Of a stretch of DNA of 64,000 nt, positions 1 through 64,000 are shown piece after piece. The position numbers and the translations under genes were made by a program. A model generated the notes under the pieces. The model was not told the origin of the DNA, made no database searches, and saw nothing but the letters and a program-made list of their open reading frames with translations. How positions within the stretch are numbered: position 1 is the stretch's first letter; each line of letters begins with the position of its first letter. This stretch comes from Candidatus Methanoperedens sp. (GTDB lineage: Archaea; Halobacteriota; Methanosarcinia; Methanosarcinales; Methanoperedenaceae), in the NCBI GenBank assembly GCA_027460525.1, contig JAPZAS010000003.1, positions 1 to 64,000 on the forward strand, in the 5' to 3' direction.

Positions 1-62
1 AGGTGTGGAGCCCGAGGGCAGGCACGGCTGTGATTGGCACCCTGAAAACGGAGGTGGAATGA
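1..62 (+). CDS. 3' end of upstream gene, probably the glutaminase-domain ORF of a split glutamate synthase (partial)
   Basis: A reading frame open from the window edge ends at a TGA at 60-62, with C-terminal residues SPRAGTAVIGTLKTEVE. The stop overlaps the ATG codons at 59 and 62 of the next gene, the tight junction usual inside an archaeal operon. In archaeal split glutamate synthases the class II amidotransferase (glutaminase) ORF lies beside the FMN and GXGXG ORFs, so the identity is inferred mainly from position. Only about 19 codons are visible, so no domain can be confirmed. Confidence 0.5.
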   Translation, partial: VWSPRAGTAVIGTLKTEVE

Positions 63-1570
63 TGGAATCACAGCTTCCTGCAGAGTTCACCGTGAACGTT
101 GACCATGAAAGGTGCCGGAGGTGCAAGCGCTGTGTGATAAACTGCAGTTTCAACGCGATTGAATTTAAGGACAAAGTCACGCCGAATCACAAGTTATGCG
201 TGGCATGTCACAGGTGTGCAACATTCTGCCCCGAGGGCGCAATCACAATTACCGAGAACCCGCTTGACTACAGGGATAACTACAATTGGACGCCTGAAAT
301 CAGGAAGAATATCCTGAAGCAGGCTGAGAGTGGAGGCATCATACTTACGGGTATGGGCAACCCCAAGCCTTATCCCATCTACTGGGACCATATACTGATA
401 GACGCATGCCAGGTTACCAATCCCTCGATAGATCCGTTGCGTGAACCAATGGAGCTGCGCACATACCTTGGAGCCAAACCCGAGGCTCTGGAGTTCGATG
501 GAGAGCATAACGACGTAAGTCTAAGAACCGAGCTTGCGCCGCAAGTTAAATTAGACATACCTATAGTGTTTGCAGCAATGTCGTACGGCGCAATAAGCCT
601 TAATGCGCACAAGGCGCTTGCCATGGCGGCAAGGCGCATGGGAACCCTGATGAATACGGGCGAGGGGGGTCTGCATGAGGACCTCGCGTCCTACACAGAC
701 AGGATTATAGTGCAGGTTGCGTCAGGGAGGTTCGGCGTAACGAGCAAATACCTGAACAACAGCGCAGTCGTTGAAATAAAGATAGGGCAGGGAGCAAAAC
801 CCGGCATAGGAGGACACCTGCCCGGTGAAAAGGTAGGAGAGGATATCTCAAAAACAAGAATGATACCGGTGGGGACAGACGCCCTATCCCCTGCTCCGCA
901 CCATGATATATACTCAATCGAAGACCTCTCACAGTTGATCTATGCCATAAAGGAGGCAACGGATTACAAGAAACCCGTATCAGTCAAGATTGCGGCAGTG
1001 CACAATGTTGCAGCAATAGCAAGCGGAATCGTTCGCGCAGGAGCGGATATAGTGATGATAGACGGATTCCGCGGTGGAACTGGTGCTGCTCCCATGATAA
1101 TCAGGGACCATGTAGGGATACCCATCGAACTTGCCCTTGCAGCAGTGGATGAACGGCTGAGGCAGGAAGGCATCCGAAACAGGGCAAGCATTCTTGTTGG
1201 AGGCAGCATCAGGCAGAGCGCTGATGTTGTAAAGGCGATTGCTCTGGGAGCAGATGCATGCGTCATAGGCACAGCATCACTTATAGCGATAGGATGCAGG
1301 GTATGCCAGAAATGCTACACTGGCAACTGCGCATGGGGCATCGCGACGCAGAAGCCTGAACTCGTGCGACGCCTGAATCCTGAAGTGGCGGCTGACCACC
1401 TGTGCAACCTTCTCACTGCATGGGGTCATGAAATCCAGGAAGTGCTGGGGTCGCTTGGAATAAATGCAGTCGAGTCGTTGCGGGGCAGCCGTGAAAGACT
1501 GAGAGGCGTAGGGCTAAATCAAGAAGCTCTTGACATCCTGGGGATTAAACATGCAGGGATAGGACAGTGA
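62..1570 (+). CDS. gltB: Glutamate synthase, FMN/synthase-domain subunit with N-terminal ferredoxin domain
   Basis: Cytosolic subunit that converts 2-oxoglutarate and ammonia (channelled from glutamine) to glutamate. The first ~75 residues hold a two-cluster ferredoxin domain (CRRCKRC...C and CVACHRC...CPEGAI). The rest is the FMN-binding TIM barrel, with the glycine-rich stretch GGTGAAPMIIRDH, then VGGSIRQSADVVKAIALGAD and a C-terminal cysteine cluster CRVCQKCYTGNC typical of the 3Fe-4S site. Bacterial GltB carries all its domains in one ~1500-residue chain; here they are separate ORFs, as known in methanogens and Archaeoglobus. Start: a strong GGAGGTG ribosome site at 51-57 lies just before tandem ATGs at 59 and 62, and 62 gives the better spacing. 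The attached ferredoxin domain suggests ferredoxin-type electron delivery. Confidence 0.9.
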   Translation: MESQLPAEFTVNVDHERCRRCKRCVINCSFNAIEFKDKVTPNHKLCVACHRCATFCPEGAITITENPLDYRDNYNWTPEIRKNILKQAESGGIILTGMGNPKPYPIYWDHILIDACQVTNPSIDPLREPMELRTYLGAKPEALEFDGEHNDVSLRTELAPQVKLDIPIVFAAMSYGAISLNAHKALAMAARRMGTLMNTGEGGLHEDLASYTDRIIVQVASGRFGVTSKYLNNSAVVEIKIGQGAKPGIGGHLPGEKVGEDISKTRMIPVGTDALSPAPHHDIYSIEDLSQLIYAIKEATDYKKPVSVKIAAVHNVAAIASGIVRAGADIVMIDGFRGGTGAAPMIIRDHVGIPIELALAAVDERLRQEGIRNRASILVGGSIRQSADVVKAIALGADACVIGTASLIAIGCRVCQKCYTGNCAWGIATQKPELVRRLNPEVAADHLCNLLTAWGHEIQEVLGSLGINAVESLRGSRERLRGVGLNQEALDILGIKHAGIGQ

Positions 1571-1661
1571 TTCGTATGAGCAATTTTATGAAAAATTGGT
1601 CACCTGACACGTATGGCGAAGCCATACGTGAATACGGCATAAAGGGACGTGACGCTTTATG
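1571..1661 (+). repeat. Hairpin-array spacer A, last hairpin covering the start codon of the next gene
   Basis: The whole gap between the two glutamate synthase ORFs is hairpin-forming. There is a weak AATTTT/AAAATT stem (1582-1597) and a perfect 10-bp stem CACGTATGGC/GCCATACGTG with loop GAA (1608-1630). A 24-nt unit at 1638-1661 follows, with arms CATAAAG and CTTTATG, whose 3' arm contains the ATG at 1659. No separate Shine-Dalgarno site is visible outside the hairpin. The second and third hairpins have homologues in other spacers of this window (22.6, 41.4 and 53.8 kb). The structure is seen in the sequence; a regulatory role is inferred. Confidence 0.8.
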
Positions 1662-2387
1662 AGAATCGACGCAAAAGGCATGCATTACAGACCGTTAAAT
1701 AAAATAATTCGCGACGCGGTTGCATCGGGCGAAAAGGAGTTCGAGCTTGATAACGTGGGAGGGCAGAGGTATATCGGCGACGGGTTGAATGAGAACGTAA
1801 AAATCACCATTAACGGCACGCCGGGAAATGACCTCGGGGCTTTCATGAACGGACCCAGGATTATCGTAAATGCGAATGCGCAGGACGGCATCGCGAACAC
1901 CATGAATGCAGGTGAGATTATCGTCCACGGAAATGTTGGCGATATCATCGGCTACGGTATGCGTGGCGGTAAATTATACATCAAAGGAGATGCGGGCTAC
2001 CGCGTGGGCATACATATGAAGGAATACAAAAAGCAGGTGCCTGTAATCATAACTGGCGGCACTGCTGGTGACTTCTATGGAGAGTACATGGCAGGCGGGA
2101 TAATGATACTGCTGGGCATGAACGAGAAGAGTCCGCTTGTGGGCGACTATGTCGGAACAGGTATGCACGGCGGTGTGATGTATATCAGGGGAAAAGTTGA
2201 CCCCTATCATCTCGGGAAAGAAGTGAGCTGCCTTGAATTGAATGAAGAGGATACGAAGCTCATTGGTACTTTTCTCAAGGAGTATTGCGAGCATTTCGGG
2301 TTTGACCTGAACGAAGTGATGGGCGGGAAATTCACGAAACTGGTTCCGCTGTCGCATCGACCGTATGGGAATCTGTACGTATATTAG
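1659..2387 (+). CDS. Glutamate synthase, GXGXG (alpha subunit C-terminal) domain protein
   Basis: Separate ORF for the right-handed beta-helix GXGXG domain that forms the C-terminal part of bacterial GltB and is structural. Repeating glycine motifs are visible: GDIIGYGMRGGKLYIKGD, GGTAGDFYGEYMAGG and GDYVGTGMHGGVMYIRG. The length, 242 residues, fits the archaeal stand-alone form. It lies 88 nt after the FMN-domain ORF and is surely in the same operon. The ATG at 1659 is inside the terminal hairpin of spacer A, so translation may depend on coupling to the upstream gene. Confidence 0.88.
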   Translation: MRIDAKGMHYRPLNKIIRDAVASGEKEFELDNVGGQRYIGDGLNENVKITINGTPGNDLGAFMNGPRIIVNANAQDGIANTMNAGEIIVHGNVGDIIGYGMRGGKLYIKGDAGYRVGIHMKEYKKQVPVIITGGTAGDFYGEYMAGGIMILLGMNEKSPLVGDYVGTGMHGGVMYIRGKVDPYHLGKEVSCLELNEEDTKLIGTFLKEYCEHFGFDLNEVMGGKFTKLVPLSHRPYGNLYVY

Positions 2388-2674
2388 ATACTTGTAGTCT
2401 CGGAGTTTTATGGTCTGTCAAGTCTGTAGCCAATTAGTCATGCTGTCAAAATTCCTCTGATAATGGTTAGAAATTTTAGTAAAAAGCCCCTACAATTTTC
2501 CCGCCCTCTGCATCCTATGCGGTGCCTACAACCAAACCGCAAAGCGCAAAGGTCGCAAAGATAAGTTTAAAATGTTTAGTTTTTAACTATAATTGCAAAA
2601 TTGAAGAAGCGGTCGGCAAAAAGCTAAAGTTTATCGATACCTTTATCTAACAACATGCACTATGCGAACCCGCA
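2388..2674. other. Intergenic region with probable tRNA promoter
   Basis: No convincing gene. A purine-rich repetitive stretch, AACCGCAAAGCGCAAAGG and similar, lies at 2534-2562 and resembles short dispersed repeats. An AT-rich element TTTATCTAA at 2642-2650, about 25-30 nt before the tRNA 5' end, is a plausible archaeal TATA box for the tRNA. Confidence 0.4.
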
Positions 2675-2746
2675 GGGCCGGTAGCTCAGGGGTAGATCGC
2701 TCCCTTGGCATGGGAGAGGCCTCGGGTTCAATTCCCGACCGGTCCA
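2675..2746 (+). tRNA. tRNA-Ala (anticodon GGC)
   Basis: The seven-bp acceptor stem GGGCCGG/CCGGTCC includes the G3-U70 wobble pair that identifies alanine tRNAs, and the discriminator base is A. The anticodon stem-loop is CTCCC-TTGGCAT-GGGAG with anticodon GGC, and the T arm contains GGTTCAATTC. CCA is not encoded. The D stem has one C-T mismatch. The gene is intronless. It lies between the glutamate synthase genes and the diadenylate cyclase gene. Confidence 0.95.
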
Positions 2747-2793
2747 TCATAATTCTTGTTTTACCTTTATCCTTATATTATTGGAGAGCCTAA

Positions 2794-3402
2794 TTGGGGG
2801 GCAACTCAAATGAAATCTATATCGTAAGAGACCTTGCAAATTATTATAATAACCGGGCGCTGAAACTTGAGAGGGAACTGGGTAAACCCATTATGAAGCC
2901 AAAGAAAGAAACCTCCGAGCTTCTTGTATCCGAAGTCCTCAAAGGAACCGAAATAAGCGAGAAGATTTTTGAGACTGTACTCAAAATAGCCATTGAAATC
3001 AGCACCGAAGGAAGAGAGGGGCGTGCCGTTGGCACAGCGTTTATCATTGGCGACACTGCAAACGTAATGGCTAAATCCAGACAGCTTGTATTGAATCCTT
3101 TCGAGGGGCACAAAAGGGAAGAGAGGATAATCACAGACACAGAGACGCTGAATAACATCAAGGAGTTTGCACAGCTGGACGGGGTTTTCGTAATCTCAGG
3201 CGACGGCGTGGTTGAAGCCGCAGGGCGGTACATTACCATTGATACGGGCGTGGCAAAAATACCAAGAGGGCTTGGTACACGCCACTCCTCGGTTGCTGCT
3301 ATCACCTCGGTGACAGGAGCTATTGGTATTGTAGTTTCCCAGAGCGGCGGGATTATCAGGGTTTTCAGGGACGGTAAGATAGCGGCAACCGTAAAACCCT
3401 GA
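2794..3402 (+). CDS. dacZ: Diadenylate cyclase (DacZ/DisA_N family)
   Basis: Probably makes the second messenger cyclic di-AMP from two ATP molecules. The C-terminal half (about residues 85-200) is the DisA_N fold, with QLDGVFVISGDG at the DGA-motif position and GTRHSSVAAITSVTGA carrying the RHR-type motif. The N-terminal ~80 residues form a helical region like the extra domain of archaeal DacZ. At 202 residues it is somewhat shorter than characterised archaeal DacZ. The start used is TTG, with GGAG about 8 nt upstream; the nearby ATG at 2810 is out of frame and the next in-frame ATG would remove 33 residues. A TATA-like TTATATTA at 2773 precedes it. Confidence 0.82.
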   Translation: MGGNSNEIYIVRDLANYYNNRALKLERELGKPIMKPKKETSELLVSEVLKGTEISEKIFETVLKIAIEISTEGREGRAVGTAFIIGDTANVMAKSRQLVLNPFEGHKREERIITDTETLNNIKEFAQLDGVFVISGDGVVEAAGRYITIDTGVAKIPRGLGTRHSSVAAITSVTGAIGIVVSQSGGIIRVFRDGKIAATVKP

Positions 3403-3457
3403 CGAAACATTCATGCTCCTTATCGTCCTTTGAATACAAAATTCAGGATGTTCAACA

Positions 3458-4750
3458 ATGGTAGATATTCGACCTTTTAAGGCTACTATACTTAACCCGG
3501 AAATGCAGATAGAAAAGCTTGTTTGCCCGGTTTACGATACCATAGACGGCGCCGATTATCAGAAATACGCCAGGGAAAAAAACAACATCATCCATGTTAC
3601 CACACGAAGAAAAGACATGAAAAGGGATGAGTTTATTGTTCACGCCAGGAGAGAATTTGACCGTTTCATAAGTTCAAAAATCCTTGTAGATAGAGATAAG
3701 CCGGCGCTTTACATTTACGGTATCATGTATTCCCTGAAGCCAGAGATTCTTGCTCTGCTTCCTGAAAAAGAGAGGCGAAACCTGTATTTTGTTTTCGGGC
3801 TTGTCTGCCTTGTCAGGGTGGAAGAGCTTGGAGAGGGAAACATAGTCGGGCATGAAAACATTTTTGAGGTCAATACCAGGGAACGCTACAGCCTTATGAA
3901 AGCATGCATGATGAATTTCTCCCCGATTACAGCAGAATACACTATGCCTGACCATGAATTGAACAACCTTTTTGAAGAATACCTTGGATTCAAGCGTCCG
4001 CAATATATTCCAGATCCGGAAAAACCTCCTGTTGTCGATGTAACCCTTAAATGCAGCCGCCATTTACTCTGGGAACTAAAAGATGAAAGCCTTATCAGGA
4101 GAATCACGGAGATGGTATCGGAACTGAAACTGCTCGTTCTTGACGGGCACCACAGGTATACCGCAGCCAACCTCATGCGGGAAAAAGACGGGATAGAATA
4201 TACCATGATGATGCTGCTGGAGGGCGGGGACAGGGCTCTTTTGTTGCTGCCGTGGCACAGGACGGTGAAGAATTTCAGCAGGAAGGAACTTGATAATAAA
4301 ATAAATGAGAATTTTTCAACGGACTGGCAGGATGATGAAAACGGCGAAGAGTTCTATTCACAACTGCGAAAGCGAAGCGGCGAGTTCGATATTAAGCTCG
4401 GCATGTACGATGGGAAAAAATTCAGCATTCTCAGGGCTAATGAAAAAGCTGTACAGAGGCTTTTCGAAAAACGAAAAGAGAGTGTGGGGCTTGACCTCAT
4501 GGTTCTCCATGAGTGGCTTATCAACCCGATAATAAAAAAACCTGAAGAAGACGTATCGTTCAATGCAAGCCCATCCGAGGCTATAGCCAGGGTAGACAGC
4601 AAGGAATTTGATGTAGCTTTCCTGCTAAACCCGATTTCTATTAAAGACGTGGAGAGAAAAGCATTTACAGAGCATAAGAACTTCCCGCAGAAATCCACGC
4701 TTTTCCTTCCCAAGGTTGCTGAAGGAATAGTGATGAGGAGAATAGAATAA
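3458..4750 (+). CDS. DUF1015 family protein
   Basis: Matches the DUF1015 pattern: an N-terminal RPFKATILNPE, then CPVYDTI, and in the centre LLVLDGHHRYTAA. The DGHHR motif recalls ParB/sulfiredoxin-like nucleotide-binding proteins such as archaeal ADP-dependent serine kinase, so a phosphotransfer or nucleotide-binding role is possible, but this is inference. The length, 430 residues, is typical. No signal peptide or membrane segment is apparent. It is followed 23 nt later by a DUF169 gene on the same strand. Confidence 0.8.
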   Translation: MVDIRPFKATILNPEMQIEKLVCPVYDTIDGADYQKYAREKNNIIHVTTRRKDMKRDEFIVHARREFDRFISSKILVDRDKPALYIYGIMYSLKPEILALLPEKERRNLYFVFGLVCLVRVEELGEGNIVGHENIFEVNTRERYSLMKACMMNFSPITAEYTMPDHELNNLFEEYLGFKRPQYIPDPEKPPVVDVTLKCSRHLLWELKDESLIRRITEMVSELKLLVLDGHHRYTAANLMREKDGIEYTMMMLLEGGDRALLLLPWHRTVKNFSRKELDNKINENFSTDWQDDENGEEFYSQLRKRSGEFDIKLGMYDGKKFSILRANEKAVQRLFEKRKESVGLDLMVLHEWLINPIIKKPEEDVSFNASPSEAIARVDSKEFDVAFLLNPISIKDVERKAFTEHKNFPQKSTLFLPKVAEGIVMRRIE

Positions 4751-4773
4751 GCCTTAATTACATTTTTAAACTC

Positions 4774-5382
4774 ATGTTGCGTCACATTCCTGCGTTAATG
4801 GATAAAGGCAGACCGGTAAGCCTTCTTTTTACCAATGGCGAGGGTGAACAATCAGCCCTCCTGTACTGCGAGCTTGTACAGAAGGCCAGGTTTGGCGAGT
4901 CGTTCGTGATAAAAAAACAGGGCTGCAAGGTAGGTGCGTATGTGCTGGGTGATACAGAAATAAGTCCTGAGGATTACTATTATACATCAAAGAGATATAA
5001 AGACAGGAATGCTGCAAAACATGCAGTTTCTAATCTAAACAGGCTCGCAAAGAAAGAAAGCTCAATAAGAATAGCTCCTTATTCTGGCGGAGATTTTGAT
5101 ATCCTGCTCCTTTTCCTGAAACCAGAGCGTGCGATGCGAATAATTCAGGCTCATGCTTACCAGAGGGGAAGCCCTGTTGAGTTTAAGGGTGGAGGCATAG
5201 CATCTATATGCAGCGACTGCACTGCCTATCCTATGCAAGGGAAGCTGGGGATATCCCTTGGCTGCAAGGGTTCAAGAAAACACAGTAGATACGAGGATGT
5301 GGAACTTGTGGTTGCAATACCATTTCAATTAGCCGGGGAAATTGACGATGCCCTTGGAAACATTCCAGAAACTCGCGCATAG
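4774..5382 (+). CDS. DUF169 family protein
   Basis: A soluble protein of 202 residues with features of DUF169: an N-terminal YCELVQKARFGESFVI, a central LLLFLKPERAMRIIQAHAYQ, and a cysteine-containing GGIASICSDCTAYPMQGKLG region followed by SLGCKGSRKHSRY. The family is common in methanogens and anaerobic bacteria and has no assigned reaction. The cysteines could bind metal, but that is speculation. It starts 23 nt after the DUF1015 gene, so co-transcription is likely. Confidence 0.8.
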   Translation: MLRHIPALMDKGRPVSLLFTNGEGEQSALLYCELVQKARFGESFVIKKQGCKVGAYVLGDTEISPEDYYYTSKRYKDRNAAKHAVSNLNRLAKKESSIRIAPYSGGDFDILLLFLKPERAMRIIQAHAYQRGSPVEFKGGGIASICSDCTAYPMQGKLGISLGCKGSRKHSRYEDVELVVAIPFQLAGEIDDALGNIPETRA

Positions 5383-5427
5383 TTAACCTAACAGTATTTA
5401 TTTTAGAATAGACAATAAACTATATTT

Positions 5428-5760
5428 ATGGCAATCCTCAATAAAATTTCGAATTTTTTCACGAAAAAACCCGAACTCCAGGGAAAGAATGACAATACAT
5501 CCAAGGCTCATGGATATGTTGGCAAATTCGTCAAACAAAACAGTGAAGATATCGGTGAGAGCATTGCAGTCGAGGATGGGAGGCTTATTGTAAAAAATTC
5601 AGACAACATTATGTCAATTCCCCTCGGAGTTGTGGTAGCAAATACTGATAATATTGTGGTGGGAGATTTTAACAGGGAAGAATCGCTTGCGCTTGGAAAA
5701 GAATGGTTTGACAGAAAGGACACATTGAAGTTTGACGAGAAGGGAATGCTGATTAAGTGA
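5428..5760 (+). CDS. Uncharacterised archaeal small protein (PRC- or beta-barrel-like)
   Basis: 110 residues, charged and soluble. After ~30 low-complexity residues it has short alternating segments ([37 protein letters not shown]) suggesting a small beta barrel. It may belong to the DUF5749 beta-barrel family found near pth2 in Methanosarcinales, but I cannot confirm that. Its stop is followed one base later by the pth2 start, so the two are co-transcribed, which hints at a translation- or RNA-linked role. Confidence 0.65.
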
Positions 5761-5761
5761 C

Positions 5762-6109
5762 ATGAGCGAGTATAAACAGTGCATCATCGTGCGCGATGAC
5801 CTGAAATTGTCAAAAGGCAAGCTTGCTGTCCAGGTTGCGCATGCTGCAGTCTCAGCTTACGACGTGGCAGGCAGGGAAGTTCGTGAAGCCTGGAAAGAGG
5901 AGGGGCAGAAGAAAGTGGTACTGAGAGTTGCGACATTGCAGGAGCTTTTTGAATTGAAGGAGAGGGCAAGGAGGCACGGTCTGCCTGCTGCTTTAATCAC
6001 GGATGCAGGTTTGACCGAGGTGCCACCCGGAACGGTTACAGTGCTGGGAATCGGACCTGCTGAAGTAGTAGAATTAGATAAGCTCACAGGGAATTTGAAG
6101 CTGCTATGA
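5762..6109 (+). CDS. pth2: Peptidyl-tRNA hydrolase, archaeal/eukaryotic type (Pth2)
   Basis: Cleaves the ester bond of peptidyl-tRNA released from stalled ribosomes and so recycles tRNA. Pth2 hallmarks are visible: [23 protein letters not shown] near the N-terminus, with the conserved lysine and histidine region, [15 protein letters not shown], and VLGIGPA near the C-terminus. The 115 residues match the family exactly. It starts just after the 110-residue beta-rich protein and ends 3 nt before the convergent CoA-binding protein. Confidence 0.95.
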
Positions 6110-6112
6110 AAC

Positions 6113-6505
6113 TCAACCACCCTTCAGCCTTCTATATTCTTTCATCATGCACTTATCCATCACCACTTCAATCCCCGCATCCCGCGCTTTCGCCGCAGCC
6201 TCTTCGTTTACGATACCCTCCTGCATCCACACAGCCCTGGCTTTTATCCTGATAGCCTCGTCCACGATTGGAGGCACAAACTCGGAGCGCCTGAAAATAT
6301 CCACCACATCCACTCTTACAGGTATGGAGATGAGGTCGGGATAACATTTCTGCCCTTCCCACTCGGTCAATTTCGGATTGACGGGAATGATGTTATACCC
6401 GTGCCCGGCAAGGAAACTTGCCACGTAGTGGCTCGGGCGTTCCGGGTCTTCGGATATGCCCACCACTGCTATATTCCTGTAATTTAAAATTCCCTCTATG
6501 GTCAT
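6113..6505 (-). CDS. CoA-binding domain protein (YccU-like)
   Basis: A 130-residue stand-alone Rossmann domain of the CoA_binding family: IAVVGISEDPERPSHYVASFL forms the nucleotide-binding strand and loop, then PVNPKLTEWEG, VVDIFRRSEFVPPIV and a final VMDKCMMKEY, a conserved cysteine-containing ending. The physiological substrate is unknown. Its ATG follows the CcmD-like stop with one base between (TGATATG), so the two genes are probably translated from one message. Confidence 0.85.
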   Translation of the reverse strand: MTIEGILNYRNIAVVGISEDPERPSHYVASFLAGHGYNIIPVNPKLTEWEGQKCYPDLISIPVRVDVVDIFRRSEFVPPIVDEAIRIKARAVWMQEGIVNEEAAAKARDAGIEVVMDKCMMKEYRRLKGG

Positions 6506-6506
6506 A

Positions 6507-6629
6507 TCATTTTAAACTTTTCAGGGTATTGAGTTCGTTATTTAATGCCCTGCGCAACCGGAACAGGTTTAAAATATATACCACAAATACAATCCATACG
6601 ATAGCGAAGGCAGCGTCCAGATAACTCAT
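6507..6629 (-). CDS. ccmD: CcmD-like small membrane protein (40 aa)
   Basis: Translation gives a 40-residue protein starting MSYLDAAFAIVWIVFVVYIL, then NLFRLRRALNNELNTLK. It has one N-terminal transmembrane helix followed by a basic, helical tail, the exact layout of CcmD. In bacteria CcmD helps release holo-CcmE from the CcmABC heme exporter during cytochrome c maturation. The gene sits one base ahead of the CoA-binding gene and is divergent from the heme gene ahbD. No ccmA, ccmB or ccmC is in the window. Identification rests on length, topology and sequence pattern. Confidence 0.72.
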   Translation of the reverse strand: MSYLDAAFAIVWIVFVVYILNLFRLRRALNNELNTLKSLK

Positions 6630-6690
6630 ATTGACCATTCTATTCGCTTATTACATAAAGGTTAAGGTAGAGTAAGAATAACGTGAACCT

Positions 6691-7749
6691 GTGACAGAAC
6701 ATAAAGTCAGACCTCCGAGGCTTGTTGCATGGGAACTTACCAATGCATGCAATCTTGCATGCATCCATTGCAGAGCATCAGCAATTAAAGAGCCGCTGCC
6801 CGATGAATTATCCACAGCCGAAGCAAAACATTTCGTGGATGAACTTGTGGAATACAAACCGATTATTATACTCACCGGTGGGGAGCCGCTTCTCCGCGCA
6901 GATGTTTATGACATCGCTCGCTATGCAACAGGAAGGGGGCTGAGGGCAGTGCTTGCCACCAATGGAACGCTTCTTACGCCTGATATCGCCAGAAAATTGA
7001 AAGAGGCGGGCATACAGCGGGTGAGTATAAGTATAGACGGCGCGAATGCGATGACCCATGATACCTTCCGCGGAGAGCCCGGTGCATTTGATGCCGCGCT
7101 TCGCGGAATAGATATCCTGAAAAAAGAGGGGATAAGTTTCCAGATCAATACCACGATCACAAAAAGAAACCTTGATGAAATCCCGCGCATTTACGACCTT
7201 GCACTTGATTTAAAAGCGTCCGCGCTCCACATATTCCTGTTAGTCCCCACAGGGAGGGGAGAGGAGATAGTTGAGGATGAGATTCCTCCCGATGAGTACG
7301 AACGCGTGCTTAACTGGTTCTACGATAAAAGCAGGGATAAAAGGCTCCAGTTAAAAGCCACATGCGCCCCCCATTATTTCAGGATCATGCGCCAGCGTGC
7401 AAAAGCAGAAGGAATAAGGATAACAAGAGAAACGCACGGGCTTGAAGCCATGACAAAAGGCTGTCTCGGCGGCTCTGCATTCTGCTTTGTTTCAAGCAAA
7501 GGTGATGTCTATCCGTGCGGATACCTGCCCGCGCTTGCAGGGAACATACGGGAAAAGCCTTTTTCAGTCATCTGGGAAAAATCGCATGTTTTCAATGACC
7601 TCCGCAACCCCGATAAACTCAAAGGCAAATGCAGGGATTGCGAGTACCGAACCGTATGCGGAGGCTGTCGGGCGCGCGCCTATGCCGCCACGGGAGATTA
7701 CCTTTCCGAAGAGCCGTATTGCGTGTATGTGCCTGTGAGAGGAGCATGA
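6691..7749 (+). CDS. ahbD: Radical SAM heme biosynthesis protein, AhbD-like (AhbC possible)
   Basis: A radical SAM enzyme of the alternative heme pathway. AhbD converts Fe-coproporphyrin III to heme by oxidative decarboxylation; AhbC removes acetyl chains from didecarboxysiroheme. The SAM-cluster motif CNLACIHC is at residues ~20-27, TGGEPLL follows, and a C-terminal SPASM-type region has CLGG...CYPCG-like spacing and [13 protein letters not shown]. The segment [13 protein letters not shown] favours AhbD. The start is GTG at 6691. The stop overlaps the siroheme decarboxylase start by 4 nt. The divergent 61-bp gap to ccmD presumably holds both promoters. Confidence 0.8.
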
Positions 7750-8201
7750 TTTCCTTAGACGAGGTTGATAAAAGGATATTGAATGCTGTACAGCTTGATT
7801 TCCCGCTTGTGAGCAAACCATTTGAGGAGCTTGGGGAGAGCCTGGGTTTGACGGAGGATGAGGTAATCCGGCGCATCAAAAGGCTGTGCAGGGAAGGGGC
7901 TATCAGGCGCATAGGTCCGATTATAAGCACGAAGAATACAGGCGGCGTTAGCACGCTTGTGGCGATGAAGGCGCCTGAGGAGAGAATTGAGGAGGTGGCG
8001 GGGATTATAAACAAGTATGAGGAAGTTTCCCATAATTATCTAAGACCAGCAAATTACAATATATGGTTCACGCTTTCGGCTGAGAGTGAGGAGAGGATGC
8101 GGGAGATTCTGGGGGAGATTTCTGAGAAAACGGGGTGTGAGGTCATGAATTTGCCTACGAAGAGGCTGTTTAAGATTGGGGTGAAGTTTAATATCAGATA
8201 A
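7746..8201 (+). CDS. ahbB: Siroheme decarboxylase subunit (AhbA/AhbB, Lrp/AsnC-like)
   Basis: Removes acetate-chain carboxyl groups of siroheme to give 12,18-didecarboxysiroheme. The N-terminal ~60 residues form an Lrp/AsnC-type winged helix ([17 protein letters not shown], then [23 protein letters not shown]), and the C-terminal half is the RAM-like ferredoxin fold with [16 protein letters not shown]. The length of 151 residues is normal. AhbA and AhbB are paralogous partners, and only one is present here. It overlaps ahbD by 4 nt (ATGA), supporting a joint function in heme synthesis. Confidence 0.85.
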
Positions 8202-8219
8202 TTTAGTGCGGGAAAAACC

Positions 8220-8921
8220 ATGCAAAGCGCAGAAACAGTATTCATAGGCGTTGACCTTGGAACAAGCACCAGACGCAAAAGCACAGGTCTGGCTTACGTT
8301 TTGGAGAAAAACGGGGTACCCTGGATAGAAAGCCCGCCATTACATATCAAATCCGACGATGAATGTATCCATTCCTGCATAATTCAAATGGCGGAAAATT
8401 TCAGTTCAAGAATTATAGCCATAGATGCGCCTCTATCAAAACCGGAGCACGGAACAATGAGAGAGTGCGAAACGCGGCTGCGCAAGCACGGCATCGCATG
8501 CTATCCATCAGGCGCAGAATGGGTAAGTAAATGGGTGGGGAAGGGGATTGGACTCAAAAAATGGGCTGAAGATGAGCTGGGCGCAAGGGTAATAGAGGTA
8601 TATCCATACGCCGCCAGAAGGGCGCTTGACATAGGCGCTCTGGTGAAGAAAAAAACAAAGGAAGGGCGCAGGAATATCCAGAAGGGGTTGCTCGGGCTCA
8701 TCGGAGGATTGGATGATCTCACCAAAGACAAGCTGCTGTCCGATGACGAACTTGACGCCATACTTTCAGCATATACTGCCTATTGCGAAGGAAAAGGTAT
8801 TGCCAGTAAAATAGATGGAAATGACGGTGCAATTTATCTCCCTGTAAAAATGCGTGACCATACGATAGATGAATACACGAGCCTGGGCGATAATTTTATT
8901 AATTCCATCTCCCCTAACTAA
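8220..8921 (+). CDS. DUF429 family protein (RNase H-like fold)
   Basis: 233 residues. The N-terminal FIGVDLGTSTRRKSTGLAY and the later IIAIDAPLSKPEHG and VIEVYPYAARRALD match DUF429, a family with an RNase H-like fold and unknown activity, sometimes thought to be a nuclease. Acidic residues in VDLG, AIDAP and DELDAILSAYTAYC sit where such a fold would place metal ligands. It stands 18 nt after the siroheme decarboxylase gene, with no obvious functional link. Confidence 0.8.
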   Translation: MQSAETVFIGVDLGTSTRRKSTGLAYVLEKNGVPWIESPPLHIKSDDECIHSCIIQMAENFSSRIIAIDAPLSKPEHGTMRECETRLRKHGIACYPSGAEWVSKWVGKGIGLKKWAEDELGARVIEVYPYAARRALDIGALVKKKTKEGRRNIQKGLLGLIGGLDDLTKDKLLSDDELDAILSAYTAYCEGKGIASKIDGNDGAIYLPVKMRDHTIDEYTSLGDNFINSISPN

Positions 8922-8924
8922 TAC

Positions 8925-10691
8925 ATGCACCTCAAAAGGCGTGAATTTCTAAGGCTCTGCGCCAGAGCAGGGTTGTATGCAGGTTTGGGAGTTGGTTTAA
9001 GCGGGTGTCTTGAGAAAACGAAAGAAGCACCGCAGAATACCACCCTCCCTTCGGGACTGCACCCTGTTAAGGGAACATATATAGATGGCACCTCCACAGG
9101 CGATGCCGAGACCCTGAACTGGGCTCTTGCCGCTGACAATGCCTCGCTTAATTATATCGGTCTCACCATGGACGGCTTGATAACCTACGACAACAGCCTC
9201 AATGTGCAGCTGCGGTGGCTCGCAGAACCGGTAAGGGTATCAGAGGACGGGCTGACCTATACCCTGGTGTTGAGGGACGACCTCTACTGGGGCGACGGCA
9301 AACCGCTTACAAGCGATGACTTTGTCTATACCTTTAAGAACCTGCTCTTCTCAGACTGGCTCCCCTTCAACTACAAGGACGATTACCAGGAGACCGTCAA
9401 CGGCAAAAAGCTGTACGTTGATGTTGTGGCTGTGGACAGGCAGACCTACCAGTTCAGAAGGCAGACAGTATATCCTGAATTCATTTACAGGGTTACGGAC
9501 TTCTGGGCGTATCCAAAGCACATAGCCCAGAAATATGAAGGGAACCTGGATGCTTTTACACAGGCTGATGAGCTGAACAACCTGAGATACACGGGCAACC
9601 TCGGTCCATACAGGTTCGTGGAATGGGTAAGGAGCGATAAGTTCGTGGTGGAACGCAACCCTGATTATTATCTTGGAAAAGAGAACGGGGCGCCGTTTTT
9701 TGAACAATATGTAGTAAAGATATTCGGAACGCCTGCGGCAAGACAGGCTGCGCTCGAAGCCGGGGATATCACTTCCACGACCATCGACCCTCTCCAGGTG
9801 AGTAAGTTCAAGGGGATGAAGGGAATCAATGTTTACACGAATCCCACAAGCGGCTATGATGTTCTTCTGTGGAACTTCAGGAAGAACGGCTGGGAAGGTT
9901 TCAGGAAGAAGGAGGTGCGGCAGGCCTTTGCAGAGAGCATAGGCAAGGATGCTTTAATCCAGTCCATATACCTTGGATTTGCAGACCCTGCATTCAGTTT
10001 CATACCCCGTCCCTCCCCCTGGTTCGTGGAGACAGGATTGAAGCGATTCGGAGTTGGGGCACTGTATAACAAGGAAGAGGCAAAGAAGAAACTGGAAGCT
10101 GCCGGGTATAAGCAGAAGGAAGGCTTGCTTCTTGATAACAGCGGAAACCCGCTCAAGCTCTCCATAATCACGAACTCTGGCAACAAGGTAAGGGAATCGA
10201 TAGCCTTCCTGGTAAAACAGGAACTTTCGGACATAGGCGTGGAGGTTGAGCTCAAATCCCTGCCCTGGCCTACCATGCTAAACCAGTACCTGAAAAACAA
10301 GGCTCCTGGCGATAAAGCTTCAGGGTTCAATAATGGTCCTGATGCTGTGAGCGAGAAATCATGGGATATGTGCGTAATAGGTTTTAACACGGATGTGAAT
10401 GCGCCGTCTGGAACCTCATCCTTCTTTGCCTCGGATGGGGGTTTGAACATGTCCGGGTATTCAAACCCTGATGTGGATGAACTCTTCAGGAAAGCCAGGT
10501 CGAAGGAGGCTCTTGATACCAGCGTGAGAAAAGGGATATTCGCCGGGCTTTCAGCCCTGATATCGGAAGAGCTGCCCGCAGACTTCCTGGCATTCCCGCA
10601 GAGCAATATCGGTATTTCAGCGAAGGTGAAAGGCATCGAGCCCGGCATCAGCATGGGCTATAACTCCCAGCTCTGGTATTTTGAGGAATAG
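8925..10691 (+). CDS. ABC transporter substrate-binding lipoprotein (peptide/nickel family 5)
   Basis: Extracytoplasmic solute-binding protein of the SBP_bac_5 family, which brings oligopeptides or metal chelates to a membrane importer. The N-terminus has a twin-arginine-like KRREFLRLC, a hydrophobic stretch and a lipobox LSGC (about residues 22-25), so it is probably a Tat-exported lipoprotein. Family features follow: LRDDLYWGDGKPLTSDDFVYTF and GPYRFVEW. The length of 588 residues is typical. It is the first gene of a five-gene operon with two permeases and two ATPases. Whether the cargo is peptide, nickel or another compound cannot be told from sequence. Confidence 0.9.
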   Translation: MHLKRREFLRLCARAGLYAGLGVGLSGCLEKTKEAPQNTTLPSGLHPVKGTYIDGTSTGDAETLNWALAADNASLNYIGLTMDGLITYDNSLNVQLRWLAEPVRVSEDGLTYTLVLRDDLYWGDGKPLTSDDFVYTFKNLLFSDWLPFNYKDDYQETVNGKKLYVDVVAVDRQTYQFRRQTVYPEFIYRVTDFWAYPKHIAQKYEGNLDAFTQADELNNLRYTGNLGPYRFVEWVRSDKFVVERNPDYYLGKENGAPFFEQYVVKIFGTPAARQAALEAGDITSTTIDPLQVSKFKGMKGINVYTNPTSGYDVLLWNFRKNGWEGFRKKEVRQAFAESIGKDALIQSIYLGFADPAFSFIPRPSPWFVETGLKRFGVGALYNKEEAKKKLEAAGYKQKEGLLLDNSGNPLKLSIITNSGNKVRESIAFLVKQELSDIGVEVELKSLPWPTMLNQYLKNKAPGDKASGFNNGPDAVSEKSWDMCVIGFNTDVNAPSGTSSFFASDGGLNMSGYSNPDVDELFRKARSKEALDTSVRKGIFAGLSALISEELPADFLAFPQSNIGISAKVKGIEPGISMGYNSQLWYFEE

Positions 10692-10692
10692 G

Positions 10693-11682
10693 ATGGCGGG
10701 AAAAAAAGCCTCCATGGGCGAATACATCGCAAGGAGGCTTATCTATTCCCTTGTAATCGCATGGGGCATATTGACAATCACTTTCTTCCTCCTGCGCCTT
10801 GGACCCGGCTCGCCTGCAGATAAGTACCTTGCCAATATCGCAGCCTCAGGCAGGGTAAGGGATATTGCGCAGGTGCAGGCAGCCATAGAAGCCAGATACG
10901 GGCTGGACAAACCTCTCTACCTCCAGTATGTGGATTACATCTCTAACCTTCTCCACGGCAACCTTGGCTGGTCATTGAGCACTTCCCTGCCTGTTACGGA
11001 ACTATTATCAAAACACTGGATTTATTCATTCGAGCTTATTTTATTAAGCACAGTTTTTGCTGTTTTGATAGGCGTGGGTATAGGCATTTATTCTGCTGTC
11101 AAACAGGGTACAAAAGCAGATTATGCTGTCACGTTTTTTTCGTTCCTCGGCATCTCCATCCCCAACTTCTGGCTCGGCATAATGCTCATCTTGATATTCT
11201 CTGTAAAGCTCGGTTTGTTCAAGACATACTACGATACCTCGCTTCCCCTTTTCAGCCTCGAGAACCTGAAAGCCATGACGCTGCCAGTAATAACCCTTGG
11301 CTCTGGCATGCTGGCGGGCTACAGCAGGTATGTGCGCTCGGCAACGCTTGACAACCTGCGCAAGGATTTCGTGAGGACGGCAAGGGCAAAAGGGCTGCCT
11401 GAGCGCACTGTCATCCTGAAGCATGTATTCAGGAACGCCATGCTGCCAGTTATAACGATAATAATGCTGGACTTAAGCGGTGTGGTCTTCGGAGGCGCAT
11501 ACCTCACAGAGATCATCTTCGGGATTCCCGGGCTTGGAAGGATATCCTTCAACGCCATATTTGCGGATGATTACGCAGTCGTTGTTGCGGTAACGCTGAT
11601 AGGCGCAATGGTGACGCTCATCTTCAACCTCCTCACCGATATTGCCTACACCTTTCTTGACCCGAGGGTGAGATATGTCTGA
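10693..11682 (+). CDS. ABC transporter permease (DppB/OppB type)
   Basis: Inner-membrane permease with six predicted membrane segments. It begins ARRLIYSLVIAWGILTITFFLLRLGPG and carries the ATPase-contact loop ARAKGLPERTVILKHVFRNAMLP (EAA-like motif) near residue 225. The ATG at 10693 comes one base after the stop of the binding-protein gene; an upstream in-frame start would lie inside that gene. It overlaps the next permease by 8 nt. Confidence 0.92.
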   Translation: MAGKKASMGEYIARRLIYSLVIAWGILTITFFLLRLGPGSPADKYLANIAASGRVRDIAQVQAAIEARYGLDKPLYLQYVDYISNLLHGNLGWSLSTSLPVTELLSKHWIYSFELILLSTVFAVLIGVGIGIYSAVKQGTKADYAVTFFSFLGISIPNFWLGIMLILIFSVKLGLFKTYYDTSLPLFSLENLKAMTLPVITLGSGMLAGYSRYVRSATLDNLRKDFVRTARAKGLPERTVILKHVFRNAMLPVITIIMLDLSGVVFGGAYLTEIIFGIPGLGRISFNAIFADDYAVVVAVTLIGAMVTLIFNLLTDIAYTFLDPRVRYV

Positions 11683-12760
11683 GTTGAAAATTTCAAGGAA
11701 TATTCTCTTCACCCTGATAATTGCGGGTATAATGGTCACTATTGCAATCGACTTATTTGCGATGAAGGGAAAACTTTTCTCACCGCTTGATTATTTCTAT
11801 GCCTTTTTCTCAGTTTTTATGCTATTCTACATCGTTTACCCGCTCTACCTCAACCGGCGACTTTCGGCTTATTACTGGGAAAGGACGAGGAAAAACAAGC
11901 TCTCCATGATGGGATTATTTTTCATAGTATTCTTGGTATTACTGGCTATTGGCGGACCTTTCTTCACGGTAAGCCCGAACTATGTAAACTTCGAGGAGAA
12001 GAACCTGCCGCCTGTGGGTTTCACCACAAGCCAGTCTGTCTATGACAGGGACACGGGAAGCCTGAGGAATGCTGAAATCCGGGGTACGTGGAAGCATCCA
12101 CTGGGTAGCGATGATAAGGGAAGGGACATACTTGCCATGATAGTATCAGGCGCACGGGTATCGCTTCAGGTGGGTCTTGTTGCCACGTTCATCGCCCTCA
12201 TGATAGGCACTGTAATCGGTGTTTCATCGGCTTATTTCGGAGGCGCGGTTGACAACGTGCTCATGAGATTCACGGATATCATGATGACGTTTCCATTCTT
12301 CCTTCTCCTCGTGTTCATAGTGTTCATATTCGGCGCTGACCTCACGCTTATAATATTGATAATTGGCGTGACCGGCTGGACCGGGGCAGCAAGAATAGTG
12401 CGAAGCGAAGCCCTGTCCCTTCGGACGCGGGAGTTCGTGCTTGCAAGCAAAGCGCTTGGTGCCAGTGATACAAGGATAATCTTCCGCCATCTCATTCCCA
12501 ATGTGATGGGCACACTGATAGTGATAGCCACGCTCTCGATACCTGGCGTTATCCTGGCAGAAGCTGCCCTGAGTTTCATCGGGCTGGGTGACCCCACGGT
12601 GGCGAGCTGGGGCAGGATACTCAATGCAGGGCAGGACAACCTCGACACAACGTGGTGGGTGGCGGTCGAACCGGGTATAATGCTCTTCCTTACCGTGCTT
12701 TCCTTCAACTTCCTGGGAGATGGGCTTCGGGATGCCTTCGACCCGAGGAGCGAGCTATGA
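11675..12760 (+). CDS. ABC transporter permease (DppC/OppC type)
   Basis: Second permease of the importer. After two hydrophobic segments near the N-terminus comes the DppC-typical RKNKLSMMGLFFIVFLVLLA, then WKHPLGSDDKGRDILAMIVSGARVSL. The EAA-like loop is ASKALGASDTRIIFRHLIPNV. The length, 361 residues, is slightly above the family average because of ~80 extra N-terminal residues with added membrane segments. The start overlaps the previous gene by 8 nt and the stop overlaps the next ATG by 4 nt. Confidence 0.92.
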   Translation: MSELKISRNILFTLIIAGIMVTIAIDLFAMKGKLFSPLDYFYAFFSVFMLFYIVYPLYLNRRLSAYYWERTRKNKLSMMGLFFIVFLVLLAIGGPFFTVSPNYVNFEEKNLPPVGFTTSQSVYDRDTGSLRNAEIRGTWKHPLGSDDKGRDILAMIVSGARVSLQVGLVATFIALMIGTVIGVSSAYFGGAVDNVLMRFTDIMMTFPFFLLLVFIVFIFGADLTLIILIIGVTGWTGAARIVRSEALSLRTREFVLASKALGASDTRIIFRHLIPNVMGTLIVIATLSIPGVILAEAALSFIGLGDPTVASWGRILNAGQDNLDTTWWVAVEPGIMLFLTVLSFNFLGDGLRDAFDPRSEL

Positions 12761-13764
12761 ACATACTTGAGGTAAAGGGGCTTGTGACCTGTTTTTTCAC
12801 CCGCAGGGGAATTGTCAGGGCTGTTAACGATGTCAGCTTTGACCTTCAGAAAGGCGAGGTGCTCTGTCTTGTTGGGGAGAGCGGCTCTGGAAAGACGGTC
12901 TCTGCATTATCCATACTCGGGCTTGTCGACTCCCCGGGAAGGCTAACAGGTGGAGAGGTAATGCTGGATGGTGAAGACCTGAGGCAGTACACGCCTGAGC
13001 AGCTTCGGCTCATCCGGGGAAAGCGGATAGCCATGATATTCCAGGACCCCAGGGAATCGCTCAATCCCGTGCTCACCATCGGCGAGCAGATAATGGAGCC
13101 GATGAAAGTGCACATTAATTTATCGGATAGAGAAGCCAGGGAAAAGGCGCTTCGTCTCCTTGAGAGGGTGGGCGTGCCTAAAGAGCGGCTTTTTAGCTAT
13201 CCTCATGAGTTCAGCGGGGGCATGAACCAGAGGGTGATGATAGCCATGGCTCTTGGCTGCGATCCCGAGATACTGATAGCAGATGAGCCAACGTCTGCAC
13301 TTGATGTCACAACGCAATCAAGATTCCTGGAGCTTTTGCTGGATTTGAAAAGGGAAAAGGGGATGTCCATGATATTCATAACCCACGACCTGGGAATAGT
13401 GGCACAGATCGCGGACAGGGTTGTGGTGATGTATGCAGGCAAAGCCATGGAAAAAGGGAACGTCTGGCAGATATTCGAAAACCCGAGGCATCCTTATACC
13501 ATAGGCTTATTGAACTCGCTGCCAGATGTCGCGATGAAGCGGGAGAAGCTTGTGCCGATACCAGGGCAGATTCCAAGCCTCATAGCTCCTCCGGGGGGGT
13601 GTGTTTTCCACACACGATGCAGGTTTGCGAAGGAGGTTTGCGGAAGGGTCGTGCCGCAAGAGGCAACAGTTGAAGATGGACACGTAAGTGCATGCCTTTT
13701 CTGGGATTCGGAAGAGGTAATAAAAGCATCGAAGGAGGTCAGGGTTGAACAGCAAGCTTCTTGA
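12757..13764 (+). CDS. ABC transporter ATP-binding protein (DppD/OppD type)
   Basis: Cytoplasmic ATPase powering the importer. Walker A is GESGSGKT (~ residue 36), the signature is FSGGMNQR, Walker B is EILIADEPTSALD, and the switch histidine is in THDLG. The C-terminus has the oligopeptide-type extension with cysteines, CVFHTRCRFAKEVC, which in this family can hold an iron-sulfur cluster. The ATG at 12757 overlaps the permease stop (ATGA), and the longer in-frame ORF upstream lies inside the permease gene. Confidence 0.93.
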   Translation: MNILEVKGLVTCFFTRRGIVRAVNDVSFDLQKGEVLCLVGESGSGKTVSALSILGLVDSPGRLTGGEVMLDGEDLRQYTPEQLRLIRGKRIAMIFQDPRESLNPVLTIGEQIMEPMKVHINLSDREAREKALRLLERVGVPKERLFSYPHEFSGGMNQRVMIAMALGCDPEILIADEPTSALDVTTQSRFLELLLDLKREKGMSMIFITHDLGIVAQIADRVVVMYAGKAMEKGNVWQIFENPRHPYTIGLLNSLPDVAMKREKLVPIPGQIPSLIAPPGGCVFHTRCRFAKEVCGRVVPQEATVEDGHVSACLFWDSEEVIKASKEVRVEQQAS

Positions 13765-14554
13765 GATTCGGGAAATCAGGAAATACTACCCCGTACGCTC
13801 GGGATTCCTTTCCAGGCGTGCGGGCGATTTAAAGGCTGTGGATGGCGTATCCCTCGGCATTAATGAAGGGGAAACCCTAGGGCTTGTGGGCGAGTCGGGC
13901 AGCGGGAAGACCACGCTTGGCAAGGTGATAATCCGGCTTGAGGAGCCTACGGAAGGGGAGGTGCTGTTCAGAGGCAGGAACATATTTTCATTGAAAGGCG
14001 ATGAACTGAAGCAATATCGCCGGGAGGTGCAGATGATTTTCCAGGACCCCTCGGCTTCGCTTGACCCGAGGATGACGGCTGGTGATTCCATAGGCGAGGC
14101 GCTCCTTATCCACGGCATGGAGGACGAGGAGGAAAGGCTGGGGAGGGTTGGGGAACTGCTTACCGAGGTGGGGCTTCTGGCAAGTGATGCTTCCCGTTAT
14201 CCGCATGAATTCAGCGGGGGACAGAAGCAAAGGATTGGCATAGCAAGGGCGCTTGCGCTTCGCCCGAGCCTGATAATTGCGGATGAGCCTGTGAGTGCGC
14301 TTGACATCTCAGTCCAGGCGCAGATACTGAACCTGCTCACCGAGCTTAAGAGGGAGCATGGGCTATCGTTGCTTTTTATCGCCCACAATATGGGGGTGGT
14401 AAGGTACCTGTGCGACAGGGTTGCTGTGATGAAGGCTGGGAAGATTGTGGAAGAGGGGAAGGTTGAGGAGGTGTTTACATCGCCGCAGCATCCTTACACG
14501 AAGGCGCTGTTAGAGGCTGCGCCTGTGCCGAATCCGCATGTGAGGAGGTTGTGA
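13745..14554 (+). CDS. ABC transporter ATP-binding protein (DppF/OppF type)
   Basis: Second ATPase of the importer: Walker A GESGSGKT, signature FSGGQKQRIGIARAL, Walker B LIIADEPVSALD. The start is TTG at 13745, with a strong GGAGGT 5 nt upstream, inside the end of the preceding gene. At 269 residues it is shorter than its partner: the chain ends soon after the FTSPQHPYTKALLEAAP motif and lacks the cysteine-bearing C-terminal extension. This is normal for some DppF proteins. It is the last gene of the operon. Confidence 0.92.
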   Translation: MNSKLLEIREIRKYYPVRSGFLSRRAGDLKAVDGVSLGINEGETLGLVGESGSGKTTLGKVIIRLEEPTEGEVLFRGRNIFSLKGDELKQYRREVQMIFQDPSASLDPRMTAGDSIGEALLIHGMEDEEERLGRVGELLTEVGLLASDASRYPHEFSGGQKQRIGIARALALRPSLIIADEPVSALDISVQAQILNLLTELKREHGLSLLFIAHNMGVVRYLCDRVAVMKAGKIVEEGKVEEVFTSPQHPYTKALLEAAPVPNPHVRRL

Positions 14555-14595
14555 TGGTTGACTATAAATCGCCATGTCTTAGTCGAGAGCCAGCC

Positions 14596-14811
14596 TCAAT
14601 AAATTTCACCTTTTACTCTGGTTTTTCTGATGTATTCAGTGGGCTCTACAGACGCTGCAACTGCCTTTTTAGTTTTAGCGAGGTATTTCCTGTAATCTTC
14701 TATAGTAAGCAATGGCTCATGTTTTGAAATAAAAGACTTGAGTAATTCGAGCTGTTCTTCGAGAGCTTTGATTTTTTTATCCACCTGAAGTTTTTGCATA
14801 TCTGCACTCAA
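14596..14811 (-). CDS. Small helical protein of unknown function, downstream of HepT
   Basis: 71 residues, with a predicted coiled coil (KLQVDKKIKALEEQLELLKSF) followed by IEDYRKYLAKTKKA. I do not recognise a family. It lies 62 nt after the HepT gene on the same strand and may be a remnant or an accessory of that toxin-antitoxin module. The start is ATG at 14811; support is only moderate. Confidence 0.45.
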   Translation of the reverse strand: MSADMQKLQVDKKIKALEEQLELLKSFISKHEPLLTIEDYRKYLAKTKKAVAASVEPTEYIRKTRVKGEIY

Positions 14812-14873
14812 TGTACTATGATTTGATAATCTATCTACTGTTGACTTGTATATATAATCATGTAGCTATAGCC

Positions 14874-15221
14874 TTAATTACCTTTCATTTCAGAAAGGAG
14901 TGCCAGAGTATTCTTTTTCAAATCAGGTAGCTTGTTTTCCATTACATCCCATACGATTTCCAGATTTATTCCAAAATATTCGTGCGTGAGAATATCCCTT
15001 AATCCGGCAATCTTTTTCCACTCAATCTCTGGTTTTTTATTTTTTATCTCATCAGGAATTTTCTTAACAGCTTCGCCTATAATTTCCAGATTTCTTGCAA
15101 CGCCGTCCTGTCTTAATTCATCTTCTCTGAAATCCCCATAAGACATGTTTTCGGTATATTTTTCAATTTTACGGATAGACTCAAGAATGTCTTTAAGATA
15201 CGCTTCATACGCCCGCTGCAT
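14874..15221 (-). CDS. hepT: HEPN-domain RNase toxin HepT (DUF86)
   Basis: Toxin of the HepT/MntA type VII toxin-antitoxin system. In this family HepT is a HEPN ribonuclease that MntA silences by adding AMP to a tyrosine. The catalytic RX4HXY motif is visible as RDILTHEY, and the tyrosine is the AMPylation target in characterised members. The 115 residues match the family. The start overlaps the MntA gene by 17 nt. The module lies between the ABC transporter operon and a restriction-like operon. Confidence 0.9.
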   Translation of the reverse strand: MQRAYEAYLKDILESIRKIEKYTENMSYGDFREDELRQDGVARNLEIIGEAVKKIPDEIKNKKPEIEWKKIAGLRDILTHEYFGINLEIVWDVMENKLPDLKKNTLALLSEMKGN

Positions 15222-15519
15222 ATTTTACACTCCCGATGATGTATGGTTTTAAATCTGGTTTAATTACTTCTTTCATTACAAGATCGACTTTACATTTGAA
15301 CAGGTCTTCTAAAAAGAATTTAAGATCCATGTAGTTGTCGAATGTTATTTTACCTTTTTCAAATTCAACGAGAATATCGATATCGCTTTCGGGTTTTTGT
15401 TCTTTTCTGATGTATGAGCCGAATAATCCGATTCGCTTTACGCCGTATTTTTTTATTGCGGCTTTGTTTTCTTCGAGTTTGGTTAATATATTTTTGTAGT
15501 TCAGCATTTCAGTTCTCAT
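15205..15519 (-). CDS. mntA: MntA-like minimal nucleotidyltransferase antitoxin
   Basis: Minimal nucleotidyltransferase of the MNT family. The catalytic motif GSX10DXD is present as GSYIRKEQKPESDID, followed by a third acidic residue in CKVDLVM. Such proteins neutralise HepT by AMPylation. The length is 104 residues. The start is ATG at 15519, but a second ATG 4 codons on (MLNYKN) is equally plausible. It overlaps hepT, the usual order for this pair. Confidence 0.9.
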   Translation of the reverse strand: MRTEMLNYKNILTKLEENKAAIKKYGVKRIGLFGSYIRKEQKPESDIDILVEFEKGKITFDNYMDLKFFLEDLFKCKVDLVMKEVIKPDLKPYIIGSVKYAAGV

Positions 15520-15618
15520 TAAGTGATGTTATAAATAAATGATTTACTTATTTTTTCTTTTAAAATTGTGTAGGAATAACTATCTGGATACATAGTTGAG
15601 CCACACGTAATAACTTCA

Positions 15619-15993
15619 TTATGGCTGTCCATGCAACAACCCCAATTGTGACCAATCCAATGTGCCAATCTCAACCTGATGATGAATTTGATTAATACCC
15701 CATTCAGCGGAATCAACCAACTTCTTCGCTCGTTCTTCTGGGGTTATATCGGGATACAACCCGATCATGATTGCCGCAAAAATACCTTCTGGATCTAGGC
15801 TGTTGATGTTTTGGAATGTCTCTCTCTTTCCTTTTCTTTCAGATTGATTTAAAACTATACCCAGCGCAGCACCTAGCCGCCACGCATCTCTCTGCTCATG
15901 GAATAGCCCCTTAGATACTAGCTCTTTCATTTGCTTTTTCGCGCGATCACTTGCAGGAAAGGTCCTCATATCTCCAAACGCATCATCATTCAT
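15619..15993 (-). CDS. Small protein ending the defence operon (possibly DndE-like)
   Basis: 124 residues: a helical N-terminus (ASDRAKKQMKELVSKGLF, RDAWRLGAALGIVLNQ) and a C-terminal half with DPEGIFAAIMIGLYP and ITPEERAKKLVDSAEWGINQI. The start overlaps the DndD-like ATPase stop by 4 nt, so they form one unit. Small proteins beside DndD ATPases include DndE, which also starts with a helical region ending in an ALxxSL-like helix. The similarity here is weak, and I would not assign DndE without a structure search. Confidence 0.6.
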   Translation of the reverse strand: MNDDAFGDMRTFPASDRAKKQMKELVSKGLFHEQRDAWRLGAALGIVLNQSERKGKRETFQNINSLDPEGIFAAIMIGLYPDITPEERAKKLVDSAEWGINQIHHQVEIGTLDWSQLGLLHGQP

Positions 15994-17990
15994 GGCGCAA
16001 CCTCCAAATCTTGCGTTGCGAACACTCGTGATCCCTCTTTTTGGCTTTTGTATATAATGGTGAAGTCATTCTTGATTTTTCCCTCAAGATATCTTTCATC
16101 CCCTTTTCTAAAATCTCGATCCGTTACCAATAGGACCACTTGATCTGCTAGGTTGGGGAGATATTTTAAGACACGCTCGCCATGTTTTATATCCAATCTA
16201 CCAAAGGGTGTATCCATAAACACTGGTGCTTTTACGTGGGCTGATTTATTAAGGGCTCCAATCAATGCCAAGGCAACGATCTGCTCCTCACCCGCTGATC
16301 TCCATTCACTTCTGCTAAGGCAAGTTCCATTTTTAGTCATTATGGATAAGCCAAATTGCTCATTAATTTTGAGGCTATCAAACTCTTCTTTTGAGCGTAT
16401 CGTTCGAAATATTTCCGTAGCAATTCGTTCAATATCGAATTTTTTCTTATCTCTATATGATGAAATAGCTTCTTCAAATACTTCTTTTACAGATTCTACA
16501 AACTCAATTCTTTTCCCCAAAATGTTGATCTCTCGCTTAGGAATACTGGCTAAACTTGCCTCAAATTCTGCCTTCGTTTCTTTAAGACCCAATACCTCTT
16601 CTGCCTTAACCTTTACAAGACCTTCAAGTCTCCCCTGTTCTTTTTTCAAGTTTTGTATAGATATTTCTAATTCTCGTGGCTCTTCTTTATCTTGCCCGGT
16701 CAGTTTCCCTATTATGTCATTTAATTGCGCCTGTAGTGATGCTAGTTCATGATCTATCTTGCCTATTTCGTTCTCGATTTCTCTGAAATCTTCTCTAATG
16801 TTACTGTGGGAAATTATCTTTTCTAATCTTGTTTTGTGATGCTCAAATGTCAAATTTGGCTCAGGGATTTCTGTTAATTGTTTAATAAGGATTTCAGTTT
16901 CATGAAGTTCCTCCTCTAACTGCCGAAGTTTCTTTGGCTCTAGAACAGTGCCGCATAAGCTACATTTCTGTGATAATATCCCTTTCTTTAATCTCTCGAC
17001 TCTTTCAACCGCCCGTTGTTTATTATTATACTTCTCTAGTGATGCCTCAGATTTGGCAGTGAGATGAGATATAACATTTTTTGCAATCGGTTTAAGTAAT
17101 TCCTTGTATAGGTCTTTAACCAGTGCTTGCATCTTCTCCAAAGCTTTTTCCTTTTTTTCCTTTTTAAGACTGATATCTTTCTCAATGCTGATCTGGCTGT
17201 GTGCCAGCTCTTGAACCTCTCTTATATCTGTCAGTCTTCGCTTTTTCTCAACTATTTCATCTTCAAGTTTAGATATCTGTCTAATTAGCCCTTCGATTGT
17301 TGTTTCCTTATCCTCTATTTCTGCGGTCACCGTCTGAAGACATTCTGCTAATTCCTCATACTCCTTGCCGCCAAGTTTTCTGATGAGTTTATTGCGTTCA
17401 TTCTCTATTTTCTTTTGAATGGCTACCAAGTCGTCTCTGGCAGTCTTGAAGTATGGAACACCCAAGACACGCTCAATTGAATCTCTGATAATAAACATTG
17501 ATCGGCTATCTTCATCTAGGAGTTCCTCATAATCCCGTAGCATCTCACCATCAAAGAAGTAGAACCTACTTACATCTGATGGCAGGATACGTTGTATAAC
17601 GTTCTCAGGATCAGCGAGGACTTCGCCGTCTTTAACAACATTTAGCGTCATTCCCTCAATATATTTCTTATCTTGATGACTATTTGCTTTCATTTGTCGC
17701 AAAACCGCCCACCGCCCACCATCATGATTGAAAAAAACGCCGACTCCAAATTTGTATATGTCCTCACTCAATGCGGTAAGGTTCAGAAGAGAAGTCGGAG
17801 GAATCTCTTGTCCCTTCCTATCGTATACCTTGCCGTATAGTGCCCAAATTACTGCGCGTTGCAATGATGTTTTTCCTTGCCCATTGCCTCCACGAAAGAT
17901 GATTATTCCAGGGTCACTACTCTGAAATTCAATCTTATGTTTTCCATAAAAGGAGCCAAAATTTAATATCTCAATAATATCAATCATCAT
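15990..17990 (-). CDS. SMC/Rad50-like ATPase related to DndD
   Basis: ABC-type DNA-binding ATPase. The Walker A is GGNGQGKTS near residue 30 and the signature RSAGEEQIVALALIGAL is near the C-terminus. The Walker B and D-loop VFMDTPFGRLD is the form typical of DndD proteins. Two long coiled coils flank a central zinc-hook CSLCG, as in Rad50. DndD belongs to DNA phosphorothioation systems, but no DndC-type PAPS-reductase-like protein is nearby, so phosphorothioation is unlikely. The ATG at 17990 (MMIDIIEILNFGSFYG) was chosen over a start 5 codons upstream. It overlaps the 64-residue protein upstream by 11 nt and the 124-residue protein downstream by 4 nt. Confidence 0.85.
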   Translation of the reverse strand: MMIDIIEILNFGSFYGKHKIEFQSSDPGIIIFRGGNGQGKTSLQRAVIWALYGKVYDRKGQEIPPTSLLNLTALSEDIYKFGVGVFFNHDGGRWAVLRQMKANSHQDKKYIEGMTLNVVKDGEVLADPENVIQRILPSDVSRFYFFDGEMLRDYEELLDEDSRSMFIIRDSIERVLGVPYFKTARDDLVAIQKKIENERNKLIRKLGGKEYEELAECLQTVTAEIEDKETTIEGLIRQISKLEDEIVEKKRRLTDIREVQELAHSQISIEKDISLKKEKKEKALEKMQALVKDLYKELLKPIAKNVISHLTAKSEASLEKYNNKQRAVERVERLKKGILSQKCSLCGTVLEPKKLRQLEEELHETEILIKQLTEIPEPNLTFEHHKTRLEKIISHSNIREDFREIENEIGKIDHELASLQAQLNDIIGKLTGQDKEEPRELEISIQNLKKEQGRLEGLVKVKAEEVLGLKETKAEFEASLASIPKREINILGKRIEFVESVKEVFEEAISSYRDKKKFDIERIATEIFRTIRSKEEFDSLKINEQFGLSIMTKNGTCLSRSEWRSAGEEQIVALALIGALNKSAHVKAPVFMDTPFGRLDIKHGERVLKYLPNLADQVVLLVTDRDFRKGDERYLEGKIKNDFTIIYKSQKEGSRVFATQDLEVAP

Positions 17991-18174
17991 GCTCTTCGCC
18001 TCCACTCATCTGAAATAGGACCTGCTGAATCTGCTCTTGGCATTTTAGTCGATCTTTCTCTAGAGGATTCTTTATGACTAGTGCCATGACTGTTTGGAGA
18101 ACTTTTTCCGGTACTGGATTCTTCCTCTTATCATTTGTTATTTTCAGGACCGAGATCATTTCTTCATGTTCCAC
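17980..18174 (-). CDS. Small defence-operon protein (64 aa)
   Basis: An acidic, helical 64-residue protein: SVLKITNDKRKNPVPEKVLQ, LEKDRLKCQEQIQQVLFQM. I recognise no family. The GTG start lies 2 nt after the helicase stop and the 3' end overlaps the ATPase gene. The tight packing in a five-gene operon argues that it is real; it may link helicase and ATPase in a complex (inference). Confidence 0.6.
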   Translation of the reverse strand: MEHEEMISVLKITNDKRKNPVPEKVLQTVMALVIKNPLEKDRLKCQEQIQQVLFQMSGGEEHDD

Positions 18175-18176
18175 GT

Positions 18177-20381
18177 CTATTCCTCCTGTACATCATCTTG
18201 CAAACCAATCTGAGCGTCTGATTCAATATCAACTCCATATTCCTGGGCTAATCGCCACAACTTATGAGTAACTTCTTGATTCTCTGCAAGTTGAGCAAAT
18301 TTCCAAGCACGTGCTAGTTCACCCCTTACTATTGGTATGGCATATTCATCTTCTTGAGACACTGAATTAGGAAGAACAATTGCGTCTATAATAGTTGCCT
18401 TTTGCTTTCCTTTTGCTTTTCTGAGTACTCTTCCTCTGCGTTGTATATACTCCCTCGGATTTTTCGATGATGCAAGGATTATGGCGCCATCTACCTCTGG
18501 AATATCCACTCCCTCATCAAGGCATCTAATACTCACAATTATGCTAGGGTGTTGCTCAAAATACCCCAAGGTTCTATCCCTCTCCGTGGAATCCATCTTT
18601 GAATAGTACGTTACAACATTAATGCCTACCGTTTGATTTCTGATTACTTCTGTGACGCGTCTTAATTGTTCCTCATCCTCACAGTAAATAATCCAACGCC
18701 CATCGGCAGGGTATCTTTCGGAGACAATACGATATGCACAATCGACTTTAGCTTCTGCATGTTTTAGAATACGTGCTCTTTGAATTAACAAGTTCTGCAA
18801 TCCGCTATCGTCAAATAACAAACGATTATTGCTGTTTTTTTGCATTTTCTTTGCGATATATATTTTAATCTTCGACGTGAGCTCATCCCACCTACCCTGC
18901 TCTTCTAGATTCAAATGAACAACCTCAAAGAAATAATTGTAGCGAGATAAGAATTTACCTAGTATCGGCACATCTTTTTGATCGTCCTCCGACAGTCTAA
19001 CCTTGCCTCCAAGGGGTAAATAGAAAACTGGTTCCGTGCCGAATGCATTCTTTAAGGCATTATCGCCTTCAGGATCAAATAATCTCTCGGGTGTTGCTGA
19101 TAATCCTAACCGCTCCTTAAATTGGATTTCCATGATGATACGCCGATTGATTGGACTTCCCAACCGATGCACCTCATCTGCTACAAGAACTGGATTTTCG
19201 GCTTGTTGAAGGAACTTGATAAAATCACCAGTTGCTGCCGTGCTCATGGTAGCAAGTATTATCCGTGGTAACGATTGCTTCGAAACGTACATTCGCTTTT
19301 CTGTAATAGCTTTCCAATCATATCCACCACCTGCTAGAAGGATTGGAACATGAGGATAGATGTATCGAATTTCTTCATTCCATTGGGATAAAAGAATCTT
19401 GCTTGGAACCAAAATCACTATAACTTTCCCCTCTTGAATCAAGCTTGAAATTGCAAATAATGCTGTAATTGTTTTACCTGTTCCTGTCGCCATTAAAAAC
19501 ATTCCAATTTTACCGGCATTATTCCATGCATTAATGGCCTGGCGCTGATAGTAATAAGGAGTATATTTTGGTTTATCAGTTTTATCCATGAGGGATGATG
19601 TCCTAAGATGAGCACCAGGCCTACAATCTTCGAAGCTTTTGTGTGAGCGAAATCGGGCAAGAACTTCACGTTCCACTTCGTTTAAAGGCCTTACTTTAGT
19701 ATGCTTAGTGCCTACACTAAAAAGTTTATGGAGATACTGCATTTTTTTTAATGCCTTTGAGGACTCAAAGTTGTTACCCCAACTACGATATACATCGAAT
19801 TCCTCATCGTTACCCCAGCCTTCAATCGAACTTATCGCCATTTGTGTCTCATTGCCTGAACCTGAGAATGCAACTATGTTTTCTTGAGCATCATAGAATG
19901 CACCGATTTTTCTATGATAAATTCCACCAATTCTAGTAGCAATAAATAAATCTAAAGAGCCACATTCAATAAGGAGACGAAGCATTTCTAGGCAGTCAGA
20001 TTCTTTGGGATTATTCGACATGACCTCTAGAATATCGACTAAACTCGCCTCCTGATTGTGAGTTGATCGAGAATTCCTGAGAGCATATCCTTCTCTCGCC
20101 GCATCCTCATCAGAAACTGGTATATCTGGTGAACATACTATACGAACCTTACCTCCTGCAATAACAAAGTTTAGCAAATCTTCACCTAGCTCTCGATAAA
20201 TATTTGCTCTGAAATAACCGATAGCTCGATCATAGAATTTGGAAACTTTAAGGCAGGGGGCATAGAACTCTCGAATTATATCATCATCTTCTGTATTATA
20301 TTCTGGTTTTAAGGTTATACTGATAAGGCTTGGATTCATTATATCTTTACCTTCACTTTGTTTTTCGTTATCCATTGCCAT
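18177..20381 (-). CDS. SF2 helicase with N-terminal phospholipase D-like domain
   Basis: Residues ~20-250 form a PLD-like nuclease-type domain, with YHRKIGAFYD (HxK) and SGSGNET (GSxN). Residues ~270 onward are a superfamily 2 helicase/translocase: motif I MATGTGKT, motif II DEVH, motif III SAT, and motif VI YIQRRGRVLR. The 734-residue length suits type III-like or PLD-helicase restriction proteins. The ATG start has GAGGAG 5 nt upstream. It is second in an operon after a DNA methyltransferase, which suggests that it restricts unmodified DNA. Only one HxK/GSxN half-site is visible, so a dimer would be needed for PLD catalysis. Confidence 0.87.
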   Translation of the reverse strand: MAMDNEKQSEGKDIMNPSLISITLKPEYNTEDDDIIREFYAPCLKVSKFYDRAIGYFRANIYRELGEDLLNFVIAGGKVRIVCSPDIPVSDEDAAREGYALRNSRSTHNQEASLVDILEVMSNNPKESDCLEMLRLLIECGSLDLFIATRIGGIYHRKIGAFYDAQENIVAFSGSGNETQMAISSIEGWGNDEEFDVYRSWGNNFESSKALKKMQYLHKLFSVGTKHTKVRPLNEVEREVLARFRSHKSFEDCRPGAHLRTSSLMDKTDKPKYTPYYYQRQAINAWNNAGKIGMFLMATGTGKTITALFAISSLIQEGKVIVILVPSKILLSQWNEEIRYIYPHVPILLAGGGYDWKAITEKRMYVSKQSLPRIILATMSTAATGDFIKFLQQAENPVLVADEVHRLGSPINRRIIMEIQFKERLGLSATPERLFDPEGDNALKNAFGTEPVFYLPLGGKVRLSEDDQKDVPILGKFLSRYNYFFEVVHLNLEEQGRWDELTSKIKIYIAKKMQKNSNNRLLFDDSGLQNLLIQRARILKHAEAKVDCAYRIVSERYPADGRWIIYCEDEEQLRRVTEVIRNQTVGINVVTYYSKMDSTERDRTLGYFEQHPSIIVSIRCLDEGVDIPEVDGAIILASSKNPREYIQRRGRVLRKAKGKQKATIIDAIVLPNSVSQEDEYAIPIVRGELARAWKFAQLAENQEVTHKLWRLAQEYGVDIESDAQIGLQDDVQEE

Positions 20382-20408
20382 ATCATCTCCTCATAGTAGT
20401 GGTTATAT

Positions 20409-21320
20409 TCAGATTAGCCAAGATTCTGGGAATCTAGACATTGATGCTTTCGCATATGATTCTTCCTTTTCAACACATCTCCACCTCCGATTTAATCTTT
20501 CAGCAGCCCATCCGGTTATATTGCTTCCGGCAAAAGGATCTAAAACAAAATCGTCTTTCGTAGTCAAAAAGCGTATGAAGAATTCTGCCAATTCAGGAGG
20601 CATTCTTGCTGGATGACCCTTTATACTGTTCGCTTTGCAGTATGCTAAATAGGGATCGTTGGATTTAGTATTGGGAATAGAAAGAACATTTGATGGGATT
20701 GAACCACCGTTGTTCCTCAGGAAGCTCTCCTCTCCTATCAAATGCTCAGATGGCCTTTTACCTGCATTGTATTTCCCGCGCTTTAATAACAGTTTCATAT
20801 CTTTACTATACTCATGTAATACTGCGCGGTTATTGGCTTTTGGTTTTGGAGTTGTTGATAACCACCATAAGCGAGTATACGCATCTTTAACCCGAATTCT
20901 CTCGATGTTAACCCATTGTGCCGGTGATGGAAGTCTGGTAGTATTATTCCAAATAAATTCCTGGCAAAGGTAGAAATTGCCCCTACGTTTAAACTCCATA
21001 AGAGCTTCGATGCTTAAAGTAGACATTGTGGGTATGCCCGGTTCCCATGCATTGCCGAGTTCAATCACAACAGAGCCTGTTGGATCTAGCATTTGCTTAA
21101 ATATATCAGCAAAGCCAGCTAGCCAATCAATATAATCTTTACCTTTCAGATTGCCGTAAGCTTTTCGTCTGTTAAGCGGAAATGGAGGTGATGTAAATAT
21201 AAGATTTATTTTATGTTCGAGAGGTTTAAACCATTTTGCCTCAAGTATATCTTCTGATGCACCATGATATAAGACTCCTCTTTGGGTGCGGTAAAGCGGT
21301 TTCATGGCTACTTCTATCAT
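20409..21320 (-). CDS. Site-specific DNA methyltransferase, beta class (N4-cytosine or N6-adenine)
   Basis: SAM-dependent DNA methylase of 303 residues. The catalytic motif IV comes first (LIFTSPPFPLN, an SPPF/Y form common in N4-cytosine enzymes). The SAM-binding motif I comes near the C-terminus (VLDPFAGSNITGWAAERLNR). This order defines the beta class. It is the first gene of the defence operon, 27 nt upstream of the PLD-helicase, and presumably protects host DNA. A restriction endonuclease gene of ordinary type is absent; the helicase and ATPase probably take that role. Confidence 0.9.
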   Translation of the reverse strand: MIEVAMKPLYRTQRGVLYHGASEDILEAKWFKPLEHKINLIFTSPPFPLNRRKAYGNLKGKDYIDWLAGFADIFKQMLDPTGSVVIELGNAWEPGIPTMSTLSIEALMEFKRRGNFYLCQEFIWNNTTRLPSPAQWVNIERIRVKDAYTRLWWLSTTPKPKANNRAVLHEYSKDMKLLLKRGKYNAGKRPSEHLIGEESFLRNNGGSIPSNVLSIPNTKSNDPYLAYCKANSIKGHPARMPPELAEFFIRFLTTKDDFVLDPFAGSNITGWAAERLNRRWRCVEKEESYAKASMSRFPESWLI

Positions 21321-21388
21321 TATTTCTTTTAGTTATAATACTTGCGGGACATTTTAGTATGTATTGGTGAAGATGCTTTTTTATCCTT

Positions 21389-22543
21389 TTAACGTAGCGC
21401 CGCCTCCACACACTCCTCCGTGGTCGCCATTATGCTCTTCGCGCCGCACAGGTTCGGCACGTACTTGTGCGCCTTGCCTGAGTTCACCATCATGCAGCCA
21501 AACCTCTCGCTTGCAGGCGATACAACCATGCATGTATCGCAAAAAACCTTCGCGCCGCTTTTCTCGATTTTTCTTATCAGTTCAGGATGCCTATTCTTAA
21601 TGGCGCGCGAGGTGCACACCCACACCTCTTTTCTCACCTTTTTGCCGTTCAAAAGCTGCGCCAGCCGCTCAAGCTCGCTGACGCTGCTGTGTGGACAGCC
21701 GAATGCTATTAAATCAGGCTCGCCTTTTGTGTAAACCTCTTTTATCTGTGCTTCTTCAATCGTGATCGTCTCCTCCGGCGCCCTGTATTTCCCGGCTTCA
21801 GGCGTGGCACCGGCAACATGATACAGCGCCACGGCGCCCGAGGCTGCCATTGCTGCGCCGAGGGATTTCAGTTCGTCCTTCGATGGCTTCGATTTGAGTT
21901 CAAAAAATGGCACTTTATCTCCCACCATCTCACCCACGATATAACCAAGAGCGCCGTAATCAGAATCGTGAAGCTCTGCTTTCACCTTTATCAAAACATC
22001 AGGAATTCTATTCTCATCAAGATGATAACCGTAATTCGGAGTCTTGCCAATCAGCGCAGCCGCAAGCGCACTCGGCCCCCCTTCCCTGTTGGTGCGCGCC
22101 CCGATGACAGAGTTGGCGTAAGAAATTGCCGAGGATTCGCTCCACGCCACATGGTCTTCGAACCTTGCGAGGCTGTCAAAGATATTATACGGAGTGCAGG
22201 AGCACTCAGTTCTCACGCCGAGCGCTTCATAAGCCCTGATTATCTTTTCCTGCTTTTCAGCGAAATCCTGGCTTATACCCATCTCCTTCCAGCATTCCCT
22301 GTCCATGCCTGCAGGGTTGAGAATCGAGGGTACAGCAACTTTTCCTTTTAAATCCGATATCCATTCAAGCCCGGCTTCGCCTATGGTCTTGTACGAGACA
22401 CCTGCTATCTGCGCGCTCTTTATGGGAATTAGCGTGTCAGCATCATAGATATCGCCAAGGGCGGCGAGAATCTCCATAGCTTTCTGGTATGTGGCGCCGA
22501 GCTCTCCATTGAATATTTTTTCTTCTTCAGGTGTGAGATGCAT
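21389..22543 (-). CDS. Phosphomevalonate dehydratase large subunit (aconitase X)
   Basis: Aconitase-X catalytic subunit. In the archaeal modified mevalonate pathway it dehydrates 5-phosphomevalonate to trans-anhydromevalonate 5-phosphate. Cluster-binding cysteines are likely in TECSCTPYN, AFGCPHSSVSE and VFCDTCMVVSP. The length of 384 residues fits the large subunit alone; the small subunit gene is not in this window. The ATG start has GGAGG 8 nt upstream. The operon order ubiX-ubiD-acnX strongly supports the isoprenoid role over other AcnX functions. Hairpin array B lies between ubiD and this gene. Confidence 0.88.
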   Translation of the reverse strand: MHLTPEEEKIFNGELGATYQKAMEILAALGDIYDADTLIPIKSAQIAGVSYKTIGEAGLEWISDLKGKVAVPSILNPAGMDRECWKEMGISQDFAEKQEKIIRAYEALGVRTECSCTPYNIFDSLARFEDHVAWSESSAISYANSVIGARTNREGGPSALAAALIGKTPNYGYHLDENRIPDVLIKVKAELHDSDYGALGYIVGEMVGDKVPFFELKSKPSKDELKSLGAAMAASGAVALYHVAGATPEAGKYRAPEETITIEEAQIKEVYTKGEPDLIAFGCPHSSVSELERLAQLLNGKKVRKEVWVCTSRAIKNRHPELIRKIEKSGAKVFCDTCMVVSPASERFGCMMVNSGKAHKYVPNLCGAKSIMATTEECVEAALR

Positions 22544-22603
22544 CTATGCCTCCACATAAATCAAATTAAGAAATCTGCGTTTATCGGCGTTATGCCCGCC
22601 GCT

Positions 22604-22710
22604 TTGCATAGACACGTAACTCCACGTATTGCGAAGCAATACGTGCGGGCGACGCCAACTGGCGCAACGGTTGACGTGGATGCGCCCTCCGAGGCGCGAC
22701 TCGGGGCATG
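22604..22710. repeat. Hairpin-array spacer B, between ubiD and acnX
   Basis: Read on the + strand: a 10-bp stem CACGTATTGC/GCAATACGTG with loop GAA (22623-22645), CGCCA/TGGCG (22653-22664), then two mutually exclusive stems, GCGCC/GGCGC (22682-22697) and CCGAG/CTCGG (22689-22704). The first stem differs from that of spacer A by one compensatory pair (T-A for G-C). The last pair of stems also occurs in spacer E with compensatory changes. The array matches the other spacers on the + strand although its operon runs on the minus strand. No hairpin covers the acnX start, which has its own ribosome site. Confidence 0.75.
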
Positions 22711-22730
22711 CATCTGCGGTTCGTTTTCAC

Positions 22731-23987
22731 TCATACCTTTGGCTTGGGAACTCTCTGGAACTTCCATTTCTTGCTCAAATCCATCGTTGCATCAAAACCC
22801 ACCTTTGTCCCAATACCGTTCTCCGAGCGCGGGTCAAGGGTACTGCCCCGTACACTGGGATAGATGTATATGTCCTCATCGCCCTTAACACGCGTGGCTA
22901 TCGCAAACTCGATATCGTTCGGATCGAAAATATTGATGTCCTCGTCCACGATTATCACATGCTTCAAGCTCTTGTGCGCTGCAAATGCGGCATCGATAGC
23001 CTTCTTTGCTTCATCATCGTTATTTTTACGAATCTGCACAGCAGCATGGAAATAACAGCATCCTCCCGGCGTAAGCACCACATTCTTCACATCAGCTACT
23101 TTTTTAACTTCATTGAATATCAGCGGTTCGTACGGAATTCCCATCAATACATGATGTTCGCTTCCAGCGGGAAGAAGGGCATGGTAGATGGGGTCGCGCC
23201 TGTGCATCATGTTAGTGAGATAGATGACCGGCTGTTTCCTTATTATATCGTAGGTGCCGCTTATATCCACAAATGGTCCCTCATCCACAAGCTCCGTAGG
23301 ATGGATATACCCTTCAAGCACGATTTCAGCATGCGGAACCTTGATACCGTTCTCGCATTCGAATAACTCGGTAGGCTCACCGCTCAGCGCTGAAGCATAA
23401 TTGAACTCCTTTCCTTCAGGCACGCGGGTTGAGACCGCAAAAAGCGTCACCGGGTCGATTCCGATTACGATTGCGACAGGAAGCGCTTTCCCGTTTTCCT
23501 GTGCTTTCTTGTAAAGATTATAGGTGTGCCTGAATTCAACAAGCCGCACTGCAAGCTTGTCTTTCCCTATGACACGCAGTCTGTGGATAGCTGCGTTCAT
23601 AACACCCTCGTATTCAGTCACCACGACTCCTGCGGTAATATACGGAGCGCCGTCCCCTTCAAAATGCGTGAGGATGGGAAGTTTTGCAAGGTCGGGTTTT
23701 ACTGCGATTTCTTTTGCGGGCGAATCCGAAACTCGCTTTACCTCTCCGTCAGGCGGATGTGAGGAAAGATATTCTATTATTCTGTCAGTCGATACTCCGA
23801 GTGCTCCTGCAAGCAGTTCCCTTGAAGCAAGGATGTTCATTGCCACTTTTTGACCGTTGACATTTGTAAAAAAGGCAGGCTCTTTCCCGATTGTGGCTGA
23901 AACCTCATAAACAGGCGAGAGGGGGTCTTTTACCTCCTTAAGTTTCCCTTCAGATTTGAGCTTTTCTAGGAATCCCCTGAAACTCAT
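22731..23987 (-). CDS. ubiD: UbiD-family decarboxylase, probable anhydromevalonate phosphate decarboxylase
   Basis: Prenylated-FMN-dependent decarboxylase. In archaea of this group it converts trans-anhydromevalonate 5-phosphate to isopentenyl phosphate. UbiD features: LPILTHFEGDGAPYITAG, NAAIHRLRVIGKDKLAVRL with the conserved RxxR/H region, ARL-like VDEGPFVDISGTYD, and a C-terminal GDEDIYIYPSVRGSTLDPRS. The length of 418 residues is normal. It overlaps ubiX by 4 nt and precedes acnX. The neighbours favour the mevalonate role over ubiquinone or aromatic decarboxylation. Confidence 0.9.
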   Translation of the reverse strand: MSFRGFLEKLKSEGKLKEVKDPLSPVYEVSATIGKEPAFFTNVNGQKVAMNILASRELLAGALGVSTDRIIEYLSSHPPDGEVKRVSDSPAKEIAVKPDLAKLPILTHFEGDGAPYITAGVVVTEYEGVMNAAIHRLRVIGKDKLAVRLVEFRHTYNLYKKAQENGKALPVAIVIGIDPVTLFAVSTRVPEGKEFNYASALSGEPTELFECENGIKVPHAEIVLEGYIHPTELVDEGPFVDISGTYDIIRKQPVIYLTNMMHRRDPIYHALLPAGSEHHVLMGIPYEPLIFNEVKKVADVKNVVLTPGGCCYFHAAVQIRKNNDDEAKKAIDAAFAAHKSLKHVIIVDEDINIFDPNDIEFAIATRVKGDEDIYIYPSVRGSTLDPRSENGIGTKVGFDATMDLSKKWKFQRVPKPKV

Positions 23988-24547
23988 TCACGCCACCGTT
24001 TGTACAGGTTATGCTCGATGCGAAGAAGGTCAAGGGCGCGGCCTGCCATGAAATTAATGATGTCGTCAATGGTTCTGGGTTTCGGGTAAAAGGCAGGACA
24101 TGCGGGAAGTATGGAGGCGCCGGCGTTAATGGCTCGCTCCATGTTCTGGACGTGTATTAAATTGAGGGGAGTTTCACGCACCATTAAAATAAGGGGACGT
24201 TTTTCTTTAAGACAAACATCCGCAGCCCTTGAGATCAATGTATCAGACATGCCGATGGCAATGGAGGCAAGCATCTTCATACTGCACGGCGCCACTATCA
24301 TGCCTATTGATTTATGCGAACCGCTTGCCATCGGTGCTGTGAAATCATAGTCGCCGTAGACATGGTCTGCCAGTTGTTCTATATCGCTGATGGAATATTC
24401 GGTTTCGATCTGGACAAGTTTTTTTGCCGATTCGGACATGACAAGATGGGTTTTGTATCCTTCCAATTGCTTCAGGGTTTCAAGAAGTCGTATCCCGTAC
24501 TGCACACCCGAAGCGCCGCTGATGCCTATAATAATTTCATTAGTCAT
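23984..24547 (-). CDS. ubiX: Flavin prenyltransferase UbiX
   Basis: Makes prenylated FMN, the cofactor of UbiD, from FMN and dimethylallyl phosphate. Visible motifs: the N-terminal GISGASGVQYGIRLLE nucleotide loop, APMASGSHKSIGMIVAPCSMKMLA, and LILMVRETPLNLIHVQNM. At 187 residues it matches the family. It is the first gene of the ubiX-ubiD-acnX operon and supplies the cofactor to its own operon partner. Confidence 0.94.
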   Translation of the reverse strand: MTNEIIIGISGASGVQYGIRLLETLKQLEGYKTHLVMSESAKKLVQIETEYSISDIEQLADHVYGDYDFTAPMASGSHKSIGMIVAPCSMKMLASIAIGMSDTLISRAADVCLKEKRPLILMVRETPLNLIHVQNMERAINAGASILPACPAFYPKPRTIDDIINFMAGRALDLLRIEHNLYKRWRE

Positions 24548-24629
24548 ATGATATTATAGTGGGTTACATCCTTGAATAGTTTTTGTTAAGAATAAGATTA
24601 TATCAAATAGGCACAATTTCAGGTTGAAC

Positions 24630-24830
24630 ATGATTCAAATACTCTATGATATTGCGCTTCGCCTCGGTCTTGGTCTCATTATCGGCATACTGCTCATGAT
24701 TTTTATCACAATACTTGAAACCGCTTTTTATAATCATAATAAACAAATCCATGTAGTTGTAATCGCCTTTCTAATTGCGCTCATCATATACGCACTCGGG
24801 GATATCGCGATTGATGTATTACGGATTTGA
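24630..24830 (+). CDS. Small two-helix membrane protein
   Basis: 66 residues with two strongly hydrophobic segments (LRLGLGLIIGILLMIFITIL and VVVIAFLIALIIYALGDIAI) around a short polar loop. No family recognised. The ATG at 24630 is preferred to an in-frame TTG two codons upstream. The 3' end overlaps the convergent gene by 12 nt. Confidence 0.5.
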   Translation: MIQILYDIALRLGLGLIIGILLMIFITILETAFYNHNKQIHVVVIAFLIALIIYALGDIAIDVLRI

Positions 24831-25073
24831 CTTTTTTCTTCGAATTTTGCTTATCAATTTTTTTATTCTGCCTTTGCTTGGATTCTTGATTTTGATTCTA
24901 AGATAACCCCGTTTTGAATTTATCAGCATTTTAAATACGGTATCCTCAGGACATGAATCAAGAAAATTCCTTATCTCTCCTTCTGCAGTCTCTTTATTAA
25001 TCCCCGTGTATTCAATGCTCATAACTCGGTCAGCTACAATTGGAATAATTAAATATAAAAGCTTCCAATCCAT
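24819..25073 (-). CDS. Hypothetical protein, basic C-terminus
   Basis: 84 residues: one hydrophobic stretch (WKLLYLIIPIVADRV), a central ETAEGEIRNFLDSCPEDTVFKM, and a very basic tail (KGRIKKLISKIRRKK). It may be membrane- or RNA-associated; I cannot assign a function. It is divergent from srp54 (43-bp gap), which begins on the other strand. An alternative TTG start 7 codons upstream exists. Confidence 0.45.
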   Translation of the reverse strand: MDWKLLYLIIPIVADRVMSIEYTGINKETAEGEIRNFLDSCPEDTVFKMLINSKRGYLRIKIKNPSKGRIKKLISKIRRKKSNP

Positions 25074-25115
25074 AAGCTTTAACTCAAAGCACAAGCATTA
25101 ATCAAAACTGGAAAT

Positions 25116-26435
25116 ATGGTACTGGATAAACTGGGCGATTCCCTTCAGAGCGCACTAAAAAAACTCGTAGGCGCAAGCAGGATTGATGAGAAGATAGTGG
25201 ACGAGGTAGTGAAGGATATCCAGCGCGCCATGCTGCAAGCGGATGTAAATGTAAAACATGTAATGGAATTATCCCAGAAAATAAAGCAGCGCTCCCTCAA
25301 GGAAGCCCCGCCCAGCGGAATGAATCCAAGGGAGCACGTGATTCGTATCGTTTATCAGGAACTAATAAACATCCTCGGGAAAACCGCAAACGTCAAGCTT
25401 GCTCCCCAGACCATAATGATGGTGGGGCTCCAGGGGAGCGGCAAAACAACCACGACCGCAAAGCTTGCGCGCTATTTCCAGAGGAAAGGATTAAAAGCCG
25501 CTGTGATATGCGCTGATACTTTCAGGGCAGGTGCGTATGACCAGTTAAAAACACTGTGCGACCGCATGGGCATCTTTTTCTACGGCGAAAAGGATGTAAA
25601 GGATGCAGTTGCCATCACGCAGCGGGGGCTCAAAGCAGTTGAAAAATACGATGTGAAGATAGTCGATACCGCAGGAAGGCATGCCCTTGAAAAAGACCTG
25701 ATAAAAGAAATGGAGGATATACACAAAATAGCAAAGCCTGACCACAAGTTCCTGGTGCTGGACGCTGCCATGGGTCAGCTTGCAAGCGAGCAGGCACGTG
25801 CCTTCAACGCATCCATAGGAATAACGGGCGTGGTGATAACAAAGCTTGACGGAACAGCAAAAGGAGGCGGAGCATTATCCGCAGTCTCAGAGACTGATTC
25901 CGCCATTGCTTTCATAGGCGTTGGCGAGACCACCGATGACCTTGAAAAGTTCGAGGCTGACAGGTTTATCTCGCGCTTGCTGGGAATGGGAGACATCAAG
26001 TCGCTTATCGAAAAGGCAGAAGAAACCCTGAAAACCGAGGAATTCGATGTGGAAGCCATGCTCAGCGGGAAATTTTCATTGAAGGATATGTACAAGCAGA
26101 TGGAGGCTGTGAACAAAATGGGTCCGCTTAAGCAGGTCATGTCGATGATACCTCTTGGAAAGATGGGAATGAAGGTCTCGGATGATATGTTCGCAGTAAC
26201 ACAGGAAAGAATGAAAAAATACAAGTACATCATGGACTCGATGACCGATAAGGAACTTGAAGACCCCAAGCATATCAATAGCCCGAGAATCACCAGGATT
26301 GCACGGGGCTCCGGGACGAAGTATGAGGAAGTACGCGAATTGCTGAAATATCACAAGATGATGCAGAAGACCATCAAAGGCATGGGAGGGGGCAAGTTCA
26401 ATATCCAGAAGATGATGAAAAAATTCGGGATGTGA
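25116..26435 (+). CDS. srp54: Signal recognition particle protein SRP54
   Basis: GTPase that binds 7S RNA and signal sequences and targets ribosomes to the membrane. The N domain is helical (~1-85). The G domain has [21 protein letters not shown] and [11 protein letters not shown]. The C-terminal methionine-rich M domain includes [14 protein letters not shown] and [12 protein letters not shown]. The length of 439 residues is typical of archaea. A 10-bp hairpin lies 8 nt after the stop. Confidence 0.97.
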
Positions 26436-26443
26436 GATGGAAA

Positions 26444-26471
26444 ATATTATGAACAAGAACATTCATAATAT
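26444..26471 (+). terminator. Hairpin after srp54
   Basis: Perfect 10-bp stem ATATTATGAA/TTCATAATAT with an 8-nt loop, starting 8 nt after the srp54 stop codon. It may mark the transcript end, but there is no T-run directly after it, so the terminator call is tentative. Confidence 0.45.
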
Positions 26472-26682
26472 CAATGGGGCAGTCGGCATCGCATCCATCC
26501 CCTCCGATGATCCCGCATTGCCCCCTTTTTCTTTCTGATACCTGATGGGATTCCGGTAGCTCCTGTTTTTGAGCTGAGAGGTTTTGGGTTCGTAATGATT
26601 TATCCCGCATGAACGTGCCACCCGCGCGTGGGTGCATGAGTTAAAATTCGAGGCACGCCAATTACAGACCTCTTTTGAAAAA
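26472..26682. other. Intergenic remnant region
   Basis: No convincing gene. The stretch 26485-26535 (CGCATCCATCCCCTCCGA, then GCATTGCCCCC) recurs in degraded form near 28996-29040, showing a dispersed repeat or decayed gene copy. An imperfect dyad CACCCGCGCGTGGGTG lies at 26620-26635. Confidence 0.4.
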
Positions 26683-27057
26683 TCACAGCATAACAGCATC
26701 TTTGAAATTTTTAAAATGAGGATCTCCTGTCAATACCTTTATTTTTCTGCTCCGGGCTGATGCAAGTATTATGGCATCAGCAAGACCGAAATCAGGGGTC
26801 TTGACTTTATTCTCAGCATGTATTTTTGCAGATTCAACTGCGATAGTTACATCCAGTGCTACTACAGCGCATCTTTTTGTTATGAAATCCTTTCTCTCTT
26901 CGGCTTTTCCATCGGTTCTGAGAGATTTAGAGTATATTTCTGCTATTACTATCGGGGAAGTGTATAATTGCGAGTCGTCATCTACTAATGTTTTGACTTT
27001 TTCACCCTTGCGAGTCCCCATGAAATATTCCATCCATGCGAAAGAATCCAGCATCAT
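26683..27057 (-). CDS. vapC: PIN-domain ribonuclease toxin (VapC)
   Basis: PIN-fold nuclease of 124 residues. All four acidic positions are visible: MMLDSFAW, IVIAEIYS, GLADAIIL and LTGDPHF. VapC toxins cleave tRNA or rRNA when not held by VapB. The gene overlaps its antitoxin by 4 nt. It is probably functional, since it has no break and an intact partner. Confidence 0.88.
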   Translation of the reverse strand: MMLDSFAWMEYFMGTRKGEKVKTLVDDDSQLYTSPIVIAEIYSKSLRTDGKAEERKDFITKRCAVVALDVTIAVESAKIHAENKVKTPDFGLADAIILASARSRKIKVLTGDPHFKNFKDAVML

Positions 27058-27257
27058 TCTAATCGGTCCTCATGGTCTCTGAGGTCTGATAAATCAGTTT
27101 TTTGCATTGTCCCAAAAAGGCTTTTCTTCTCTTTGAAAAGCGTTTTGATTAAAATTTCATTTATTTTTTCTGATATATTTTTGACCCCAGCTTCCTTGAG
27201 GGTTTGATATACATCTTCTCTTAATTTTATTGTAGTTCGGACATATTCTGTCATCAT
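27054..27257 (-). CDS. vapB: VapB-like ribbon-helix-helix antitoxin
   Basis: DNA-binding antitoxin of about 67 residues: YVRTTIKLREDVYQTLKEAG is a ribbon-helix-helix start, and the charged C-terminal tail would wrap VapC. The ATG at 27257 is chosen over an upstream ATG 8 codons away because the RHH fold begins right after it. It overlaps vapC by 4 nt, and autoregulation is usual for such pairs. Confidence 0.78.
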   Translation of the reverse strand: MMTEYVRTTIKLREDVYQTLKEAGVKNISEKINEILIKTLFKEKKSLFGTMQKTDLSDLRDHEDRLE

Positions 27258-27303
27258 TAACACCTGCATATATGATATCATCTACATCAACATAAAATTT
27301 ACG

Positions 27304-27507
27304 GTGCATGTTAGAATGCGCCCGAATTTCAGGTTTTGGGAGCCGCACAGGATAGCTGTGCGCACGGCAGAGGATATTGGGAAGATACTGACCCGCGAGC
27401 TCCTCCCTCAGAGCATCAGGGAAAAGACACCGGAATCCAAAAGTCGGCTGGCAAGGATGCTGAAGCGCATGGGTTCGAATGGAAACGGAGGAGCACAAAA
27501 ACAATAA
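27304..27507 (+). CDS. Short ORF in a duplicated fragment (uncertain gene)
   Basis: 67 codons, with RTAEDIGKILTRELL and SRLARMLKRMG. The part from 27359 to about 27470 recurs at 28411-28515 in degraded form. I recognise no family. Both frames of the repeat stay open for most of their length, so the reading frame is not certain. It may be the tail of a lost larger gene; treat it as doubtful. Confidence 0.3.
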   Translation: MHVRMRPNFRFWEPHRIAVRTAEDIGKILTRELLPQSIREKTPESKSRLARMLKRMGSNGNGGAQKQ

Positions 27508-27607
27508 AGCTAGTGGAAGACTGAAAAAAGCGCATGCCTATGCTACATGAAGGAATGTATGTCGGACATCAGAAATTATTAAATCTAATACCGTCGTTTT
27601 AACGTAT

Positions 27608-27817
27608 ATGACAAAAGTTATTCATGGCATGGTTCATAAAGGTATGATAAATCCTGTGGACATGCTGGAAGAAAATGAAGAAGTGCTCATCATACGTGTC
27701 CAGAAAACCAAAAAATCAAAAATCGATATGATAGCGAAAAAACCCAGGAAAACGTTGAATCATAGCTTTGTTGAAGAAATTATCGAATCGACCGAATCCG
27801 GTGAAGGCATTGACTGA
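27608..27817 (+). CDS. Antitoxin-like protein (AF2212/DUF104-type)
   Basis: 69 residues. The start MTKVIHGMVHKGMINPVDML resembles the short beta-sheet antitoxins (AF2212-like) that pair with PIN toxins in archaea, and the C-terminal half is charged (KKPRKTLNHSFVEEIIESTE). It overlaps the PIN toxin gene that follows, the expected order for such a pair. Family assignment is from pattern only. Confidence 0.65.
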   Translation: MTKVIHGMVHKGMINPVDMLEENEEVLIIRVQKTKKSKIDMIAKKPRKTLNHSFVEEIIESTESGEGID

Positions 27818-28313
27818 TCGGTCCAAAATCCCCAGAGCTTCCTTTGTATTTATTGATTCTAATATATTTACCTATTTTTTACTCAGAGATGCTGATTTTT
27901 TTGAAAAATGCAGCCGGTTTCTTAAGAATATTGAATCAGGATATTTTATTGGTTTTATAAATAATATTGTTATATCCGAAACACTGTTTAACTTCGTCAA
28001 GGCAGAGGTTTGCAAAAATCATGGATTAAAACCCAACGAGTTCATACGTTACGTAAAGGAAAATCCTGAATCGATAGGAGATGTGGATATTTCTGATGTT
28101 ATTGATGTTTTTACAATGGTGAACCTCAATTTGGTCGATGTTCCGCCAAAGCTCATCCCAATATTGAAAGATGTTCATAGAAAATCACTTTTATCAAACG
28201 ATGCTTTTCATCTACTGACTATGGAATATTTGAACATCAAAGACATCGTAACCAATGATGGCGATTTTGAGAGAATTGCTGGTATAAAGGTGTGGAAACC
28301 CGAGACGTTATAG
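27801..28313 (+). CDS. PIN-domain toxin
   Basis: About 170 residues. Catalytic acids are visible in FVFIDSNIFTYF, ISETLFNF, LSNDAFHLL and VTNDGDFERI, a full PIN site. The start is uncertain: GTG at 27801 and TTG at 27813 both follow the pattern of overlap with the antitoxin stop (27817), and a longer TTG start at 27768 seems less likely. It forms a toxin-antitoxin pair with the preceding gene. Confidence 0.82.
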   Translation: MKALTDRSKIPRASFVFIDSNIFTYFLLRDADFFEKCSRFLKNIESGYFIGFINNIVISETLFNFVKAEVCKNHGLKPNEFIRYVKENPESIGDVDISDVIDVFTMVNLNLVDVPPKLIPILKDVHRKSLLSNDAFHLLTMEYLNIKDIVTNDGDFERIAGIKVWKPETL

Positions 28314-28408
28314 CCTGCAATAAAGAGTGTATGGGGAGCACCTGAATCGGCTATTGAAAGTGTGAGGCGCGGTGGGATGCATGAGCCTAAACCACTGTAA
28401 GATAGCGG

Positions 28409-28520
28409 CGCGCACGGCAGAGGATATTGGAAAGATATTGACCCGCGAGCGCCTCCTCAGAGCATCAGGGAAAAGTACCGGAATCCAGAAGTCTGGCAGG
28501 ATGCTGGAGCGCAAGGACTA
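28409..28520 (+). pseudogene. Degraded second copy of the 27.4-kb fragment
   Basis: Nucleotides 28411-28515 match 27359-27470 closely (both start CGCACGGCAGAGGATATTGG) with small insertions and deletions. The frame gives RTAEDIGKILTRE and then diverges to a stop at 28518-28520. The two copies flank the AF2212-like/PIN pair, so they are direct repeats either side of it. Confidence 0.65.
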
Positions 28521-28589
28521 GAATGTATATGGTGACCTCATTTTGTTAGAAGGTATTAGATCCTTGAGCTTTGAGAAAGGTAAAGCTCA

Positions 28590-28672
28590 CGTTAAAAAAC
28601 CACAGAGAGCACTGAGGACACAGAGAAAAAATAACAACTCTCTGTGGTCTCTGTGTCCTCGGTGGTTAGCGT
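28590..28672. repeat. Nested inverted repeat (CACAGAG family)
   Basis: Two competing perfect stems: CCACAGAGAG (28600-28609) with CTCTCTGTGG (28638-28647), and GAGGACACAGAGA (28614-28626) with TCTCTGTGTCCTC (28648-28660). The outer AACCAC/GGTGGTT adds to the pairing. Sequences of the ACCACAGAG...GACACAGAG kind are a known class of dispersed repeats in prokaryotes. No gene overlaps it. Confidence 0.75.
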
Positions 28673-29158
28673 TTATAATTCCTATGTTTCAGGAAAGCGC
28701 CAGTTGTTGACTATGATGCGCTGCACATTACGCTTGCGTTGAGTGCGCAGGTCACAGACCGACGTGAATCGGCGGGGCATGGGCGCGGATGACACACCTC
28801 TTCTATGAAATAAGAGCCGAAATAACGAACAAACAATAGAAATCCTAATGCATCCACGCCGATGACATCTACAATGCGACAATTGCATTAAATAGAAGGG
28901 ATTTCAATCAAGTTCTTATGTTAAAGAAAAAAACTAATATTATTTCTGAGGCAAAAACTAAAGAGGAAAATGCTAAAGAAATTATTGTTCTTTTGGCGTC
29001 GCATCCAGTCCCTCCGATATTTCCGATTGCCCCCTTTTCTTATAGAGTTCTGAGCTAACATTAGGGTTGAAGGTCGAAGGGATTAATACTATTAGCACCA
29101 TACAATAATCATATTTATGACCGCAATAAGGCTAAAAAAGAGAAGGAGAGCATAAAAT
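28673..29158 (+). other. Decayed coding remnants
   Basis: No intact gene. Short open stretches look like gene pieces: VDYDALHITLALSAQV near 28708, like the C-terminal part of a PIN domain, and HADDIYNATIALNRRDF near 28855. The latter is followed by MLKKKTNIISEAKTKEENA, which runs to a stop near 29055. The segment 28996-29040 repeats part of 26485-26535. The picture is an eroded accessory region. Confidence 0.45.
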
Positions 29159-29362
29159 ATGAACGAAGTTTCTCTCGGAATAATCTATAAAGAGATACTA
29201 GAAGTAAAGAAAAAACTTGAAACAATTGAGGACATAATTATTCCAAGCGAGAAAGTTTCTGAAGAGGAACTTAATGAGATAACACAATTAAAAGAAGAAT
29301 CTTTGAAAGGAGAGTACGTCAAATGGAGTGAGATGCTTATCTCACCCTCGTCCCTTCCTTAA
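29159..29362 (+). CDS. Small antitoxin-like helical protein
   Basis: 67 residues: [20 protein letters not shown], then [28 protein letters not shown]. The coiled N-terminus plus '[17 protein letters not shown]' pattern is like archaeal RelB-type orphan antitoxins. No toxin gene follows; the 3' end overlaps the convergent metG by 26 nt, so the original C-terminus may have been replaced. A purine-rich site AAGGAG lies ~13 nt upstream. Confidence 0.5.
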
Positions 29363-31355
29363 CCTCCTTCTCAGGCAGCAGCAGCACCGCGCCCTCAGCA
29401 TCCGCAGCAAGTATCATCCCGCGGGATTCCACGCCGAAAAGCTTTGCAGGCTTCATATTCGCAAGCACCGCGACCTGTCTCCCCACAAGTTCAGCAGGAG
29501 CATGGGACTTCGCAATCCCCGCAACAATCTGGCGCTTCTCTCCTATGTCCACCTCAAGCTTCAGCAGTTTATCAGAACCTTTGATGTTCTCAGCCGAGAG
29601 TATTTTTCCAATCCTTATATCCAGCTTCTGGAACTCCTCGAAGGTTATCTCAGCCTTCTCCTTCCCGACCTCAAGCTTATTTTTCTCTTTTGCCATTGCT
29701 ATCTTTATCCTTCTATTTAGGATTGCTTCCATTTCCTTGATCTTCTTATCCTCGATTTTAGTGAACAATATTTCAGGAGCCGCAAGCTCCTGCGAAGGAA
29801 TCTCCACAAGAGCATCCTCAAGCTGCGCGGTATGGACATCGCCGGGCAGTGCAAGCTGCCTCCATGCCTTTTCCATATTTCCGGGAAGTATCGGCTCAAA
29901 CAGCAATGCAAGCGCTTTTCCTATCTGGAGGCAGTTCTTCACCACACGTGCGCAGGCTTCCCTGTCTTTTTTAATGAGCTGCCACGGCTCACGAGACTGG
30001 AAATATGAGTTCCCGTAGGCAGCAAGCTCCATCATCTCATCCGTGGCTTTCTTGAACTCGTATTCGTCAAAAGCTGATGTTACCTTATAGATAGTTGACT
30101 GGATTTTCTCGAAAATCTCTTTATCAACCTTGCCTTCTGGAACCGCGCCGAAGTTCTTGTGCGCAAAATGTAGCGTCCTGTGCAGGAAATTCCCAAGCGC
30201 CCCCACAAGCTCGTTATTTACCTTCTCCTGGAATACCTTCCACGAGAAATTCAATTCCTTTGTGTGAGATGTATAGCTGGCGATATAATACCTCAAGAGG
30301 TCGGGATGAAAGCCGTGGTCGAGGTAATCCTCATCCACCCAGACAACGTAGCCACGGCTCTTTGAGAACTTCTTATCATCGATCTTCAGCATACCTGAAG
30401 CCACGACAGCCCAGGGCTGCGTGTAGCCCGCACCCTTCAGCATCGCGGGCCAGAAGATGCAGTGATGGTAGGTGATATCCTCCCCGATGAAGTGAATGAT
30501 GCGGGAATTGCGCCGCCAGTATTTCTCCCAGTCCTCCCCTGTGTTTTTAGCCCATTCCTCAGTGAACGAAATGTAGCCGATGGGCGCATCAACCCAGACA
30601 TAAACAACAAGGTCGTCGTGACCCGGAAAGCGCACGCCCCATTCAAGATTCCTTGTGATGCACCAGTCTTTTAGCTCACGAGCCCATTCCTTTGCATAAT
30701 TTATGGCATTGGACGTGCCTTCCAGAGTTTCTAAGTATGATGAGAGGAAGCCGCTAAAAGCTGAAAGCCTGAAAAAGAAATGCTCCTGCTCTCTGTATTC
30801 TGCTGGATTCCCGCATATCCGGCACTTCGCATTCTTTATCTCTCCCGGCTCAAGATGTTTCCCGCATCCCTGATCGCACTCATCACCTCTTGCGATAGCG
30901 CCGCAGTAAGGACAGATGCCTTCCACATATCTGTCGGGAAGGAACCGTTTATCGTAGGGACAATACGCCAGCCGGATGACCTGGGGATACACATATCCAC
31001 GTTCAATCAGAGCTTCAACGATGCTTATTGCCCTTGCATGGTTTGCGGGAGAATCCGTATTCCCGAAGAAGCTGAATTCCACTTCCATCGCTTTAAAAAT
31101 GCTCTCAAAATGTTTATGATATTTATTGACAAGTTCCCTGGGGGTGATACCGAGTTCCTCTGCATTTACCACGATGGGAGTGCCGTGGGCATCAGAGCCG
31201 CAGATAAAGACAGCTTCCTGACCCTGTTTTCGAAGAGCCCTGACAAATATGTCCGCAGGTACGTAGGTGCGTAGATGCCCTATATGGCATTTTCCGTTAG
31301 CATACGGAAGTCCGCAGGTTACAAGCACGGGTTCTTTTGACGGGAAGTTGGGCAT
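29337..31355 (-). CDS. metG: Methionyl-tRNA synthetase
   Basis: Charges tRNA-Met. The class I signature CHIGH is near residue 20, zinc-knuckle cysteines are in CPYCG...CDQGCG and CRICGNPAE, and the KMSKS-like loop is [10 protein letters not shown]-terminal EMAP/Trbp111 tRNA-binding domain is fused ([20 protein letters not shown] to GMILAAD, about residues 565-650). The length of 672 residues matches archaeal and bacterial enzymes with the fused domain. It is transcribed divergently from the cobalamin operon. Confidence 0.97.
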
Positions 31356-31471
31356 GGATTTCTAACATGGAACTTCCATATAAAATAACTTCCCAAAGCA
31401 TCTTTCTTTTCAACAGCAAGCATTATATCAAATTAAATTGATTTTACACAACTTTATTTGAGTTGATTTTA

Positions 31472-31993
31472 ATGCTCTATCCAAGCGGAACTCCCACACA
31501 GCCTGAAATGATAACCCTGGCTTTATCAAAACTCCATCTTAAACCCGCAGATGTGTTTGCCGATATCGGGTGCGGGAGCGGTTCTGTTTCCATAGCCGCC
31601 GCCTCTATGGTGAAGCATGTATACGCCATTGATAACAGGGACGAGGCTGTTCGCGCCGCAGATCACAATATTAAAGAGTGCGGGATACGTAATGTCTCTG
31701 TGTTAAAAGGGGATGCAGCCTCGGTACTTACAGATATCGATATCGATTGCGCTTTCGTAGGCGGGAGTAAAAATATCGAACAGGTTCTTGCGTTATTAAT
31801 TAAAAAGGGCGCCAGGTTTGTGGTCAGCGCAGTCAGGATAGAGACCGCTGTCCTGGCCCTTGGAATACTGAAAAAGAACAACAGGTTCAGGGAAATAATG
31901 CAGATACAATTATCAAGGGGGCATGAGCTTGGAGGCGGTACCATGTTTAAGCCTGAAAATCCAGTTTTCCTGATTTTGGGAGGGACATGCTAA
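31472..31993 (+). CDS. cbiT: Cobalt-precorrin-6B C15-methyltransferase (decarboxylating) CbiT
   Basis: Methylates C15 and decarboxylates the C12 acetate chain in anaerobic cobalamin synthesis. The SAM-binding loop is FADIGCGSGSVSIAAA and the later motif AFVGGSKNIEQVL is typical of CbiT. It has 173 residues from the ATG at 31472 (an in-frame TTG lies 3 codons upstream). It is the first gene of a tight cbi operon, overlapping the next gene by 7 nt. The partner methylase CbiE is not in the window. Confidence 0.92.
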   Translation: MLYPSGTPTQPEMITLALSKLHLKPADVFADIGCGSGSVSIAAASMVKHVYAIDNRDEAVRAADHNIKECGIRNVSVLKGDAASVLTDIDIDCAFVGGSKNIEQVLALLIKKGARFVVSAVRIETAVLALGILKKNNRFREIMQIQLSRGHELGGGTMFKPENPVFLILGGTC

Positions 31994-33309
31994 TCGGTGT
32001 TGGTCTTGGACCCGGGGACCCTGATCTTATCACTGTTGCTGCAATAAAAGCATTGAAAGAAAGCAGGAAGGTTTTTGTGCCAGGGAAACTTGCTGCAAAA
32101 CTGGTAGCGCCTTACGCAAAAGCTCTGATTCTCGATTTTCCCATGATTCAGGACAGAAGAGAACTATCAAAAATGTGGGAAAATAATGCCGGAATAGTTG
32201 CAGTTGAAGCAAGAAAGGCTACCGTCTCATTTGCAGTACTTGGCGACCCTAATGTTCTCTCCACTTTTTCACACCTTGCGCGGACAATCAGAGAAAAATA
32301 TCCTGAAATAGAGATTGCCACCATTCCTGGAGTCAGCGCCGTAACAGCACAGGCAGCGCACACCAATACCAGTATCGATGGCTCGTTTACGGTAAGCGAT
32401 GGCTCTCCTGTGACCACGAAAATAATCCTGAAGGCAAAACATCCAGCAGATGCAAAAAAAGCGCTGATGGATGAAGGTTTTAACGAATTCATTTTTGCAG
32501 AGCGGCTGTTCATGGAGAACGAAAAGATTACAGATGAAATCCCAGAATCAGGCGATTATTTCAGCCTCATGGTGGCAAAGCGAGGAAAAGTCAGGAAAAA
32601 TAAAAAAGTGGTGTATTTTGTGGGAGCAGGGCCAGGGAATCCAAAATATATTACAGTAAAAGGACGCGAGCTTCTTGAGTCCTGCGACCTTGTTATGTTC
32701 ACAGGTTCGCTTGTTAATCCCGATATTCTAAATTATGTCCATGGTGAGAAAATCGACAGCCACGGCATGAAACTCGAAGACATTGTAGATGTCCTGGCAA
32801 GGAATGTTGATGACGGGAAAACGGTTGTCAGATTGCACAGCGGCGACCCTTCATTGTACGGGGCGATTATTGAACAGATTGAGGAGTTGAAAAAACGAGG
32901 CATAGATGTGGAAATCATCCCGGGCGTCACATCCCTCTTCGCCTCCGCTGCAGCGCTTAAAACCCAGCTTACGATAAACGGGATCACAGAGACGCTCATC
33001 ATCACAAGACCTGCTGGAACCACACTTCCGAAGGACTCGATTAAAGAATTGTCGCGCCACAATGCTACCATGGCGATCTATCTTGGAACGCATAAAATAA
33101 GGGAAATCACAGATAAAGTAACATATCCGAAGGATACGCCTGCAGCAGTTGTATATCACGCTTCATGGAAAGATGAAAAAATTATTCTTGGAACAGTGGG
33201 CGACATCGCAGACAGGGTCGAAGCTCAGGGGATTGATAAATCAGCCATGATCATCATAGGGAACGTGCTCTTACCGCAGAACTACAAGAGGTCTCATCTT
33301 TATGGGTGA
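31987..33309 (+). CDS. cbiL-cbiF: Fused cobalt-precorrin-2 C20-methyltransferase (CbiL) and cobalt-precorrin-4 C11-methyltransferase (CbiF)
   Basis: Two tetrapyrrole methylase domains in one chain of 440 residues. Residues 1-~203 are CbiL-like (GVGLGPGDPDLITVAAIKAL, ATIPGVSAVTAQAA). Residues ~205-440 are CbiF-like (VYFVGAGPGNPKYITVKG, VVRLHSGDPSLYGAI, EIIPGVTSLFASAAAL, MAIYLGTHKI). They normally act at separate steps (C20 then C11 methylation), with CbiH and CbiG between. No stop or frameshift lies at the junction, so the fusion looks real. It overlaps cbiG by 8 nt. Confidence 0.9.
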   Translation: MLIGVGLGPGDPDLITVAAIKALKESRKVFVPGKLAAKLVAPYAKALILDFPMIQDRRELSKMWENNAGIVAVEARKATVSFAVLGDPNVLSTFSHLARTIREKYPEIEIATIPGVSAVTAQAAHTNTSIDGSFTVSDGSPVTTKIILKAKHPADAKKALMDEGFNEFIFAERLFMENEKITDEIPESGDYFSLMVAKRGKVRKNKKVVYFVGAGPGNPKYITVKGRELLESCDLVMFTGSLVNPDILNYVHGEKIDSHGMKLEDIVDVLARNVDDGKTVVRLHSGDPSLYGAIIEQIEELKKRGIDVEIIPGVTSLFASAAALKTQLTINGITETLIITRPAGTTLPKDSIKELSRHNATMAIYLGTHKIREITDKVTYPKDTPAAVVYHASWKDEKIILGTVGDIADRVEAQGIDKSAMIIIGNVLLPQNYKRSHLYG

Positions 33310-34171
33310 ACTGGCTGTCATCACATTTTCGCGAAATCTTGCCGTTGCAGAAAAGATAAGGGATTTCACAGACTGTGATATATTAACATACTCAAAAAAG
33401 GCTTTCAAGCAGGGATTTGAAGAATATAATTCCTTAATAGCCGTAATGGCAGCAGGTATAGCGGTCAGGAACATTGCCCCTTTAATAAGCGATAAATGGA
33501 AAGACCCGGCAGTCGTGGTTGTGGATTCGGGATTGAATTTCGCCATACCAATACTGGGCGGGCACCATGGCGGCAATAAACTGGCAAGAAAGCTGGCAGG
33601 CATCGGTATAATTCCTGTAATAACCACAGCCACAGAAGTTAAAGGTAAAAAATCTGTTGAAGAAATTGCGGAAAATCTTGGCTGCAGGATAGTTAACAAA
33701 GGTTCAACAAAAAAAGTGAATATAGCATTGCTGGATACGGATATGGAAGTTCTGCAAATAAAAGGTCCAAGGATTGTGCTTGTTGAAGATGATGTCAGTG
33801 TGCTGAAAAAATACGGGCTGATAGTGGGGATAGGCGCCAACCGCGGTGTGAGCAGATCCGAGGTGATGGAAGCTGTAACATCTGCGCTTTCGCAAATCAA
33901 TGCAGGTATGGAGGATGTGAAATATTTTGCATCCGCAAAGCTCAAGGAAAACGAGAAAGGTATTATTGATGCAGCAGCAGGGTGTGGAGTGGAACTCAGG
34001 TTCGTGTCCCATGAACTAATCAATTCCATCAAGACCCCAACGCCATCGAGGGCAAGAGCCCTGGGATTGAAGGGGGTATGTGAGCCTGCCGCACTTGCAG
34101 TATCCGGGGAAAAAAAACTTTTACTCAAAAAGAGGATATACGGGAATGTCACAATCGCAATCGCACGGTAA
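33302..34171 (+). CDS. cbiG: Cobalt-precorrin-5A hydrolase CbiG
   Basis: Opens the delta-lactone of cobalt-precorrin-5A and releases acetaldehyde. Seen here: an N-terminal CbiG_N region with VMAAGIAVRNIAPLI and LGGHHGGNKLARKLA, and a C-terminal domain with VGIGANRGVSRSEVMEAV and TPTPSRARALGLKGVCEPAAL. Its 289 residues are normal. It overlaps both flanking genes, and it acts between the CbiH and CbiF steps, consistent with its place in the operon. Confidence 0.92.
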   Translation: MGELAVITFSRNLAVAEKIRDFTDCDILTYSKKAFKQGFEEYNSLIAVMAAGIAVRNIAPLISDKWKDPAVVVVDSGLNFAIPILGGHHGGNKLARKLAGIGIIPVITTATEVKGKKSVEEIAENLGCRIVNKGSTKKVNIALLDTDMEVLQIKGPRIVLVEDDVSVLKKYGLIVGIGANRGVSRSEVMEAVTSALSQINAGMEDVKYFASAKLKENEKGIIDAAAGCGVELRFVSHELINSIKTPTPSRARALGLKGVCEPAALAVSGEKKLLLKKRIYGNVTIAIAR

Positions 34172-34907
34172 ACTGTACATCGTGGGCATAGGTCCTGGAG
34201 GAGTAGAACATCTTACGAAAAGGGCGCACGATGCCTTGATCGAATCCGAATATGTGATAGGCAACGGCACATATCTTGACCAGATTGCCGAAGTCATAAA
34301 AAATTCAAAAACCATAAGAAGCGGGATGGGCGGTGAACTTCTGCGCGCCAGGAAAGCGGTTCTTCTCTCAAAAGACCATGTCGTCTCAATAATTAGTGGC
34401 GGGGATGCGAATGTGTACGGAATGGCAGGGCTTGTGCTTGAGGTTGCGCAGAAGGCAGGCGCTGTCGAAATCGAGGTCATTCCTGGCGTGACAGCACTGA
34501 GCGCGGCTGCTTCGCTTCTCGGCGCGCCTGTAGTATCAGATTTTGCGGTAATCAGCCTCAGTGACCTTCTGACTCCGGTGGAGATTATAGAGCGAAGACT
34601 CAAGAGCGCGGCAGACGCGGATTTTGTGATTGCTCTTTATAATCCAAAGAGCAGGAGCAGAAGAGAAAACTTTGGAAAGGCGATTGAGATCATACGAAGG
34701 TACAGGGGCGATGAAACGCCTGTTGGAATCGTGAAAAATGCAACACGGAGCGGTGAAAAAGTTGTTGCCACAACGCTTGGAAGAATACTGGAGTACAATG
34801 ATGCGATTGACATGAGCACGATTGTACTTATCGGTAACAGCGAGTCAAGGCTGTGGGATAACAGGATAATAACGCCGAGAGGATACCAGAGGAAATATGA
34901 ATACTGA
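34146..34907 (+). CDS. cbiH: Cobalt-precorrin-3 C17-methyltransferase CbiH
   Basis: Ring-contraction methyltransferase of anaerobic cobalamin synthesis. Tetrapyrrole methylase motifs: YIVGIGPGGVEHLTKRA, VVSIISGGDANVYGMAGL, EVIPGVTALSAAASLLGAP and ISLSDLLTPVEIIERRL. The ATG at 34146 gives 253 residues, and the longer in-frame ORF upstream would lie wholly within cbiG. It overlaps cbiG by 26 nt and cbiC by 11 nt. Confidence 0.93.
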   Translation: MSQSQSHGKLYIVGIGPGGVEHLTKRAHDALIESEYVIGNGTYLDQIAEVIKNSKTIRSGMGGELLRARKAVLLSKDHVVSIISGGDANVYGMAGLVLEVAQKAGAVEIEVIPGVTALSAAASLLGAPVVSDFAVISLSDLLTPVEIIERRLKSAADADFVIALYNPKSRSRRENFGKAIEIIRRYRGDETPVGIVKNATRSGEKVVATTLGRILEYNDAIDMSTIVLIGNSESRLWDNRIITPRGYQRKYEY

Positions 34908-35517
34908 CCTTGGCGCACGCACAAAGGAAGCAATAGCTATCAGCGAAAAAAGCTGGGCAATTGTGCGAAGCTTCGTGAAAGGCGACACGCCCGAGGACAG
35001 GATAAGACAGCGCTGTGTGATAGCCACCGGCGACCCTGCATTTGTTGACCTCCTGAGGTTTAACAACGATCCGATAAAAGCCGGAATAGAAGCCATCAAG
35101 AAAGGCGTAACAATTTTCACGGACATAAAAATGGCGCAGGTTGGAATAACAAAGCGCGGGCATAACTGCGATGTGCTATGTGTTCTGGATGCTGGAAGCG
35201 ATATCTCAGAGAAAACAGGCGCTACGAGAACAAGCGCAGGTTTCATGGCACTTGAAAAAGAGCTTCAAGGCACGATAATCGTGATCGGAAATGCACCTTC
35301 TGCCGCGCTGACCGTATGCGGGATGATTGAGAACGGTCTGAAACCTGCGCTGCTTGTGGCAACGCCTGTGGGGTTTGTGAATGCTGCTGAATCAAAGGAG
35401 CGCGTGCGAGCGCTGGCGGTGCCCTCCATCACCTGCGTGGGGACAAGGGGCGGGACGCCAGTGGCAGTTGCGGTTGTGAATGAACTTGTGGAGATGGCGG
35501 TGGAGAGAGACGCATAG
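34897..35517 (+). CDS. cbiC: Cobalt-precorrin-8 methylmutase CbiC
   Basis: Moves the C11 methyl group to C12, giving cobyrinate. Family motifs: RQRCVIATGDPAFVDLLRF, FTDIKMAQVGIT, TRTSAGFMALEKELQGTIIVIGNAPSA and a catalytic-type histidine in GHNCDV. The length of 206 residues matches the family. It is the last gene of the cbi operon here; CbiD, CbiE, CbiJ and CbiA must lie elsewhere. Confidence 0.93.
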   Translation: MNTDLGARTKEAIAISEKSWAIVRSFVKGDTPEDRIRQRCVIATGDPAFVDLLRFNNDPIKAGIEAIKKGVTIFTDIKMAQVGITKRGHNCDVLCVLDAGSDISEKTGATRTSAGFMALEKELQGTIIVIGNAPSAALTVCGMIENGLKPALLVATPVGFVNAAESKERVRALAVPSITCVGTRGGTPVAVAVVNELVEMAVERDA

Positions 35518-35603
35518 GAACAAGTAAGAACTGAAGAAGTTAATGGCCATGCAAAAATTGGTGCTGATAAATGAAATGGATATTTCGATTAGACTAAAAA
35601 AAA

Positions 35604-35675
35604 TGGACCCGGCGGGATTCGAACCCGCGGCCTTTGCGTTGCGAACGCAACGATCTACCCCTGATCTACAGGCCC
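35604..35675 (-). tRNA. tRNA-Ala (anticodon CGC)
   Basis: On the minus strand the acceptor stem GGGCCTG/CGGGTCC has G3-U70, and the anticodon arm is TTGCG-TTCGCAA-CGCAA with anticodon CGC. The T loop is GGTTCGAATCC and the discriminator is A. It is intronless with no encoded CCA. It starts 11 nt after the aEF-1beta stop codon on the same strand, so it is probably processed from that transcript. It is the second alanine tRNA in the window. Confidence 0.95.
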
Positions 35676-35686
35676 TTTAAAAAAAA

Positions 35687-35953
35687 TTACAACCTGCCGA
35701 GTTCTTCCACATTCACGCTTTCCACGCCCTTCACTTTGCTGAAGGCTTCTTCGACTTTCTCTGTTCCGCCTTCAATATCGCCCACTTTCACCACCACTAT
35801 AAGGGCTTTTAAGCCAAAAGCCACGGGTTCTTCAGCGAAACTGTGCAATCTTACCCCTTGCGGAATTACCTTTTTCAGGGACTCTTTAAGCTTATTTAAA
35901 TCAACTTCCATTCCCGAAGGCATGATTTTTAGTTTAGCTGCTACCTCTCCCAT
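35687..35953 (-). CDS. ef1b: Translation elongation factor aEF-1beta
   Basis: Guanine nucleotide exchange factor for aEF-1alpha. 88 residues from the ATG at 35953: MGEVAAKLKIMPSGMEVDL, a central LHSFAEEPVAFGLKALIVVV and an ending GVESVNVEELGRL are classic for the archaeal protein. A longer in-frame ORF begins inside the zinc-finger gene and was rejected. It is 5 nt after the zinc-finger gene, an arrangement conserved in many archaea. Confidence 0.93.
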   Translation of the reverse strand: MGEVAAKLKIMPSGMEVDLNKLKESLKKVIPQGVRLHSFAEEPVAFGLKALIVVVKVGDIEGGTEKVEEAFSKVKGVESVNVEELGRL

Positions 35954-35958
35954 TTTCT

Positions 35959-36132
35959 TCACGGTCCTTCGAATCCGCAGCCCTGGCACTTATAAGGATT
36001 GCTCTGGTGCCTGCAGCTTGAGCATCTCCCAAGTTCTTCGCCGCACTGCGGGCATGGAAACCGCACATAACCGCGCTCAATAAGATTTACGCCACATGAA
36101 ATACATTTTTCTGCTTTTTCTTTTCTTGCCAT
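35959..36132 (-). CDS. Zinc-ribbon RNA-binding-type small protein (57 aa)
   Basis: A 57-residue protein starting [20 protein letters not shown]. It holds four cysteine pairs: CISC, CPQC, CSSC and CQGC, enough for two zinc ribbons. This is the conserved small archaeal zinc-ribbon protein encoded just before aEF-1beta, thought to bind RNA. The start ATG at 36132 is followed by no other in-frame ATG. Confidence 0.88.
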
Positions 36133-36286
36133 AATATTCTCCTTAAGTAGGGCTTCCTAAGAGAATCGAATGCTATTAAACTTATCCTTTAGTAATATAT
36201 TGTTATCTGTATATATTTTAGATAATTATATCATGCATTTACCTTACTTGATACACAATTAACCATAAAAAGAAAGCCTTACAGTC

Positions 36287-36502
36287 TTATCTCCTTTTTA
36301 CTATGCTAATTGGATTTTTCCTGATATTTTGCATTTTCAAGATCTGTTTAAATAAAAATCTCTTTTCTAAAAACTCATTTCGTATTTCTGTGTTATCTTG
36401 AGAGAGTCCTAACTTTTCTTCTATGATTTCGTTATCTTTTTCTGTATTACAATCCGATTTATTAAACTTCTTTCCATATTCGTCTATTATCAAATCTGGC
36501 AT
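36287..36502 (-). CDS. Hypothetical small protein (71 aa)
   Basis: Charged 71-residue protein (IIDEYGKKFNKSDCNTEKD, EFLEKRFLFKQILKMQNIRK). No family recognised. A strong purine-rich site GGGGGGAG 6 nt before the ATG supports translation. It is monocistronic by its surroundings. Confidence 0.45.
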   Translation of the reverse strand: MPDLIIDEYGKKFNKSDCNTEKDNEIIEEKLGLSQDNTEIRNEFLEKRFLFKQILKMQNIRKNPISIVKRR

Positions 36503-37072
36503 AACAACTCCCCCCTTTCAGCCCATTGCCCTATTTATTAAATGGTGGGGGTTACTTATAAATATTTTCTTTTGATTTTGCAAAAGAATTTCAAGTCATA
36601 GAAGAACCTTGACCTTTTTGAGATAATGTGCCATATCGCATATTTGAGGCTTATCGGATGATTGCTGGTAGAAATAGAGCGGTTTACCTCTAACTCTATG
36701 CAGTTTATGATTAAAAGTTAAATCCGGCATAAATTATGGCATAATATTGGAAAATTGCTTTAAGTATCTGATTTAATTTATGGATAAGAGGAACCAAGCA
36801 AGGTAACCACTCCTATCCTATCTATCCTATCCACAAAATCTTTTTTTGGTTCCTCATGACAACTGCAAATAGAGTACCAATCATTTGTTTATCTGTCATT
36901 GTACTCATGCGGTTGAAGTACAACATCAAACCAGAACATTCGCTAACCCTTGAAAATGAAAAGGCTGCATATCCCTTGCTACTAAAATATAAGGTTGTGG
37001 TTAGCTCTTATGTATAAAAAAGATTGGGGAACCGGATGGCTCCCCTTTTGAATTTAAAGGCTCTAAGCGAAG
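36503..37072. other. Long intergenic region with inverted repeat
   Basis: No supported gene. GAGGAACCAA (36788-36797) pairs with TTGGTTCCTC (36846-36855) around a pyrimidine-rich loop with CCTATC repeats. About 45 nt later GTACTCATGCGGTT (36898-36911) occurs, and the same string is found at 38439-38452, again after a hairpin. CTCTAACTC and ATGCAG strings at 36690-36710 also recur at 38315-38333. A 36-codon ORF from the ATG at 36905 is too short to support. Confidence 0.5.
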
Positions 37073-38155
37073 TCAGTATCCGTACCCTCCGTACCCGGAA
37101 GTAGTTGCCGTCGCTGTCGGGGTCACGATTACTTTTCCGTGTACTATGCTGGGATGGATTGTACAACTATATTCAAATGTTCCGGCTTGATTAAATGTGT
37201 AGCTAAACGTACCTCCTGAACTTATACTGCCTGAATCAAATGCACCCGATACGGATGTTGCAGTATGCGGAACGCTATCGCTGTTTGTCCAGGTGACGGT
37301 TGTTCCTTTAGAGATTGTTACGGTTAGTGGATTATATGCGAAACCTTTAATCTCTACGGCTACCCTTGCTGGCGTCGGTGTTGGTTGTGCAGAGGTTGTG
37401 GCTGCGGTTATGGTTATAGTTTTTTCTTCTGACCAGTAATTTTTCCCATCGATAATGGCATGCGCCCTGAAATAGAAGATCCCAGTCTTGCCTATGGTTA
37501 TGTTCCCACTGAAATCAGCGGGTATTGTTCCCTTCTGAACCGTGGTGAGCATGGGATAGCTCGTAAGCGTCAGAGGCTCGGATTTCGAATCCGGACCATA
37601 GTGAACCGCAGTGTGATTGATATTCTCTTGTACGGGGCTGTTGACCCTCCACGACACCATAAAGCTCTGACCTGACACTGCTGTTGCAGGTGCACTTAAA
37701 AACTCAACAGTGTAACCGGTTATTGGGGGTGTCGGAGTAGGCATGGGCTTTGTTACTATTGGTGTAGCTAATGGTGTAGCTGTAACAGTTTGAATTGGTG
37801 CTGTTGAAGTGGGTGCAGTTTGGTTACCTTCAGTTGTAGAACATATTACCGTTTGATCATCAGCATTAATCCATGAAACAATTTTCAAATCTCCCTCACT
37901 TATTGTTGCCTTATACATAGCTGCGGGTGTAATAGCTTTATCACACTGCTGGCTGATTTCTTGGATTGATTTCGCCACTTCATCTTTTGACCAGTAGGTG
38001 ACTATTATCTTAGCATTGGGATGTTCTTTCATAAACTGCTGGACTTCAGGTAAAGCCTTGACTACCGAAGAAACATCCTGACCACCTGTACATCCTGAAG
38101 TTATAATCGCTAATCCTACAATTGCTATTACTAAATATAAATTATATTTCGCCAT
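37073..38155 (-). CDS. Secreted lipoprotein with C-terminal cupredoxin domain
   Basis: 360 residues. A signal sequence (LYLVIAIVGLAIITSGC) ends in a lipobox cysteine, so it is anchored outside the cell. A small N-terminal domain (~25-110, with C-containing ISQQCDKAITPAAMYK) is followed by a Thr/Pro-rich linker, an Ig-like beta domain (~145-245), a second Thr/Pro linker and a plastocyanin-like domain (~262-345). Copper ligands are visible: the histidine in SVPHTAT, then cysteine and histidine in YSCTIHPS. The usual axial methionine is replaced (SIVHGKV). It ends in a Gly/Tyr-rich tail. A role as an extracellular electron carrier is inferred. Confidence 0.82.
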   Translation of the reverse strand: MAKYNLYLVIAIVGLAIITSGCTGGQDVSSVVKALPEVQQFMKEHPNAKIIVTYWSKDEVAKSIQEISQQCDKAITPAAMYKATISEGDLKIVSWINADDQTVICSTTEGNQTAPTSTAPIQTVTATPLATPIVTKPMPTPTPPITGYTVEFLSAPATAVSGQSFMVSWRVNSPVQENINHTAVHYGPDSKSEPLTLTSYPMLTTVQKGTIPADFSGNITIGKTGIFYFRAHAIIDGKNYWSEEKTITITAATTSAQPTPTPARVAVEIKGFAYNPLTVTISKGTTVTWTNSDSVPHTATSVSGAFDSGSISSGGTFSYTFNQAGTFEYSCTIHPSIVHGKVIVTPTATATTSGYGGYGY

Positions 38156-38499
38156 AGTACCACCAAAGATAAACTAATTTAATATAATATAAAACTGTCG
38201 ATTATTTAATTAATGCATTGATTACAGGTATAAATAGAGCCGTCCACTTCAAATAGCATGCAGATTAAGTTTAAATTAGGCTGGTAGCATTTTTACCACT
38301 AATCCCCTACAAGCCTCTAACTCCATGCAGCTTAAAGTTAAGTGACCGTTACTTTTACGTATTTTATTTGCATACTATAGATCGCAAGGACTGAACCAAT
38401 GCGAATCCCCTCTAAAATTCGGTTTGTTCTCAGTCCTGTACTCATGCGGTTATGATACTGTGAGATGAATAACGGCATAAACATGTACGGGAGATTGTG
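38156..38499. other. Intergenic region with hairpin and repeated strings
   Basis: Upstream of the lipoprotein gene and of a small zinc-finger gene. AGGACTGA (38387-38394) pairs with TCAGTCCT (38430-38437), followed at once by the repeated GTACTCATGCGGTT (38439-38452). AT-rich stretches near 38165-38200 (TTTAATATAATATAAAA) can serve as the lipoprotein gene's TATA region on the minus strand. Confidence 0.5.
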
Positions 38500-38649
38500 A
38501 TGAGTGACGAATTCAATTTAGACTTGTTGAATGAGAGTTTAACCTGTGATTATTGCGGTAAAACATTTAAGACTCATCGGGCTCTGCATGCTCATATGAG
38601 ATTCTGTGAAGAACGGGAATTTTCAAGGCGCCCTGCGGGGTGGTTCTAA
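38500..38649 (+). CDS. Small C2H2/C2HC zinc-finger protein (49 aa)
   Basis: The ORF MSDEFNLDLLNESLT followed by CDYCGKTFKTHRALHAHMRFC contains one classical finger: CxxC, a 12-residue spacer, then H and a final H/C three residues on. It ends in EFSRRPAGWF. Small single-finger proteins occur widely in archaea, probably as DNA- or protein-binding regulators. The 3' end overlaps the convergent mfnE by 4 nt. Confidence 0.75.
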   Translation: MSDEFNLDLLNESLTCDYCGKTFKTHRALHAHMRFCEEREFSRRPAGWF

Positions 38650-39245
38650 TGCCCTTTAATAAGCGTCCCTGCAAAATTCCCACGAAGTGCATTGATTAAT
38701 CTTCCCGGGCAGTTGCCGTTAATAATCTCGCAGTTCATTTTATTTTCCATGAGAAAATGCGGGAGTTGTGCATCCACACATGTCTCTTTCCCTATGAGTA
38801 GAGACGCTTTGAGTTCCTTTTCCAGTACACCGTTTAAGTATATTCCATCCACATCCGTGGCTTTTATAAACCTGGCTTCAAGCTTCAATGCAACCCATGC
38901 AGCAATCGTATCAGAGCTTACATCCCAGGTATGAGGAAGCTCGTCCTTTTTCTTCAGGAGATTATATGGCAGAAGAATACTTACCCCCTCATCAATGTCC
39001 AGGCTGTCGACAAGTTTCGCATCAGTCCCGCTGCCAAGATAATAACCATACTGCTCCATGGCAAGAACAGCCATCCAGTGAGCGGTCTCCTGCGATGCTT
39101 TCACTTTTCGTACCGTATCTGCAAAGATCGAGCCGCCGGGAACTATCAGGATTTTCCCACCCTCAGCACTTGAGTACTCGATTATTTCATTTACAAGCTC
39201 CCTTGCCCTGTGAATCAGGCTTCCTCCGAGCTTAACTACTATCAT
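38646..39245 (-). CDS. mfnE: Amino acid kinase family protein, probable MfnE (methanofuran biosynthesis)
   Basis: 199 residues, a short amino-acid-kinase fold: MIVVKLGGSLIHRA at the N-terminus, ILIVPGGSIFADTVR, and FIKATDVDGIYLNG near the C-terminal half. This size and these motifs match MfnE, which phosphorylates (5-(aminomethyl)furan-3-yl)methyl phosphate to the diphosphate. mfnA, another gene of the same pathway, is also in the window (63.1 kb). Divergent from mtnA, with a TATTTAAATATG box in the 53-bp gap. Confidence 0.75.
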   Translation of the reverse strand: MIVVKLGGSLIHRARELVNEIIEYSSAEGGKILIVPGGSIFADTVRKVKASQETAHWMAVLAMEQYGYYLGSGTDAKLVDSLDIDEGVSILLPYNLLKKKDELPHTWDVSSDTIAAWVALKLEARFIKATDVDGIYLNGVLEKELKASLLIGKETCVDAQLPHFLMENKMNCEIINGNCPGRLINALRGNFAGTLIKGH

Positions 39246-39298
39246 GCGTTTTAATTAAACGGCAGTATTTAAATATGTAATGGCAGATATGGCTATCA

Positions 39299-40324
39299 AT
39301 GCGAACCATAGACTGGGATTATGAAAAAAACAATATTGTCATGATAGACCAGACCCTCCTGCCCGGAGAATACAAAATTATTGAATGCAGCACCATCGAA
39401 TCCCTGTGTGAAGCCATAAGCATGCTTCGCGTGAGGGGCGCCCCTGCCCTCGGGGTTGCCGGGGGTTTTGGCGTGGCGCTTTCTGCATTCAGAAGCAATG
39501 CCTCTTCATTGAATGCTTTATTGGAAGAAATACAAGCCGCAGGAAAAACTATTATTGCCACAAGACCCACCGCAGTAAACCTTTCATGGGGTGTGAAGCG
39601 GGTCATGAGGGCAATAGAGGATGCCAGGAATCTCAAGGAAGCAAGGATGTTCGCCCTGGAGGAGGCAGGTGCAATCGCGGACGAAGACGTGGAGAAGAAT
39701 ATGAAGCTGGGTGAGCACGGGGCAGCTTTGCTTGAGGACGGGGATACCGTAATGACGCACTGCAATGCAGGAAGACTTGCCTGCGTGGACTGGGGAACTG
39801 CACTTGGTGTTATCCGCTCAGCCCGAGCGCAGGGAAAAGACATCAGGGTCGTTGCGTGCGAGACCCGACCTCTCAACCAGGGGAGCAGAATTACGGCATG
39901 GGAATTGCTGGAAGATAAGATTCCGGTAACGCTTATCACGGATAGCATGTCCGGCACTGTGATGCGAAAAGGAATGGTGGATAAGGTGATTGTTGGGGCT
40001 GATCGGATTACGCAGGATGCTGTGTTCAATAAGATCGGGACATATACTCATTCGGTGCTTGCAAAAGAGCACAAGATTCCGTTTTATGTGGCTGCGCCTG
40101 TATCTACATTTGATTTTGAGCACCTGGAAGATGAAATCGAGATAGAATTGAGAAAACCCCAGGAGTTAAAGTTTTTCGGGAATCAGCAGATAGCGCCTCT
40201 CGATGTTGAGGTGTACAATCCTGCATTCGATGCAACCCCCATGGAAAATGTTACTGCCATCATAACTGAGAATGGCATATTCTATCCTCCCTTCCTGATC
40301 GATGAAGTCAGGATAACTGTTTAA
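39299..40324 (+). CDS. mtnA: S-methyl-5-thioribose-1-phosphate isomerase (MtnA family)
   Basis: Isomerase of the methionine salvage route; related archaeal proteins act on ribose-1,5-bisphosphate. MtnA features: MLRVRGAPALGVAGGFGVAL, TMTHCNAGRLACV-like region (VMTHCNAGRLACVDWGTAL), ETRPLNQGSRITAWEL, and VGADRITQDAVFNKIGTY with the catalytic aspartate. The length of 341 residues is typical. The MtnA-type arginine/cysteine context favours the thioribose substrate. Confidence 0.88.
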   Translation: MRTIDWDYEKNNIVMIDQTLLPGEYKIIECSTIESLCEAISMLRVRGAPALGVAGGFGVALSAFRSNASSLNALLEEIQAAGKTIIATRPTAVNLSWGVKRVMRAIEDARNLKEARMFALEEAGAIADEDVEKNMKLGEHGAALLEDGDTVMTHCNAGRLACVDWGTALGVIRSARAQGKDIRVVACETRPLNQGSRITAWELLEDKIPVTLITDSMSGTVMRKGMVDKVIVGADRITQDAVFNKIGTYTHSVLAKEHKIPFYVAAPVSTFDFEHLEDEIEIELRKPQELKFFGNQQIAPLDVEVYNPAFDATPMENVTAIITENGIFYPPFLIDEVRITV

Positions 40325-40448
40325 TTCTTTAAATTCGTACTATAGTCCCGAAATCTTTGACTTTATACCATCCATTCGGCATGGGAAAACGAAATAAAGT
40401 TGTAAAATTAACAGATAAAAAGATATTTCGTACAAAAGAATAAATTGC

Positions 40449-41402
40449 ATGCAAATACATAGAGCGCATGTGTCAAAAATCGGAATAACCGCCCTAGTAC
40501 CCCCTGAGTTGATATTTGCATGTGCAGGCGAGCCGTTAGATGTTAATAATGGCATACCCGCATCCAAGAATTACCCGAAGAACAAGCTGTGCGCCTGGAC
40601 GGCTATCTGGCGGGAGATGCTGGTAAAAAGAGAAATAAAAATCGATTCTCTCATAGTGGTTGCTGGCGGTGACTGCCATAATGCCCTCGTGGACGGACAG
40701 AAAGCTGCGATGAGCGGGATTCCAACTCACTTTTTCTTTTATCCTTTCGACGGGGATGAGCAATATTTAGAGTCGCAGTTGTATAAACTATCATCCTTTC
40801 TTGGGAATATTGAATATCCTGAAAAATTCAGGGAGATTAACAGACTTAAAAAAATAGGGCACAGGGTCGATAAGAAAAGGCTCAATGGTAAAATATCGGC
40901 AAGCGAAGCATTTCGTATCCTGGTTTCTTTCAGCGACCTCATGGGCGATACGGATAAATTCCGCAAGGCAATGGAAGTCAAAGAGGAAAATATTGTTCTC
41001 AGGAACAGGGTAGCATTGATCGGCGTTCCTCCGATATATCATGATTTCCATGAAGCGGCGCAATCACTTGATCTGGCGATAGTATTTGATGAACTCCCTT
41101 ATGAATTTGTAAGGCATACAGGAAATGATATAGCCGAGGTAGCGCAGGATTACTGTGATTATACCTTTGCAAGACCGCTTGATTTCAGGATAGAATTCCT
41201 TCAAAAGGAACTGGAAAAAAGAAAGGTGGACGGGGTTATACATTATACCCAGTTCGCATGCCACCATGTGCTTGAAGACGAGATCCTGAGAGCGAAACTG
41301 GATTATCCCATGCTGACAATTCAGGGAGACCTGCCCGGTAAAACACCGGAACAGATAAAATTGCGGCTTGAAGCATTTCGGGAGGTGCTTGAGAGGTCAT
41401 GA
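40449..41402 (+). CDS. HgdB/double-cubane-type 2-hydroxyacyl-CoA dehydratase-like protein
   Basis: 317 residues, similar to the iron-sulfur subunits of 2-hydroxyglutaryl-CoA dehydratase and benzoyl-CoA reductase (HgdB/BcrB/BcrC) and to the double-cubane cluster proteins. Candidate cluster cysteines: FACAGEPLD, KNKLCAWTAIW, AGGDCHNAL, and VIHYTQFACHHVLEDEILR near the C-terminus, the most conserved motif. The next gene is the ATP-driven electron activase that such proteins require. Single-subunit pairs of this kind reduce small molecules; the substrate is unknown. It is followed by hairpin array C, which begins at its stop codon. Confidence 0.82.
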   Translation: MQIHRAHVSKIGITALVPPELIFACAGEPLDVNNGIPASKNYPKNKLCAWTAIWREMLVKREIKIDSLIVVAGGDCHNALVDGQKAAMSGIPTHFFFYPFDGDEQYLESQLYKLSSFLGNIEYPEKFREINRLKKIGHRVDKKRLNGKISASEAFRILVSFSDLMGDTDKFRKAMEVKEENIVLRNRVALIGVPPIYHDFHEAAQSLDLAIVFDELPYEFVRHTGNDIAEVAQDYCDYTFARPLDFRIEFLQKELEKRKVDGVIHYTQFACHHVLEDEILRAKLDYPMLTIQGDLPGKTPEQIKLRLEAFREVLERS

Positions 41403-41484
41403 TTAAACTGTACGAAAGTTTAATCAAAATAAGGGGTATGCTTCTCATACCCCTGTACCAAGTAAAGCGGAGCGTCGCTTTATG
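41400..41484 (+). repeat. Hairpin-array spacer C, running from stop codon to start codon
   Basis: Three hairpins fill the gap. TGATTAAACT/AGTTTAATCA is a 10-bp stem (41400-41426) that contains the upstream TGA stop. GGGGTATG/CATACCCC is an 8-bp stem with a CTTCT loop (41433-41453). A 24-nt unit at 41461-41484, with arms TAAAGCG/CGCTTTA, has the next gene's ATG (41482) at its end. The second hairpin has the same arms as one in spacer D with a different loop. The third matches the terminal units of A and E in length and form. Confidence 0.82.
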
Positions 41485-42168
41485 ATTGGACTTGATGTGG
41501 GAAGCACGACTGCAAAAATTGTCAGAACTGTGGACGGGGAGATTAAATACCAGATAACAGGGACGCATAACTGGAAAGACCTTGTAAAAGGAACAAAAAA
41601 AGAGGATATAATTTCAACAGGATATTTTCGCCACTCAGTTCCACATAAAGCATCGGTGACCGAAATAACCGCAGCGATTTTCGGCGTTCGCCATTATTTC
41701 CCGGAGGCAGATGTGATCGTGGATATAGGAGGGCAGGATACAAAGGTGATTGATGTCAAGAAAAATAATTTTATGATAAACGACAGGTGCAGCGCGGGCA
41801 CAGGGGCATTCCTTGAGTTTGTGGCAAATTATTTCAAAATAGACTTAAAGGATTTGAGCAGGCTTCATTCAAGGGCAAAACGCATTCCTGAAATCAACAA
41901 TACATGCGGCGTATTCGCAATCTCGGAGATGATTTCACAGCTCGTGGCAGGCTATTCAAAGGAGGAGGTTATAGCAGGGATGCATTATGCTTTTGCGCGC
42001 CGCATCTCGTTTATGATACCTGAGGCGGAAACAATTGTTCTGATAGGAGGGACAGTAAAGAATAATGGGATGGTATCGGCTCTTCGGGATATCCTCAAAA
42101 AGGAAATACTGATACCTGATGAACCCCAGATTGTGAATGCGCTGGGGGCGCTGGAGTATTATTCTTAG
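41482..42168 (+). CDS. HgdC/BadF-type activase ATPase
   Basis: ATPase that injects high-energy electrons into the dehydratase-type partner. ASKHA-fold phosphate loops are seen in MIGLDVGSTTAKI and VDIGGQDTKVI. The 4Fe-4S ligands are the cysteines in NDRCSAGTGAFLE and NNTCGVFAISEMI, and the adenosine motif is VLIGGTVKNNG. The length of 228 residues is near the family norm of ~250. The start ATG lies in the 3' arm of a hairpin, so translation is probably coupled to the upstream gene. A relation to methanogenesis marker protein 15 is possible. Confidence 0.88.
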   Translation: MIGLDVGSTTAKIVRTVDGEIKYQITGTHNWKDLVKGTKKEDIISTGYFRHSVPHKASVTEITAAIFGVRHYFPEADVIVDIGGQDTKVIDVKKNNFMINDRCSAGTGAFLEFVANYFKIDLKDLSRLHSRAKRIPEINNTCGVFAISEMISQLVAGYSKEEVIAGMHYAFARRISFMIPEAETIVLIGGTVKNNGMVSALRDILKKEILIPDEPQIVNALGALEYYS

Positions 42169-42194
42169 CTCGCCATTGGCATCAATTTTTTTAC

Positions 42195-42282
42195 ACTGTC
42201 CGGCGCCTCCGCAGAGTACAGCGCCTTCGTTTCCTCAAAGAGGGCGGCGCGGCGGGCGGGTGGGGTGGTAAAGGAGATGCGG
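42195..42282 (-). repeat. Duplicated gene-end fragment, copy 1
   Basis: 88 bp closely matching 44786-44870. Read on the minus strand it encodes ISFTTPPARRAALFEE then KALYSAEAPDS and stops soon after. The two copies differ by a three-base indel and mostly silent or conservative changes, so the frame is coding in origin. The first 38 bases are identical. I cannot identify the parent gene. The copies flank a 2.5-kb accessory segment. Confidence 0.65.
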
Positions 42283-42294
42283 CGGATTCGTTGC

Positions 42295-42501
42295 TCAGGT
42301 CGCCATTACTTCTACCGGAATATTCACTTTTTTATCGATTGAAAGATTCAATTTTTCAAATCCGATGACCCTGTTATCCTTATTTTTTTTGAGTATTACT
42401 TCTTCTCCAGTTTCTTCGCTTATGAATTCTTTCTCAGGGTCATCAAATCATACATCAAGGGTGTTTGATTCGCTGTTAACTAATACTCTAATTTTTTGCA
42501 T
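42295..42501 (-). pseudogene. DUF2283-like gene with in-frame TGA
   Basis: The reading frame begins MQKIRVLVNSESNTLDV, meets TGA at 42448-42450, then continues FDDPEKEFISEETGEEV and NRVIGFEKLNLS to a stop at 42295. DUF2283 proteins have a 'DxxxDPEKxF...VxGxExLxxS' pattern in which a tryptophan or tyrosine commonly precedes 'DDPE', so TGA probably replaces TGG. It follows the UPF0175 gene by 18 nt. Either a nonsense mutation has broken it or the codon is read through. Confidence 0.7.
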
Positions 42502-42519
42502 ATCTGGATATGCTCAACG

Positions 42520-42735
42520 TCAAGAAGATTTTTTTAGTTTTCTGGCTTTTGTTAGGGTATCCAATCCTTTCACAAAGTCACTTTCCGACAAATTCAACGG
42601 AATTCCGATTTCCTGAAGTTTATATATAAAAATTCTCTTGGGCAGACTTGCTATTTCGGATGCTTTTCCCAATGAAACCGAACTATCGGTATATTTTCTG
42701 ATGGCTTTTCTTAGTTTGTATTCCATATTATTCAT
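42520..42735 (-). CDS. UPF0175-like antitoxin
   Basis: 71 residues: RKAIRKYTDSSVSLGKASEIA then SLPKRIFIYKLQEIGIPLNL is the pattern of UPF0175, a family of winged-helix or HTH-like antitoxins (residues ~15-45). The overlapping + strand ORF at 42365 was judged a shadow. It is upstream of the broken DUF2283 gene, an association seen in archaeal operons. Confidence 0.72.
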   Translation of the reverse strand: MNNMEYKLRKAIRKYTDSSVSLGKASEIASLPKRIFIYKLQEIGIPLNLSESDFVKGLDTLTKARKLKKSS

Positions 42736-42868
42736 AATGACTTTCTTTTTACATTTCGATATTCTTATATGGAACAGCTTTTATTTATAAAACATTGTAA
42801 CATATAGTATAAGGATATTAAGGTCACTAAAACCCCACCTAAACTAATAAACACAAAAAGGATTCGAT

Positions 42869-43588
42869 ATGGAAAGTTATTATTCAAATAATACTCAATA
42901 TAAATCAATCAACTTTATTTTAGATGTTTTCTCAACTGAAATTTTCGAGATAATCACATGGATGAGGCGACCTGTGGTTGGCGCTGTCGACTATTTACGT
43001 TCAATGCGCAGACTGTATGCTGTCCAGAATGAACTGGACCAAATTTTAAATGTGGATTATAAAACCAGGGAAAAATTACTTAATGCTTTGACAGATATCG
43101 TTTCTATCAATATCTATGAAGAAGACCTTGAAGAAATCGAAAAAAGATTGGAAGATAAAATCTCGGAATTGAAGGATTTCGATGAATCTTTTAAAAAATT
43201 GAAATCCTTTACAGCTAAACTGGATACACGTCAGCAATATGAAGTTTATAGATTGTCTTTGATAAAACTTAACGGGAGAATCTCTTCTATAAGGGATGAA
43301 ATAAAATCGAAAATTTGGGATAAAAAAGAAAATACCAGCCAGTTATTAGTCCTTGACCAGATGTTTTTTTTAGTTCAAGAATTCGTAAAAGAAGGTGTAA
43401 AAAATCCAGAAAAAGTTGAGCTGTGGACAAGGATAGCAGTCTCATTGCTTAAACTTGAAGCTTTTCACAGGGGCAAAATCACATTTGATGAGCTTCAGGA
43501 TTATATCTCTGAGTTAAGCATCCTAAATTTAAAAGTAGAATCTATCCCAAGGAATTATAATGCCATTTTTGAAGTGTTAGAGGCATGA
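42869..43588 (+). CDS. Unknown helical protein, first gene of a pair with a PIN-like nuclease
   Basis: 239 residues, almost wholly helical with coiled coils (EEDLEEIEKRLEDKISELKD, LDTRQQYEVYRLSLIKLNGR) and near-N-terminal hydrophobic WMRRPVVGAVDYL. No family recognised. Its stop is one base before the ATG of the PIN-like gene, so the two are translated together. This resembles an antitoxin-toxin pair, but at 239 residues the first protein is much larger than usual antitoxins. Confidence 0.6.
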   Translation: MESYYSNNTQYKSINFILDVFSTEIFEIITWMRRPVVGAVDYLRSMRRLYAVQNELDQILNVDYKTREKLLNALTDIVSINIYEEDLEEIEKRLEDKISELKDFDESFKKLKSFTAKLDTRQQYEVYRLSLIKLNGRISSIRDEIKSKIWDKKENTSQLLVLDQMFFLVQEFVKEGVKNPEKVELWTRIAVSLLKLEAFHRGKITFDELQDYISELSILNLKVESIPRNYNAIFEVLEA

Positions 43589-43589
43589 G

Positions 43590-44291
43590 ATGAATTTTTC
43601 CCTAGATACAAATATAATTTTAGGGATAGTTAACAATGGAGACAGGATTCATAAGTTGTCGGTTGCATTGATAAAAGATAAACGAGATGAGCAACTGGTT
43701 TTATGTAAATCTGCAATAAAAGAATCTCATAATGTTTTGAGGAATAAAATAAATGAGATTCTGGTGGAAATTTTCAAATTTTTTCCCGATATTTATCAAA
43801 ACCCGACTCTCAGTTCAATGGATTCGCAGGCTTTGCTTATCGAAAAATTCAAGAAAATAATGAATAAAAAGCCCGGAATTACGAATTTCCTGATTCTGGT
43901 TTTTCATGAAATCTCTCTTTTTCTAAAGGATCACGATAGAGAGGATCTTCCCTCTTTTTTATCAGAACTTTCCATAAATCTATCAGGATTGATTCTCCTG
44001 AAAATAGGCGAAATCCATCCGAATTATGAAATAAAAACCTTAAATTCCAAAAATCTTGCCAATGTTAAGAAATCACTTGCTGAAATCCACTTTAAGGATT
44101 CCTATGACGAACGGATTTTTCTGGAATTGATGACAAATTTGAACGAAATCAAGCCGATTGAGTTCTTTTTAGATGACAGGGAGTTTGCAAAGAATTGCAA
44201 AAAAGGTTTTACGAATATAGCCAATGACTTGAGATTTCAAAAAGAGGCATTTTCATGCAAATTATTGAAGGATTATAATCCCAGTTCTTAA
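43590..44291 (+). CDS. PIN-like nuclease protein of unusual length
   Basis: 233 residues. The start MNFSLDTNIILGIVN is a classic PIN strand with aspartate. KESHNVLRN offers the second acidic site. A C-terminal part has DSYDERIFLELMTNL and EFFLDDREFAKNC, where PIN proteins carry the last acids. The middle ~80 residues are helical insert. It is about 100 residues longer than usual VapC proteins, so it is an outlying member of the PIN superfamily. It pairs with the preceding 239-residue gene. Confidence 0.65.
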   Translation: MNFSLDTNIILGIVNNGDRIHKLSVALIKDKRDEQLVLCKSAIKESHNVLRNKINEILVEIFKFFPDIYQNPTLSSMDSQALLIEKFKKIMNKKPGITNFLILVFHEISLFLKDHDREDLPSFLSELSINLSGLILLKIGEIHPNYEIKTLNSKNLANVKKSLAEIHFKDSYDERIFLELMTNLNEIKPIEFFLDDREFAKNCKKGFTNIANDLRFQKEAFSCKLLKDYNPSS

Positions 44292-44299
44292 ACATTTTT

Positions 44300-44780
44300 T
44301 TATGTCTCTTCTCCAGATTTGGGCTTTCCAGTTTTCCCCGAAATACTCTCCTCGACAATCCTTATTTCATCATCAGTCAACCCATACAGCTTGTAAACAA
44401 TCCTGTCAATCAGCCCATCCGTCGCCTCAATCCCCTTCATAAGCGGCGCAAGTTTGCCTGCGGAATCGTTATACCAATCCTTCAGGATTTTATAATTGTT
44501 AGGATTTTTGGGGTCGTATCCAGCCTTTAGCTTCTTCTTATTTTTGACAAGCACATCTATTAGATTCTGGAACTCATGGCTATAATATTCCTGAATTGCG
44601 GTCTTATTGGATAAATCATCAATAGAAGCGCCTATCTCTCCCTTCAGGAAATCCAGAAAGCCCTTTATCTCCGCATTTTTCTTCTTGTTCATCGATCATT
44701 TGCTCAGCCAGATAAGCGAGCAGGTCATGTACCACATCGCTCTCCTCGGCATCGAGGCGCGTGCCTACGAAACCAAAATC
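44300..44780 (-). pseudogene. Frameshifted remnant of an Eco57I-type restriction-modification enzyme C-terminus
   Basis: The intact 130-codon ORF (44300-44692) ends ATDGLIDRIVYKLYGLTDDE, the hallmark C-terminus of Eco57I-like type II restriction-methylation proteins, and carries NKKKNAEIKGFLDFLKGE at its start. Upstream in another frame is VGTRLDAEESDVVHDLLAYL then AEQMID, which in intact relatives runs straight into MNKKK..EIKGFL. A frameshift near 44692 separates them, and the N-terminal domains are gone. The fragment begins at the edge of duplicated fragment copy 2. Confidence 0.75.
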
Positions 44781-44785
44781 TTTTG

Positions 44786-44870
44786 ACTGTCCGGCGCCTC
44801 CGCAGAGTACAGCGCCTTCGCCTCCTCAAAGAGGGCAGCGCGGTGGGGTGGGGTGGTGAAGGAGATGCGG
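44786..44870 (-). repeat. Duplicated gene-end fragment, copy 2
   Basis: 85 bp matching 42195-42282. On the minus strand it encodes ISFTTPPHRAALFEE then AKALYSAEAPDSQKILVS and a stop. The restriction-enzyme remnant follows directly, so this is a junction between two broken genes. See copy 1 for the frame-preserving indel. Confidence 0.65.
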
Positions 44871-44934
44871 GAGGAATTAATCGTATACATGCTTTTTGTG
44901 GCGTATATATATCGCAAAATAAGACTTTTGTCTA

Positions 44935-46074
44935 TCACTTCAACCTTTCTCTCACCAGACCCGCCGACCCCTTCGAACTGAACGCCCTGAAAAATATCAG
45001 GCTTTCGGCATAAACAAGAGCCTCAATCGCCCTCTCCGTATCCTCATCCACGCTGTAAATCCTGTCAAAGAACTCCCTGATAGCGAACTTGCAGTTGCTC
45101 CCGAAGATCTCCTTATCTTTCTTGCCCGGATTTTTCGCCCGATACGTTTCAAGCGTCCAGTTCCACATGTCCCTGTACAGCTCCGGCTCATACACTTTCA
45201 GCACATTAAACACGATGTCCTGCCAGAACGTAGCCACATTCCCTTTGATAATATCGCCCTTGGGGAACTCCAGGTTTATGAGTTCTCGCGGCGTGCCTGT
45301 AATCCCGTGCTGTGCAATCCCAACGTTCAGGTTATTGTCCCGTAATGCTTTCGCAACAGCCTTTGTCTGCGGGATGTTGATGGATACCTGCTCAATCACG
45401 TTCCCGTGCTCATCGTATACATTCCCGTGCACGCTTCCGTTGGCAATAGCAATAACCTGGGGATGCACGCCGTTCCCGTTCAGAGCCTTGATGAACACGA
45501 CCGCTTCCTCGGGCTTTGTAAGCACAAGACCATGCTCATCCTTCCTTCCGATCTCGCCAACCTCAACCTCAAGCCCGAACTCCTTTCCCTTCATTCTTTT
45601 TTCTATGTGCTTTGCCAATTCGGTGGTAACTTGGATATTCTTATCTAGCTCCTCCCGCAGGTTCTTTCCCTCAAAATTAAAGAGATGAGAAGCATCTATT
45701 GCGAACGAGGTGTAGTCTGCTTCTATCTGGGCGTCGATCAGTTTTTTTGTATCATCTATTTCTTTGGCATCGCCTTTCTTGACCGTGATGTGGTCTGCAT
45801 GGAGCGCCCATACATCGCATTCCGTATCCACAGCAGCCTTTCTCACCCTTTCTGAAAAAGCCTTTGGAGTAAGCCCGGTGTATCCGCCTTTTAAGTCGCA
45901 TTCGGAGCGCGCAAGTTCCATAAACACAGCTGAATCCGTATCCCTTGCAGCCCTGAAGATGCCGCGGGCGACCGTGGTAACCCTTGTGTTTGTCGCCATG
46001 ATTATCATTCTCCTGCCGACGATGCTGTTCAGAATGGTAGAACCAGAAATTGGTGCAAAATCACTTTCTTTCAT
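44935..46074 (-). CDS. fba: Class II fructose-bisphosphate aldolase
   Basis: Zinc-dependent aldolase that joins or splits fructose 1,6-bisphosphate (gluconeogenesis). Zinc and substrate motifs are visible: WALHADHITV, SFAIDASHLFNFEGK, LEVEVGEIGRKDEHG, ANGSVHGNVYDEHG and GIAQHGITGTP. The length of 379 residues fits the longer class II type. It follows the fbp gene by 18 nt on the same strand, so the last two gluconeogenic steps share a transcript. Confidence 0.92.
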   Translation of the reverse strand: MKESDFAPISGSTILNSIVGRRMIIMATNTRVTTVARGIFRAARDTDSAVFMELARSECDLKGGYTGLTPKAFSERVRKAAVDTECDVWALHADHITVKKGDAKEIDDTKKLIDAQIEADYTSFAIDASHLFNFEGKNLREELDKNIQVTTELAKHIEKRMKGKEFGLEVEVGEIGRKDEHGLVLTKPEEAVVFIKALNGNGVHPQVIAIANGSVHGNVYDEHGNVIEQVSINIPQTKAVAKALRDNNLNVGIAQHGITGTPRELINLEFPKGDIIKGNVATFWQDIVFNVLKVYEPELYRDMWNWTLETYRAKNPGKKDKEIFGSNCKFAIREFFDRIYSVDEDTERAIEALVYAESLIFFRAFSSKGSAGLVRERLK

Positions 46075-46092
46075 ACAAACTCTCTAATATCA

Positions 46093-46983
46093 TCATTGCG
46101 CCATAAGCTTTTCAATCAGGCTGATTTCCTTTTTACCTCCTGCGTAGATTGGAGTCAACTCATCGATAGCCAGAGGCTTAATAGAAAGGATATTCACTCT
46201 TCCGTTGCTGATTGCCCCCCCAGCTTCGGTTATTATCTTCCCCATGGGGTTTGCCTCGAATAACAGACGCAGCTTTCCCTTTTCTTTTCCTTTGAATCCC
46301 GGATAGGTGAAAACCCCGCCTTTGTGGAGAATCTGGTGCATGTCTGCCACGAAAGAGCCGGAAAAGCGCAGTTTATACCCCCCCTTCTCAAGATTCTCAA
46401 TAAACATGGCGTGTGCTGGCAGGTAATCCTTTCGAAGAGCGCCGGGTGCATATATTTTCCCGTCCGGGATTTTAACATCCCTCTGAGTAAGATTGAATAC
46501 CCCTTTTTCATCCATGACAAAATCATGCACCCCATTGCCTGCCGTCAGCGTTAGCGTGGTCAGGGGCCCGTAGAGGATATACATCGCTGCAAGCATGTTT
46601 TCCCCTTTATCCAGCACATTTCCAGGATAAATCCCTATAATCGTGCCGACGGCAAGGTTCACGTCTATCAGGGAAGAACCGTCAAGTGGGTCTATGACCA
46701 CCCCGAATTCGTTTTTGGGATTATCGATTTCGATAATATCAGGCTGCTCTTCCGTAGCTATATACCGCACTAGCCTTGTTTTTTTTAATCCGCTAATCAA
46801 AACCTCATCGGCCCATTTGTCAAGAGCCATCTGCTCCTCGCCGTAGATATTCTTTGTCCCGGCTTTATTCTGTCCTCGGAGGAAGCCGCTCTTTATTGTT
46901 TTCCCCTGCTCGCTGAAGAACAGGATTAACTCTGACAGTCCGGGTTCGGTATTGCTCTTTGAAAGAAAATCTTTGAGGTTGAT
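46093..46983 (-). CDS. fbp: Class I fructose-1,6-bisphosphatase with non-canonical or lost start codon
   Basis: Dephosphorylates fructose 1,6-bisphosphate. Active-site motifs: [29 protein letters not shown], and [20 protein letters not shown]. The ATG at 46830 would start a 245-residue protein lacking the N-terminal helices. The frame stays open upstream and encodes the family N-terminus: [20 protein letters not shown], then [20 protein letters not shown]. Where ATG is expected (46981-46983, before NLKDFL) the codon is ATC, with a GAGGGTGG site a few bases upstream. No ATG, GTG or TTG is in frame before it. I annotate from that codon; 296 residues is a normal length. Confidence 0.82.
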
Positions 46984-47066
46984 GCTTCCACCCTCTTCGT
47001 TATTCTTATTACATTTTAATGCAACTTGGTCTAAATAGTTATCGTTTTGTGTCCTGTATTTATTTC

Positions 47067-47146
47067 AAAAACTTTAGGAAAGTTTTATCAAACGGGGGGT
47101 ATGCTGTGCATACCCCAACACTGCAAGCCGAAGTTTCGGCTTGCAG
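47067..47146. repeat. Hairpin-array spacer D, between divergent fbp and a membrane protein gene
   Basis: Three hairpins: AAAACTT/AAGTTTT with TAGGA loop (47068-47086), GGGGTATG/CATACCCC with CTGTG loop (47096-47116), and a 12-bp stem CTGCAAGCCGAA/TTCGGCTTGCAG (47121-47146). The first is identical over 25 nt (47067-47091) to 53833-53857 in spacer E. The second has the same arms as spacer C. Unlike A, C and E this array is between divergent genes and its last hairpin does not reach a start codon. Confidence 0.78.
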
Positions 47147-47194
47147 TCAAGAAAAATTTATATACCGTTGATTTTAATAAAGAGATGGTGTTAT

Positions 47195-47551
47195 ATGGGT
47201 ACTTTCGAAAAATTGAAAATAAAGGATTACAAAGCTACCGGGTATGCCCTGCTCATTGCAGGTTTGATACTTATAATCTGGGCGGTTTATTCAATGTACA
47301 ATGTATATACAGGGGCAACGCCACCTCCTTCGGTGATTGAAATGAACAGCGTCACCCTATCGCTGCCAACAGGAGCAAACACACCGCAAGCGCAGGCCGA
47401 GCTGATTTCAGGCAGGGATTCAAGCAAGCTCGTAAACATGGGTATATGGTACGCGCTTATGTTCTTTGTAGCCTCCGCAGGCGGAAGGATTGGAGGGATG
47501 GGCGTCAAGCTGATAAGAGAGATAAAGGTGGAAGTGAAGAAAGAGGATTAA
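47195..47551 (+). CDS. Small membrane protein
   Basis: 118 residues. Two hydrophobic segments: GYALLIAGLILIIWAVYSMY (~18-38) and a second one around GIWYALMFFVASAGGRIGG (~78-97), with a polar loop rich in Ser/Thr and Ala between. Family unknown. The ATG at 47195 is chosen because the upstream in-frame extension starts inside hairpin array D. The basic/acidic tail EIKVEVKKED is probably cytoplasmic. Confidence 0.6.
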   Translation: MGTFEKLKIKDYKATGYALLIAGLILIIWAVYSMYNVYTGATPPPSVIEMNSVTLSLPTGANTPQAQAELISGRDSSKLVNMGIWYALMFFVASAGGRIGGMGVKLIREIKVEVKKED

Positions 47552-47696
47552 TGTCACTCTTCCACCTGATGCTCTTTAAACAGCTCCCTGCATCTTGCTT
47601 CCAGCAGGTCATTCCCATTACCAAGAAACTCGGCTGCCGTCAGTAATTAAGAGCTGTCAGAGTATTAAAGATCGAGTAAGGAAAAAGTCGATTGGC

Positions 47697-48041
47697 ATGA
47701 AGAGGACGAAAATAATTTTCCTGGGGATTATAGGTGCATTATTTTTACTTCTGGGACTGTACTACCGTATTTACGACCCGGCTAAAAGTGATATCTCTTA
47801 TGAATATCTCGGCATAGGGACATGGTCTGCCGGTCTCATATACTACACGCTTTTCCAGAAGTATAAAGAGGTAACTTCGCTTGTTTTAGGTCTCTTGATA
47901 CTGCACTCAGGCGTTGTGCTTCTATTCCAAAACGCCTCGCATCAAAAACTTCTTGGTCTTCTTGTTTTTACCGCAGGGATTCTTGTGGTGCTAAATTGCG
48001 GTTTTTCGGATTATTTAAAAAGGAGAAAAGCGGAAAAATAA
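47697..48041 (+). CDS. Small polytopic membrane protein
   Basis: 114 residues with about four hydrophobic segments (IIFLGIIGALFLLLGLYY, GIGTWSAGLIYYTLF, VTSLVLGLLILHSGVVLLF, LLGLLVFTAGILVVLNC). Unknown family. The ATG at 47697 is preferred over an upstream in-frame TTG because the N-terminus MKRTKII is a normal basic lead into the first membrane segment. It ends against the convergent FAD oxidoreductase gene. Confidence 0.6.
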   Translation: MKRTKIIFLGIIGALFLLLGLYYRIYDPAKSDISYEYLGIGTWSAGLIYYTLFQKYKEVTSLVLGLLILHSGVVLLFQNASHQKLLGLLVFTAGILVVLNCGFSDYLKRRKAEK

Positions 48042-49445
48042 TCAGAGTTTCTTATCCTCTTTCATTGCCCTCAGAAGCTCAAGCACCGAATACCCGGCTC
48101 TTGTAACTCCCATACTCCGGTTATCCGTATCTGTTCCGGCAAGGTATAGGTTTGGAAGGGGCGATCGCGGCCCGGCAAAATAGCCGTTGAGGGTTACAGC
48201 AGCCTTTTCTGGGATTGTCACCTGGTAATGGGTCATTTCAATCCTGTTCTCGATTCCCGGAAGTGCGCGCAGGATCAATTCAAGCGCCCGTTTCTTTTCG
48301 CCTTCGATATTCTGCTTATCGTCAATAACGAAGGTGAACCCCACAAGCTGCTTACCCTTTGGCGCAATGCACACATCGTAATTGCTGATAGGCATAGCCC
48401 AGTATGCGCCGTCCTTGAACCATATCTCAGACCCCATGTAATCAAATTCCTTCATTTTTTCACTCAAGCCCAGCCAGATAGTAAGACTCAGCGTCTGGTC
48501 GATGCGGGAAAGTTTTTCTTTATAATCGGAAGGCAGCGAGACAAAAGATGCCAGGCTTTTTACAAACCCTGTATATATGACAGCATCGGATGAGAAAGAA
48601 TCGCTATCTGTGGCAACTCCTGTTACTTTTCCGTTCTCCGTAAGTATCTCCTTTACCCTTGAATTTGTTTTTATCTGCACAGTTCTGGGCATCGAGTGTA
48701 AAACCGCATTTAAAAGTGATTTCAGACCGCCGCGCGGGTATGCCTGCGCGTAAGCTATTTTATTGGTCGCAAGTCGGCTTAAAGCTGAAAGATGACCTGT
48801 CAGCTGGTATTTTGACAGCCTGTCGGTTATCATGGAGGAGTATGATGAATTCTCCTGGACAGCCTCAAAAATATCCTCAGAAACGCTGTCCCTGACAAAG
48901 CTGCTCCCGTATAATACGCGATGAACCGATGTCTCTTTCATGGATTTTCCAGAAAGGGAATAAGCTATTGCATCCACAAAATCATATGTGTCCTTGGACA
49001 GCCCTTTTGGCAGGTAATCGTACACCGACTGATTGGCATCCAGCATCCCGAATGTAATCTGTGTAATGGCTTTTGTCAATGCCTGTGAAAGCAGGAGCCT
49101 GTCTTTTCTGGGCAGGATATCAAAAGTGACAAACTCTTTGATATTGGAGGGCAGTTTCGTAAGACCTTTCTCTGTGCGCACAAAGTAATGCCCAAAATCC
49201 AAAAACAAAGGTATGTACGTGAAATATTCATCCATCAGTCGCCGCAGAGGCCCCTCACGCAGGTGGGTTATAGCATGCACGCCTGTATCCACCTGGAAAC
49301 CGTCCACGGTGTAGCTGTTGCAGTTGCCTCCCACGATGCTGTCTTTTTCAAGCACGAGGACTTTCTTCCCGTGTCTTGAAAGGGTCAGGGCTGATAGGAG
49401 ACCGCTTATGCCTCCTCCTACAACGATTACATCATATTCCGCCAT
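48042..49445 (-). CDS. FAD-dependent oxidoreductase, phytoene desaturase (CrtI)-like
   Basis: 467 residues. The N-terminal Rossmann motif is DVIVVGGGISGLLSALTLSRHG, with EKDSIVGGNCNSYTVDGFQV after it, and the C-terminal FAD signature is PNLYLAGTDTDNRSMGVTRAGYSVLELL. This is the CrtI/phytoene dehydrogenase-like family, which includes desaturases, saturases and isomerases of polyprenyl compounds. The substrate is unknown. A second, more distant relative is at 54.2 kb. The gene is monocistronic as far as can be seen. Confidence 0.82.
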   Translation of the reverse strand: MAEYDVIVVGGGISGLLSALTLSRHGKKVLVLEKDSIVGGNCNSYTVDGFQVDTGVHAITHLREGPLRRLMDEYFTYIPLFLDFGHYFVRTEKGLTKLPSNIKEFVTFDILPRKDRLLLSQALTKAITQITFGMLDANQSVYDYLPKGLSKDTYDFVDAIAYSLSGKSMKETSVHRVLYGSSFVRDSVSEDIFEAVQENSSYSSMITDRLSKYQLTGHLSALSRLATNKIAYAQAYPRGGLKSLLNAVLHSMPRTVQIKTNSRVKEILTENGKVTGVATDSDSFSSDAVIYTGFVKSLASFVSLPSDYKEKLSRIDQTLSLTIWLGLSEKMKEFDYMGSEIWFKDGAYWAMPISNYDVCIAPKGKQLVGFTFVIDDKQNIEGEKKRALELILRALPGIENRIEMTHYQVTIPEKAAVTLNGYFAGPRSPLPNLYLAGTDTDNRSMGVTRAGYSVLELLRAMKEDKKL

Positions 49446-49467
49446 ATTAATTCTACACTACATTAGT

Positions 49468-50148
49468 TCATTGTTGAAAAATCTTGCTGTAAGATTCTTT
49501 TCCAAGTCTGTTAAGCCTTCGTAAGAATCCGCGTACAACCTGAATAAATACCACATATAATGGAGCAATCTGTCCGCCAGAGCGTGTTCTTCCTTCTTTA
49601 ATTGCGGACAGGACAGACCCTTCATCCGATTCTGCTTCTATTTCCGTAAACCCGAGACCTATTGTTGAAAGCATGTGGGAATCGCTTCCTCCGACTCCAG
49701 ATTTTCCAAGAGCCACAGCCATCTCTTTTGCTTTCAGGTTTTCCCCGAATATGCACCTGGAATTGAAGGTTTCGACTGCATCCACGTCGAGCCCATCCAC
49801 ATTGCCGATGCTTCTCACCTTGAAAGGATGCGCCGCTATTACCACAGCGCCCTTTTGATGGGCAATCCTGATAGTTTCCTGCGGCGAAAGGTTTGGCTGG
49901 ATATTTTCTGTTACCCCGAGTATGATAAGATGCCCCCCGGTTGTTGAAACCTCCACTCCTGAAAGCACAAGCAAAGGCAGGTTCAATTCTTTTGCCCTCC
50001 TCCTGGCATGAAGGCTTCCTTCCACTGTATTGTGGTCGCATATAGCAATCCCGTCAAGCCCTTTTTTTACAGCCTGCTTCAGGATGTCGTCCACTTTCAA
50101 GCTGCAGTCAGTTGAGTGGTTTGAATGGATGTGCAGGTCGAAGCGCAT
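49468..50148 (-). CDS. PHP-domain phosphoesterase
   Basis: PHP metal-dependent hydrolase of about 226 residues from the ATG at 50148. Metal-binding motifs are all present: FDLHIHSNHSTDCSL, IAICDHNTVEGSL, AAHPFKV and GVGGSDSHML. Such proteins are often phosphoesterases. The C-terminal ~30 residues are basic and hydrophobic (VVFIQVVRGFLRRLNRLGKE). A longer in-frame start would overlap nth. It lies 4 nt downstream of nth. Confidence 0.85.
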   Translation of the reverse strand: MRFDLHIHSNHSTDCSLKVDDILKQAVKKGLDGIAICDHNTVEGSLHARRRAKELNLPLLVLSGVEVSTTGGHLIILGVTENIQPNLSPQETIRIAHQKGAVVIAAHPFKVRSIGNVDGLDVDAVETFNSRCIFGENLKAKEMAVALGKSGVGGSDSHMLSTIGLGFTEIEAESDEGSVLSAIKEGRTRSGGQIAPLYVVFIQVVRGFLRRLNRLGKESYSKIFQQ

Positions 50149-50152
50149 ACGT

Positions 50153-50767
50153 TTACTTTTGCCTCCTGCTTGGGCACAGCTCAGCAAGCATGCAGGCGCC
50201 GCATCTCGGCGCTACGGGTCTGCATATATCCTGACCAAAGCGCACAAGGAGTTCGTTGATGTGGCGCCAGTGCCTTTTTAAGAGCACTTCTTTGAGTCTT
50301 ACCTCAGTTTCCTCCGGCGTCTTCGTGTTCACAAGCCCGAGCCTGTTTGAGATTCGGTGCACATGGGTGTCAACAGCTATCGCATCCTTGCCGAACCCGT
50401 AAACCAGTACACAATTGGCTGTCTTTCTTCCCACGCCCGGAAGCGAGAGCAGCGTATCCATATCGTCAGGTACTTTGCCCTTGAAATCGTTACTGATAAT
50501 CCGGGCTATTTCCTTCACGCGCGGCGCTTTCACACGATAGAACCCAACCGCGCGAATTAATTTCTCGATATCCACAACATCTGCCTGAGCAAGAGCGCCG
50601 GGTGAGCCGTATTTTGCAAAGAGTTTTTCTGCTGCCCTATCAGTGACCTCGTCGCGGGTGCGCTGGGAGAGGACTGTGGCAATGAGCACTCGGAATGGGT
50701 CAGATGAGTGGAATTTGCCTGGAGGGTAGCGCTTTTTGAGGCGGGAGATAATTAAATCAATTGTCAT
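50153..50767 (-). CDS. nth: Endonuclease III (DNA glycosylase/AP lyase)
   Basis: Removes oxidised pyrimidines from DNA. Helix-hairpin-helix motif LPGVGRKTANCVLVYGFG with catalytic lysine and DTHVHRISNRLGL with catalytic aspartate. The C-terminal 4Fe-4S loop has C-X6-C-X2-C-X5-C (CRPVAPRCGACMLAELC). It has 204 residues, as expected. It overlaps the HepT-like gene upstream by 4 nt and is followed by the PHP gene. Confidence 0.95.
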   Translation of the reverse strand: MTIDLIISRLKKRYPPGKFHSSDPFRVLIATVLSQRTRDEVTDRAAEKLFAKYGSPGALAQADVVDIEKLIRAVGFYRVKAPRVKEIARIISNDFKGKVPDDMDTLLSLPGVGRKTANCVLVYGFGKDAIAVDTHVHRISNRLGLVNTKTPEETEVRLKEVLLKRHWRHINELLVRFGQDICRPVAPRCGACMLAELCPSRRQK

Positions 50768-51177
50768 TCGATTAGCTTCTCAATCGCTTCTGCGAACTCG
50801 TACAGGTCATCAATTTCTTCTTTCAGGTAATGGTAGGCTCTTGAATCATCCACCTTGCCATATCGGTGAACCAGAAGATTTCTGAATCCTACCATATCTT
50901 CGAGCCTCTCCGATAGTTTCTTCGGAATTATTTTGTTATCAGCAAGCTTTCGTATCGCATCCCTGTTATCCTTTGGAAGCCCAAGACCTTTGCCGGCGAT
51001 TATCAGGTTGCAGATGTCCAGAATAGTATCGCAGGCAAGCTGGAAAGTTCTCTCACATGCTCTTCTTGTCCGGCGCTCCTCTATATATTCATCTTCTGCG
51101 CCAGGTATATCCTCATCAAGTTCTGCGATATAAACCAGAAGCTCACTCAATTTATCCTTTATCCTTTCAGCATCCAT
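50764..51177 (-). CDS. hepT: HEPN toxin HepT (DUF86), second module
   Basis: 137 residues, mostly helical, with the RX4HXY motif as RNLLVHRY near residue 100. It resembles HepT RNase toxins. The MntA-type gene directly upstream ends 1 nt before its start, the usual pairing. The 3' end overlaps nth by 4 nt, so the module shares the nth transcript. It differs in sequence from the HepT at 14.9 kb. Confidence 0.88.
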   Translation of the reverse strand: MDAERIKDKLSELLVYIAELDEDIPGAEDEYIEERRTRRACERTFQLACDTILDICNLIIAGKGLGLPKDNRDAIRKLADNKIIPKKLSERLEDMVGFRNLLVHRYGKVDDSRAYHYLKEEIDDLYEFAEAIEKLIE

Positions 51178-51178
51178 G

Positions 51179-51583
51179 TTAAACCCTTACTCTCCTGCTC
51201 ATTTCCCTTATTGCCTTGTTGTAATATTCCCTGTATCTCTTGTAGCCTGCATACTCTAGATCGTTCTCTTTGAAAAGAGTGAGCAGATGGTACATGTCCT
51301 TTGTGTAAAGCACCTTTCCCTCCTCTGAAATCCTTTTTCTGATGTGAACCGGCAGTTCGTGGTACATTGAAATGTCAACACCCGATGGCATGGCAGAATC
51401 AATGGATAATCTCTCTCTCAGACTGAGTTCTCTTGAAGGGATGATGCAGATGTCTATGTCCCTCCCTGTTTTTCCTCTTGCACGCGAGCCGAAAAGCAGA
51501 ACGCTGTGGATAAAGTCGAAGCTCTTCAGTGTCACAAGAATTTCGTCTGTTTTTGGTTCGGTTTTTGTGCTTTTACTTTTCAT
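51179..51583 (-). CDS. mntA: MntA-like nucleotidyltransferase antitoxin, second module
   Basis: 134 residues with the nucleotidyltransferase motif GSRARGKTGRDIDICI and a further acidic site at GVDISMY. It is longer at the N-terminus (KSKSTKTEPKTDE) than the first copy. The pairing with a DUF86 HepT gene supports the antitoxin (AMP-transferase) role. The start ATG is at 51583. Confidence 0.87.
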   Translation of the reverse strand: MKSKSTKTEPKTDEILVTLKSFDFIHSVLLFGSRARGKTGRDIDICIIPSRELSLRERLSIDSAMPSGVDISMYHELPVHIRKRISEEGKVLYTKDMYHLLTLFKENDLEYAGYKRYREYYNKAIREMSRRVRV

Positions 51584-51721
51584 TTTGTTTTTATTCCCTC
51601 AACACAATATCTGCCTGTATTAATTACTATAATTCTTTCATTATGTTAATAATCTTGCCTCAGAAAAGGGGGGAAGAGTCGCGTAACTTATTTTACCCCG
51701 CACCGCATCTATCACGAAATA

Positions 51722-53833
51722 ATGACCCTCGAATGCACCGCCTGCAAAGGCACAGGCTTGATAATAATCAGCGAAAAGGAATGCCCCGACTGCAAGGGCT
51801 CAGGCAAGACAAAGTCCATAAGCCTTGAAAAACTCTCGGAAAAAGACATCGGCAAACTCATGGCAGGAGGAATGACATGCACCGCTTGCAACGGAACGGG
51901 CAAAATTTCAGTCACAGAACCATGCAAAACCTGCGCCGGCAGGGGAAAGTTCTTCACATGCACGGTCTGCGGCAAGGAAACCACGAAAGGAGACCTCTGC
52001 GAAAGCTGTGCTAAAAAACCTCTTGTGAATATTCTCAGTCCTGAGTGCGACACCCGCGAGCTTGAGATCGGGAAGATTTACGAAGGAAAGGTGCAGGGGC
52101 ATGCTAACTTCGGGGTTTTCGTGGATTTGAATCCCCAGCTTCGAGGACTTATTCATTCAAGCAACATCAATTTCACTCCTGAAATCGGCGATAAGCTCTT
52201 TGTCGAAATAAGAAACATAGCCTCAAACGGCAATATCGAATTAATCCCACGCAGCCTCAAGGAATACCAGGTGATCGAGGTTGAAAAACAACTTCCTCGA
52301 AGGAAGACCACAGAACTCTCAAAATACCTTGGCAAACTCGTCCATCTCTCAGGCGAGGTAATCCAGATAAAACAGACAGGCGGCCCCACAATATTCACAA
52401 TCTCAGATGAAGACGGCACGGTGCAGTGCGCTGCTTTTGAGAAAGCAGGTGAGCGGGCTTACCCTGAGATAAAGTCAGAGACCATCGTAAAAATCTTCGG
52501 CGAACCCTCAATGAGGAACGGCGCCATGCAGGTGGAGATCCGTTCCATGAAACCGCTGTGGGGAGGGGATGCCACAAGTATTAAAGAGCAGATAGAATCC
52601 GCAATCGACAAGCGGGCTGAACCACATGATACCGAGTTCCTTGTAAAGAGCGATGTGCTGGAAAAACTCAAGCCCAGGATGCGAAATGCTGCAAAACTGA
52701 TCAGGAAAGCAGTTTTTAAGTCCCGCCCGATAGTCATACGGCACCACGCCGATGCAGACGGCATCACTTCGGCTATCGCTATCGAGCGCGCGCTCCTGCC
52801 CCTGCTGCGGGAAGTCGGAGGCTCCGATGCAGACCGGCACTTCTACAGGCGCTCTCCTTCAAAGGCGCCGTTTTATGAACTGGAGGATGTGACAAAAGAC
52901 CTCACCTTTGCACTCGAAGACCAGGAGAGATTTGCCCAGAAAATGCCCCTTGTGGTATTGATGGACAACGGGGCGACAGAGGAGGACATGCCAGCTATGA
53001 AACAGGCGGCGATTTATGGCGTGGATATCCTTGTCATTGACCATCATCATCCCGACGGTACGATAGATTCTATGGTGCTTGAGCATGTAAATCCTGCCTA
53101 TGCAGGCGGAGACTTCGGCATAACCACAGGCATGCTGGGAGCCGAGATTGCAAGGATGATAAACCCTGAAGTCACGGAAGAAATAAAGCACCTGCCGGCG
53201 GTTTCAGCGGTCGGGGACAGGTCGGAGGCGCATGAAGCAGAGCTTTATAAGTCTCTGATAGCAGAGAAATATAAACCAGAAGAGCTAAAGGAGATGGCTC
53301 TTGCCCTGGATTACGAGGCGTTCTGGCAGAGGTTCAACGATGGGCGGGGGATGATGAACGATATTCTCAACCTGGGCTCTAATGTCAGGCATCAGCAGAT
53401 CGTGAAATTATTGTGCGAGCAGGCAAATGCGGCGATTACAGAGCAGCTTGAGGCTTCGATGCCCAATGTAAAAACGCAGACGCTGCCCAACGGCGCAATA
53501 TTGAATGTGATCGACGTGGAGAACTATGCCCACAAGTTCACCTTTCCCCCTCCGGGCAAGACAAGCGGGGAGATACATGACCGCCTGTGCACCAAATACA
53601 GCGGGCAGCCTGTGGTAACGATAGGATACGGTCCTGATTTTGCAGTGCTGCGCTCAAGGGGTGTTAAGATGAACATCCCGCAGATTGTGAAAGAACTGCA
53701 CGGCGAGATTAAAGGTGCGGGCGTGAGCGGAGGAGGGCATCTTGTCGTAGGGAGCATAAAGTTCGTGGAGGGCATGAGAAAGGAAGTGCTGGCGAAGCTG
53801 GCGGAGAAGATAGGGGCGGCAGGAACCCGATGA
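51722..53833 (+). CDS. RecJ-like DHH-family exonuclease with DnaJ-type zinc domain, S1 and OB folds
   Basis: 703 residues. Residues 1-~95 have four DnaJ-like cysteine repeats (CTACKGTG, CPDCKGSG, CTACNGTG, CKTCAGRG) plus CTVCG...CESC. An S1 domain follows (IGKIYEGKVQGHANFGVFVDL, ~115-180), then an OB fold (~195-280). Next comes the DHH phosphoesterase domain with DADG, VLMDNG and DHHHPDG, and a DHHA1 domain ending GAGVSGGGHLVVGSIKF. Archaeal RecJ-like proteins of this layout are exonucleases for single-stranded nucleic acid. It is upstream of hairpin array E and the ferredoxin gene. Confidence 0.9.
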   Translation: MTLECTACKGTGLIIISEKECPDCKGSGKTKSISLEKLSEKDIGKLMAGGMTCTACNGTGKISVTEPCKTCAGRGKFFTCTVCGKETTKGDLCESCAKKPLVNILSPECDTRELEIGKIYEGKVQGHANFGVFVDLNPQLRGLIHSSNINFTPEIGDKLFVEIRNIASNGNIELIPRSLKEYQVIEVEKQLPRRKTTELSKYLGKLVHLSGEVIQIKQTGGPTIFTISDEDGTVQCAAFEKAGERAYPEIKSETIVKIFGEPSMRNGAMQVEIRSMKPLWGGDATSIKEQIESAIDKRAEPHDTEFLVKSDVLEKLKPRMRNAAKLIRKAVFKSRPIVIRHHADADGITSAIAIERALLPLLREVGGSDADRHFYRRSPSKAPFYELEDVTKDLTFALEDQERFAQKMPLVVLMDNGATEEDMPAMKQAAIYGVDILVIDHHHPDGTIDSMVLEHVNPAYAGGDFGITTGMLGAEIARMINPEVTEEIKHLPAVSAVGDRSEAHEAELYKSLIAEKYKPEELKEMALALDYEAFWQRFNDGRGMMNDILNLGSNVRHQQIVKLLCEQANAAITEQLEASMPNVKTQTLPNGAILNVIDVENYAHKFTFPPPGKTSGEIHDRLCTKYSGQPVVTIGYGPDFAVLRSRGVKMNIPQIVKELHGEIKGAGVSGGGHLVVGSIKFVEGMRKEVLAKLAEKIGAAGTR

Positions 53834-54047
53834 AAAACTTTAGGAAAGTTTTATCAAGGAACTTTGGGAAAGTTCCATCAAAAACCGTTGCGCCGCTTTA
53901 CTTCGCAGACACGTATGCCCACAGGCATACGTGGATACAGCGTGAACCGATGTTTCGGTTCTCAAACGACGGGTATGGTGCGCCATACCCGGACACGCCC
54001 TCCCGAGGCGTGACTCGGGACGTCATAAAGGGGCGTAACCCTTTATG
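53834..54047 (+). repeat. Hairpin-array spacer E, from the stop codon of the DHH gene to the ferredoxin start codon
   Basis: Seven or more stems follow in order. AAAACTT/AAGTTTT (53834-53852); GGAACTT/AAGTTCC (53858-53876), a tandem copy of the first with two compensatory pairs; CACGTATGCC/GGCATACGTG (53910-53933); GAACCGA/TCGGTTC (53944-53961); GGGTATGG/CCATACCC (53971-53990). Then two mutually exclusive stems, CACGCC/GGCGTG (53994-54012) and TCCCGAG/CTCGGGA (54001-54020). Last comes a 24-nt unit at 54024-54047 (CATAAAGGG/CCCTTTATG) whose 3' end is the ferredoxin ATG. It begins just after the upstream TGA (53831-53833). No ORF is needed to explain it. Confidence 0.85.
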
Positions 54048-54206
54048 AAAGTCAGCGAGAAATGCGTGGGCTGCGCTCAGTGCGCCGCATACTGCCCCTA
54101 CGATGCAATAACAGTATTCGGGTGCGCAATGATGAACGAAAAGTGTGTTGAGTGCTGCATTTGCGTGGATTATTGCCCCGTCTGTGCCATCTCGGAGGAC
54201 GGATGA
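54045..54206 (+). CDS. Two-cluster (8Fe) ferredoxin, 53 aa
   Basis: 53 residues: CVGCAQCAAYCPYDAI then CVECCICVDYCPVCAI, two 4Fe-4S motifs with C-X2-C-X2-3-C spacing and CP ends. It is too small to be noticed easily but is clearly a gene. The start ATG lies in the terminal hairpin of array E. The stop overlaps the next gene's ATG by 4 nt (ATGA), so it probably passes electrons to or from the FAD oxidoreductase it precedes. Confidence 0.88.
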   Translation: MKVSEKCVGCAQCAAYCPYDAITVFGCAMMNEKCVECCICVDYCPVCAISEDG

Positions 54207-55432
54207 AAGCGGTTATCATAGGCGCAGGTCTCGGGGGTTTGCTGGCTGGCGCAAAGCTCTCAAAATCAGGGTACAATGTAGAGATATTCGAGCGACTGCC
54301 CTTCATAGGCGGGCGGTTTGCCAATCTTGAATATAAAGGCTTCAAACTCAGCACAGGCGCGCTTCACATGATACCCCACGGCTCACGAGGACCATTAGCA
54401 CAGATGCTGCGCGAGGTGGGCGCTGATGTAACCATAATTGACTCGAGCCCGATGGCAGTCATCAGAAAAGAGACTGGGGAGAATATCGAGTTTCATGATT
54501 TCCGAAAAGAGCTTGGGTTTACAAAAAAGGTGAAACTTGGAGCTATACTTCTGTTTTCACGGAAATTCAAGCCAAAAAGCGATATCTCATTCAGGGATTG
54601 GATCTTAAAATTTTTTGATGATGAATTCCTGCTGAGGCTTGCAGACTCTTTCTGCGGCTGGTCTTTGAGCCTGCGGGCAAAAGAAGTCCCTGCGCGGGAG
54701 ATGCTGGAAATAATCGACAGCATGTATCTGTACAAGGGCTCGGGAACCCCGCTCGGCGGCTGCGGTGCAGTGACCGGCGCACTTGCTGATGTTATTAAGT
54801 CAAACGGCGGAAGGATACACACTAAATCATGTGTTGATACGATAATCACCGATAAAGACCGTGCAAGTGGAGTCAGAGTGAATGGGAAAACAGTGGATGC
54901 TGACATTGTCATCAGTGATATCGGACACCTTGAGACGAGCAGGATGTATGAGTGCAGGGATAATGCGTATCTTGAGAAAATAAAAAAGGTCAGACCTTCG
55001 CAAGGAATAAAAATATGCCTTTCTTCGGATGAGCCGCTGATAGGTCACAGCGGCGTTTTTTTCACCCCTTTCACAGAGAGGATAAACGGCATCAACGAAG
55101 TGACAAACGCAGACCCGGCGCTTGCGCCGCCTGGGAAACACCTTATAATGTCGCATCAGGCTGTCATTTCAGGTAATCTGAATAGTGAGATCAATCTCGG
55201 GCTTCTTGACCTGAAGCGTCTCTTCCCGGATAAGAAGTACGAGGTGCTTTTAGTTCAATCCTATTCCAACGGATGGCCTGTGAACAGGGTTTCATCGGGA
55301 TGGGACATCGGGAACAGGACGCCTGTCAGCAATCTTTATGTTGTGGGGGACGGCGCAAAAGGAAAAGGAGGGATTGAAGTGGAGGGAGTGGCTCTGGGTG
55401 TCAGGAATGCGATAAAGGAAATAGGGGTTTAA
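54203..55432 (+). CDS. FAD-dependent oxidoreductase, phytoene desaturase-like
   Basis: 409 residues. FAD motif MKAVIIGAGLGGLLAGAKLS, then ERLPFIGGRFANLEYKGFKL, and at the C-terminus PVSNLYVVGDGAKGKGGIEV. It belongs to the CrtI/geranylgeranyl reductase-like NAD(P)-binding superfamily. The ATG at 54203 overlaps the ferredoxin stop. The ferredoxin partnership suggests ferredoxin-dependent reduction of a polyprenyl or lipid substrate, which is inference. It is distantly related to the 48.0-kb protein. Confidence 0.82.
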   Translation: MKAVIIGAGLGGLLAGAKLSKSGYNVEIFERLPFIGGRFANLEYKGFKLSTGALHMIPHGSRGPLAQMLREVGADVTIIDSSPMAVIRKETGENIEFHDFRKELGFTKKVKLGAILLFSRKFKPKSDISFRDWILKFFDDEFLLRLADSFCGWSLSLRAKEVPAREMLEIIDSMYLYKGSGTPLGGCGAVTGALADVIKSNGGRIHTKSCVDTIITDKDRASGVRVNGKTVDADIVISDIGHLETSRMYECRDNAYLEKIKKVRPSQGIKICLSSDEPLIGHSGVFFTPFTERINGINEVTNADPALAPPGKHLIMSHQAVISGNLNSEINLGLLDLKRLFPDKKYEVLLVQSYSNGWPVNRVSSGWDIGNRTPVSNLYVVGDGAKGKGGIEVEGVALGVRNAIKEIGV

Positions 55433-55433
55433 T

Positions 55434-55709
55434 TTATCCCCCGCTAACGGCAGGCAGTATGGATATCTCGTCGGCATCCTTCACACCCGTAGAAAGACCG
55501 CTTAAATGCCTTATATCCTCGCCGTTCACGTACAGGTTCACAAACCGTCTTACTTCGCCTTTTTCAAGAATCCGCTTCTCAAAATCGGCACCGTACTGTT
55601 CGACCAGTTTATCCAGCACGGTCTTTACCGTTGTATTTCCAAGTTCCAGGGTAGTCTCGCGTGCATGGGTAACATTGCTCAATGCAGAAGAAAATCTTAT
55701 TTTAACCAT
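55434..55709 (-). CDS. MoaD/ThiS/SAMP-type ubiquitin-like protein
   Basis: 91 residues, a beta-grasp fold: VKIRFSSALSNVTHARETTLEL at the start and a C-terminal ISILPAVSGG. The terminal Gly-Gly is the thiocarboxylate or conjugation site. It could be the small subunit of molybdopterin synthase, a sulfur carrier for thiamine or tRNA, or a SAMP modifier. moaC is also in the window. It lies 12 nt downstream of thrC on the same strand. Confidence 0.85.
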   Translation of the reverse strand: MVKIRFSSALSNVTHARETTLELGNTTVKTVLDKLVEQYGADFEKRILEKGEVRRFVNLYVNGEDIRHLSGLSTGVKDADEISILPAVSGG

Positions 55710-55721
55710 TTTGTATCACCT

Positions 55722-56996
55722 TTATGAATGTGCAAGAGGCAAAGCCTCTCTATGCTTATGAATCTCAAGTTTTGGCGCGGTGAGATGTTCAAACTCGCTC
55801 AGCATAGGTTTTATCACCGGCGGGCGCTGCAGCGATTTAAGCAGCGTGTCCTGGGCTTTAAGACCGTTCCCTGTAACATAGATAACCACCCGCTCATCTT
55901 TCTGAATATGCCCGCTTTTTATGAGGTTCTTTAAACCTGCAACTGTGGTGCCGCCCGCAGGCTCTGTGAAGATGCCCTCCGTTCTTGCGAGAAGATGGAT
56001 AGCCTCGATGATTTCGGGGTCTGTGGGCGAAGCCGCATAGCCGCCCGAATCCAGGATTGTTTTCTTGGCATAGTAGCCGTCTGCAGGATTGCCTATGGCT
56101 AAGCTGTGCGCCACGGTCTCATAGTTCCTCACTGGCACGACTTCGCTTCCATGCTGGACTGCGCATGATATGGGTGAACAGTTAAGGGGCTGCGAGCCTG
56201 ATATTTTTACGTCGGCACTCTCTACAAGACCCACGCGTTCAAGCTCTTTGTAGCCACGGGAAATAGCACACAGCAGCGCCCCGCTTGCCATGGGTACTAC
56301 GACATGGTCAGGAACCTGCCAGTTCATCTTCTCGGCTGTTTCATACGCAAGCGTCTTTGAACCCTCTGTATAATACGGACGGATATTGATATTCACAAAA
56401 GCCCAGTCAGGATGGGAATCCGCCACCTCGCTTGCGAGGCGGTTGGCGTCATCATAAGTACCTTCTACCGCAATTACATTCGGACCGTAGATGAGCATCT
56501 GCACAATCTTGCCAAGCTCGATTGTGGCCGGGATGAAAATGTATGCAGGCAATCCTGCTTTCGCGGCATGCGCGCCCACGGCTGCTGCAAGGTTGCCCGT
56601 GCTTGCGCAACCCACGGCTTTCACATCGAATTCGATCGCCTTTGAAATCGCCACCGACGTTACCCTGTCCTTAAAGGAGTTGGTGGGATTCACCGATTCA
56701 TCGAGAATATAGAGTTCATCCAGCCCGAGCACTGCGCCGAGGCGCTCTGCATGGTGAAGCGTATTGAAACCCGCTCCGAGGTCAATGCGCTTTTCTGTTT
56801 CAAGGGGCAGGAGGTCGGCATATCTCCATATGGATTTTGGACCTGATGCGATTTTTTCTTTGCTTATATGATCTGAAATATAATCCCAGTCGTAATTTAC
56901 TTCAAGAGGACCGAAGCATTCATAACAGGTATTCTGGATAATGGCAGGGTACTCAGCGCCGCATTCCCTGCATTTCAATCCTATGACGTGGCTCAT
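55722..56996 (-). CDS. thrC: Threonine synthase
   Basis: Pyridoxal-phosphate enzyme converting O-phosphohomoserine to threonine. The cofactor lysine is in ESVNPTNSFKDRV and the phosphate loop is CASTGNLAAAVGAHAAKAG. A zinc-ribbon-like N-terminus is present: KCRECGAEYP with CYECFGPLE. The length of 424 residues is typical of archaeal ThrC. The next gene downstream is the MoaD-like protein. Confidence 0.92.
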   Translation of the reverse strand: MSHVIGLKCRECGAEYPAIIQNTCYECFGPLEVNYDWDYISDHISKEKIASGPKSIWRYADLLPLETEKRIDLGAGFNTLHHAERLGAVLGLDELYILDESVNPTNSFKDRVTSVAISKAIEFDVKAVGCASTGNLAAAVGAHAAKAGLPAYIFIPATIELGKIVQMLIYGPNVIAVEGTYDDANRLASEVADSHPDWAFVNINIRPYYTEGSKTLAYETAEKMNWQVPDHVVVPMASGALLCAISRGYKELERVGLVESADVKISGSQPLNCSPISCAVQHGSEVVPVRNYETVAHSLAIGNPADGYYAKKTILDSGGYAASPTDPEIIEAIHLLARTEGIFTEPAGGTTVAGLKNLIKSGHIQKDERVVIYVTGNGLKAQDTLLKSLQRPPVIKPMLSEFEHLTAPKLEIHKHREALPLAHS

Positions 56997-57138
56997 TAAA
57001 CTTCACCAGAGCATAATAGAACATTACTGTATATAATATTTACCATACGGAGAGATAACTGTGGGTAATAAAAAATATGGGCATGCAAGTGAATAAAAGT
57101 AGAAAAGTATATTAAGAATAATAGTATAATAATAATTC

Positions 57139-57405
57139 ATGACAACCACGATCAAAGTTTCGGATGAAACAAAACAGCTCCTCGATGTGCTTCAGGCAAA
57201 GATGACGCTGACCATACGCAAGAAAAAGACCCTTACCGAGCTTATCGACACCATAACCCGTATTGCAATGAAACATGAAGATGAGCTTTTACAGGCTGGA
57301 AAGCTACCTCCCCTTGAAAAAGACCCTGCTATGAAGCCTCCTATAGACTGGGGCATCAAAACCGATGCCAGCAAGGTGGATGAATACATCTACACAGAGG
57401 ATTGA
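57139..57405 (+). CDS. VapB-like antitoxin (ribbon-helix-helix)
   Basis: 88 residues: MTTTIKVSDETKQLLDVLQ is an RHH-type start with long helix and a charged, proline-rich tail (GKLPPLEKDPAMKPPIDWG) that would bind the toxin. It precedes a PIN toxin by two bases. Family call is from pattern and context. Confidence 0.75.
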   Translation: MTTTIKVSDETKQLLDVLQAKMTLTIRKKKTLTELIDTITRIAMKHEDELLQAGKLPPLEKDPAMKPPIDWGIKTDASKVDEYIYTED

Positions 57406-57407
57406 AA

Positions 57408-57809
57408 ATGTCCGTGTTCATTGATACTGGTGCATTTCTGGCGTACAGGAATAAAAAGGATAAATATCATGAGATCGCAAGCAAGTTATTCAGGGATGCC
57501 CTGAATGGGAAATATGGGCAGATGTATGCTTCTGATTACATCTACGACGAGGCTCTGACGCTTGCACTTGTCAGGACAAAAAGCATATCGGTGGCAATGG
57601 ATATCTCCGAAGTGATTCTATCCCCAAGGATAAAAATGGTTTTTGTTGATGCGGCGCTCTTAGGCAGAGCCACAAAAACAATCAAGCAGTATTCCGGCAG
57701 GAACCTGAGTTTTACGGATGCCGTATCTCTTGAAATCATGAATGAGTTTGACATTGAAAAATACCTCGGCTTTGATGCTCATTTTAATGGTATTGTTGGG
57801 CAGGTTTAA
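57408..57809 (+). CDS. PIN-domain toxin (VapC)
   Basis: 133 residues with all four PIN acids: VFIDTGAFLA, IYDEALTLAL, SFTDAVSLE and GFDAHFNG. The ATG at 57408 is preferred to a TTG at 57402, which would overlap the antitoxin stop. It is a complete, unbroken toxin gene. Confidence 0.87.
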   Translation: MSVFIDTGAFLAYRNKKDKYHEIASKLFRDALNGKYGQMYASDYIYDEALTLALVRTKSISVAMDISEVILSPRIKMVFVDAALLGRATKTIKQYSGRNLSFTDAVSLEIMNEFDIEKYLGFDAHFNGIVGQV

Positions 57810-57870
57810 CGCGGTTCCTGAATGCACAATATGCCGTATTTGGCGCGCCTGATTGTCTCTGAGGCAGTTT

Positions 57871-58359
57871 TCATTCGTTCCAGTTTTTATCCCCGCTCTC
57901 AACCCCGCCCCTCACATCCACAGCTATGCCTTTCTTGAATGAGAGCATTTCGAGTGCAGAGAGCATGGTTTTCCCTGTTGCTATAAGGCGGTCAGCCTCA
58001 TCCACCAAAAGTACTTCCTCGCCAGCCCTGATGTCGGGGTCAACTGCCAGGACATGCCGCGCAAAGGCAGTCTTGCCCTTTGCTGCAAAGGGCGCTGCAT
58101 CGCTGTTGACCACAACCCTTTGCCCGGGATATTTTATAAAAGCATGAAGCCTTCTTGCACCTTCAATACTCAAAGTCAGCATGCCGTCGTGAGCCCTGAT
58201 TGTGGCAAGTCGATTGCCGTCAAGCAGAATCTGGCGAATTCTTTTTGTCGAGGAGAACCGGAATTCCACGTTATCGGGAAAGAGTGCTTCGCCAACGCCA
58301 CGCCCGAACTGGTAGTCGGCTATGGTTCGTACGCGCTTCAGATGGTGTTGTTGGGACAT
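57871..58359 (-). CDS. PUA-domain protein
   Basis: About 162 residues. The C-terminal ~75 residues are a PUA RNA-binding domain (QRVVVNSDAAPFAAKGKTAFAR, then ILAVDPDIRAGEEVLLVDEADRL-like segment VLAVDPDIRAGEEVLLVDE and ATGKTMLSALEM). The N-terminal half, RIRQILLDGNRLATIRAHDG, matches the pre-PUA region of archaeal tRNA-guanine transglycosylase-related proteins. It is probably involved in tRNA modification. An alternative ATG start is at 58371. Confidence 0.78.
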   Translation of the reverse strand: MSQQHHLKRVRTIADYQFGRGVGEALFPDNVEFRFSSTKRIRQILLDGNRLATIRAHDGMLTLSIEGARRLHAFIKYPGQRVVVNSDAAPFAAKGKTAFARHVLAVDPDIRAGEEVLLVDEADRLIATGKTMLSALEMLSFKKGIAVDVRGGVESGDKNWNE

Positions 58360-58449
58360 TTGATGAAACATTTTTGTTACTCCGTAATAGAAGAATACGA
58401 TTTACATTTATATCCGTAATATTCTTGAACAAATTATAAGTGTTTACGG

Positions 58450-59919
58450 GTGGATTATCTGTTCATGGAAGCAATCACCTCATCCCGCATGGCAGCTATC
58501 GATGCCAATTGCGAGTACCTCGGTATAAAACGCCTCCAGCTTATGGAAAACGCAGGGGCTGCCGTTGCCAATGCTGTAAAACAAAGGATAAGCTCGGGTA
58601 AAGTCGTGGTCATGGCAGGAAAAGGCAATAACGGAGGCGATGCCTTCGTGTCTGCGCGGCACCTTAGCAATTATGATGTCGCTGTAATTCTCATCGGAGG
58701 AAAAGAAGAGCTCAAAACACCCGAAGCTCTGCATAACTGGAACACGCTTGAGAAGACTTCTATCCCTTTAATTCAGGTCACGGATTCAACTGCATATGAT
58801 ATTGCCATGATAAAAAATGCCGACGTGATTATCGACGGGATTTTCGGAACAGGCATAAAAGGGAAAATACACGAGCCTGAATCCACGGCTATCGATATTA
58901 TCAATGATTCGGATGCCTTTGTGATTTCAGTGGATGTCCCTTCAGGTTTCGACCCGGATGGGGGTGAATTTGAGAAATCCGTGCATGCTGACCTGACCCT
59001 GACCTTCCATAAAATGAAAGCAGGTATGGTTTCTCCTGAGGCGCGAAAATATACCGGCGAGATCCAGGTAGTAGATATCGGTATTCCTAAGGAAGCGGAA
59101 TTTTTTGTTGGACCTGGCGATATCAAACCCTTTCTAAAAAGGCCGGCGACAATCCATAAAGGCGATGCAGGAAGGGTTCTTGTAATCGGGGGAGGGGCAT
59201 ATTCAGGTGCACCTGCTCTCGCTGCCCTCGGCGCGCTTCGCGCCGGTGCGGATATTACCACGGTTGCGGCGCCGAGGAACATTGCAGATATAATTGCTTC
59301 GTTTTCCCCCAATCTCATTGTTCGGGCGCTTTCAGGCGACAGGCTGGTGGAAGAAGATATCCCGGCTATTTCGGAGCTGGTAAAGAAACATGATGTGGTA
59401 GTCATGGGCATGGGTCTTGGAGCCTCGGAAGAGACGCTTGCAGCAGTCGAAAAAATAGTCCCGCTGTGCAAAAAAGCCGTGATCGATGCCGATGCACTCC
59501 AGCCGCAGCTGCTTCCCCTGCTCCACAGGAATATTATCGTTACACCTCATGCAGGTGAAATGAAAAGATTATCCGGCGTTGAAGTTCCCAAAGATGAAAA
59601 AGAAAAACTTGATTTCATCAGGAATTTTGCCAGAAATAACGAAGTCACGGTATTATTAAAAGGTGCTGTTGATACAATCTCAGACGGCGTAGAAGTTCGA
59701 GCCAACAGGACCGGGAATGCTGGCATGACGGTTGGCGGAACAGGCGATGTTCTTGCAGGTCTGAGCGGCGCCCTCTTTGCCAAACACGAAGCATTTGAAG
59801 CAGCGTGTGCTGGCGCATTCATTAACGGCGCGGCAGGGGATCTGGCTTTTGTGGAATTTGGATACGGGCTTCTTGCCACGGATGTTATTGATTATATACC
59901 TGCGGTGATGAAAGCATGA
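58450..59919 (+). CDS. nnr: Bifunctional NAD(P)H-hydrate epimerase/dehydratase (Nnr)
   Basis: Repairs hydrated NAD(P)H. Residues 1-~205 are the YjeF N-terminal epimerase (AGKGNNGGDAFVSARHL and DVIIDGIFGTGIKG). Residues ~215-489 are the ADP/ATP-dependent dehydratase of the ribokinase-like fold (VIVTPHAGEMKRLSG, then GNAGMTVGGTGDVLAGLSGAL). The start is GTG at 58450; an ATG five codons in is an alternative. It overlaps a small gene by 4 nt, leading to moaC. Confidence 0.93.
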   Translation: MDYLFMEAITSSRMAAIDANCEYLGIKRLQLMENAGAAVANAVKQRISSGKVVVMAGKGNNGGDAFVSARHLSNYDVAVILIGGKEELKTPEALHNWNTLEKTSIPLIQVTDSTAYDIAMIKNADVIIDGIFGTGIKGKIHEPESTAIDIINDSDAFVISVDVPSGFDPDGGEFEKSVHADLTLTFHKMKAGMVSPEARKYTGEIQVVDIGIPKEAEFFVGPGDIKPFLKRPATIHKGDAGRVLVIGGGAYSGAPALAALGALRAGADITTVAAPRNIADIIASFSPNLIVRALSGDRLVEEDIPAISELVKKHDVVVMGMGLGASEETLAAVEKIVPLCKKAVIDADALQPQLLPLLHRNIIVTPHAGEMKRLSGVEVPKDEKEKLDFIRNFARNNEVTVLLKGAVDTISDGVEVRANRTGNAGMTVGGTGDVLAGLSGALFAKHEAFEAACAGAFINGAAGDLAFVEFGYGLLATDVIDYIPAVMKA

Positions 59920-60086
59920 GGGAAATTCTTTCAGATATTGAACGCAACAGGATACGAATCGTAGTAAAGCACGATGAGGATGAGGCAGTTATAAGGTTAA
60001 GGCTGAATGAAGCCAGCGAATTAGCGGGGAAGCTTAATGAGCTGCTTTCGGATTTTGAAAAACGGAAAAAAGTCAGAATAGATTGA
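59916..60086 (+). CDS. Conserved-looking small protein between nnr and moaC (56 aa)
   Basis: The frame MREILSDIERNRIRIVVKHD then EAVIRLRLNEASELAGKLN codes for 56 residues with a short beta-sheet and helical tail (LLSDFEKRKKVRID). The start overlaps the nnr stop by 4 nt (ATGA), and the stop is two bases before the moaC ATG. Such packing strongly suggests a real gene. Function unknown. Confidence 0.7.
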   Translation: MREILSDIERNRIRIVVKHDEDEAVIRLRLNEASELAGKLNELLSDFEKRKKVRID

Positions 60087-60088
60087 AT

Positions 60089-60550
60089 ATGTTTTCACAT
60101 ATCCAGAAGGACAGGGCAAGAATGGTTGATATAAGCGATAAAAAAGACGTGGCGCGGCGCGCAGTTGCTTGCGGTGAGATACAATTACAGCCCAAAACCA
60201 TCGAGGCAATCAAAAGCAGGCAAATAGTGAAGGGGGAAGTGCTTGAAACTGCACGCATCGCTGCTGTCATGGCAGTCAAAAATACATCTTCTGTTATACC
60301 GATGTGTCATCAGATTCCCGTAACCAGCACAGATGTTCAATTTGAGATTGGCATTGAAGCCATCAGGGCAACAGTCGAAGTCAAATCGGTAGGCAAAACA
60401 GGGGTCGAGATGGAGGCACTTCATGGAGTGAGCGTGGCTCTGCTCACCATCTGGGACATGGTAAAATCAGCAGAAAAAGATGAAACGGGCAATTATCCTT
60501 TTACTGGAATAAAGGGCATCAGGGTTTTAGAAAAATCCAAAAATGAATAG
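60089..60550 (+). CDS. moaC: Cyclic pyranopterin monophosphate synthase MoaC
   Basis: Second step of molybdenum/tungsten cofactor synthesis: converts 3',8-cyclo-GTP to cyclic pyranopterin monophosphate. The motif IPMCHQIPVTSTDVQFE and the region GKTGVEMEALHGVSVALLTI with the catalytic residues are clear. 153 residues from the ATG at 60089, which is preferred over a TTG two codons upstream that would overlap the preceding stop. Last gene of the nnr unit. Confidence 0.95.
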   Translation: MFSHIQKDRARMVDISDKKDVARRAVACGEIQLQPKTIEAIKSRQIVKGEVLETARIAAVMAVKNTSSVIPMCHQIPVTSTDVQFEIGIEAIRATVEVKSVGKTGVEMEALHGVSVALLTIWDMVKSAEKDETGNYPFTGIKGIRVLEKSKNE

Positions 60551-60552
60551 GA

Positions 60553-60629
60553 GTAGGATTAGATGCCTAATAAAAACGATGGGTCGAAGGAGACTGAGGG
60601 TACTAAAGGCATTAGACATCTAATCCTAC
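60553..60629. terminator. Long-loop inverted repeat after moaC
   Basis: GTAGGATTAGATG (60553-60565) pairs perfectly with CATCTAATCCTAC (60617-60629) over 13 bp around a 51-nt loop, starting 3 nt after the moaC stop. Shorter alternative pairing (ATGCC/GGCAT) can also form. It may end the transcript or be an inverted-repeat element. The gap to 60705 is otherwise AT-rich, with no gene seen. Confidence 0.55.
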
Positions 60630-60705
60630 AACAATATTAATGATGGTTTTGATAGTATTTAATACTTACGCTAATATTAAAGAGTACAGATAATAATTAT
60701 TATGA

Positions 60706-61959
60706 TTATGATATGCACGTGCTTCGAGTGAGTTCACCTGCTATATTGGTGCGCATCATCTCCTTCACTTTTTCTATATCCCGGGTCTGCCCCAGCGCCC
60801 ACATCAGTTTAACAAGCGCCACCTCGGAAAGCAGGTCTTCGCCCTCGATTGCACCTGCTTTTAATATATCCCTGCCCGTATCATATACACGGTCGCAAAC
60901 CCTTCCATTGATGCATTGGGAGGTCATGACAACAGGTATCCCGGCATCTGTGGCATTCTTGATATGAGGAATCCAGTCAGTTGATACGTGACCGAGACCC
61001 GTGCCTTCTATCACGATGCCTTTATATCCCGAGCCTGAGTGAAACAATAGCGATTCACTGCTTGCCCCAGTGACGTATTTTATCAATGCGCATCTGGGTT
61101 CAAGTTTATCATGGAGCGCAAGCTTCTTCTCACCTCGCTTCACGTAAGAAGACAGTGTTTTTATTTCTCTTGATGGGTATTCCACCCGCCCTACAGGTCT
61201 TGCATTTATGGATTGGAAGGCATCCCTGCGTGAGGTGTGCATCTTCCGCACCTTTGTCCCCCTGTGGATATAACAGAAATCGTCGCTCGTTCCGCCGTGC
61301 ATAACCACGCACACCTCGGCGATGTCGCTTGTTGCAACTGCTGCAGCACATATTGCGTTCATGGCATTGTCGCTGCTGGGTCTATCCGCGCTTCGCTGGG
61401 AACCTACAAGCACGATGGGAACCGGGGTCTCGATCATGAAGGAGAGCGCTGCAGTCGTGTACATCATGGTATCTGTGCCGTGGGTGACTATTATGCCATC
61501 TGCTCCTTTTTTTATCTCCTCATATACGGCGCGCGCAAGCTCGACCCAGTAGGAGGGGCGCATGTTCTCGCTTAGAATGCTGTATATCATGCGGCAATTA
61601 TAATTCGCTATTTCCTCAAGTTCAGGGATTGCCCGCAGGATGTCCTCTGCCGAGAACTGCGAGGTCACAGCGCCTGTGCGGTAATCTATCCTGCTTGCAA
61701 TGGTGCCGCCTGTTGAGAGTATGGAGATGCTGGGCAGTTTATTATTCCTTTCCTCGCACGGTTTGGAGAGCCGTTCTTGAACTTTTTTTTCTTGCTTTTT
61801 TTCAAGCAGGGTTATAGATGCTTTATCCTTTCTTATTCCGATGTTGTAACCATTTTTCAGTTTTAAAACAAGGCGGTCTGTCTGCGAAGGCATGAGAGTT
61901 CCTTCATACGTCGCGCCTTCACGTTCTACCCGGACTTTATCGTATACTTCTGCCTGCAT
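60706..61959 (-). CDS. gatD: Glutamyl-tRNA(Gln) amidotransferase subunit D
   Basis: Asparaginase-type subunit of the archaeal GatDE complex, which makes Gln-tRNA(Gln) from Glu-tRNA(Gln). N-terminal ~70 residues form the family-specific domain ([19 protein letters not shown]). The L-asparaginase domain follows, with [36 protein letters not shown] and a C-terminal [20 protein letters not shown]. The ATG at 61959 gives 417 residues; the in-frame ORF runs 150 codons further only as an antisense shadow over the next gene. Confidence 0.95.
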
Positions 61960-62062
61960 GATATCTTTAGATTGCGGCGTATGATAAAAAACTATGCTAA
62001 ATCCAAAATAACGAGTCAAATAAAACATAAACATTAATGAATATGTGTGATAACTGTAGGAT

Positions 62063-63103
62063 ATGGTTAGAGTAATCGGCATAGACCCCGGAACAAAAAG
62101 TTTTGATTTTTGCGGTCTGGAAGAAGATACCGTAATTCTCGATACCTCCATATCTACCATGGATATAATCAAAGATTCAGGGCTGCTCTCGGATATTATT
62201 ATGAAAACTGGAGCAGATGTGGTGGTGGGACCATCCGGGTTTGGCATTCCGATTACAGATATAAAAGACATTGGGGAGAGGGAATTGTTCCTTATATCCC
62301 TGATTAAAAAAGAAGACCGGAAAAGCAACCTCGGTATGCGTGCATCTATAAACAGGATGAAGCAGAATAAACTTCCGGTCTTTTTTATTCCAGGCGTTAT
62401 ACATCTTCCCACCGTCCCAAATTATCGAAAAATAAATAAAATCGACATGGGAACAGCGGATAAGCTCTGCTGTGCTGCTCTCGGGATCCGGGATCAGGCA
62501 TTAAGGTATAATAAAAATTACAGCGAGACATCATTCATATTGCTGGAAATGGGGTTTGGATATACTGCTGCTTTGGCGATAGCGGATGGGAAAATCGTGG
62601 ACGGTATCGGTGGAAGTTCGGGCAATATCGGTTTTCTCTCACTTGGAGGCATGGATGCAGAGCTTGCTTATCTCCTGGGAGAATTTAATAAGGAACTCCT
62701 TTTTCGGGGAGGAGTGGAAGCGCTTGCAAAAGCGCCTGAAAAATTGGTGGAAAACATAGACGCGTTGAATGCATATATCGAAGGCGCAATTAAGGATATC
62801 CTGGCGCTTACGGTGTCTGTGAAACCTCAGGAAATCATAGTCTCAGGGAGGATTTCAAGAGTCAGGGGAGTTTTTGATGAATTAAAAAAGCGGATCGACT
62901 TCCCTGTACGAAAGCTCGAAGGCTTTGCGGTAAAAAACGTCAAGGAAGCAGCACAGGGGGCAGCGCTTATTGCGAACGGGCTTGCTGGCGGGAGATATTC
63001 AGAGCTTATTGATGCGATGCAGATAAGAAAGGCAGAGGGGACTTCTCTGGATTATATCTTATTGCCTGAAATCGAGGCACTGAAAAAAGAATACGGAGTT
63101 TGA
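62063..63103 (+). CDS. DUF1464 family protein (sugar kinase/ASKHA-like)
   Basis: 346 residues. The N-terminus [20 protein letters not shown], the central [21 protein letters not shown] and the C-terminal [19 protein letters not shown] are the phosphate and adenosine motifs of the actin-like ATPase fold. DUF1464 is a set of archaeal proteins without a known reaction, predicted as kinases. It is divergent from gatD, and convergent with mfnA. Confidence 0.88.
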
Positions 63104-63113
63104 TTCATATTTT

Positions 63114-64000
63114 TTATTCCCCGAGGCATCTTTCCAGATCAGAAATGAAAAGCAAAACTGCCTCCTCGCTAAGATGAGGCATTATTATCAGCCTCATGGC
63201 TCTCGGATTACGCGTTATCGAGGTCATCCATCCTTTTTTGCGCAATTTTTTCCTCACCTCCTCAATATTGGGAACATCCAGGGCAACGACGTTCATAACA
63301 GGTTCAATTAAAGGCTCTATCCCGAACTCCCGCGTTCCCGCGACAAGCATGTCTGTCATCTTAATGCACCTGCCAACGATTTTCCTGTATCCTTCCCGGC
63401 CGAGATGCATCATCACTGCATAAGCTGCCGCCACTGCAGCACCGCTTCGCGTTCCTGTTAAAGAATGCTGCGCTCTTATTGTGAGATAAGGCGTATCGAT
63501 CTCAAGAGGCAGAAGGCAGGATTCTTCTTTGAAAAGCAACCCTCCTGAAGGAATTGTGGACAAACCCATCTTATGAGGGTCTGCTGTTATCGATGCCACC
63601 CCTTTAACAGAAAAGTCAAAATCATATTTTTTATCAAGGAAAGGGATGACAAACCCTCCGAATGCTGCATCCACATGTAGAAACAGATTATTTGCCAGAG
63701 CGACTTGCGCAAGCTTATCTATCGGGTCGATCTGCCCGAACTCCGTCGAGCCTGCAATCCCCACAAGCGCTACGGTATTGTCGTCCATGAGAGCCTCTAC
63801 CGAGTCCATATCAACTTTAAATTCGTGATCCAACGAGGCTTTCCTGAGTTCTATTCCAAGAAGATCTGCAATCTTATCGAACGAGAAATGGGCTGAAGCA
63901 GGGACAACCACATTGGGATGCTTTTTTTTACTCAGGTTCCTCGCCGTCCTGAGCGCCTGTATATTGGATTCTGTACCTCCTGTTGTTATATAACCGCAGG
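63114..64000 (-). CDS. mfnA: Tyrosine decarboxylase MfnA (5' end outside window)
   Basis: Pyridoxal-phosphate decarboxylase that makes tyramine for methanofuran (some homologues also make beta-alanine from aspartate for CoA). The cofactor lysine is in [10 protein letters not shown]; other motifs are [29 protein letters not shown]-like [14 protein letters not shown] and the upstream [11 protein letters not shown]. About 295 C-terminal codons are visible, and the full enzyme is ~380 residues. Together with mfnE it supports an organism that uses methanofuran. Confidence 0.92.

Follow-up and report, generated by a model that had tools for sequence, protein, structure and literature searches.

A CxC-ATPase/DndE (PbeABCD) operon with an M.PvuII-type methylase in a Candidatus Methanoperedens genome

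Background

The Pbe type of system, also called CxC-ATPase/DndE, consists of a PLD-helicase, a small protein, a hooked ATPase and a second small protein that resembles DndE (PMC6459918, PMC10853773). Immunity draws on each of the four pbe genes, pbeB, pbeC and pbeD being strictly required, and the phosphorothioate-coupled Pbe of haloarchaea blocks the replication of viral DNA without visible cleavage (PMC6459918). In that system the viral DNA remained intact in Southern blots, Pbe without its modification was not toxic, and phosphorothioation is, as shown so far, required for activity and not only for protection (PMC6459918). PbeC and PbeD have been proposed to form an ABC-ATPase scanning complex in which DndE is the DNA-binding part, and some CxC-DndE loci carry N4-cytosine methylases (PMC10853773). 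Of 320 “solitary” PbeAC pairs, 155 lie near methylases, with a function that was left open (Xiong et al., PMC6459918), as was the question of whether the many Pbe cassettes that lack phosphorothioation genes are inactive or are served by a methylase (Xiong et al. 2019).

Two further systems share components with the locus described here. The Hma system has helicase, methylase and ATPase activities in common with it, but consists of three genes with an m5C methylase and is devoid of PbeA/PbeC, PbeB and PbeD (PMC8565338). In the PvuII restriction-modification system the methylase is homologous end to end (M.PvuII, PDB 1boo), whereas the restriction part is a small dimeric endonuclease, the place of which is taken at our locus by PbeABCD.

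Organisation and identity of the operon

The window, by which we mean the whole 64-kb stretch of Candidatus Methanoperedens sp. DNA that was analysed, contains five minus-strand open reading frames, which encode, in this order, a methylase, a helicase, a 64-aa protein, an ATPase and a 124-aa protein. These and their motifs are:

20409..21320, minus strand: DNA methyltransferase of the M.PvuII family, predicted N4-cytosine type, beta-class, circularly permuted, 303 aa (Pfam N6_N4_Mtase 1.2e-34; PDB 1boo)
21180..21194, minus strand: methylase motif IV TSPPF, residues 43-47, unchanged in eight relatives
20520..20540, minus strand: methylase motif I DPFAGSN (SAM binding), residues 261-267, C-terminal to motif IV
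18177..20381, minus strand: PbeA, HKD/PLD nuclease-like domain fused to an SF2 helicase, 734 aa (PADLOC PbeA 4e-180; PbeA tree)
19851..19916, minus strand: PbeA HKD motif HRKIGAFYDAQENIVAFSGSGN, with H156, K158, D164, G174, S175 and N177 invariant in the clade
19470..19484, minus strand: PbeA helicase motif I GTGKT, invariant
18429..18443, minus strand: PbeA helicase motif VI QRRGR, invariant
17980..18174, minus strand: protein in the PbeB position, 64 aa, three predicted helices (pLDDT 77), a clade-conserved family
15990..17990, minus strand: PbeC, ABC ATPase with coiled coil and cysteine hook (PADLOC PbeC 5.5e-112; longest frame from a GTG at 18005)
17865..17891, minus strand: PbeC Walker A GGNGQGKTS, kept
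16953..16964, minus strand: PbeC cysteine hook CSLC, with C348/C351 invariant in the family
15619..15993, minus strand: PbeD, DndE-like double ribbon-helix-helix protein by its predicted fold, 124 aa (hhalign, AlphaFold2 model, fold matches)

The genes are closely packed, with gaps of 27 nt between methylase and helicase and of 2 nt between helicase and 64-aa protein, an overlap of 11 nt between the latter and the ATPase (26 nt if the ATPase starts at the GTG), and an overlap of 4 nt between ATPase and 124-aa protein. We prefer the ATG at 17990 as the start of the ATPase because its homologues begin near there. A chance arrangement can be excluded, as the set recurs in other loci: the identical five genes occur in identical order at six further ones (GB37, Methanocellaceae, two Methanophagales-type genomes, Methanofastidiosum and an Aurantiacibacter plasmid), and an Atribacteria locus has all five, but with the methylase as the last gene. 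The five tightly packed frames had been recognised in a preliminary description, as had the beta-class methylase, the PLD(HKD)-SF2 helicase and the DndD/Rad50-like ATPase with a zinc hook, and all of these were borne out. The loss of catalytic residues, which that description had considered a danger to its reading, is not seen among the homologues, the PbeA motifs as well as the Walker A and hook of PbeC being kept.

The preliminary description had further likened the set to Hma and held that it matched no type that could be named. It does match a named type, as the five-gene operon belongs to the CxC-ATPase/DndE (PbeABCD) systems and has a predicted N4 methylase in place of phosphorothioation (PMC6459918, PMC10853773). 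The closest match with genes for phosphorothioation is PbeABCD of Haloterrigena jeotgali A29, which is accompanied by DndCDEA (PMC6459918): it has the same A-B-C-D order and likewise a PLD-SF2 helicase, a protein of about 65 aa, an AAA_23-type ATPase and a protein of 120-150 aa, the likeness extending to PADLOC assignments to PbeA and PbeC and to a profile match for PbeD. It differs in that our locus has an M.PvuII-type N4-cytosine methylase instead of DndCDEA. PbeA of the locus shares only some 30% identity with archaeal copies linked to Dnd, and the hook is CxxC rather than CxC, a form also found in some other PbeC proteins. From the published CxC-ATPase/DndE systems we found no difference in kind. 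All five components have a counterpart there, including the permuted N4 methylase, a DndE-like PbeD with two ribbon-helix-helix units and, by position and size, the small protein SP. Methylase-coupled CxC-DndE systems are distinguished by an m5C or a permuted N4 cytosine methylase in the operon, and the M.PvuII homologue belongs to the latter kind. The combination of a methylase with PbeABCD is thus already in the literature, and the locus is a well-defined fresh example of it, not an unknown system. The published descriptions of CxC-ATPase/DndE systems do not single out an M.PvuII-like clade with five fixed genes; the present study adds in detail this clean M.PvuII-coupled clade, the M.PvuII identity of the methylase and an empty site.

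The absence of a phosphorothioation enzyme, which had been noted for the vicinity of the operon, holds for the whole genome (99.5% complete), in which no DndC was found above cut-off and the search returned only weak matches of a kind also obtained in control genomes. Phosphorothioation supplied in trans can accordingly be rejected.

The methylase and its predicted target

Over residues 2-299, and so from end to end, the methylase aligns with M.PvuII (PDB 1boo; 6.6e-79); identity is 47% in total and 53% in the 110 columns that follow LPSP. The only Pfam methylase family that it matches is N6_N4_Mtase, and TSPPF precedes DPFAGSN in the chain, which is the permuted beta order of N4-cytosine enzymes, so that specificity for N4 of cytosine is predicted from the sequence.

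M.PvuII methylates CAGCTG, and we predict that the target of its homologue is this site or one close to it. CAGCTG is scarce in the window (5 observed versus 16.3 expected) and likewise in a genome sample of 437 kb (40 versus 79, maximal-order Markov model), but the scarcity was rejected as evidence on the target site, because it is equal or stronger in two congeners that are free of the operon (2 versus 9 and 2 versus 8 expected) and is therefore uninformative.

Helicase and ATPase

Besides its match to the PADLOC family, PbeA is similar to the phosphorothioation restriction helicase model of NCBIfam (TIGR04095, dnd_restrict_1; 4.8e-97, below the model cut-off), and its SF2 module carries the ResIII Pfam domain. 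The HKD, GTGKT, DExH, SAT and QRRGR motifs are unchanged in seven clade sequences. The HKD motif is intact in all 11 members of the clade and has an equivalent in canonical PbeA; a motif of this type was found in each of 33 PbeA sequences scanned, with the aspartate swapped in a few distant copies.

The ATPase is a PbeC rather than a DndD, since the respective PADLOC scores are 5.5e-112 and 2.6e-55 and a tree places the protein with PbeC and apart from DndD. Its match to the NCBIfam DndD model (2.7e-51) is below cut-off. Of the PbeC sequences checked, 25 of 25 have a CxC or CxxC hook, as against none of the four DndD sequences checked.

The two small proteins

Neither small protein has a match in Pfam, NCBIfam or PADLOC, and both had been described as unknown. 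This can no longer be said of the 124-aa protein, which is PbeD by profile and fold, while the 64-aa protein could indeed not be tied to PbeB by sequence.

An alignment of the 124-aa family matched an alignment of archaeal canonical PbeD with an E-value of 4.7e-8 and a probability of 95% (hhalign). The AlphaFold2 model (mean pLDDT 80, pTM 0.76) shows a strand-helix-helix unit twice, and in a Foldseek search with this model the best 17 PDB matches were all DndE (4lrv, 5wtu, 7x4e), with probabilities of 0.91-1.00 and a TM-score of 0.52-0.61 by query; as the E-values are weak (best 0.039), we give weight to the exclusive ranking of DndE and to the probabilities. The matches that follow are in part F-plasmid relaxosome chains of low probability. 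Profile comparison of PbeD and DndE sequences gave no signal, and their proposed kinship is one of predicted fold.

The 64-aa protein fits PbeB (about 60-70 aa) in size and in its location between helicase and ATPase. Its family is 30-51% identical within the clade, R42 being invariant and C45/Q46 nearly so, but the comparison with canonical PbeB detected no homology (10% probability). PbeB has been described in the literature as rapidly evolving.

Distribution and relatives

A PbeA search in 394 genomes of the phylum gave two distinct sets, a small one with 57-61% identity and scores of about 950 bits, and a large one with around 33% identity and about 250 bits. The former carry the arrangement methylase-A-B-C-D, whereas the latter adjoin DndC/D/E or other genes, and never an M.PvuII-like methylase. 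A scan of about 85,000 species revealed nine loci (in Atribacteria, Methanothrix, Methanocellaceae, two Methanophagales, Clostridia, Methanoperedenaceae GB37, Methanofastidiosum and an unclassified euryarchaeote), all of them from MAGs or environmental assemblies, so that host assignment of the short contigs is uncertain. The full set was also found on a plasmid of the alphaproteobacterium Aurantiacibacter atlanticus, with PbeA 39% and the methylase 50% identical. No relative was found in the viral contigs searched.

Eight loci have sequence for the operon together with both flanks, and each of them includes the methylase (the window, GB37, Methanocellaceae, genomes G210 and G369, Atribacteria, Methanofastidiosum and Aurantiacibacter). 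Three others (L074, L076 and L078) start at a contig edge within or just before PbeA and are outside this count, and the Methanothrix locus (L073) has no methylase on its upstream side, the downstream side being cut by the contig end. In a careful tree of PbeA (100/100) and a quick tree of PbeC (SH-aLRT 99), the methylase-coupled sequences form one clade apart from the Dnd-linked copies. In the methylase tree, which is resolved only in part, a methylase of the same family from a locus without Pbe (genome G184, 61% identical) falls among the Pbe-linked ones. M.PvuII-coupled Pbe is a distinct PbeA/PbeC clade that occurs in several methanogen/ANME lineages, in Atribacteria and on an alphaproteobacterial plasmid.

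Proposed mechanism and alternatives

The operon is probably defensive. We favour an antiviral PbeABCD (CxC-ATPase/DndE) system that is marked by methylation, and put the probability that it acts in the following way at roughly 0.7. The methylase would methylate N4 of cytosine within a short site in host DNA, for which CAGCTG or a site close to it is predicted, and we infer that this mark is supplied in place of sulfur. PbeC, as a dimer of the hooked ABC ATPase, may form with PbeD a complex that scans DNA for target sites and senses whether these are modified. Where incoming DNA is unmarked, this complex would engage PbeA, the SF2 motor and HKD domain of which could then translocate along the DNA, nick it or stall its replication, with PbeB as a putative small coupling or regulatory subunit.

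The most serious competitor, which we nevertheless consider unlikely, is conventional restriction-modification, where PbeA would act as an ATP-dependent HKD endonuclease on CAGCTG-type sites that lack methylation, with PbeB, PbeC and PbeD as accessories for translocation and specificity. The HKD motif preserved throughout the clade and the SF2 module with its ResIII domain would suit such an enzyme, and at other loci methylases of this family have different putative restriction partners. However, Southern blots showed intact viral DNA for the haloarchaeal Pbe, which by itself was also non-toxic when its modification was lacking, and in both respects this system is unlike a classical restriction enzyme (PMC6459918). 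Considerably less probable is a methylase that is an independent passenger, an orphan or a type II remnant beside a solitary and possibly inactive Pbe cassette. The family does occur without Pbe, as in G184, the methylase of which is placed among the Pbe-linked ones, but it is present at every locus with both flanks and lies just 27 nt from PbeA in the window, it accompanies the cassette even at the opposite end in Atribacteria, and PbeA and PbeC of the methylase loci form a clade of their own. As for Hma or another three-gene system, the three broad activities in common are outweighed by the methylase class (m5C in HmaB, PMC8565338, versus the N4 type here), by PADLOC scores, with PbeA and PbeC as the best matches among the best 25 families per protein, and by two extra conserved proteins at the locus, for which reasons we reject it as wholly improbable.

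A wider reading, to which we give even odds, is that PbeABCD is not tied to phosphorothioation: the PbeC-PbeD reader of this clade may have switched from backbone sulfur to N4-methylcytosine at a PvuII-like site, with a modification cassette that is exchangeable and a methylase family that is also lent to other effectors. If true, one DNA-scanning core would be licensed by chemically unrelated marks of self. The locus lends itself well to a test of Pbe function with methylation as the mark, as a clade with the methylase at every two-flank locus, together with a predicted base and site, makes the question of Xiong et al. testable in a five-gene construct.

Genomic setting

The operon is probably a mobile insertion, to judge by its GC content, by the empty site described below and by the absence of PbeA from the eight congeners sampled. 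The HepT/MntA module that had been noted beside the operon is real and adjacent (HepT 2.8e-33; the MntA-type nucleotidyltransferase reaches 48.1 bits against an NCBIfam cut-off of 60 bits), but is unrelated to it. In a congener (G145), an aconitase-X-like gene is followed after 674 nt by an MntA/HepT pair that is 92% identical in DNA to that of the window, with no operon in between, whereas in the window 5.87 kb separate the aconitase-X-like gene, upstream of the operon, from MntA/HepT. As the pair occurs at the corresponding place without the operon, we reject it as a component of the system; the empty site implies that the operon was acquired, or was lost from G145, without involvement of MntA/HepT. 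The GC content of the operon is about 38-41% in a neighbourhood of about 50%.

Putative methylase partners in other loci

The methylase of the operon has relatives of the same family in other genomes, where they lie beside different neighbouring genes.

L138:3162-4987, same-family methylase and divergent small gene
L139:4164-5925, same-family methylase and divergent small gene
L137:6009-9258 (genome G184), methylase and 756-aa protein
L142:374-5330 and L143:5985-10938, methylase, HEAT-repeat and SMC-like ATPase genes (Methanophagales-type genomes, G302 and G298 respectively)

In the first two loci the methylase is adjoined by a divergently transcribed protein of 180-203 aa with a PD-(D/E)xK nuclease-like sequence (GRPDF..MECK, judged by eye); the pairs are probably ordinary type II restriction-modification systems. 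The G184 methylase is 61% identical to that of the window; 37 nt downstream lies the gene for the 756-aa protein, a putative further effector partner of the family, which matches a GHKL/HSP90-like ATPase weakly and below the cut-off (1.2e-4).

In L142, L143 and two further loci (L140, L144) a HEAT-repeat protein is directly followed by an M.PvuII-like methylase (44-48% identical), which in L142 and L143 is also preceded by the SMC-like ATPase. The LmuB similarity of this ATPase is weak (8e-30), and a methylase-coupled Lamassu-like system is possible.

Within the same genome as the operon, one cluster suggests a second modification or defence island:

contig C24, 77252-83947, several amino-methylase matches, part of them partial

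Toxin-antitoxin pair adjoining the operon

14874-15519 (-), MntA/HepT type VII toxin-antitoxin pair
14596-14811 (-), 71-aa coiled-coil-like ORF, just past HepT

The operon-free congener G145 carries MntA/HepT at the same site, and in G462 and G123 a gene for a nucleotidyltransferase resembling this one is located close to the same flank genes.
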